Positions 1 to 25,095 of a DNA stretch of 25,095 bases are shown here, in pieces. The notes below the pieces were generated by a model that was given only the letters and a program-made list of their open reading frames with translations, did not search any database and was not told the origin of the DNA. The DNA lies in IMG/VR virus record IMGVR_UViG_3300027708_001672, positions 1 through 25,095 of that record; one strand, 5' to 3'. This DNA is from a virus. The translations under genes and the position numbers were made by a program. The first letter of the stretch is position 1; each line of letters starts with the position of its first letter.

Positions 1-652
1 AAGTTGTCCCTGCTAATAGTTTAATGTTTCCACCTGTACTTTGAGCAAACAATACCAATGCTGTAGCAGAAAGTTCTTTAATGACAGCTTCAGTATAACT
101 GTTTGTGGGTAATGATAATTCGCCATCTGTGCCAAAGGTCCAAGTTTTACTTCCAATAGTAATTGCGTTGCCGTATGTAACTTCTTTAGTAGTTGAATTG
201 TATTGTAATACTCCACTAGTGCCGGCATTGTTTCTAATTGGTGCTACATAGAAACTATCGTTTTGAGCACTAACAGGAGTTAATGTGCTTCCAGTGGCAT
301 TGAATACAATAAGACTGTTAGCTGAAACACTGCCAGTTGGACCAATAAGAATAGAGCCGTTACCAGTGTAACCTTGTCCCGCATTAGTTCCAATAGTAAT
401 AATATTATTACCAGTACCAGCGGCGCCGACGCCAATAGCAACATTACCAATACCAGTGGCACCTGCATTTTGTCCAATAGCAATATTAGTAGGGCCATTG
501 CTACCAGTAGTATTAGTCACCGGCCATGTAATATAATTCTTAATAGATAGTGCCGAACTTTTGTAGTTGACTCCAGAGTCAACTGTAGAAAACACAGTAG
601 TATCGGCTAGTGTAGCTAGCGAGGGTAATTGTGATATTTTAATATTTGCCAT
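1..652 (-). CDS. Tail fibre / adhesin-like structural protein, C-terminus cut off by the window
   Basis: Direct translation from the ATG at 650-652 gives 217 codons with no stop before the left edge, so the gene is partial at its 3' end. The protein begins MANIKISQLPSLATLADTTV. It then carries degenerate glycine/alanine repeats of the type NIAIGQNAG, NVAIGVGAAG, TIGTNAGQG (about residues 55-95). These resemble YadA/Hep_Hag head repeats, which form trimeric left-handed beta-rolls in adhesins and phage fibres. A later stretch (ITIGSKTWTFGTDGEL, about residues 167-182) is also typical of phage fibre shafts. The next gene upstream (ending at 662) is also virion-like. A role in host binding is inferred; the receptor-binding tip is outside the window. 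Confidence 0.75.
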   Translation of the reverse strand, partial: MANIKISQLPSLATLADTTVFSTVDSGVNYKSSALSIKNYITWPVTNTTGSNGPTNIAIGQNAGATGIGNVAIGVGAAGTGNNIITIGTNAGQGYTGNGSILIGPTGSVSANSLIVFNATGSTLTPVSAQNDSFYVAPIRNNAGTSGVLQYNSTTKEVTYGNAITIGSKTWTFGTDGELSLPTNSYTEAVIKELSATALVLFAQSTGGNIKLLAGTT

Positions 653-661
653 TGTTATTCC

Positions 662-1246
662 TTATTCTGTAACGAAATCATCAAAACCTGTTTCTAATGT
701 TAATTGGTCACCATCTTCCAATATGATATTATATTGAGGAAGTGGCAAGTTTATCCAAGGTCTACCCGCCTGTAAGGGCAAGGGTTCTGTATTGTGTGTG
801 GCAACGTTGCCTACATATTGCTCAGGTAACAAGTTAATGTCATAATGGTTTCTGGCACGATAAAATTGCGCATTAGTGTTAGGGTTAGTTAACAGTGCAG
901 AGCCAAATGCATAGCTAACACCTGGTTGGAATATTCCGTCTCTAATGGTAACTGTAACGCCATCACGCGGCTCAAATTGTACATTTGTAACAATCCACGT
1001 TGGGTGATCATACACATACCAAAGTTCAGCTAAACTGTCAAATGCGCCGCCGTGATCAACAAAATAAGCAGTAACACCAGCTTCAGTACTGAGATTAAGA
1101 TGACTACCGATATCCGAGCTGACAGATCCTGGTACGGTTCCATTGCCAGCTACAGTCCATCCTAATCGTTTGGTCTGTGCTAGTTCCAACTTGGCTACTT
1201 GCCTAAGTTCTTTGTTAGATAGTGTTGATATGCCGTTGGCTGCCAT
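662..1246 (-). CDS. Putative virion (tail-associated) protein, 194 aa
   Basis: Begins [20 protein letters not shown]; the ATG follows a GAGG at a longer than usual spacing. The N-terminal 30 residues form a charged helix ([16 protein letters not shown]). The rest is beta-rich, with no signal peptide or membrane segment. It contains a putative catalytic-free sandwich-like region ([22 protein letters not shown], residues about 61-82). The style and place, next to a fibre gene and behind a late-type promoter motif at 1264-1273, suggest a structural or tail protein. I do not recognise a named family. It is the first gene of a leftward unit that diverges from the hemA-type gene. Confidence 0.6.
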
Positions 1247-1263
1247 TTTCTGAGTCCTCTACT

Positions 1264-1273
1264 GATATTTATC
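1264..1273 (-). promoter_or_regulatory. Late-type promoter motif (GATAAATATC)
   Basis: On the minus strand this reads GATAAATATC, close to the T4-type late promoter consensus TATAAATA. It starts about 18-27 bases upstream of the ATG at 1246, leaving room for a short leader. An identical decamer lies at 5336-5345, also just upstream of a leftward operon. That it is used by a late sigma factor is inference. Confidence 0.45.
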
Positions 1274-1287
1274 GGATAAGTATAGAT

Positions 1288-2487
1288 ATGATTAATCACG
1301 AACCTTTCACAAAACTCATTGCAGATTTAAAAGACTCGGGCAAGTATCGTGTGTTTAACGATATTGTACGAGAAACAGGTAAATTTCCCAAAGCTATTTG
1401 GTATGGGCCATACAACATTAAGAACATTGTAAACTGGTGTTCAAATGACTACTTGGGCATGGGTCAAAACAAAGTAGTACTAGATGCTATGCGTACAGCA
1501 TTAGACATGACTGGAGCGGGTTCGGGCGGTACACGTAACATTGGCGGCACTAGTCATTATCATGTAGCATTAGAACATGAGCTTGCTAGTTTACATAAAA
1601 AAGAAAAAGCTGTACTATTTTCAAGTGCTTATGTAGCTAATGAATGGACACTAATTGCCCTAGCTAAAATTATTCCAAATATTGAATATATCAGCGATGA
1701 AAATAACCACAACAGTATTATAGTAGGTATTAGTCATAGTAAGGCTAACAAAGTTATCTTTAAACACAACGACTTAGACGATCTGGAACAAAAATTAAAG
1801 ATTAGTTTTGCTCAAGGTAAAACTCCTTGTGTGGTATTTGAATCAGTATACAGTATGGACGGAGATGTTAGCCCTATGTCAGAAATATGCAAGTTGGCTA
1901 ACAAGTACAAGGCCATAACCTATATAGATGAAGTTCATGCGGTAGGATTGTATGGTAAAACTGGCGGCGGCAAAGTCGAAGAACTTGGGCTTGAAGACAA
2001 GATAGACATAGTCAATGGAACCTTGGGAAAGGCCTTTGGAGTACAAGGAGGCTACATTGCTTGCGATAAGATTGTAGCAGATGCCATTCGAAGTGTTGCC
2101 GCTGGTTTTATCTTTACAACTAGTATGAGTCCTGTGACTTGTAGTGGAGCATTGGCTGCTATCAAATGGTTAAAGGATCATAATGAAGTTCGTGAGAAAC
2201 ATCAAGAACGTGCTCAATTATTAAAGACTAAGCTAAAAGCTGCTGGGATTCCTGTTATGGACTGTAGTACTACACACATTGTTCCTGTACTAGTAGGCGA
2301 TGCCAAACGTGCCAAAGCTATGAGCGATGCATTGTTAACTGACTATAGCATTTACTGCCAGCCCATAAATTTTCCCACAGTTGATGTGGGAACAGAGAGG
2401 TTGCGTTTTGCACCTACTCCGTTTCATGATGATGGTATGATTGAGGATCTAGTTAATGCACTAGTCCATGTGTTTAATACAAACTGA
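1288..2487 (+). CDS. hemA: 5-aminolevulinate synthase (ALAS)
   Basis: Condenses glycine with succinyl-CoA to 5-aminolevulinate, the first step of tetrapyrrole synthesis by the Shemin route; PLP-dependent, alpha-oxoamine synthase family, cytosolic. The 399 residues match the usual bacterial length. Visible motifs: [11 protein letters not shown] (49-59); [17 protein letters not shown] (76-92), whose GTRNI distinguishes ALAS from BioF and Kbl; [11 protein letters not shown] (213-223); the PLP lysine K248 in [14 protein letters not shown] (277-282); [10 protein letters not shown] (371-380). No key motif is missing. The ATG at 1288 is chosen because it gives the normal ALAS N-terminus; the upstream extension is not ALAS-like. 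Only a weak GGATAAG precedes it. It is the lone plus-strand gene in the first 21 kb and overlaps the convergent gene by 14 bases. ALAS genes are known from aquatic phages, so an auxiliary metabolic role is likely. The BioF/Kbl alternative is much less likely. Confidence 0.93.
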
Positions 2488-2704
2488 TAAGTTGTGTAAC
2501 ACCAAATACCAGTGCCGCTATTGCTTGTTGATCAGCGGCAGCTTCTTGTAATTTATCAGTACTGATTAAATCTTGTAAGATCTCTTTAGCTTCACTAGGA
2601 CTTAGTTGTCCTGCTCCAACAGCTTCATGTACTTGTAGTGCGTATTGAGCACGTTCTGCAGCCCATGGATGTCCGCTTTGCATTACTTCTGTTAATACAC
2701 TCAT
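2474..2704 (-). CDS. Small helical protein of unknown function, 76 aa
   Basis: Begins [20 protein letters not shown]. It is predicted largely alpha-helical ([48 protein letters not shown] in sequence order), with no cysteines, signal peptide or membrane segment. The start codon follows the stop of the lipoprotein gene with no gap (TAAATG), so it is the last gene of the coupled operon that starts at 5311. It ends 14 bases inside the convergent hemA-type gene. The SPSEAKEIL segment could be a small helix-turn-helix bundle, but I recognise no named family. Possibly a minor virion or assembly protein, judged only from context. Confidence 0.6.
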
Positions 2705-3088
2705 TTAGAATCTCCCTTGTACTGATCCAGCTAGGATCTCAGTTTGTTGTTTAATAATCTTTAGTTTTATATCGCAATACATAGGACTCACTGGACCTTT
2801 GGCTAATCTATCTTGATATTCTTTAACTGTTGTTGTTAGTGTGCCTGTTAACTTACTGATATCTCTAGTAGGCTTAGTACGAGCATAGGTATCAAACCAT
2901 TCTACATTAATTGCCAATGCACTTAACTGACTGGCTTGATCGGCCTTGCAATCAAAGTGATTAGCTTGTACTTGTATGTCCGTAATAACTTTAGCTTGGT
3001 TAACATCCCAGCGGCTGGGAATCATTTCCATAATGCTTGCACAACCTGTCAAGCCCATAAAGGCCAACACTACTAATAGTTTTTTCAT
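2705..3088 (-). CDS. Small lipoprotein, 127 aa
   Basis: The N-terminus MKKLLVVLAFMGLTGC is a type II signal with lipobox LTGC, so the mature protein should begin at Cys16 with a lipid anchor. The ATG at 3088 is chosen for this signal and for AGGAAG upstream; an in-frame extension would spoil it. The mature part is mostly helical (residues about 25-70 and 80-125) with two further cysteines (C42, C98) that could form a disulfide. The start overlaps the stop of the deaminase/ART gene (ATGA), so the two are coupled. Possible roles are a periplasmic partner of that protein, superinfection exclusion or an outer-membrane spanin. No inner-membrane spanin partner is visible. Confidence 0.7.
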   Translation of the reverse strand: MKKLLVVLAFMGLTGCASIMEMIPSRWDVNQAKVITDIQVQANHFDCKADQASQLSALAINVEWFDTYARTKPTRDISKLTGTLTTTVKEYQDRLAKGPVSPMYCDIKLKIIKQQTEILAGSVQGRF

Positions 3089-4404
3089 TTGTTTCTTCCT
3101 GATCTCATGTTTGCTTGCCAATGGGCCAGCTGGCCTTTACGGCCGCCTTGCTTGGCAATTTTTCTTAAGCTGCTAATACTGGCATGTTTGGGTATACCAT
3201 GTCTAGCACTATCGCCCTTGTCTTGTGGATTCTTTCCGTCAGCAAAATTCTCCGCTATATCCTGTTGACCTTCTATAGTCAATCTGTCTAGTGCTATTGG
3301 ATTTAATACAACATTTGGTTTCAAGCCTTTAGTGTTGGTATAGGCTACATGCACTTGATCTGTGGGTTCTATAACAAAACTCACACAATGTTTACCAACC
3401 CAGTCAGGTTTGCCCACGCTAAACCAAATGCCTATTACAGGAATAAATGGATGTTCATCTGTGCTTAAACGACCGTATTCTCGTTCGCCTGTGGCATCAC
3501 GACGAGGTTTTAGTCCTCCACTTTTCTTAATTGCTTCTAGCTTATTAGTACAATGATAAACTCGTTTACCTACTATGTCTTGTCCGGGAAATAGATTTAC
3601 ACCAGGAATATTCTTAGGAGGTCTAAGTCCTTGGTAGTTGGTAAATTCTTCGGCAAAGTTCTCATCCAAAGTTTCCCACTCTTCTCCAGCATCACCAACT
3701 TTTTGTTGTGCAGCTTGAATTGTTTGTATAGGGTACTGTTTTTCTATTTTATCAATTGCTTGGTTATACATCTGTACTTGACTAGCAACATCTGCTACCA
3801 TTAATGCTTGACCAAATCCTGGAATAAAATATAGTAAGGTAGACAAGTTTGGAAACTTTTCTTTAAGCTGTGATAAAGGATTTCCTTCAACATCTTGGCC
3901 GCCAAACTGAACTTCATCTAACTCATCTAAGAACGTATCTGCAAACTGTTTGCACATTTTGTTCAACTGTTTGTTTTTAGTAACAACTTCTTTATACTCG
4001 CCATGATCAGCATCTTGAGTTGGATCTTTGTATCCACAATAAACATGTTTAAATCCATGGTGATTGATTAGATCAGTACAGCTCATACCAACACGACTCT
4101 CAGCTGTGTCATCATCTTGTTCATTGCAGGGACTTAGAGTAGTAATCATGACACTGCCTTTGGGAATCTCACCATAGTACTTTTGATATTCTTCAATTAC
4201 TGCTCGTTCAGCATGTACACGCAATTGACCTTTAGGATAGTTTAACTTGGCAACAAATTTACCCTTTGGAGTGAGTATACCAGCTGCAACCATTCCATAG
4301 TATTCTGGAGCTGCCGCTTGTCCTTTCTTAATTAAAGAACATAACTCAGCTAAACGATCATCTAGCTGGTTCATGTCCACTGATTCAAATTCTACTAGTC
4401 TCAT
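3085..4404 (-). CDS. Putative packaged effector: zinc deaminase domain plus ADP-ribosyltransferase-like domain, 439 aa
   Basis: The ATG at 4404 shares its A with the upstream stop (TAATG), so translation starts at MRLVEFESVD, a short basic/acidic leader resembling a capsid-targeting peptide. Residues about 35-125 look like a cytidine-deaminase-fold domain: H64-A-E66 (zinc ligand and catalytic Glu), then P92-C93 and C109 as the other ligands, with an unusually long 15-residue insert between the cysteines. Residues 187-213 form a hydrophobic helix (IPGFGQALMVADVASQ) of the kind seen in toxin-type proteins. Residues 281-380 (VYHCTNKLEAIKKSGGL, then GIWFSV and VSFVIEP) resemble ADP-ribosyltransferase or DarT/Tpt1-like folds. 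The C-terminus is strongly basic. The deaminase call is good; the ART call is tentative. The substrate (base, nucleotide or protein) cannot be told. Confidence 0.7.
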   Translation of the reverse strand: MRLVEFESVDMNQLDDRLAELCSLIKKGQAAAPEYYGMVAAGILTPKGKFVAKLNYPKGQLRVHAERAVIEEYQKYYGEIPKGSVMITTLSPCNEQDDDTAESRVGMSCTDLINHHGFKHVYCGYKDPTQDADHGEYKEVVTKNKQLNKMCKQFADTFLDELDEVQFGGQDVEGNPLSQLKEKFPNLSTLLYFIPGFGQALMVADVASQVQMYNQAIDKIEKQYPIQTIQAAQQKVGDAGEEWETLDENFAEEFTNYQGLRPPKNIPGVNLFPGQDIVGKRVYHCTNKLEAIKKSGGLKPRRDATGEREYGRLSTDEHPFIPVIGIWFSVGKPDWVGKHCVSFVIEPTDQVHVAYTNTKGLKPNVVLNPIALDRLTIEGQQDIAENFADGKNPQDKGDSARHGIPKHASISSLRKIAKQGGRKGQLAHWQANMRSGRNK

Positions 4405-5198
4405 TATTTTTTTGCAGTTTTGGCTGCATCCTTCCAAGCCTGTGCTGTAGGGGCTTTGGGACTGCTAGCAGGTCTACTGGTGCCGGCCGCCTTGCGTTTG
4501 TTCACATTGTAATACAGGCCATGCTTTGCAGCCTCCGTCACACCTTCATCCGCGGGCATTGCCCAGTTTAGTTGAGGGAATCTATGTCCTAGTTTTTTCG
4601 CGGCTCGCATCCCTTTTTGTTCTGCTTCTTCTTGTGAACCTGCACGAACTTTTACTTTATCAGACTGATGCGGACCATAATCAAAACTAACTTCCCATAC
4701 CGTGTTTGGATCAACTTGATCTCTTGAGCCTTCCGCCATACCTTCGTTTGGCACACAGTTTCGAACCTGTCCGCCGTTCTTGCCTTTCTTGGTACCTTCG
4801 GCATGCTTGCCTGGCCAGCACTTGGTAAAGCCATTGCTGTCTTTAGCACCTTTCTTAAGTTCAGCAATCATGCGTGTACCTTCAGCAATCATCTGTGCCA
4901 TCTCATCAATGCTTTCACAATTCCAACGACGCAATGCCAACGCTTTAGGAGTAGGCTTGCCATTAGGCTTTTTCATTGGGCCTTTATTGCCGCTCATTCT
5001 AGCACAGAAACTCTTACGGCGTTTTGCTGCTTTTGATCCTGCTTTTAATTTGCTAGGTTTAGTAGTTACGGCTGTTTGTAATTTGCTACCTGGATGTTCT
5101 CTACGATAAGCGTTAACGGCCTTACGACTAAGACCGTTGGTCTTGTCGTGGTGATTGACCTTGTTCCAATCTTCGTTAAGTAGTTCGTTGATTTTCAT
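4404..5198 (-). CDS. Basic modular protein with capsid-targeting-like N-terminus, 264 aa
   Basis: Begins MKINELLNEDWNK, matching the pattern M-[KR]-x2-E-[FIL]-[IL]-x-E of T4 internal head proteins, which are cut after the last Glu by the prohead protease. Residues about 25-94 form a very basic domain ending KSFCARMSGNKGPMKKP and ALALRRWNC, which resembles a phage domain of unknown function (possibly DUF6321). Further segments are KGAKDSNGFTKCWPGKHAEG (about 116-135), a small alpha/beta domain WEVSFDYGPHQSDKVKV (168-184) with a helix EEAEQKGMRAAKKLG, and a lysine/alanine-rich tail (223-264). The segments are separated by I-A-E, M-A-E and T-E sites that could be protease cut sites. Likely packaged with DNA. 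It overlaps both neighbours (ATGA upstream, TAATG downstream). Confidence 0.7.
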   Translation of the reverse strand: MKINELLNEDWNKVNHHDKTNGLSRKAVNAYRREHPGSKLQTAVTTKPSKLKAGSKAAKRRKSFCARMSGNKGPMKKPNGKPTPKALALRRWNCESIDEMAQMIAEGTRMIAELKKGAKDSNGFTKCWPGKHAEGTKKGKNGGQVRNCVPNEGMAEGSRDQVDPNTVWEVSFDYGPHQSDKVKVRAGSQEEAEQKGMRAAKKLGHRFPQLNWAMPADEGVTEAAKHGLYYNVNKRKAAGTSRPASSPKAPTAQAWKDAAKTAKK

Positions 5199-5311
5199 AG
5201 CTTGTTAATCTCTTCAAAAGTTAGAGGTATACCAGCTAGGCCGCACCCAAACAACGCCAATCCAATGTATAGTTGTTTAAACAGGGCTGTAAGGGTTTCT
5301 TGGTCGATCAT
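5195..5311 (-). CDS. Tiny single-span membrane protein, 38 aa
   Basis: Translated from the ATG at 5311: MIDQETLTALFKQLYIGLAL, then FGCGLAGIPLTFEEINKL. One hydrophobic segment (about residues 14-30) could span the membrane. Three in-frame ATGs lie close together (5320, 5317, 5311). The last has a GAGG at 9 bases and is preferred; the earlier ones sit directly on the GAGG. The stop overlaps the next start (ATGA), which supports a real gene and makes it the first cistron of the 5311-2474 operon. It lies just below the late-type motif at 5336-5345. Function unknown; the IGLALFGCGLAGIPL segment is a common phage mini-protein type. Confidence 0.6.
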   Translation of the reverse strand: MIDQETLTALFKQLYIGLALFGCGLAGIPLTFEEINKL

Positions 5312-5335
5312 ATCCATCATCCTCGGGGTATACTG

Positions 5336-5345
5336 GATATTTATC
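5336..5345 (-). promoter_or_regulatory. Late-type promoter motif (GATAAATATC)
   Basis: On the minus strand this is identical to the decamer at 1264-1273 and resembles the T4-type late promoter TATAAATA. It sits about 25 bases upstream of the ATG at 5311 and inside the 39-base gap after the nuclease gene, the expected place for the promoter of the internal-protein operon. Late use is inferred. Confidence 0.5.
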
Positions 5346-5349
5346 AGGT

Positions 5350-6174
5350 TCAGTCGGCGGAAGCGTTGGCTCCGCACTTTGCTCGTTTAGCATTAGTTAG
5401 TGCTCCAAAGTTTATTGGCCATTCTTGTCCCGGTGCTAGCTCAACAGCACCTTGTGGGAACGCATACTTAACTCCAGCTTCTTGCATGATCTGTGCAACT
5501 GGCTTACGGAATACAGTTAGATCGTTACCTAAGTTAACATATGGCTTTGTGTGTGGAAATGCCCAACCAGCGATTTGTTTGGTTTGGTTGTTAATAACAA
5601 TCTTATAATATCCGTGTGGAACAATAACTCCATTGCCAATACTAGGATCACCAGCGCCATAAAATGCGCCAACGTATATAGTAAACGGTTGGTTCAGTTG
5701 TACGGCCCACCCGCGGACTGATGTCTCTAACAACTTCCAGATTCCCCTGTTTAAAGAACCGTGTTGTGGATACATGTTTGTCATTAAAAAACTTTCGTAC
5801 TCCACTTGCTGTGTCCAACTTAGGTCGCCGTCTGGAGCGGCATGCCCTTTATCGTAACCTGTGCCAACATAGTCATCTGGACGAGCACCTGTGCCGCCTA
5901 ATGATTGGTCGGCAACAAAAGCATTTGTGCGTGGAAAACAACCTAATGCGTTCTGTGGTAGTAGTGTATAAGCAACATAAGCAGGAATCTTTACAGGAGC
6001 ATCGTATGCTACTAGATATGCTTCACGGCAAATAGGTTGTGCTGGTCGTGCTGTTTGTGCGAATCCATACGGACTGTGTACCTGACATGCTTGTGGTGCT
6101 AAGGGCGCACGTTGCTCCCAGGCTTGTGCTAGTCCTGCTGATAGTAGCAGAACAATGGCTAAAAATCGTTTCAT
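5350..6174 (-). CDS. Secreted DNA/RNA non-specific endonuclease (NUC1 family), 274 aa
   Basis: Cleaves DNA and probably RNA without sequence specificity; beta-beta-alpha-metal fold. The signal peptide MKRFLAIVLLLSAGLAQA ends in a good signal-peptidase site (AQA before W19), so it is exported to the periplasm or beyond. The active-site block is YDKGHAAPDGD, where D-K-G-H replaces the usual D-R-G-H and H111 is the general base. The second block, TNMYPQHGSLNRGIWKLLE, holds the metal-binding N142 and E150. Mature cysteines (C30, C49, C79, and one near the C-terminus) fit disulfides. ATG 6174 is chosen over an upstream TTG because it begins the signal peptide and has GGAG at 6 bases. Export would spare the phage genome and host cytosol; periplasmic destruction of competing phage DNA is one possible job (inferred). 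Confidence 0.9.
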   Translation of the reverse strand: MKRFLAIVLLLSAGLAQAWEQRAPLAPQACQVHSPYGFAQTARPAQPICREAYLVAYDAPVKIPAYVAYTLLPQNALGCFPRTNAFVADQSLGGTGARPDDYVGTGYDKGHAAPDGDLSWTQQVEYESFLMTNMYPQHGSLNRGIWKLLETSVRGWAVQLNQPFTIYVGAFYGAGDPSIGNGVIVPHGYYKIVINNQTKQIAGWAFPHTKPYVNLGNDLTVFRKPVAQIMQEAGVKYAFPQGAVELAPGQEWPINFGALTNAKRAKCGANASAD

Positions 6175-6204
6175 ATAGTACTCCAATTAAGTACTACTAT
6201 TTAC

Positions 6205-6642
6205 CTAGAAACTATTATTGAACCAGCCTATTCGGCGTCCTTCAGCAATACGTCGATCATGTTCTTCTACACTGCCTGGAAAACGCCAAGCCCACACAGC
6301 TACACAGAACATGAATATGCCTGTGTAAATAATACCGCGAGCAGGTACATTGGTAAAATACATAATAGCCAAGCTGGAGCTCATCATGGCTAGCATAAAG
6401 AACTTCATCTTAGTTGGGAATACACGCTTCTCGCCCCAATTGGTCAGGAAAGGTCCAAAGATTTTGTGATTGTATAACCAAGCATGCATCACAGGTGAAC
6501 CTTTGGCAAAGCAATAGGCCGCAAACACCACAAAACAACTGTAAGGTATACCGGGAGTGATTAACCCTACATAAGCCATGCCTAGGCTTAAAAATCCCAA
6601 GACTTTCCAAAGGAATCTTTTTATTGTATGAATTGTAGCCAT
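6205..6642 (-). CDS. DUF454 (YbaN-like) inner-membrane protein, 145 aa
   Basis: The N-terminal half matches the DUF454 pattern: K-R-F-L-W-K-V-L-G-F-L-S-L-G-M, a GLITPGIP turn, F-A-A-Y-C-F-A-K-G-S-P, then H-x-W-L-Y-N-H-K-I-F-G-P followed by W-G-E-K-R. Hydrophobic segments at about residues 10-32, 35-48, 82-98 and 103-120 make it a small polytopic inner-membrane protein. No catalytic residues are known for the family. The start overlaps the end of the HNH gene by 22 bases, so both are probably read from the promoter at 7181-7209. In a phage it may alter the host membrane; its actual role is unknown. Confidence 0.85.
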   Translation of the reverse strand: MATIHTIKRFLWKVLGFLSLGMAYVGLITPGIPYSCFVVFAAYCFAKGSPVMHAWLYNHKIFGPFLTNWGEKRVFPTKMKFFMLAMMSSSLAIMYFTNVPARGIIYTGIFMFCVAVWAWRFPGSVEEHDRRIAEGRRIGWFNNSF

Positions 6643-7136
6643 TCTTTATGTTTAATGTTAAATGGTAACTTTTTACGTTTACCTACTAGGTCATAGACAT
6701 CAGGTTTGTAAGGTTTGATTTTTGGTTTCCAACCTTTAACTTGATCGCTCTTGTTAGCGTTGCATGGTCCGCATGCTGTAGTACAGTTTTCCCAAGTACT
6801 CTTACCGCCTTTGCTTACTGGCAACACGTGGTCTAGTGTAGCATCTTTACGTTCAATTTTGGCGCCGCAATACTGACACTGGCAATTGTCTCGTAGGTAC
6901 ACATTGCTACGACTAAATCGGACAGATTTTTTAGGTTTCATGTACTCGCGTAACATCATTACACTGGGCACTTGTGTTTCCCAATTGGCTGAATGCACTA
7001 TCCAATTCTCGTGTAGGTACAATACATCGGCTTTATCTAAAACCATGTATCGAATTGCATCTTGCCAGGTAATTGTGCTCAACGGCATCAACCCCACTGG
7101 GTTTCCATCTGCGTTGAGCAAAAGACAATCGGACAT
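6621..7136 (-). CDS. HNH endonuclease, 171 aa
   Basis: Metal-dependent DNA endonuclease of the HNH type. A zinc knuckle is visible: C87-Q-Y-C90 and C122-G-P-C125. The catalytic block is LDHVLPVSKGG, with H103 as general base, then W115-E-N117 and NANKSD at 127-131. The N-terminal 70 residues (LLNADGNPVGLMPLSTITWQ) are the usual companion domain seen with this HNH type in cyanobacterial and phage proteins. Free-standing, with no intron or split gene around it, so a homing role is not evident; it could take part in DNA processing or exclusion. It follows a consensus promoter at 7181-7209. The Shine-Dalgarno is weak (GAGAG). Confidence 0.9.
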   Translation of the reverse strand: MSDCLLLNADGNPVGLMPLSTITWQDAIRYMVLDKADVLYLHENWIVHSANWETQVPSVMMLREYMKPKKSVRFSRSNVYLRDNCQCQYCGAKIERKDATLDHVLPVSKGGKSTWENCTTACGPCNANKSDQVKGWKPKIKPYKPDVYDLVGKRKKLPFNIKHKEWLQFIQ

Positions 7137-7180
7137 TTTAATACTCTCATAGTTGTGTTACAGACCCAACCTAAGTATTT

Positions 7181-7209
7181 ATTATACACTAGATTACAGT
7201 TTATGTCAA
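7181..7209 (-). promoter_or_regulatory. Consensus sigma70-type promoter for the HNH-DUF454 unit
   Basis: On the minus strand TTGACA (7204-7209) and TATAAT (7181-7186) are separated by exactly 17 bases. Both hexamers match the consensus. The -35 overlaps the 3' end of the YqgE/AlgH gene. The leader to the ATG at 7136 would be about 40 bases. The -10 is embedded in GTATAATAAATAC, so a late-type motif may overlap the early-type one. Confidence 0.75.
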
Positions 7210-7749
7210 TAATCGTTGTGCAAACTCATTAGCACTTTTATCCAGTGCGGCGCACCATTGATCTGAACCGTCGGACTCAAAAGTTAATTCCAAATCTGCG
7301 CTTGTAAGACACCAGCTATTTTCAATCTTCCAAGGATGAGTTCCAGCTAATTCTCCTTGAAGTTGTCCTGGAGCCCACCCGCACATTCCTAAAAATAGTC
7401 GCCAATGTTTGGGTTCATCCCCATCTCGTAATCTTGGAAGTATATCGTCTGCACTACTTAAACTAAAATCTTTATTGATTCTAAGTGTGTTCTTACTCAA
7501 CCACTCTGTTGAATGAAGTAGTGTTAGACTTTGATTACTTACAGGACCGCCAACATACATCATACCAGGTAAGTCTAATTCCATACCTAGCTGTTCTCCA
7601 AAATCTCTAATAGATAACTGACTTTGTTTGTTTAAAACAATGCCTAATGTTCCTTGTGGGGATTGCTCTGTAATCATTATTACAGTTTTGTGCCAAAAGT
7701 TTCCTTTAACGGCGGGAGGAGCGATTAACAAATTACCTAATAAATTCAT
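7201..7749 (-). CDS. YqgE/AlgH family protein (DUF179), 182 aa
   Basis: Typical family features are in order: GNLLIAPP at the N-terminus, V-I-M-I-T-E, G-T-L-G-I-V-L-N-K, MYVGGPV (residues about 64-70), then WRLFLGMCGWAPGQLQGEL (about 116-134) and SWC near the C-terminus. Length equals bacterial homologues (about 185), so it is intact. The biochemical function of the family is not settled. No signal peptide; cytosolic. It lies 11 bases after the lytic transglycosylase gene and has a consensus promoter for the next unit within its 3' end. A phage copy is unusual and may mimic or titrate the host protein (inference). Confidence 0.9.
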   Translation of the reverse strand: MNLLGNLLIAPPAVKGNFWHKTVIMITEQSPQGTLGIVLNKQSQLSIRDFGEQLGMELDLPGMMYVGGPVSNQSLTLLHSTEWLSKNTLRINKDFSLSSADDILPRLRDGDEPKHWRLFLGMCGWAPGQLQGELAGTHPWKIENSWCLTSADLELTFESDGSDQWCAALDKSANEFAQRLLT

Positions 7750-7760
7750 TAGGTATTTAG

Positions 7761-8477
7761 TTATGCAAATCGAGACACTGATTGTTTTACGTCACCGATT
7801 GTAATTTTACCATCACGATCACGATCTAGTCCTTTGTTTTGCTTGTAGACTAAATCGCTACTTAGGTTTGTTCCAGGGACTTTGCCACCGCCTAATTGTC
7901 CCAACACAAAGTGATCAGGATATCCAATAAACTTTGGCATAAAGGTTGCCATGTATAGATCCCCAACTGAGCCGTCACCAACACCTGTCATTTTGTAGTA
8001 TTTGTAAACATAGTCTAGTTGTTGAACACCATCCATCTGTTTCAATTCATCAGTCGTTGTTCCTAATCTACGTGCTGTGTCAGGCATAAACTGTATAAGA
8101 CCAGTGGCACCAATACTGTTTTGTATATGAGGATTAACTCCTGATTCTTGTTTCATAACAGCTAATAGAGCATTAGAAGTTGTTCCTAATGCTGTTGCTA
8201 CTTTTGCAAGTTTTTTATTAAAGTCTGGATCCTGAATTGTAGTTGTATCTACTTTCTGTGCATCAACACTATTTGGACGAGACAATACATCTTTGTATTT
8301 TGCAGCAATGTCAGGTTGGTGATCAGCAGCACGTCTAGTGAATGGACCTAGTCTACCATCTATACCGTCTTGATTAGGACCAAAATTACCTAAGTTTTCG
8401 CCTTTGGCTTTTAGTTCGCGTTGTAATTGCATTACATCTTTATCAACGGCTTCCTTTAATATTTCATAGATTCTCAT
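7761..8477 (-). CDS. SLT-type lytic transglycosylase with capsid-targeting-like N-terminus, 238 aa
   Basis: Cleaves the glycan backbone of peptidoglycan. The N-terminus MRIYEILKEAVD fits the T4 capsid-targeting pattern, with a likely cut after E9. Residues 15-50 look like a shortened peptidoglycan-binding repeat (LQRELKAKG, then DGRLGPFTRRA-type). Residues 85-200 hold the SLT domain: catalytic E111 in MKQESGVNP, then GATGLIQFMPDTA (123-135). Near the C-terminus D-x-D-x-D-G-K-I-x-x-x-D (218-229) is an EF-hand or dockerin-type calcium loop. No Sec signal. With the targeting peptide, this suggests a virion-packaged enzyme released at infection rather than a lysis enzyme. Coupled to the upstream 84-aa gene by ATGA. 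Confidence 0.85.
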   Translation of the reverse strand: MRIYEILKEAVDKDVMQLQRELKAKGENLGNFGPNQDGIDGRLGPFTRRAADHQPDIAAKYKDVLSRPNSVDAQKVDTTTIQDPDFNKKLAKVATALGTTSNALLAVMKQESGVNPHIQNSIGATGLIQFMPDTARRLGTTTDELKQMDGVQQLDYVYKYYKMTGVGDGSVGDLYMATFMPKFIGYPDHFVLGQLGGGKVPGTNLSSDLVYKQNKGLDRDRDGKITIGDVKQSVSRFA

Positions 8478-8728
8478 AACTGATCTTTCCTAGTTCCGTA
8501 GTCTGGTAATGGGCCGCCGTATTTACGACCTTTAATACGTTTACCGCCAACAATGACTCGCACTTTACGATTACCTGATGTAATTAGATGACTCTTTTCG
8601 CCATCGCGAGCACGAAGTCCTTGGCTCTTACAGCTAGCTAAGTTACTGGCTCCCATTTTGCTGTCCGGCTTAGAACTAACACATAAGGCGCGGCTGGCTT
8701 TTTCGTTTATAAATTCGTTTGCTCTCAT
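8474..8728 (-). CDS. Small basic protein with capsid-targeting-like N-terminus, 84 aa
   Basis: Begins MRANEFINEKAS, matching M-[KR]-x2-E-[FIL]-[IL]-x-E; the predicted cut would fall after E9. The remainder is very basic and cysteine-containing (MGASNLASCKSQGLRARDGE, residues 25-44; GGKRIKGRKYGGPLP, 61-75), suggesting nucleic-acid binding. No signal peptide or membrane segment. The stop overlaps the start of the transglycosylase gene (ATGA), which carries the same kind of N-terminus, so the pair may be packaged together. Its start lies 7 bases after the epimerase stop with no good Shine-Dalgarno. Function unknown; it may condense DNA in the head. Confidence 0.65.
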   Translation of the reverse strand: MRANEFINEKASRALCVSSKPDSKMGASNLASCKSQGLRARDGEKSHLITSGNRKVRVIVGGKRIKGRKYGGPLPDYGTRKDQL

Positions 8729-8735
8729 ACTGTAT

Positions 8736-9554
8736 TTATTGATTTAAATACTCAAAGACATTTAGCCACTTGCGCTTTCCAATAGTTTCTTTAAGGTGTG
8801 TTAAATCTGCACATGTTTTGGAACGCATACGGGCTTGTTCTTCTGCAGGAATTGGCTCTAGTTCAATATGAACGCCTTCTATTTCAGCAATTTCTTCAGC
8901 GATATCTAAGAAGCTATGTGCAAGTCCTGATCCAACATTCCATATGCCCGAACCTTTAACTTCTTTGATAAAATCAATGTGTAATCGACAAACATCTCCT
9001 ACCCAAGTCCAATCTCGTTTGATGTTCTCTGCGCCTTCCCATACTGTAATCTTGCCTGTTTTGCGGGCTTCTTCTCTCCACTTGTGTATTATGTTTGAAC
9101 GGGTTCCGCGAAGATGCATATATTTTCCGTAAACATTAAAGTAACGAAATCCCTGTACAAATATACTTTGTGGCTGTTGAAATACCCAGCGATCAAATAG
9201 ATACTTACTCCAAGCATAAGGAGTTTGTGGATTGCAAGGAGCATACTCGCTAAAGTCTTTTGTATTACCGTAGACACTACTTGAACTTGCATATTGCAAG
9301 TGTACTCCGTGAGTATTACATTCTTTAAACAACAACTGACTGAACTCTAAATTTTGTTTTAGAATTCTATCAACATCTGGATTTGTCATATCGGCAATTG
9401 CACCTAAGTGTATTACCCAATCGTAGTTTACTATATCAGGTAAACTATCCGGATCCCAGTCCCAGCCGTCAACTTGCCAGTCGGACTCGTGTGCCATCCA
9501 AGCTAACATGTTCCGGCCAATAAAACCATTATGGCCAGTTACTAATACTCGCAT
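8736..9554 (-). CDS. NAD-dependent sugar-nucleotide epimerase (heptose-6-epimerase-like), 272 aa
   Basis: Extended short-chain dehydrogenase/reductase. Rossmann signature TGHNGFIG (6-13), active-site serine in ASSSSVYG (89-96), and Y113-x3-K117 in PYAWSKYLFD. The stretch GFRYFNVYGKYMHLRG and the following RDWTWVGDV resemble ADP-L-glycero-D-manno-heptose-6-epimerase (HldD), though the protein is about 40 residues shorter than typical HldD. The substrate cannot be fixed from sequence; other UDP- or GDP-sugar epimerases are possible. Full catalytic triad present. It is separated by one base from the upstream small gene. Together with the SGNH-like pair upstream it suggests surface-glycan or virion-sugar modification. 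Confidence 0.85.
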   Translation of the reverse strand: MRVLVTGHNGFIGRNMLAWMAHESDWQVDGWDWDPDSLPDIVNYDWVIHLGAIADMTNPDVDRILKQNLEFSQLLFKECNTHGVHLQYASSSSVYGNTKDFSEYAPCNPQTPYAWSKYLFDRWVFQQPQSIFVQGFRYFNVYGKYMHLRGTRSNIIHKWREEARKTGKITVWEGAENIKRDWTWVGDVCRLHIDFIKEVKGSGIWNVGSGLAHSFLDIAEEIAEIEGVHIELEPIPAEEQARMRSKTCADLTHLKETIGKRKWLNVFEYLNQ

Positions 9555-9555
9555 G

Positions 9556-9771
9556 TTATTCTACAATTTGTGAAAATCTATTTAGAAAAGCTTCAAGTCT
9601 GCAGGTAAATTCACTATCGTTTTGATTACAATATTTGACCCAGGGATCGCTTTCTTCGTTTGGGTTCCAAATTGCTAAAATAGTAAACTCTTCTCTGCTG
9701 TTAGAGCCAACCCACTTTGATCCTGTTTTAGGAACAGAATTAATTCTGTCTTCTGATGTAAATGTTGTCAT
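9556..9771 (-). CDS. Hypothetical protein, 71 aa
   Basis: Begins MTTFTSEDRINSVPKTGSKW. A compact alpha/beta protein with a central strand (EEFTILAIWNPN) and a helical end (CRLEAFLNRFSQIVE). Two cysteines lie near the middle and end (YCNQND; FTCRLE). No signal peptide or membrane segment. The ATG overlaps the stop of the upstream gene (ATGA) and its stop lies one base before the epimerase ATG, so it belongs to the same transcription unit. No family recognised; the WVKYCNQN block resembles small phage proteins that often sit in such clusters. Confidence 0.6.
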   Translation of the reverse strand: MTTFTSEDRINSVPKTGSKWVGSNSREEFTILAIWNPNEESDPWVKYCNQNDSEFTCRLEAFLNRFSQIVE

Positions 9772-10001
9772 AAAAATTGTCCTGGATTGCTTTGTTCTAA
9801 TTCGTCTAGTTTATCCCAGACAAATTTTAAAAGTTCTTTTCCTACTGGTAAATCATTACTCATTAATAATGTTAATCGACTTAGCAACATTCCTGATATT
9901 TCATGTGCTGAAAAATTATCTTGTTGCTCCATTATTAAATCATCTAGTTTTCTAAGAAATTCTACCATTTGTAGATCTTCATTGTTATTTAAATTTTTCA
10001 T
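9768..10001 (-). CDS. Hypothetical helical protein, 77 aa
   Basis: Begins MKNLNNNEDLQMVEFLRKLD. Almost entirely alpha-helical with leucine-rich amphipathic segments (VEFLRKLDDLIMEQQ; ISGMLLSRLTLLM; LLKFVWDKLDELEQ), suggesting a small helical bundle or dimer. No cysteines and no signal. It overlaps the upstream SGNH-like gene by 17 bases and the downstream gene by an ATGA. The Shine-Dalgarno is not strong, which fits translational coupling. No family recognised. Confidence 0.6.
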   Translation of the reverse strand: MKNLNNNEDLQMVEFLRKLDDLIMEQQDNFSAHEISGMLLSRLTLLMSNDLPVGKELLKFVWDKLDELEQSNPGQFL

Positions 10002-10803
10002 ACCATGGAGTTTTTATTTTTTTGTTAACGTTTTCTAAATACTTTTCATATAGGAACGGACTAAACTCTTTTTTAGCAAACTCAGCATCCTGAAGATTTT
10101 CCGGAGTTAATATGTGTTGAATAAAGCCTGTAGTTAGATCTAACTCTGCATTATTAACTAATGTTTGATAAATTTTTTCAGTTAATATTTTATGATTGCT
10201 TAAACACAAGTGTCCGTATCTTGCATCATATGCCTTAAATGTTAAACGGTCTTTTGGATCAACTTGCTCCATAGAGCTAACATGTTCCGCTAATGCGCCT
10301 TTGCTAAATTTTAATTCTGGAAAATCAGATGTTTCTCCTATGAATTGATCAAATCCAAAGATAACTAACGGAGGTTTCCAACCTAGTTGTCTAGCTGTGC
10401 TAGCTAGCCATCCTAATCGCATTTTTACAGACAAGTTATCTAATTGAGAACGTTGTACATATCTAAAATAGTCAGCAGCAATTTTAGCTCGTTCAGTTCC
10501 TATTGCGGCATCTAAATCTATTACATTTGGATTTGTTATGTCTGGGCGGTCTTCAAAAAACCAAAATCTACCTGGACTGGTTAATAGAACAATTAACTGA
10601 TCGTCTGAAGTAATAGTTGGCTCAGTTTTGTCTTTTAAATCGTGCAGAATTCTCCAATTAAAGTCTTGACTACATCCCCATAGACTAACGTTGACTATTT
10701 CTAAATTTAGTCTTTTGGCTATGTCTACATGCCAAACATTTTCATTTTGATCCGCGGGCATTACATAGGTAAAGCTATCTCCTGTGATAAACAATCTACT
10801 CAT
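9985..10803 (-). CDS. SGNH/GDSL-like hydrolase, copy 2 of a tandem pair, 272 aa
   Basis: Begins MSRLFITGDSFTYVMPADQN: the G-D-S of block I at residues 8-10 carries the likely nucleophile. A G-C-S-Q-D block follows at about residue 43, and a C-terminal DARYGHLCLSNH holds candidate acid/base residues. No signal peptide, so cytosolic or virion-bound. It is clearly paralogous along the full length to the gene at 10800-11594: shared features include VLLT, R-x-W-x-F-E-D, RAKIA, R-L-G-W-L, FSKG and LVNN-x-E-L-D-L-T. SGNH enzymes act as esterases, often O-deacetylases of glycans. The substrate is unknown; the nearby epimerase hints at sugar chemistry. Oxyanion-hole Asn is not obvious, so activity is not certain. 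Confidence 0.7.
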   Translation of the reverse strand: MSRLFITGDSFTYVMPADQNENVWHVDIAKRLNLEIVNVSLWGCSQDFNWRILHDLKDKTEPTITSDDQLIVLLTSPGRFWFFEDRPDITNPNVIDLDAAIGTERAKIAADYFRYVQRSQLDNLSVKMRLGWLASTARQLGWKPPLVIFGFDQFIGETSDFPELKFSKGALAEHVSSMEQVDPKDRLTFKAYDARYGHLCLSNHKILTEKIYQTLVNNAELDLTTGFIQHILTPENLQDAEFAKKEFSPFLYEKYLENVNKKIKTPWYEKFK

Positions 10804-11594
10804 ATGCTATTCCTATTACGCCATATTGTTCGATTTTTAAGATATTTTTGATAGTTTTCTTTACCAAATTCATCTGAAGTAAAGTTTGTATTTTCAAGTT
10901 TATCTTTGGTTAGGATTTGTTTTATAAATCCTTGTGTCAAATCTAATTCTACATTATTAACTAAAGACTCGTAAACTTTCTTAGCAAAGATTATATGATT
11001 GCTAAAAATCATATGATGATATCTAGCATCCGATCCTTCAAAGAATTCACGCTCTGTATGATCTTCTTGTTCTTGTCTGCTGACATTTTCATTAATATTA
11101 CCTTTACTAAACACTAATGATTGGTAACTATTGTCAGAACCGTAATCTTGTCCAAATCCAACAATAACTAATGGTTTGCGCCATTTATTATGATATGCTG
11201 TGTGATCTAGCCAACCTAATCGATTCTTCACTGACAGTACATCTAATTCCGGTCTTTGGATATGTTTAAAAAAATCTTTGGCTATTTTTGCTCTTTTAAA
11301 TCCAACCATCTCAGCCATGTTGGTTATTTTTGAATTAGACGCTTCGGGCTTGTCTTCAAACAACCAATATCTATCAGACTTGGTTAATAAAACTATAATA
11401 TAGTCTTCTGGAGATATATTTGTTTTACTATCTTCTAAGTATTGCCAGCAATAATCTTGGCTGGCTCCGGAGATACTACCGTTCTCTACTTGACAATTAA
11501 GCTGGGCGGCCAATTGATTAATCCAAACTCTCTCATCGTTATCATTTGGAAAGATATAGCTATAACTATCTCCAGTTATCCATAACTTAGGCAT
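10800..11594 (-). CDS. SGNH/GDSL-like hydrolase, copy 1 of a tandem pair, 264 aa
   Basis: Begins MPKLWITGDSYSYIFPNDND, with G-D-S at residues 8-10, G-A-S-Q-D at about 43, and DARYHHMIFSNH near residue 200. It matches its downstream neighbour over nearly the whole length, including the C-terminal LVNNVELDLTQGFI block. The two genes overlap by ATGA and therefore arose by tandem duplication and are co-translated. The 11587-11594 overlap couples it to the upstream membrane-protein gene. Base composition around 9.5-13 kb is visibly more AT-rich than the rest, which may mark a separate acquisition. Esterase activity is inferred from the fold only. Confidence 0.7.
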   Translation of the reverse strand: MPKLWITGDSYSYIFPNDNDERVWINQLAAQLNCQVENGSISGASQDYCWQYLEDSKTNISPEDYIIVLLTKSDRYWLFEDKPEASNSKITNMAEMVGFKRAKIAKDFFKHIQRPELDVLSVKNRLGWLDHTAYHNKWRKPLVIVGFGQDYGSDNSYQSLVFSKGNINENVSRQEQEDHTEREFFEGSDARYHHMIFSNHIIFAKKVYESLVNNVELDLTQGFIKQILTKDKLENTNFTSDEFGKENYQKYLKNRTIWRNRNSI

Positions 11595-11883
11595 TGATAA
11601 TCATCCTTGCTAGACCTATACTATCTAAACTAACTAATAAGATATAGTTAGCTAACATACCAAAGCTCTGCCTGCTCCAAGCAGCCCATGCATACAAACA
11701 GCAACCAAATATCCATATAGGGTATAAGGTCAGTAAAGGCGGATTAGGAACTGTTAACATCATAACAAAGCTGTTACCTATGCTAATAGCCCAAGCTAAG
11801 ACTTCAATCATAAAACGTAATGGATAGGTTCTATAGTCATCTTTAATCCATTCGAGTGTGGGTCTGAATATTGTATCAATCAT
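11587..11883 (-). CDS. Small integral membrane protein, 98 aa, three predicted spans
   Basis: Begins MIDTIFRPTLEWIKDDYRTY. Hydrophobic stretches at about residues 22-46, 50-69 and 74-96 suggest three transmembrane helices, with a WIKDDYRTYPLRF amphipathic entry and an aromatic-rich loop (YPIWIFGCCLYAWAAWSRQS). The C-terminal S-L-D-S-I-G-L-A-R is a conspicuous polar motif. Loosely reminiscent of PQ-loop or PnuC-like small phage membrane proteins, but I cannot assign it. It is the first gene of the SGNH-epimerase unit, with 55 non-coding bases above it. Confidence 0.65.
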   Translation of the reverse strand: MIDTIFRPTLEWIKDDYRTYPLRFMIEVLAWAISIGNSFVMMLTVPNPPLLTLYPIWIFGCCLYAWAAWSRQSFGMLANYILLVSLDSIGLARMIINA

Positions 11884-11938
11884 ACAGTAATTATCGCATA
11901 GGGGTTAGTCACTAGAGATTTATGAAATTATAAAAACA

Positions 11939-13090
11939 CTAATCAAAAATTTGAGCATTGGCTATATTAAAATTATTTTTATATAAATGATTAACCATTT
12001 TTGAGTATAAAGAAATTACCTTGGCGTCATTTTTTTGGGAGCCTTGATGAACATAATATACAATATCTCGTTGCGGTTGCATTATCAAATATTGCCCACC
12101 GTAACCCACAAAGAAAAACCCGTATTTTTCATCACACCAAGTCCAAATTTGATAACCGTAACATCTTGTTGGAGAAACTTGCTGTTTTGGTTTAATAGAT
12201 TCTCTTAGGTATTTCCCCATACATGATGAAGGGTCTTTGTAAAGACTGTTAATATAATGGCCAAGTCTAATATAGTCCTCGGGAGATGCACTAAAACCGT
12301 TGTAGGTAGCGGCTTGATTGTTTCTGTTTCTTAACCATGATGCATCGTGTTCGGCACCAACTAACGCCCAAATAGATTCATGAAAATATTCCACAAATTC
12401 TTTTTTAACAGCTCCTTCAATTATAAGTCCAAGGGCAACTGTATCATAGTTATTATATTGAAAAACTTCTCCGGGTTTAAATTTTTTATCATCATTGGCA
12501 ATCATATCATCAACATAATCTTTATATTTCCAACCGCTATATATAAAACTATTTTGAAATTTGACATGTTCGGCACTCCAACCAGACTCAAAGTTCCCAA
12601 CAGCACTGCCGCTATTCATGAGTAACACTTGTTTTACAGTTGAGTTACCCCAGGATGTGTTAGCTAAACGAGGAACATATGTTGTTACACTATCGTCAAG
12701 ACTTTTAATGTTTCCTGCACAATATGCTTGACCTATTGCAAGCGAGGTTAGGCTTTTTGACATTGAAAAAGCTAATGGTGTAGAATCTTTCAAGGAATTC
12801 TTAAGGTACTTTTCTAATACAATTTTCTTATTAACTGAAAGCAAAACAATCCTAGTTCCTTGCGAATCCATAATTTCTTTTACATCATCAGTTACGGATG
12901 GAATTTCTTTCTCAATTGAAAGATTTTTTGACAAACTTACAGAAGTTTTAGCACTATTCGATTTCTTAAAAAAATAAGTATTGTTAGTAAAATTAAATCC
13001 AGTGGCCCAATGATCCAAAACACTTTCGGATTCTGCCAACGACGTAGTTGTATAGATTCCAAGAATTACAATACACAATAACTTTTTCAT
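11939..13090 (-). CDS. Secreted class-C beta-lactamase-like serine hydrolase, 383 aa
   Basis: Signal peptide MKKLLCIVILGIYTTTSLAE places it in the periplasm. Catalytic motifs of the serine beta-lactamase/DD-peptidase superfamily are present: S109-M-S-K112 (SxxK), Y212-N-N214 (YxN) and a late GYGGQ block replacing KTG. The architecture and length match the class C/esterase branch (EstB, 6-aminohexanoate-oligomer hydrolase, AmpH-like) rather than true AmpC. Possible substrates are peptidoglycan peptides or esters. ATG 13090 has AAAGAG upstream. It lies just below the terminator at 13120-13143, so it probably has its own promoter, not evident to me. A second SxxK enzyme lies at 15668-16480. Confidence 0.85.
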   Translation of the reverse strand: MKKLLCIVILGIYTTTSLAESESVLDHWATGFNFTNNTYFFKKSNSAKTSVSLSKNLSIEKEIPSVTDDVKEIMDSQGTRIVLLSVNKKIVLEKYLKNSLKDSTPLAFSMSKSLTSLAIGQAYCAGNIKSLDDSVTTYVPRLANTSWGNSTVKQVLLMNSGSAVGNFESGWSAEHVKFQNSFIYSGWKYKDYVDDMIANDDKKFKPGEVFQYNNYDTVALGLIIEGAVKKEFVEYFHESIWALVGAEHDASWLRNRNNQAATYNGFSASPEDYIRLGHYINSLYKDPSSCMGKYLRESIKPKQQVSPTRCYGYQIWTWCDEKYGFFFVGYGGQYLIMQPQRDIVYYVHQGSQKNDAKVISLYSKMVNHLYKNNFNIANAQIFD

Positions 13091-13119
13091 ATTCTCTTTC
13101 TGTAAAATGTACCTCTTAT

Positions 13120-13143
13120 AAAAAAACCACCCGAAGGTGGTTT
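13120..13143 (-). terminator. Rho-independent terminator with UUCG loop
   Basis: On the minus strand AAACCACC pairs with GGTGGTTT (8 bp), closed by a TTCG tetraloop and followed by a run of T. It sits 23 bases after the stop of the 89-aa gene and before the serine hydrolase gene, in the right orientation to end the former. Confidence 0.9.
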
Positions 13144-13165
13144 AGTTTTTCAAACTATTCTAGTA

Positions 13166-13435
13166 TTAAACTAGACCAAGTGACATTGCTTTGTAACCAG
13201 CGGCAACGATCTTGCGGCTTGGTTGACCGATAACATACTCTGTTACCTTAGCGTTGTTACCAGCAACACGAGTGTTTGCATAAACTGCATAACCGTTTTG
13301 ACGGATGCGGCTTACTTCAGCACTGATGTTCTTGATGCCAAAACGTTTTGCGGCTTGAGCGGCTGTAACTGCTTCGCCGTTATACATTGCGTTGAACAAC
13401 TTATAAGTTTTTGTTTCTGGATTGAAATATTTCAT
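13166..13435 (-). CDS. Putative winged-helix/HTH DNA-binding protein, 89 aa
   Basis: Begins MKYFNPETKTYKLFNAMYNG. The segment GEAVTAAQAAKRFGIKNISAEVSRIRQNGYAV (in order, residues 20-51) reads as helix-turn-helix plus wing: TAAQAAKRFGI is a typical first HTH helix and ISAEVSRIRQ a recognition helix. The C-terminal tail IGQPSRKIVAAGYKAMSLG is conserved-looking and basic. It is monocistronic, with a strong sigma70 promoter (13480-13508), an AAAGGAA Shine-Dalgarno at good spacing and its own terminator, suggesting high expression as a regulator or DNA-binding protein. The target is unknown. Confidence 0.75.
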   Translation of the reverse strand: MKYFNPETKTYKLFNAMYNGEAVTAAQAAKRFGIKNISAEVSRIRQNGYAVYANTRVAGNNAKVTEYVIGQPSRKIVAAGYKAMSLGLV

Positions 13436-13479
13436 TTTTTGTTTCCTTTAGATTATGCTGAAATTCATCAGCTGTATCT

Positions 13480-13508
13480 ATTATAACAAAGTGTTTAGTT
13501 ATATTCAA
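13480..13508 (-). promoter_or_regulatory. Sigma70-type promoter of the HTH gene
   Basis: On the minus strand TTGAAT (13503-13508) and TATAAT (13480-13485) are spaced 17 bases, and the -10 is extended (TGTTATAAT). The leader to the ATG at 13435 is about 38 bases. The -35 overlaps the stop codon of the upstream 123-aa gene. Confidence 0.8.
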
Positions 13509-13876
13509 GCTGTTTGGCTATCTTGTTTTAACTCAGGATGCCAAAACTTCTTGCCAGGAAAACGTTTTGCGGCCAATACTATGGCTTGATGTAGATTACC
13601 AGCTTGCGCTAGAAACTCACCGGTAAGTTTATCATAACAGTAAACTTGATCGTTGGCATGTTGCACATCAACAATGATAGCATCGTCTGGGATAACCGTT
13701 GCTTCTACAATCTCTGCATCATTAATGGTTTTCAATTTGTTAATCAATTCTATCATGCCATCTGGGTTTTTAATCAAGTTTTGCATAATCTGATAAGCAC
13801 GAACATGTCCGCCAACAAAATGGCCAATCCAATAAGCTGCTGAAATGCCTAAAATCCATGTAATCCACGTGTCCAT
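13505..13876 (-). CDS. Membrane-anchored hypothetical protein, 123 aa
   Basis: Begins MDTWITWILGISAAYWIGHF; residues 4-25 form one N-terminal transmembrane helix, then a cytosolic helix (AYQIMQNLIKNPDGMIELINKLK) and a beta-rich domain (DAIIVDVQHANDQVYCYDKL). The end FLAQAGNLHQAIVLAAKRFPGKKFWH resembles a small alpha/beta domain found in phage proteins of unknown role. It has a CTCCGG-complement GGAG at 8 bases before the ATG. No family recognised. It is the last gene of the 14640-13505 cluster. Confidence 0.65.
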   Translation of the reverse strand: MDTWITWILGISAAYWIGHFVGGHVRAYQIMQNLIKNPDGMIELINKLKTINDAEIVEATVIPDDAIIVDVQHANDQVYCYDKLTGEFLAQAGNLHQAIVLAAKRFPGKKFWHPELKQDSQTA

Positions 13877-13906
13877 AATTTTCTCCGGTTAGTTTATTTA
13901 CTGTGA

Positions 13907-14206
13907 TTAATCTTTTAAGCTCTCTAACATAGCAATTTTGGCGATCTTTTCGCCAAAGTCTTCGTTTTTACCAATGATATAGATATCATGGAAGTGTCGA
14001 TCCTTTTGACGATCATAACGGCTGAACTCCACAACCTTGCCACCAATAGCATTATATACTTTAAACTGTAGTGTAGGATCAGCACCTACATCACGTGTGC
14101 TAACAGTATTCAGACCACGGCTTACTTTAGAATTTGAATAAATTTGTTCAGGTTCGTCGTGAGCACTTAATACCCAATTACGCAATTTGAGTTTTAACCA
14201 ATTCAT
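13907..14206 (-). CDS. Hypothetical protein, 99 aa
   Basis: Begins MNWLKLKLRNWVLSAHDEPE. A basic amphipathic helix at the start is followed by a beta-rich domain (TLQFKVYNAIGGKVVEFSRYD, about residues 45-65; HDIYIIGKNEDFGEKIAKIAMLE at the end). No signal, cysteine pair or membrane segment. The ATG overlaps the stop of the CDGSH-like mini-gene (ATGA). The pattern of beta hairpins and final helix could be a small nucleic-acid or protein-binding fold, but I do not recognise it. Confidence 0.65.
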   Translation of the reverse strand: MNWLKLKLRNWVLSAHDEPEQIYSNSKVSRGLNTVSTRDVGADPTLQFKVYNAIGGKVVEFSRYDRQKDRHFHDIYIIGKNEDFGEKIAKIAMLESLKD

Positions 14207-14382
14207 TTTTTACCTTCTTCTAATTCTGCATCTTGGCGTAGTTGTTCTTCCATCCAAAGCATTTGAGCATGTTTGAAACCTTCTTCAGTCAACCCATGCC
14301 AACCAATACACTTACCGGTCGGGCTACGGCCACAACCACACTTGCCAAACTCGTTGGCATCTTCTTTAACTCTTATTTGCAT
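14203..14382 (-). CDS. CDGSH-like cysteine-rich mini-protein, 59 aa
   Basis: Found by direct translation. Begins MQIRVKEDANEFGKCGCGRS. The core reads C15-G-C17-G-R-S20-P-T-G-K-C25-I-G-W-H29. This closely follows the CDGSH iron-sulfur pattern C-x-C-x2-S-x3-P-x-C-D-G-x-H, but is one residue shorter and has Ile in place of Asp. Three Cys and one His could bind a 2Fe-2S cluster or zinc. The rest is a charged helix (MLWMEEQLRQDAELEE). GGAG lies 8 bases before the ATG, and its stop overlaps the next start (ATGA), so it is almost certainly expressed. It overlaps the upstream gene by 17 bases. Confidence 0.75.
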   Translation of the reverse strand: MQIRVKEDANEFGKCGCGRSPTGKCIGWHGLTEEGFKHAQMLWMEEQLRQDAELEEGKK

Positions 14383-14548
14383 CTTGTATTCTCCTTATGA
14401 TTTCTTCTGCTTCGGCGAACTCTTTACGTTCAAGCCTTGCTTCGATTATCTTTTCAAAGTCTTCGCGCAATTGGCGTAGATACGGCCGCATACGATCTGT
14501 TGGATAGGGTTGTGTCCAACGAATGGTATAAAGATATTTTGGTTCCAT
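14366..14548 (-). CDS. Hypothetical basic helical protein, 60 aa
   Basis: Start ATG at 14548 is chosen because GGAG lies 5 bases upstream; a longer in-frame reading has no ribosome site and would overlay the 29-aa gene. The protein begins MEPKYLYTIRWTQPYPTDRM. It continues with a long charged helix (LRQLREDFEKIIEARLERK, then AEAEEIIRRIQDANK), likely coiled-coil. No cysteines or signal. Sits between two mini-genes in a coupled group. Function unknown. Confidence 0.65.
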   Translation of the reverse strand: MEPKYLYTIRWTQPYPTDRMRPYLRQLREDFEKIIEARLERKEFAEAEEIIRRIQDANKS

Positions 14549-14550
14549 TG

Positions 14551-14640
14551 TTACTCCATTAAGATAAAAACTAAGGTGGTAATCAATGCCCAGCCTAGAT
14601 TGCCGGTAAGCACCATTGCTACGGGTAAAAGCCAATGCAT
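14551..14640 (-). CDS. Micro-membrane protein, 29 aa
   Basis: Found by direct translation: MHWLLPVAMVLTGNLGWALI, then TTLVFILME. Nearly the whole length is hydrophobic, one transmembrane helix. AAAGG lies 5-6 bases before the ATG. The stop is two bases from the next ATG, and the GGAG that serves the next gene is part of its last codons. A strong promoter at 14668-14697 is placed to drive it as the first cistron. Size makes it uncertain, but the signals are good. Confidence 0.55.
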   Translation of the reverse strand: MHWLLPVAMVLTGNLGWALITTLVFILME

Positions 14641-14667
14641 AAAAACCTTTCTTGAGTTGTATAAGTT

Positions 14668-14697
14668 ATTATACAGTCAAAGAGGCGTTTGTGTCAA
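14668..14697 (-). promoter_or_regulatory. Sigma70-type promoter before the 29-aa gene
   Basis: On the minus strand TTGACA (14692-14697) and TATAAT (14668-14673) are spaced 18 bases, within the last codons of the 139-aa gene; the stop codon of that gene is part of the -10. It would start a transcript covering 14640 to 13505. Confidence 0.7.
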
Positions 14698-15088
14698 CTT
14701 GATTTCCCCATTTAAGAACCCAAAACGAGTAGTCTACTCCTTTGAGAAATGCTTGAACGGCATATTGGTAGCCATAATTGGCAACATCGTGTTGCCTGTG
14801 CCATACTGGAGTTTCTATGCTCTTCTCCATGACAAACTTACCCATTTCACTAGCTTGCCATTCCCAAAGCGATGTAGCCGCATACAAATCTGGATCTTCT
14901 ACTTCACCCATTCGAAACCTGTGTACTATTACTCTATGTATTTGATGTACACGATCTTCTAGTACCATATAGTCGTTTAACTTAGTACCTTTGCGTTGTC
15001 CTAAGTGTCCTTTTTGATAATAGTGATCTTTAAGGTATTGTGTCGTAGTAAAATCTCCGTTTGGTAATTTGATTACACTACTGTTCAT
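14669..15088 (-). CDS. Hypothetical protein, 139 aa
   Basis: Begins MNSSVIKLPNGDFTTTQYLK; the ATG at 15088 shares its A with the upstream stop (TAATG). The N-terminal GDFTTTQYLKDHYYQKG block is followed by a helical, aromatic-rich middle (VLEDRVHQIHRVIVHRFRMG). The C-terminal half has WEWQASEMGKFVMEKS and YGYQYAVQAFLKGVDYSFW. No signal peptide, no cysteines. Coupled to the 2OG-Fe(II) oxygenase gene, so it might act with it. No family recognised. Confidence 0.65.
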   Translation of the reverse strand: MNSSVIKLPNGDFTTTQYLKDHYYQKGHLGQRKGTKLNDYMVLEDRVHQIHRVIVHRFRMGEVEDPDLYAATSLWEWQASEMGKFVMEKSIETPVWHRQHDVANYGYQYAVQAFLKGVDYSFWVLKWGNQVDTNASLTV

Positions 15089-15663
15089 TACCAAACCCAT
15101 GACACCATAGAGTATCGTGTTCCAGAAATAATAGGAGTAACTTTATGTGGATATAAAAACAAACTAGGAAAAACCATAACATCTCCAGCATTGAGAGGGA
15201 TTGGTTGATCTTGAAACATGACAAACTCTCCGCCTTCAAAATCATTGTTAAGTAATGCAACAATACTCAATATAGGTATACCGTTCCTAGTACCATCAAA
15301 CACACCAGATGTTTGATCGCAATGTTCTGTAATGATTGATGTTGGTTTATATATGTTAAACTTAGGCAAAGTATGCCCGTTCCATCCTTGCCACCATGGA
15401 AATCTATAATGACTCGTATAATTGAATATAGATTGCCAAATTGTTTTCATTAACTCTGTTGAAGTTTTTAGTTGCTTGTCTTCGGTTATTTGAAATTCGT
15501 AACGCTCTTCCTCTCCAGGCATAGTTACAGATTCTTGACTATATGTCTTAAATGCTGATCGACTAACATCCATAGTTGACAACTCATCAATTGTCGCTTT
15601 ACAGACTTGTAAATTTAATAGTCCTGGGTAAATTTGAATATAATCTTGTAGGTTCTTTTTCAT
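15088..15663 (-). CDS. 2-oxoglutarate/Fe(II)-dependent oxygenase, 191 aa
   Basis: Non-heme iron dioxygenase of the prolyl-hydroxylase-like type. The double-stranded beta-helix signature is present: H114-C-D116 in ITEHCDQTSG, the distal H173 in YPHKVTP, and R183 in GTRYSMVSWVW for 2-oxoglutarate. The strands FEGGEFVMFQ and AGDVMVFPS fit the family. Start ATG 15663 preferred over an upstream TTG. It lies 4 bases after the carboxypeptidase stop. Substrate unknown: protein side chains, nucleobases and small molecules are all possible. Such oxygenases are common in aquatic myoviruses. All metal ligands are intact. Confidence 0.9.
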   Translation of the reverse strand: MKKNLQDYIQIYPGLLNLQVCKATIDELSTMDVSRSAFKTYSQESVTMPGEEERYEFQITEDKQLKTSTELMKTIWQSIFNYTSHYRFPWWQGWNGHTLPKFNIYKPTSIITEHCDQTSGVFDGTRNGIPILSIVALLNNDFEGGEFVMFQDQPIPLNAGDVMVFPSLFLYPHKVTPIISGTRYSMVSWVW

Positions 15664-15667
15664 GTTT

Positions 15668-16480
15668 TTACATTGGCAAGTCAAATTGTATTGGGTCAGG
15701 TTTCTTTTCTATAGGTTTAGTCGGCAAAGGTGGCGTAGTAATTAAACCGTTTGCCAATTGACTACGCTCGTTAACATTCTTCTGCCCTAATACTGCAATG
15801 CCATAGTGACGCTTGTCCTTTTCAACTAGCATGACAACACATCGGCCTGCTGGATTAGTAAACCCTGTCTTACTAATTAGTATATTATCAAACTTGAAGA
15901 TACTAGGATTGGTATTATGCAATTGGATATGTATGTACTTCTTGCCTTTAGGGATTAGGATCTCTGCTGTTTTATCATCTGCATAGTTTCTTAGTGCTTC
16001 ATTGTCTTTAATTGCTCCTAAGAAACTGATCAACTCATTAGCTGTACTTACATTATTACGGCTTAGGCCTGTGGGCTCTTCAATACTGGTATGTATCAGG
16101 CCACGACCTCGAATGTATGCGTTAGCATCTTTGATAAACTCATTAAAGCCGCCAGGGTAAGTATTGGCCAATGTTTCAGCGGCACGATTATCACTGCTAA
16201 TCATCATGGCCTTCATCAAGTCATGCCTACTGACTAGCATGCCATTAGGAAAGTGTCCGCCACTTTTACCGTTGACTTTTACTTTTTCGTTTAGATCAGC
16301 ACCGCTTCGCAAAATAGTAATAGCCGTAAACAACTTAGTAATACTGGCAATAGGTCTTACTTCATACGTATTAAATGATACTTGATATTCGCTTTGGTCG
16401 TAATCATACAATGCATAAGCACCGTCTGCAAATACACTTGTACTAATAAAGCAGATTAAAAATAATAGTCGTTTCATCAT
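15668..16480 (-). CDS. D-alanyl-D-alanine carboxypeptidase/endopeptidase-like (peptidase S11), 270 aa
   Basis: Penicillin-binding-protein fold that trims peptidoglycan stem peptides in the periplasm. Signal peptide MMKRLLFLICFISTSVFADG. All three catalytic motifs are seen: S46-I-T-K49, S96-D-N98 and K204-T-G206 (ISKTGFTNPAG). Shorter than PBP5 (about 400) and close to PBP7/PbpG (about 310); the C-terminal domain and membrane anchor are lacking and replaced by a proline-rich tail (TTPPLPTKPIEKKPDP). Two ATGs stand in tandem (16480, 16477); GAGG spacing slightly favours the second. Coupled to the upstream 54-aa gene (ATGA). A phage role in wall remodelling or superinfection control is inferred. 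Confidence 0.9.
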   Translation of the reverse strand: MMKRLLFLICFISTSVFADGAYALYDYDQSEYQVSFNTYEVRPIASITKLFTAITILRSGADLNEKVKVNGKSGGHFPNGMLVSRHDLMKAMMISSDNRAAETLANTYPGGFNEFIKDANAYIRGRGLIHTSIEEPTGLSRNNVSTANELISFLGAIKDNEALRNYADDKTAEILIPKGKKYIHIQLHNTNPSIFKFDNILISKTGFTNPAGRCVVMLVEKDKRHYGIAVLGQKNVNERSQLANGLITTPPLPTKPIEKKPDPIQFDLPM

Positions 16481-16641
16481 GTCCTCAATTCAAACCACAT
16501 CCAATCCTTTTCATCTCTGAAGTAGATTTTGTTATTGTTGTGCCACCAGCGACTTCCTGCGGGCCCAAATGTTTCCACCATCCATGCTAATATATATGTA
16601 GGAACCTTGTCCACATGCACACAATGGTATTCGTGTGTCAT
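16477..16641 (-). CDS. F-x-LRW family small protein, 54 aa
   Basis: Start ATG 16641 with GGAG at 8 bases. Begins MTHEYHCVHVDKVPTYILAW, continues METFGP-type with a tryptophan-rich middle (GSRWWHNNNK) and ends IYFRDEKDWMWFELRT. The last 17 residues match the end of several proteins in this cluster (pattern: strand, F-x2-[ED]-K-D-x2-W-F-x-L-R). Probably a small alpha/beta fold. ATGA overlaps on both sides couple it to its neighbours. Function unknown. Confidence 0.7.
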   Translation of the reverse strand: MTHEYHCVHVDKVPTYILAWMVETFGPAGSRWWHNNNKIYFRDEKDWMWFELRT

Positions 16642-16787
16642 TTTGTTTTCTCCAGTGGACCACTTGTTACTGGTCTTGCCCACGGGTTATTATAGTGTAC
16701 ATAATCTTGTTTAGGAGTAGAAGTAAGATTAAAATAAAGTATTTCAACCATAGCCACTATAACCAGGCATTCTATTACAATTTTCAT
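16638..16787 (-). CDS. Small membrane-anchored protein, 49 aa
   Basis: Found by direct translation. Begins MKIVIECLVIVAMVEILYFN, a single hydrophobic segment, followed by a polar tail (TPKQDYVHYNNPWARPVTSG). Both its start and stop lie in four-base ATGA overlaps with the flanking genes (16784-16787 and 16638-16641), which is strong evidence that it is a real cistron filling the otherwise empty gap. Shine-Dalgarno not evident; probably translated by coupling. Function unknown. Confidence 0.65.
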   Translation of the reverse strand: MKIVIECLVIVAMVEILYFNLTSTPKQDYVHYNNPWARPVTSGPLEKTK

Positions 16788-17047
16788 ACTGATCCCCAGC
16801 GCAACTTAAACCAGTTGGCATCTTTGCTATCTTCAAAGATAAAGTCTCTGCCATTACGTTCAAAGGCTTGTTTACAGTTCTCTTCTAACCAATAAGATAT
16901 ATCAATAGCATGATAATTATCTATTAGTCGCGGAAGCATAACACGGTGCCATCCCATGCCTTGGAGCATGCCCCACAGCACTTCTCGGTCAATGTCATTG
17001 GCCATGGCCTTGCCAGCTTTGTTGAGAATTTCTTCTTCTAATGTCAT
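16784..17047 (-). CDS. F-x-LRW family small protein, 87 aa
   Basis: Begins MTLEEEILNKAGKAMANDID. The first 65 residues are helical (LWGMLQGMGWHRVMLPRLID; ISYWLEENCKQAFERNG). It ends DFIFEDSKDANWFKLRWGSV, the clearest copy of the C-terminal signature shared by the family: strand, D-x2-W-F-x-L-R-W. No signal peptide. ATGA overlaps on both sides. Function unknown; a compact ligand- or protein-binding domain is plausible. Confidence 0.75.
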   Translation of the reverse strand: MTLEEEILNKAGKAMANDIDREVLWGMLQGMGWHRVMLPRLIDNYHAIDISYWLEENCKQAFERNGRDFIFEDSKDANWFKLRWGSV

Positions 17048-17439
17048 TTACGAGCCAACTCCAAGAGTATAACATATTTTTGATAAGCCTTTTCCACTGC
17101 GGGATTGGCATCTCGTACTGCTCGGTCCCTAATTTTTTCCCGCCATACCTGCTTACCCTGCTCAGCATCATCAGTAAGCCGTTGCATGTGTTCCTGCTCT
17201 GCCAGTAGCCTTGCTAGATTGTCCGAAGTTAGGTGTATAGCTTTCATGGGAGTTATCTTGGTGTCCATTTGGAAACTGTCTCTATCATAAAAGTCCTGAT
17301 GATAGGAACTGGGTCTCACATACTGGTTGTACTCGCGGCTGTCTTCCACACGGCATTCAAACTTGGAGATAAAATACTCCAAGTCTCCAGCACGGTCTCT
17401 ATGTTTGACCTGGTTATAATAATCATAGTTATTTTTCAT
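17044..17439 (-). CDS. Hypothetical basic helical protein, 131 aa
   Basis: Start ATG 17439 overlaps the upstream stop (ATGA). Begins MKNNYDYYNQVKHRDRAGDL. It has a tyrosine- and aspartate-rich N-terminal half (YNQYVRPSSYHQDFYDRDS) and a long charged helical C-terminal half (LARLLAEQEHMQRLTDDAEQ; VWREKIRDRAVRDANPAVEK). The second half may form a coiled coil. No cysteine motif beyond one Cys, no signal. No family recognised. Confidence 0.65.
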   Translation of the reverse strand: MKNNYDYYNQVKHRDRAGDLEYFISKFECRVEDSREYNQYVRPSSYHQDFYDRDSFQMDTKITPMKAIHLTSDNLARLLAEQEHMQRLTDDAEQGKQVWREKIRDRAVRDANPAVEKAYQKYVILLELARK

Positions 17440-17756
17440 GATGCCCACCTAATTAAGAACATGGTAACGTGCTTTTCGCTGGGAAACTGCCAAACATTGA
17501 AACTCATTCGCTTGCCGCAGTTAGATTCAATACTCCAGGCCTGTACGGGATCCAAGTCTGACTCATTCAGTCCACGCTCAAATCCACGAGGTGCCACATC
17601 ATCCACATAGGCTTGTAGTTTGAGTCCTGGTAATCGTTGCCATTTGATTTTGGGAGTATATGTGATGCCCATGGTGGTGTACCAGTTTTGTAGCAAACTA
17701 TTCACATAACTCTTGCCCATACGACGGCCGCTTGTTAGCAAATATTTTCCAGCCAT
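17436..17756 (-). CDS. F-x-LRW-like small protein with a Walker-A-like segment, 106 aa
   Basis: Start taken at ATG 17756, which has GGGAAG about 10 bases upstream; ATG 17765 is also possible. Begins MAGKYLLTSGRRMGKSYVNS. The GRRMGKS block resembles the Walker A of large-terminase ATPases but nothing else of an ATPase follows, so activity is doubtful. It ends FNVWQFPSEKHVTMFLIRWAS, a variant of the F-x-LRW signature. The 5' end overlaps the deoxyribonucleotidase gene by about 22 bases and the stop overlaps the next start. Function unknown. Confidence 0.65.
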   Translation of the reverse strand: MAGKYLLTSGRRMGKSYVNSLLQNWYTTMGITYTPKIKWQRLPGLKLQAYVDDVAPRGFERGLNESDLDPVQAWSIESNCGKRMSFNVWQFPSEKHVTMFLIRWAS

Positions 17757-18223
17757 GGCTTGCATGCTTCCCAAGTTCGATAGATGTGTGCTTGCCCGCC
17801 TGCTTTGATCCAGTCTTCGCAGTTGCTAGTACGGTCGTCAATTAAGATATCACCGGGCTTGCAGTGACGCCACTTGTCGTGACTGAATGGTCCAATGAAT
17901 ACAGTAACATCTGGAAAGTGTTCGTGTGCCCACCATACTTTATCACTGGCGGTATAGGGCATTGAATAATCGTGTGGTAATGCGGTGAGAAAGAACAAGC
18001 CATCTGCCCTCCCACTTGCCACAGCATTACGACAATATTCAACTAGTTCCTTTGCACCTTCTTTAAGTGGCAGGTTGCGATAGAAATGACTGTTGTGTTT
18101 GATGCGATCCCAATCTTCTTGTGGGATGCGTTCGTTGTCTTTGTTCCAACGCATCTTCAGCATATCTTGTGCGGCTGTGTGCCAATCTGCAACCACATCA
18201 TCCATGTCTAGATAGATAATCAT
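17735..18223 (-). CDS. 5'(3')-deoxyribonucleotidase-like HAD phosphatase, 162 aa
   Basis: HAD-superfamily phosphatase of the NT5C type, expected to dephosphorylate (deoxy)ribonucleoside monophosphates. The nucleophile motif YLDMDDVVADW (4-14) has D6 and D8; motif II is FFLTALP (about 77-83); the late acidic motif is ILIDDRTSNCEDW (about 132-144), all intact. Length is typical for bacterial and phage members. It would tune nucleotide pools during phage DNA synthesis. The start overlaps the stop of the upstream gene (ATGA). Confidence 0.9.
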   Translation of the reverse strand: MIIYLDMDDVVADWHTAAQDMLKMRWNKDNERIPQEDWDRIKHNSHFYRNLPLKEGAKELVEYCRNAVASGRADGLFFLTALPHDYSMPYTASDKVWWAHEHFPDVTVFIGPFSHDKWRHCKPGDILIDDRTSNCEDWIKAGGQAHIYRTWEACKPWLENIC

Positions 18224-18420
18224 TTTGGTTCCTTGTGCTCTACTACCGGTTCTTCACGAGTAATATACATAGGATGATTCATCATCTTCATCCATTGCAC
18301 AGGTTGCCAATACTTATGAAAGATATTGTTTATTACAACAATACCAATAACAATAACAACCAATGCTATCATTACCAATATACTTCCTGCCAACATGTTG
18401 GCTGCGTTACTTACATCCAT
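18220..18420 (-). CDS. Single-span membrane protein, 66 aa
   Basis: Begins MDVSNAANMLAGSILVMIAL. One long hydrophobic helix (about 10-33; VVIVIGIVVINNIF) is followed by an aromatic/methionine stretch (YWQPVQWMKMMNHPMY) and an acidic tail (REEPVVEHKEPK). The ATG shares its A with the upstream stop (TAATG) and its stop overlaps the next start. Function unknown; could be an inner-membrane anchor or holin-like, but a single short span with a long tail does not prove lysis. Confidence 0.65.
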   Translation of the reverse strand: MDVSNAANMLAGSILVMIALVVIVIGIVVINNIFHKYWQPVQWMKMMNHPMYITREEPVVEHKEPK

Positions 18421-18659
18421 TATGTTTGTCCTTCTTTAACATCTTCTTTAGGAATATGATCAATCCATCGTAGGATAAACCAATCACGCTGTGCTGTTGT
18501 TCTAAATGACCAAAAGCCTGGACCCATACAGGTTCCGCACTTGTTTTCTTTTGCCCAAGCAACCATTTCTTTTGCAAGTTCGTTTGATAACTTGTCAGCT
18601 TTAAAGGTAATCCCCGGCAATTTCCACATTCCAACTTCTACGTGCTTCAATTCAATCAC
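18420..18659 (-). CDS. F-x-LRW family small protein, 79 aa, GTG start
   Basis: The start is GTG at 18659, forming a GTGA overlap with the upstream stop. The protein reads (M)IELKHVEVGMWKLPGITF, a lysine-rich helix (LSNELAKEMVAWAKENK), a possible metal-binding C-G-T-C and then GPGFWSFRTTAQRDWFILRW, the family signature, with a polar tail. No signal peptide. The two cysteines might bind zinc with a partner or form a disulfide. Function unknown. Confidence 0.7.
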   Translation of the reverse strand: MIELKHVEVGMWKLPGITFKADKLSNELAKEMVAWAKENKCGTCMGPGFWSFRTTAQRDWFILRWIDHIPKEDVKEGQT

Positions 18660-18883
18660 ACCTGGCCTTCTGGCATGACAAATATAGGCATGCGATCCTT
18701 ATAGCCTTCAAACTCAAAATTATCTAGTAACACAACTAGATTCTCCAGTTCATGAACGGCCTGTGTTCCAGTCATTTTGTTCTTGCCTTCAATTAGTAGA
18801 TATTCTACAGTATCTTTGGGAGTATAGTCTGCATCTGCTGTTGTTTGAAAGCGGAAAATGTGTTTTAGGTCATCTAGCGTCAT
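18656..18883 (-). CDS. Hypothetical protein, 75 aa
   Basis: Begins MTLDDLKHIFRFQTTADADY. The acidic, leucine-rich middle (EYLLIEGKNKMTGTQAVHEL; ENLVVLLDNFEFEG) alternates helices and strands; it ends with a short strand and tail (MPIFVMPEGQV). No cysteines or signal. The start lies inside the 3' end of the 52-aa gene (14-base overlap) and its stop makes a GTGA overlap with the next gene. No family recognised. Confidence 0.6.
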   Translation of the reverse strand: MTLDDLKHIFRFQTTADADYTPKDTVEYLLIEGKNKMTGTQAVHELENLVVLLDNFEFEGYKDRMPIFVMPEGQV

Positions 18884-19028
18884 ATGGGTATTTCCTTACA
18901 ATATCTACAAATAGTTTTAACAAGTCGTCATCACTCATCAAATGAATATCAATTTGATTAGTTTCGAATTCGTATTCGAGATTAACTTCCCAAATATCAT
19001 CAATGTACTCTAAGATCAGATCTCGCAT
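18870..19028 (-). CDS. Small acidic protein, 52 aa
   Basis: Found by direct translation. Begins MRDLILEYIDDIWEVNLEYE and ends DDDLLKLFVDIVRKYPYDAR. Very acidic with strand-like (IWEVNLEYEFETNQIDIHL) and helical (DDDLLKLFVDIVRK) parts. Overlaps the upstream gene by 29 bases and the downstream one by 14. It fills what would otherwise be the only large gap in this cluster. No strong Shine-Dalgarno, which lowers confidence. Function unknown. Confidence 0.5.
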   Translation of the reverse strand: MRDLILEYIDDIWEVNLEYEFETNQIDIHLMSDDDLLKLFVDIVRKYPYDAR

Positions 19029-19272
19029 TTATTAACTCCGAAAACTTTAACAAAAACATAGTATACTTTCTTTCATTGTAGAAATCAAGACGAATGGAAT
19101 GTTCACCGTAGCCGCCATCTGGCTTGATAACCCATTCGTTATGCTCACGTACAGTAAAGCCTAATATGCTACGCATTTTGCTTTTGAGCATAAACACACT
19201 CTTTGGATGCTCTGTGTGCAAATCCTCCCGGATTTGTTTCCATTGCTCAACAGTAAGTTTTAACGTAGGCAT
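19000..19272 (-). CDS. F-x-LRW-like small protein, 90 aa
   Basis: Start ATG 19272 gives MPTLKLTVEQWKQIREDLHT; an ATG three codons upstream is possible, and GGGA lies about 10 bases before the preferred one. Contains a helix (QWKQIREDLHTEHPKSVFML), then strands (MRSILGFTVREHNEWVIKPD; HSIRLDFYNERKYTMFLLKF). The end, F-Y-N-E-R-K-Y-T-M-F-L-L-K-F, is a diverged form of the family signature. The 5' end overlaps the upstream gene by 26 bases. Function unknown. Confidence 0.6.
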   Translation of the reverse strand: MPTLKLTVEQWKQIREDLHTEHPKSVFMLKSKMRSILGFTVREHNEWVIKPDGGYGEHSIRLDFYNERKYTMFLLKFSELINARSDLRVH

Positions 19273-19537
19273 TGTTAGCATCGTCCCAGTGGCGAGTATC
19301 GTATATGCGGAAATGAACACCATAGCCCAGTACGCCCATGCTGAACTCAAAGCCAGCATGATCCTGCTTGCGTGTCCAACGAACTAGACAATCAACAAGC
19401 ATAGGACTGTAGTAGCTGTGATCTAGTTCCCAAAACTTGTGTTTGAACAAAGACCCGTGCATTGATCCAAGGTTATCATAATAGTCCCAGCGATCAAATG
19501 GGTTAGCCAGTTCTATGCATATATTTAAAATGTTCAC
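19247..19537 (-). CDS. Hypothetical conserved-type phage protein, 96 aa, GTG start
   Basis: The start is GTG at 19537, in a GTGA overlap with the upstream stop. Begins (M)NILNICIELANPFDRWDYY. The middle FWELDHSYYSPMLVDCLVRW and the C-terminal WTRKQDHAGFEFSMGVLGYG and FRIYDTRHWDD resemble a phage protein type I have seen in cyanophage-like genomes, without known function. Beta-rich, aromatic, no signal. The gene belongs to the coupled cluster. Confidence 0.7.
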   Translation of the reverse strand: MNILNICIELANPFDRWDYYDNLGSMHGSLFKHKFWELDHSYYSPMLVDCLVRWTRKQDHAGFEFSMGVLGYGVHFRIYDTRHWDDANNAYVKTYC

Positions 19538-19917
19538 GGTGCCAGCTCTCTCAATTCAGCATCCAAATCGTTTTCAACAAATTTGGCCAGGAAGTCAAAA
19601 TTAGCTTCGGCACGTTGGACAGCTGCCCAGGCCTTGGCCATGGCCACATTGTTTTCAATTAGAGTTTTACGATTCAACTCCAACTGTCGTTGTGTACGTG
19701 CCCATTGAAGTAGATCCTGTGTTTCCGGATCCAAACTAACGCTGGCATATCCTGTGGCCAATTGCTGCCATGTGCTGCCATCAAACACTTGATAGTCATT
19801 GCCCTTTACACGTATCACACCTTGCATGGGGTTCTCGCTGGAGGGATTGATATATTGAATTGTTGTGTTGCCACCATTGACCACAACGCCGGGTCCGCCC
19901 ATTACATTCTTTATCAT
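19534..19917 (-). CDS. Hypothetical protein with C-terminal coiled coil, 127 aa
   Basis: Begins MIKNVMGGPGVVVNGGNTTI. The N-terminal third is glycine-rich and beta-like (GVVVNGGNTTIQYINPSSEN). A central module (GVIRVKGNDYQVFDGSTWQQ) resembles small phage virion domains. The C-terminal half is a long charged helix, probably coiled-coil (LQWARTQRQLELNRKTLIEN; MAKAWAAVQRAEANFDFLAK). It could be a minor structural or assembly protein despite its place in a cluster of small genes. ATGA overlap upstream, GTGA downstream. No family recognised with certainty. Confidence 0.7.
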   Translation of the reverse strand: MIKNVMGGPGVVVNGGNTTIQYINPSSENPMQGVIRVKGNDYQVFDGSTWQQLATGYASVSLDPETQDLLQWARTQRQLELNRKTLIENNVAMAKAWAAVQRAEANFDFLAKFVENDLDAELRELAP

Positions 19918-20105
19918 TCGTCGTCATCCTCTTCCGTCACAGGAGCCACATCAGCCTGTGCTGGCCTGCCTGCTTTGCGTGGAGCACCCCAAGCTGATAT
20001 TGGAGCACCTTCTACCCTACCCGATACCCCCGAGGGTATTTGCTGTATCTTACCACCCTTGGCTAAAAACTCTGAAATAGGGTCCAGCTGTTTATCATCG
20101 CTCAT
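19914..20105 (-). CDS. Small protein with SutA-like motif and acidic tail, 63 aa
   Basis: Begins MSDDKQLDPISEFLAKGGKI. The EFLAKGGKIQQIP segment (12-24) resembles the E-F-L-x-R-G-G-K-x-Q-x-I core of SutA, a Pseudomonas RNA-polymerase-binding protein. A central W-G-A-P-R-K-A-G-R-P is AT-hook-like in part, and the end (TEEDDDE) is acidic. Mostly disordered by composition. Binding to host RNA polymerase is a guess from this motif. ATGA overlaps on both sides. Confidence 0.65.
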   Translation of the reverse strand: MSDDKQLDPISEFLAKGGKIQQIPSGVSGRVEGAPISAWGAPRKAGRPAQADVAPVTEEDDDE

Positions 20106-20341
20106 GTTCTAAGTCCTTTAATGTCTTTGTATTCTACCCTGATGTAACTAGTATACTGGCCATCCAGCTTGATGGGCAAGTCCAAATGGATGCTTACCCT
20201 GACACCCTCTGTTTCATTACGCAGGTTGTCCGTATAGGCTGTACCCACCCAGGGTATGCCCATGTATCGACCCTCCACCCTGTCACCAAATTGATATCGG
20301 GGCTTGGGCCTGTGCAGGGCAAAGTATTCGGCTAGGGTCAT
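20102..20341 (-). CDS. Hypothetical beta-rich protein, 79 aa
   Basis: Start ATG 20341 in an ATGA overlap with the upstream stop. Begins MTLAEYFALHRPKPRYQFGD. A beta-barrel-like run follows (YQFGDRVEGRYMGIPWVGTA; GVRVSIHLDLPIKLDGQYTS; YIRVEYKDIKGLRT), suggestive of an SH3- or KOW-type small barrel. No cysteines or signal. Function unknown. Confidence 0.7.
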   Translation of the reverse strand: MTLAEYFALHRPKPRYQFGDRVEGRYMGIPWVGTAYTDNLRNETEGVRVSIHLDLPIKLDGQYTSYIRVEYKDIKGLRT

Positions 20342-20640
20342 TCGCTGGCCCACCTCAAAGTAAACCAATTCAATTCTTTCTCTGTGGCAAAGTACAGACG
20401 TTTGGCTCCATCGTCTGTGTGCCAAGCCCATTTGACTTCATCGCCCCAGGCCTTGCTGTTCCACTCTACAGCCATGTCACGTTCCAAGCCCGGACCCCAC
20501 GTGTCCCAGCACCAATTGCGCCATTCAAAGTAGCGCAACTTGTCCTCCAAGTGCATGGTCCAAATGGGCATGACATAATGGCTAAAGTACTTATGGCCTT
20601 TATGACGTCGATCCAACGGACTAACCCTAAATGATTTCAT
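20338..20640 (-). CDS. F-x-LRW family protein, 100 aa
   Basis: Start ATG 20640, in an ATGA overlap with the 38-aa gene. Begins MKSFRVSPLDRRHKGHKYFS. Very rich in tryptophan (YFEWRNWCWDTWGPG; VEWNSKAWGDEVKWAWHTDD). It ends RLYFATEKELNWFTLRWASE, the family signature. The W-x3-T-[FW]-G-P block is shared with the 54-aa member at 16477, supporting homology beyond the C-terminus. Function unknown. Confidence 0.75.
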   Translation of the reverse strand: MKSFRVSPLDRRHKGHKYFSHYVMPIWTMHLEDKLRYFEWRNWCWDTWGPGLERDMAVEWNSKAWGDEVKWAWHTDDGAKRLYFATEKELNWFTLRWASE

Positions 20641-20753
20641 GTGCAAACAGCCCTATGTTCAATGGTATATTCGGGAATGGTTATGTCACTGAGTATCCAT
20701 GCCCAAAACAGCGTGGCAACTAAAAAGCCCAGAATGAATTGGCGATACTTCAT
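20637..20753 (-). CDS. Micro-membrane protein, 38 aa
   Basis: Found by direct translation. Begins MKYRQFILGFLVATLFWAWI, one transmembrane helix, and ends LSDITIPEYTIEHRAVCT. Both ends fall in ATGA overlaps with adjoining genes (20753 and 20637-20640), strongly supporting it. N-terminal basic residues place the N-terminus inside, tail in the periplasm. Function unknown. Confidence 0.65.
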   Translation of the reverse strand: MKYRQFILGFLVATLFWAWILSDITIPEYTIEHRAVCT

Positions 20754-21082
20754 CAGTCCCTGCGACCTGGCAATGGAGGAGTTACCTTAACTGGAAAGGC
20801 TGGCTCAGTGGGCTTGGCTATGAACTTGATGTCATAAGTAGCCTGGACGGCCCGCATGAGCGTTTGTCTAGTGCTTTCAGCCACACCCAAATCATAGGTT
20901 GTGCCACAGGCATGATTGATATTGGCATCAGCCAGCTGTTGCAGAACATCAGTTAAAAGTAACTCGCTGAAACGCTCAATTGAGGATGGCTGGCTACTCA
21001 TGCGTATATTGCCCAAGGTATAGTTGTCAATTGGAGGTGCTGTGGTTATGGCCCAAAGCTCTTTAATTTTTTTATTCATCAT
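20753..21082 (-). CDS. Hypothetical protein, 109 aa
   Basis: Begins MMNKKIKELWAITTAPPIDN; AGGAAA lies about 8 bases before the first of two ATGs. Residues 25-75 are helical (SIERFSELLLTDVLQQLADA; STRQTLMRAVQATYDIKF), resembling small phage proteins of the 'ERFAELIV' kind. The tail is proline-rich (TEPAFPVKVTPPLPGRRD). No signal peptide. It is the second gene after the promoter at 21466-21494, 17 bases below the SWIM gene. Confidence 0.7.
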   Translation of the reverse strand: MMNKKIKELWAITTAPPIDNYTLGNIRMSSQPSSIERFSELLLTDVLQQLADANINHACGTTYDLGVAESTRQTLMRAVQATYDIKFIAKPTEPAFPVKVTPPLPGRRD

Positions 21083-21099
21083 AGTGTATTTTCCTAGTG

Positions 21100-21444
21100 T
21101 TAAGCGGGCACCAACTCAGCCGTATGCTTACAAGCGCCCCTGAATGTATAACCTGGACAAGTACAAGTGCCTTGCTCCATGTCAACCACATACTTAGCTC
21201 CTTTTGAGCCCAGGACCTCACGAATGTGTGCCAATTGCTCCGGCACTTCCTGATCAAATGGATTGGGCTCAACCGCAACAAACTTACGTCCCCGACGATC
21301 AATGCGTATGGGAGCCTTGAAGTAAAACGGCTCCATAGTGCCCGCACGAATATAGGCCAACATCTTATCACCCTCTAACAAGTAAGTGTGATTGATGCTC
21401 AAACCTTCATCCCATTGTGTAGTTTCTAAGTAAGCTGTGGCCAT
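21100..21444 (-). CDS. SWIM zinc-finger protein, 114 aa
   Basis: A SWIM-type zinc site is present: C94-T-C96 and C105-K-H107 in CTCPGYTFRGACKH, the classic C-x-C-x(n)-C-x-H. Such fingers bind DNA or proteins. The N-terminal half forms a small beta domain (MLAYIRAGTMEPFYFKAPIR, about residues 28-47). ATG 21444 follows AAGGAG at about 6 bases; the promoter at 21466-21494 makes this the first gene of the long leftward early-type operon. A regulatory or recombination-related role is possible. Partners unknown. Confidence 0.8.
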   Translation of the reverse strand: MATAYLETTQWDEGLSINHTYLLEGDKMLAYIRAGTMEPFYFKAPIRIDRRGRKFVAVEPNPFDQEVPEQLAHIREVLGSKGAKYVVDMEQGTCTCPGYTFRGACKHTAELVPA

Positions 21445-21465
21445 GTGTGTCTCCTTATACTAGAT

Positions 21466-21494
21466 ATTATAACAGAATAAATTGGGCGAGTCAA
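21466..21494 (-). promoter_or_regulatory. Sigma70-type promoter of the SWIM-led operon
   Basis: On the minus strand TTGACT (21489-21494) and TATAAT (21466-21471) are spaced 17 bases, with extended -10 TGTTATAAT. The leader is short, about 15 bases, and carries AAGGAG. It likely drives the long coupled gene run leftward from 21444. Confidence 0.85.
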
Positions 21495-21627
21495 GCAGAT
21501 ATTTTGCCCGCAAAGCGGTAGCGGAAAATTTTTGAGCTAGTTGTCCCTAAATCAAATCAAACCTTTCGGCAAGCCCCGTGTGCTCACAGAGCTTGACTCA
21601 GGGACTCATATAGTATAAACTAGCTAG

Positions 21628-21867
21628 ATGATCAAGTACACAAGTTTAATTATGTCAGCATATCTAGTGACAACTCTAAGTGGTTGCGCAGTTTATACCG
21701 GCATAAGCATAGTGAGTACTGTATCAACTGGTAAGAGTATTGGTGAACACACAGCTAGTCAACTAACTGGATATGACTGTGGAGTTAAGAATTGGATCAA
21801 AAATCAAACATACTTGTGCGAACAACATCGTGACGCTGGAACACACTATGTAAGCAGCTTAGATTGA
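21628..21867 (+). CDS. Small lipoprotein, 79 aa
   Basis: Begins MIKYTSLIMSAYLVTTLSGC: a type II signal with lipobox LSGC, lipidated Cys20. The mature part (VYTGISIVSTVSTGKSIGEH; LTGYDCGVKNWIKNQTYLCE in order) has two further cysteines and matches a style of small phage/bacterial lipoproteins with S-T-G-K-x-I-G-E-H and a D-C motif. There is no Shine-Dalgarno, and a TATAAA 8 bases upstream (after TTGACT at 21593-21598, short 15-base spacing) could give an almost leaderless transcript. Possible superinfection-exclusion lipoprotein (inferred). Confidence 0.7.
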   Translation: MIKYTSLIMSAYLVTTLSGCAVYTGISIVSTVSTGKSIGEHTASQLTGYDCGVKNWIKNQTYLCEQHRDAGTHYVSSLD

Positions 21868-22309
21868 TTGTGACTATAAGTGTCTAACTAGTACTAGTGA
21901 CAAGCCAAATATGACTATGACAGCTAGTACACGTAGTAGTCCAATGATAACAGCTAGTATGAGTTCGTCGAGTATGCGCATAGTATGAGTAGTATGAGTA
22001 TGGGTAATAGACCCCGCTGCTATATGACGAGATCTAATTTGGGTCGGGCAACTAGTAATGAGTCTGCTAATAACGCTAGACTCAAACGGTCTTCCCGTAT
22101 GTAGAAGCGTATGCCCAAAGGTTGCGCATAGTAGCTGTGTGAGCAGAAGCCCAATTGATCTAGAGTGTAGGGATCGTCTGAGTATGAGTCATAACAGTAT
22201 AAGCGCATCATGTATATATCTGGGTACGCAGGAAAAGGCCCCGCTGCTAGTAAGTTGTTGCATGGTGATATACGATAGTGCATAGTGTAGGGACCGGAAC
22301 CGTTTGAGT

Positions 22310-22338
22310 GGGGAAGGTTGGGAGGGAAGTTGAGAGGG
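22310..22338 (+). other. G-rich tract with quadruplex potential
   Basis: Four runs of three or more G (22310-22313, 22320-22322, 22324-22326, 22336-22338) lie within 29 bases of a purine-rich stretch. The last loop is 9 bases, so a stable quadruplex is possible but not certain. Confidence 0.4.
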
Positions 22339-22454
22339 AATTGAGAGCATACCATTTAAACATAGCCTGTCTCGACCTCAACCATTCTTCACTGTAGACA
22401 CCGTACGACACGGTACCCCTGGCACGGTTCTGACTCTTATTCAAGATCTTGTCA

Positions 22455-22494
22455 CACTTTATTGCACTTTATCACACTTTTCAGCACTTTTCTA
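22455..22494 (+). repeat. Iteron-like tandem array, 4 x 10 bp (CACTTTWYNN)
   Basis: CACTTT recurs exactly every 10 bases at 22455, 22465, 22475 and 22485; a fifth copy, CACTTTTCTA, lies at 22548-22557 and matches the fourth unit. A 10-bp period sets all sites on one face of the helix, typical of iterons or cooperative regulator sites. Confidence 0.85.
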
Positions 22495-22652
22495 ATGATT
22501 AGGCCCCGCTGCTAGCGCCTATACGCCGGGTGGTCTGATCTATCTCACACTTTTCTACACTATAGATCTGAAAGTCACAGACATATAGTATACAGTACTA
22601 GTACTCTGACTCGACCACTGCAGCGATTCTGGGACTTTGTCAAGTCGACACA

Positions 22653-22681
22653 TTGACTCTAAGACCCCGCTGCTATATACA
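22653..22681 (+). promoter_or_regulatory. Possible promoter of the 73-aa gene
   Basis: TTGACT (22653-22658) and TATACA (22676-22681) are 17 bases apart. The spacer contains the fourth CCCCGCTGCTA copy, so a protein bound there could control the promoter. The leader to 22768 would be about 80 bases. Confidence 0.45.
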
Positions 22682-22767
22682 GCGTACACAGGATATACTA
22701 TCATATCAACACGGTAGTTTATTGGCCTAACCATTAAATACAATATACAACCGGAGGGAATAAGATA

Positions 22768-22989
22768 ATGATTACAACCAAGGTAGTTATACAGTTGCCT
22801 ACTCACACTGCACATGTGCAAGTAGATGATCGCGGTGTTATACAGATATTCAAGTATACACAATCAAATTGTGACTTTGCCATATTCGATCACGGTAGTA
22901 ATTTGGATGCTAGCGATTATATTACCGAACCTTTGCCCAGAACCTTTATGCGCATAGTGGTCAATGGTGAAGATGACTGTGCTTATTAA
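22768..22989 (+). CDS. Hypothetical protein, 73 aa
   Basis: Begins MITTKVVIQLPTHTAHVQVD. GGAGGG lies about 11 bases before the ATG. Predicted as mostly beta strands (KVVIQLPTHTAHVQVDDRGV; IQIFKYTQSNCDFAIFDHGS) with a final strand (FMRIVVNGEDDC). No signal, no membrane segment. It is alone between the control region and a leftward consensus promoter that faces its 3' end. No family recognised. Confidence 0.7.
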   Translation: MITTKVVIQLPTHTAHVQVDDRGVIQIFKYTQSNCDFAIFDHGSNLDASDYITEPLPRTFMRIVVNGEDDCAY

Positions 22990-23040
22990 TAGTCGTGAGC
23001 AACGTCCATCCCGCGTTATAGTGCTTCGAACCTTTAGTCT

Positions 23041-23069
23041 ATTATACAGCTAGTCTAGTATCTTGTCAA
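23041..23069 (-). promoter_or_regulatory. Perfect-consensus promoter facing an opposing gene
   Basis: On the minus strand TTGACA (23064-23069) and TATAAT (23041-23046) are exactly 17 bases apart. No minus-strand gene with a ribosome site follows; the transcript would enter the 73-aa gene from its 3' end and then the control region. It may give an antisense or stable RNA. Confidence 0.75.
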
Positions 23070-23079
23070 CTGGACTAGC

Positions 23080-23361
23080 TTACATGCTCCAGTAGAGTTC
23101 ACTGGACGGATCGCATGCACGGGGCGTATCATGCGCAATTTGAATTGGCTTGCCCGTCATGAGGTTTGTAACCCATTTCATACTAGGGTGACATTCAAAA
23201 CGCCAGCCTTTGGTTGCGGGGTAGAGATCATAGATTTCATTGCACTCTCGTCGCATGCTGTCTTCAGTACGGTCATGCCATACTGTAGTTGAAAACAAGC
23301 GTTCACCCGTTCGAGTACGCCGGTCTGCTTTATAGATATACATGGTCCAATCTTGCTTCAT
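23080..23361 (-). CDS. Conserved-type phage hypothetical protein, 93 aa
   Basis: Begins MKQDWTMYIYKADRRTRTGE, GGAG 6 bases upstream. The blocks RLFSTTVWHDRTEDSMRREC and the end LMTGKPIQIAHDTPRACDPS-SELYWSM belong to a phage protein type I recognise by pattern (T-T-V-W-x2-R, N-L-M-T-G-K, D-T-P-x2-C-D-P-S-S-E-x-Y-W-S-M) but without known function. A small alpha/beta fold. It is the second gene of the leftward pair, 9 bases after the GIY-YIG stop. Confidence 0.8.
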   Translation of the reverse strand: MKQDWTMYIYKADRRTRTGERLFSTTVWHDRTEDSMRRECNEIYDLYPATKGWRFECHPSMKWVTNLMTGKPIQIAHDTPRACDPSSELYWSM

Positions 23362-23370
23362 AGCTGCTCC

Positions 23371-23688
23371 TTAGAGATATTGATCGTTAAGTTCCGGTTG
23401 CATCAGCTTGACCAGCTCTCGCTCGTAGGCATATGCTTCGGCCCTGCCCCTTACTATGTCTATGACCTGATGAGTCCAGCCCGCCCAATTGCCCTGCTTG
23501 ATGTACTTGTACAGCTCCCAGTCCCTGTCTTCGTTGCGGGCTCTGCTTATATGCTTGCGCCAGCGTTCCTTCACAGCTGCTGCAACTGTAACAGTACCCT
23601 TGCGGGTAAGCCCAATGTAAGCTAGCTCTTTGTGCAGAGCAACATAGATTACAAAGTTGCTGTCTTTACGTGCTGTTCTCTTCGTCAT
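23371..23688 (-). CDS. GIY-YIG nuclease-domain protein, 105 aa
   Basis: From ATG 23688: MTKRTARKDSNFVIYVALHK. The GIY-YIG core is seen as V-I-Y-V-A-L (13-18) then A-Y-I-G-L-T-R (23-29), followed by R-W-R-K-H (42-46) and conserved-looking acids in the last helix (AEAYAYERELVKLMQPELN, 83-101), with E89 as the likely metal ligand. Single-domain, no DNA-binding extension. It has no Shine-Dalgarno: the -10 TATAAT ends 6 bases before the ATG, so the transcript is probably leaderless. Could be an anti-host or exclusion nuclease. Confidence 0.8.
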   Translation of the reverse strand: MTKRTARKDSNFVIYVALHKELAYIGLTRKGTVTVAAAVKERWRKHISRARNEDRDWELYKYIKQGNWAGWTHQVIDIVRGRAEAYAYERELVKLMQPELNDQYL

Positions 23689-23694
23689 GTTGTA

Positions 23695-23723
23695 ATTATA
23701 GCGCCAAAGTTCGAGTGTGTCAA
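23695..23723 (-). promoter_or_regulatory. Consensus promoter giving a leaderless GIY-YIG mRNA
   Basis: On the minus strand TTGACA (23718-23723), 17 bases, TATAAT (23695-23700). Six bases separate the -10 from ATG 23688, placing the expected start of transcription at or beside the A of the ATG. It is back-to-back with the plus-strand promoter at 23758-23786. Confidence 0.8.
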
Positions 23724-23725
23724 CA

Positions 23726-23755
23726 ACCCTGACGCCGGTAGGGTCTTTATTTTTG
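23726..23755 (+). terminator. Orphan terminator-like hairpin
   Basis: ACCCT (23726-23730) can pair with AGGGT (23740-23744), followed by CTTTATTTTT. No plus-strand gene lies just upstream. The same CCCTA...AGGG style ends the genes further right, so it may be the left remnant of a lost cassette. Confidence 0.4.
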
Positions 23756-23757
23756 AC

Positions 23758-23786
23758 TTGACGTTTTGGGCTAAGTGCGCTATAAT
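23758..23786 (+). promoter_or_regulatory. Cassette promoter 1
   Basis: TTGACG, 17 bases, TATAAT. The spacer TTTTGGGCTAAGTGCGC is nearly the same as in promoters 3 and 4. Drives the 88-aa gene. Confidence 0.85.
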
Positions 23787-23812
23787 TAGCACATACACAC
23801 AAAGGAGCTAAA

Positions 23813-24079
23813 ATGTTAACACAATGCATAGCAAAAGCAAAATTAGTTTACAACAAAAAACTACAGTCTTACAAGCTAGTTGTCGCGTTTAATGCGCACA
23901 AGCAGTTTAAAAAAGACAAATACGGTAACGAGAAAGTAGTATATGCTTTCCCTACACAAGCAAAGTGTGCTTATGTTAGCGGGGACTTACTTGCTAACAA
24001 CTTGCAAAACGAGCTTGCAAGTGTGCTCCCTATAGTATACAGCACAATACGCACAAACAGCGTAGAATTTGTAGACTAA
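23813..24079 (+). CDS. Early-type small protein, 88 aa
   Basis: Begins MLTQCIAKAKLVYNKKLQSY; AAAGGAGC lies at good spacing before the ATG. Basic N-terminal half with strands (AKLVYNKKLQSYKLVVAFNA), a lysine-rich turn (FKKDKYGNEKVVYAF) and a helical acidic end (LLANNLQNELASVLPIVYST). No signal peptide, no recognised family. Own consensus promoter and hairpin after the stop. Such individually promoted small genes are typical of phage host-takeover regions (inference). Confidence 0.75.
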   Translation: MLTQCIAKAKLVYNKKLQSYKLVVAFNAHKQFKKDKYGNEKVVYAFPTQAKCAYVSGDLLANNLQNELASVLPIVYSTIRTNSVEFVD

Positions 24080-24090
24080 AAACAACACAA

Positions 24091-24111
24091 GACCCTACAG
24101 CTAGTAGGGTC
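24091..24111 (+). terminator. Hairpin after the 88-aa gene
   Basis: GACCCTAC pairs with GTAGGGTC (8 bp, loop AGCTA). No T run follows; the -35 of the next promoter starts two bases later. A weak terminator or insulator. Confidence 0.5.
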
Positions 24112-24112
24112 A

Positions 24113-24141
24113 TTGACAAAGTTCTCAAACTGTGCTATAAT
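24113..24141 (+). promoter_or_regulatory. Cassette promoter 2
   Basis: TTGACA, 17 bases, TATAAT: a perfect consensus. Shares GTGCTATAAT with the other cassette promoters, but its spacer differs. Drives the 87-aa gene. Confidence 0.9.
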
Positions 24142-24160
24142 ACATTTTTAAAGGAAATAC

Positions 24161-24424
24161 ATGTTACAAGTTACACAATACGCAAACGGCTTCTCAGCGC
24201 AAAACAACGACGTTAAAAATTGCGAAGCTATAGTTTTTGCGGAAGCAGTGCGTACGGGCAAAACAATGTTGCAAGTGTTGCAGTACGTACTAGAAGAAGA
24301 CGACAGCGATACTAACTTGCTGTGCGCTTGCGAGACGCTACAAGAAACTATTACTAACGCATATAAAAAGCAAATTATTTCCGACTACTTAGACGAGCAA
24401 CTGTACAAAGTGCAAAACGCATAA
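24161..24424 (+). CDS. Early-type acidic protein, 87 aa
   Basis: Begins MLQVTQYANGFSAQNNDVKN; AAAGGAAA precedes the ATG. Mainly helical and acidic (TMLQVLQYVLEEDDSDTNLL; CETLQETITNAYKKQIISDY), with three cysteines (C21, C56, C58 by count). No signal or membrane segment and no recognised family. An acidic, DNA-mimic-like composition could suit an anti-restriction role, but nothing specific shows this. Confidence 0.75.
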   Translation: MLQVTQYANGFSAQNNDVKNCEAIVFAEAVRTGKTMLQVLQYVLEEDDSDTNLLCACETLQETITNAYKKQIISDYLDEQLYKVQNA

Positions 24425-24430
24425 CCCTAC

Positions 24431-24448
24431 AGCCCGTAAGGGCTTTTT
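24431..24448 (+). terminator. Rho-independent terminator
   Basis: AGCCC pairs with GGGCT around a GTAA loop, followed by TTTT. It lies 7 bases after the stop of the 87-aa gene. The downstream edge touches the inverted repeat around cassette promoter 3. Confidence 0.75.
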
Positions 24449-24486
24449 ATAGCGCATTTGACATTTTGGCTAAAATGCGCTATAAT
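24448..24486 (+). promoter_or_regulatory. Cassette promoter 3 inside a 12-bp inverted repeat
   Basis: TTGACA (24458-24463), 17 bases, TATAAT (24481-24486). Perfect arms TATAGCGCATTT (24448-24459) and AAATGCGCTATA (24473-24484) flank a 13-base centre, overlapping both hexamers. The symmetry suggests an operator for a dimeric regulator. Confidence 0.8.
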
Positions 24487-24518
24487 AAGTTTTTAAACAA
24501 TGCAAATAGGAGCGAACT

Positions 24519-24923
24519 ATGCAAACAGTATACACAACACTACACACAAACGGAAACGGCTATTGGAGCAACACAGCAAAAGCTGTTGACATTACGAAGC
24601 TGGACTTGCAGTACATTACAAACGAGAGGGATTTTGGCGAGCTGTGCGTACACTTTGCAACAGACGAGCTGGGATGCAATTGCTGGGACACAGCTACAAA
24701 CGGACTTATATACACAGATAAACTGTTTATGCAGGAACTACGTGCTTACTTGCAACAGCTGGGCTTTACAGCAGAAGAAGCTAACGACGTGGAGTACAGC
24801 GAGCAGGGGATGCAAGGGGAGCATTACGTTAGCTGTGACGTGGGTTTGGCGTTTATTAACGGGCTTACACGTTTGGACCCTGCACATGTGCAAAGTGTAT
24901 ATGAGGAGTGTGCGGATATTTAA
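24519..24923 (+). CDS. Early-type protein, 134 aa (DUF-like, antirestriction-style length)
   Basis: Begins MQTVYTTLHTNGNGYWSNTA; AGGAG lies about 7 bases before the ATG. An alpha/beta protein with acidic character (FGELCVHFATDELGCNCWDT; FMQELRAYLQQLGFTAEEAN; ECADI at the end). Four or more cysteines, two close together (CNC), but no clear zinc site. Chosen over an overlapping longer frame because it has the ribosome site and better composition. Function unknown. Confidence 0.75.
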   Translation: MQTVYTTLHTNGNGYWSNTAKAVDITKLDLQYITNERDFGELCVHFATDELGCNCWDTATNGLIYTDKLFMQELRAYLQQLGFTAEEANDVEYSEQGMQGEHYVSCDVGLAFINGLTRLDPAHVQSVYEECADI

Positions 24924-24926
24924 ACA

Positions 24927-24943
24927 CTACTAGCTGTAGGGTT
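24927..24943 (+). terminator. Weak hairpin after the 134-aa gene
   Basis: CTAC and GTAG can pair around TAGCT just after the stop, in the position where the other cassettes have a hairpin with CCCTACAGC. The stem is short and the T run is broken. Confidence 0.3.
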
Positions 24944-24945
24944 AT

Positions 24946-24984
24946 TATAGCGCATTTGACGTTTTGGATAAAATGTGCTATAAT
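24946..24984 (+). promoter_or_regulatory. Cassette promoter 4 inside an inverted repeat
   Basis: TTGACG (24956-24961), 17 bases, TATAAT (24979-24984). Arms TATAGCGCATTT (24946-24957) and AAATGTGCTATA (24971-24982) match promoter 3 with one difference. Drives the gene that leaves the window. Confidence 0.8.
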
Positions 24985-25004
24985 TAGTTTTTAAGGAGCA
25001 CACA

Positions 25005-25095
25005 ATGCGTAAAGTTAAAGTTGTAAGCGTAGAGGACGGCGGCTACTATAGTAGCGCATATGCTAGCGGTAATACTGTAAACGTTACACTACAGC
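25005..25095 (+). CDS. Early-type protein, 3' end outside window
   Basis: AAGGAG lies about 8 bases before the ATG. The visible residues begin MRKVKVVSVEDGGYYSSAYA and go on SGNTVNVTLQ, a beta-strand-rich start without signal peptide. It is the fourth gene of the plus-strand cassette series and is cut by the right edge. No family can be assigned. Confidence 0.7.
   Translation, partial: MRKVKVVSVEDGGYYSSAYASGNTVNVTLQ

Follow-up and report, generated by a model that had tools for sequence, protein, structure and literature searches.

A viral 5-aminolevulinate synthase gene in a T4-like aquatic phage, with conserved neighbors and a predicted late promoter

The window analyzed here is one whole viral record of 25,095 bases, and its gene valaS (alaS below) most likely encodes a functional viral 5-aminolevulinate synthase (ALAS) of a T4-like aquatic phage. 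We hold this reading with considerable confidence on the basis of sequence comparisons. The gene would be transcribed late, as a leaderless mRNA, from a T4-late-type promoter of its own that is arranged divergently with that of a neighboring gene. In the whole phage, a heme oxygenase and a bilin reductase encoded by the phage itself, with genes that would lie 25–47 kb upstream, probably accompany this flux of 5-aminolevulinate (ALA), as does, probably, a small DUF454 membrane protein. Viral AlaS (vAlaS) was described by Wegner et al. 2024 in marine and freshwater phages, where according to the main text it is ~55% identical to Pelagibacteraceae AlaS and occurs singly or together with hemO and pcyA/X (PMC11480375). 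Its clade, context and residues assign the window gene to this published family, so that the auxiliary metabolic gene recognized in a preliminary description of this DNA is of a kind already reported.

The alaS gene occupies positions 1288–2487 on the plus strand, from an ATG start to a TGA stop, and its translation gives a protein of 399 residues with no internal stops. A longer mechanical reading frame from a GTG at 1222 runs into the divergently transcribed neighbor and overlaps it. The minus strand opposite alaS is full of stop codons and the gene is thus on the plus strand, in agreement with the coordinates given in the preliminary description. Its residues and length are those of an intact enzyme: the GTRNI block (residues 81–85, codons at 1528–1542, plus strand) and the PLP Schiff-base lysine K248 (codon at 2029–2031, plus strand, placed by alignment to Rhodobacter capsulatus ALAS, 2bwn) are kept, as the preliminary description had noted, and the catalytic residues D214 and H217 (window numbering) are also present. 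In length, catalytic residues and GTRNI block the protein is like both 2bwn and the Pelagibacteraceae ALAS, and its best relatives of solved structure are ALAS enzymes (7x98 and R. capsulatus 2bwn). None of the catalytic and ALAS-specific positions varies among 51 viral sequences.

Since ALAS belongs to a single superfamily with the other alpha-oxoamine synthases, and the models for BioF, Kbl and serine palmitoyltransferase all match the window protein too, the gene might be taken for one of these paralogs. We regard this as extremely improbable. The protein matches the NCBIfam model TIGR01821 with 560.8 bits (1.5e-168), far over the cut-off of 338.55, whereas it falls under the cut-off for BioF (314.9 against 426.45), for glycine C-acetyltransferase (316.1 against 460) and likewise for serine palmitoyltransferase. 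Every ALAS row examined has T82, N84 and I85, where the BioF/Kbl-like outgroup rows have S, L and L. Maximum-likelihood analysis of 81 proteins, run as a quick tree whose only support values are SH-aLRT, sets the window protein far apart from those outgroup rows. A BioF/Kbl identity is rejected at the sequence level on these three grounds, and the phylogeny that the preliminary description had proposed as a check places the gene in a viral ALAS clade. Among the PHROGs no family matched the protein.

A scan of viral contigs returned 527 related stretches; the best 80 of the 527 are 79–91% identical to the window protein, and all 80 are free of stops over the matched stretch. Codon comparison of the window gene with its nearest relatives gives dN/dS of 0.06–0.11; for 67 unsaturated pairs the median is 0.068, and alaS is under strong purifying selection. 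The enzyme, judged probably active in the preliminary description, is a true ALAS and very probably active. The complementation proposed there has already been done on a homolog, in that CB_2 vAlaS complements ALA-auxotrophic E. coli and makes ALA in lysates (PMC11480375). A structural model of the CB_2 protein has also been published.

In the tree the window ALAS lies inside a wholly viral set, itself part of a viral group whose nearest cellular neighbors are ALAS of the Pelagibacteraceae (SAR11). The window protein is ~61–62% identical to two Pelagibacteraceae copies, and the highest identity to any cellular copy is 71%, to that of the Neisseriaceae bacterium PsAf (see below). Among GenBank phage records the matches are 27–37% identical and are BioF/Kbl-type or unannotated, none of them being vAlaS. 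ALAS is a housekeeping gene of alphaproteobacteria, and a cellular contig misread as viral could in principle carry such a gene, although the chance of this is minute: the gene order around alaS is common to dozens of viral contigs of up to 356 kb, the T4-type capsid protein Gp23 is encoded in long relatives of 185, 356 and 148 kb, and the protein is closer to viral copies than to any cellular one. A cellular contig is rejected on the viral gene order and the Gp23 of the relatives, and the phage is T4-like, Gp23 being seen in its long relatives. The window gene thus resembles vAlaS such as that of CB_2 in enzyme, in its aquatic T4-like phage setting and in a viral clade beside SAR11 ALAS (PMC11480375). 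A search for pmoC/amoC as a host clue gave no matches in 50 related records, and was uninformative because the controls were silent too.

The window protein has R341 at the position of the heme-feedback residue H342 of R. capsulatus ALAS and no equivalent of C400; the heme-feedback residues are also missing in the published vAlaS (PMC11480375). This is not a phage hallmark. Most of the bacterial ALAS sampled likewise lack the histidine: of the 27 ALAS rows taken from bacterial assemblies (a set that includes six rows from phage-like contigs or the PsAf capture), just one has it at the H342 position, and loss of H342 therefore cannot be read as a viral adaptation.

One bacterium carries a phage-type copy. 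The alaS of PsAf (L090:5001-6188), which lives in symbiosis with the sucking louse Polyplax serrata (PMC9376444), falls in the viral clade and is flanked by ordinary bacterial genes. The PsAf genome contains hemB, and no match to hemA of the C5 pathway or to hemL exceeds the cut-off, an absence that is not proof since the assembly is a draft. These observations suggest that PsAf exchanged its C5 pathway for a phage-type ALAS, with the direction of transfer resting on the tree, and PsAf would then be natural evidence that a phage-type ALAS can carry heme synthesis.

What the phage gains from the enzyme admits several answers. The preliminary description held that ALA supply limits tetrapyrrole synthesis in the infected host; this is one possible explanation among others, and such a limitation is not evident from anything in the sequence. 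The enzyme might instead mainly spare host glutamyl-tRNA, replacing the tRNA-using route to ALA in a C5 host and leaving charged tRNA-Glu for protein synthesis. This has been put forward for non-alphaproteobacterial hosts (PMC11480375), and PsAf, with a phage-type ALAS alongside no recognizable C5 pathway, fits it. We nevertheless think it unlikely as the main role, as vAlaS is proposed also for phages with alphaproteobacterial hosts, whose route to ALA does not involve tRNA-Glu (PMC11480375), and tRNA sparing leaves the heme oxygenase and bilin reductase that accompany alaS unexplained.

These two genes are widespread in the relatives. Among 50 related viral records, bilin reductase (PF05996) is found in 16 and heme oxygenase (PF01126) in the same 16, side by side, and the pair is always upstream of alaS, 25.5–47 kb away and on the opposite strand. 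Of the 17 records whose sequence extends at least 33 kb beyond alaS on its upstream side, 16 have the pair; the exception is L034, with 46 kb upstream and no heme oxygenase. One record (G025, the record of locus L042) has two such pairs, at 25654-26857 on the plus strand and 33003-34216 on the minus strand. In a separate search of 12 long marine alaS records, eight gave a heme oxygenase match, one of these being an end fragment and one carrying an internal stop. As in the published vAlaS phages, hemO and pcyA/X of the window's relatives lie elsewhere in the genome, as a broken cassette, though here at 25–47 kb from alaS and not "nearby" (PMC11480375).

Neither gene occurs within the 25 kb of the window, which holds 1,287 bases upstream of alaS, so that a pair 25–47 kb away could not show. 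The preliminary description had alaS inserted alone; this is true of the 25-kb fragment and probably not of the whole phage, as nearly all relatives with enough upstream sequence have the pair and DUF454 is a recurrent neighbor. We infer that the missing part of this phage probably encodes hemO and a bilin reductase, while the example of L034 means that it could lack heme oxygenase too. A role in which the ALA flux feeds a phage-specific product, with heme made solely as a substrate that heme oxygenase and bilin reductase of the phage break down to yield bilins or release iron, draws on the frequency of the two genes in the long-enough relatives and in the marine records, the end fragment counted. 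It is quite possible, though short of probable: the distance of 25–47 kb in the window's lineage means that co-expression is only assumed, some alaS records are without heme oxygenase, and the window has neither gene. The preferred reading, a functional viral ALAS whose flux is probably paired with these enzymes and with a DUF454 protein, draws also on the surroundings of the gene.

As the preliminary description put it, alaS is inserted in reverse, being on the plus strand among minus-strand genes. That these are late virion genes holds only in part: one neighbor is a transglycosylase with weak similarity to a baseplate hub, and the other named neighbors are a deaminase-domain protein, DUF6321, a non-specific endonuclease, DUF454, an HNH endonuclease and an AlgH-like protein. 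The divergent neighbor (662–1246, minus strand) encodes a protein of 194 residues with no assigned function, and its start codon is 41 bp from that of alaS. The AlgH-like (DUF179) gene, at 7201-7749, is conserved near alaS in 57 of 80 related viral loci. A nucleotide-sugar epimerase/dehydratase gene is located at 8736-9554, and a different epimerase-like gene abuts alaS in L041-L045. Elsewhere, a ribonucleotide reductase-like gene (identified by eye) lies directly upstream of alaS on the same strand in L244:1997-3316 and similar loci; it adjoins alaS in 18 loci of one phage group, in a setting unlike that of the window.

The DUF454 gene (6205–6642, minus strand) encodes a small, YbaN-like membrane protein and belongs to the DUF454/YbaN inner-membrane family (PF04304), matching at 94.2 bits against a cut-off of 35.1. 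DUF454 is the commonest neighbor within 3 kb of viral alaS, at 74 of 107 distinct loci with enough flank (the next commonest family reaches 41), and it is also the commonest gene directly adjoining alaS (42 of the 107 loci), in three arrangements. Phages of the window's lineage have it on the opposite strand, a few kb downstream of alaS; in L034, L035, L046, L047 and L053 it directly adjoins alaS and is convergent with it; and in phages from other queries and in the phage-like contigs L091, L092, L093 and L096 it comes right after alaS on the same strand, often overlapping it. It lies directly before alaS in three of 114 loci. The loci were picked by alaS similarity and are not independent, so that the varied arrangements weigh more than the counts. 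The contigs with alaS and DUF454 that are binned as bacterial metagenome-assembled genomes (L091, L092, L093, L096 and L147) look like phage contigs; the bins are Neomarinimicrobiota, Flavobacteriales and Rhodobacteraceae Water_Bin34, and in the tree their alaS genes are among viral sequences.

This adjacency recurs in the phages examined here and is absent from the 20 bacterial DUF454 loci sampled, in which the 25 commonest families among 71 neighbor proteins show no heme theme. Some viral contigs have DUF454 with no alaS in the vicinity; a heme oxygenase is present in seven of 20 records of this sort. In E. coli, ybaN is a member of the Fur regulon with unknown function (PMC7157518), and an Avibacterium DUF454 gene is upregulated under iron restriction (PMC7970244). 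We offer the tentative and still doubtful proposal that alaS and DUF454 form a conserved two-gene functional unit of T4-like aquatic phages, in which DUF454, at the membrane, may handle heme or a tetrapyrrole intermediate, or may tune the iron or heme state, late in infection.

Late expression is predicted from an element conserved upstream of alaS. T4-type late promoters have the core sequence TAAATA, and in 46 distinct alaS upstream regions of the window's lineage, the window counted, this core ends 5–8 nt before the alaS ATG in 40 and exactly 7 nt before it in 33. A TATTTA-N-TAAATA inverted repeat is present in 39 of the 46, and a Shine-Dalgarno-like site in none. The window's own box is degenerate, TAAGTA at 1277–1282 on the plus strand, 5 nt before the ATG, and may serve the same function; no Shine-Dalgarno site of the AGGA/GGAG/GAGG type precedes the start. 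The intact divergent half of the promoter-like inverted repeat, GATAAATA, lies at 1266–1273 on the minus strand and points toward the 662–1246 gene, the repeat being conserved in relatives. The late-promoter octamer GATAAATA by itself is not above chance frequency in the window; octamer counting was accordingly rejected as promoter evidence, and the argument is one of position and of conservation in relatives.

Other genes of the viral loci (L002-L081) fall into two classes by the position of TAAATA. Where it lies 5–8 nt before the ATG, a Shine-Dalgarno-like site is found in one of 89 genes, and where it lies 15–29 nt before the ATG, in 73 of 100. The close class (here 4–8 nt) is represented in 18 of 162 gene families, the AlgH-like and epimerase families among them. 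AlgH-like homologs are the largest group among the leaderless-type genes. A TAAATA at 5–8 nt would put the transcription start at the ATG or within ~2–3 nt of it, and the two classes suggest that leaderless late genes are widespread in these phages and include alaS. We therefore predict late, leaderless expression of alaS from the element in its relatives, with the window's degenerate box as its counterpart. Neither this type of promoter nor the linkage to DUF454 (or YbaN) is mentioned in the main text of PMC11480375.

The observation that began this analysis is correct; the gene is of a kind already known from phages, and its context has several features that are new and testable. The window enzyme is one more member of a published auxiliary metabolic gene family, and the 527 related stretches show how common that family is; the view that viruses lost the heme-feedback histidine as an adaptation is corrected. 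The comparison adds as testable points a recurrent DUF454 partner, the presence of heme-degradation genes in almost every relative with enough upstream sequence, a type of promoter from which late and leaderless expression is predicted, and a louse symbiont with a phage-type ALAS and an apparently lost C5 pathway. If the proposed functional unit with alaS is real, it would give a first functional lead for DUF454, a widespread family without a known function.
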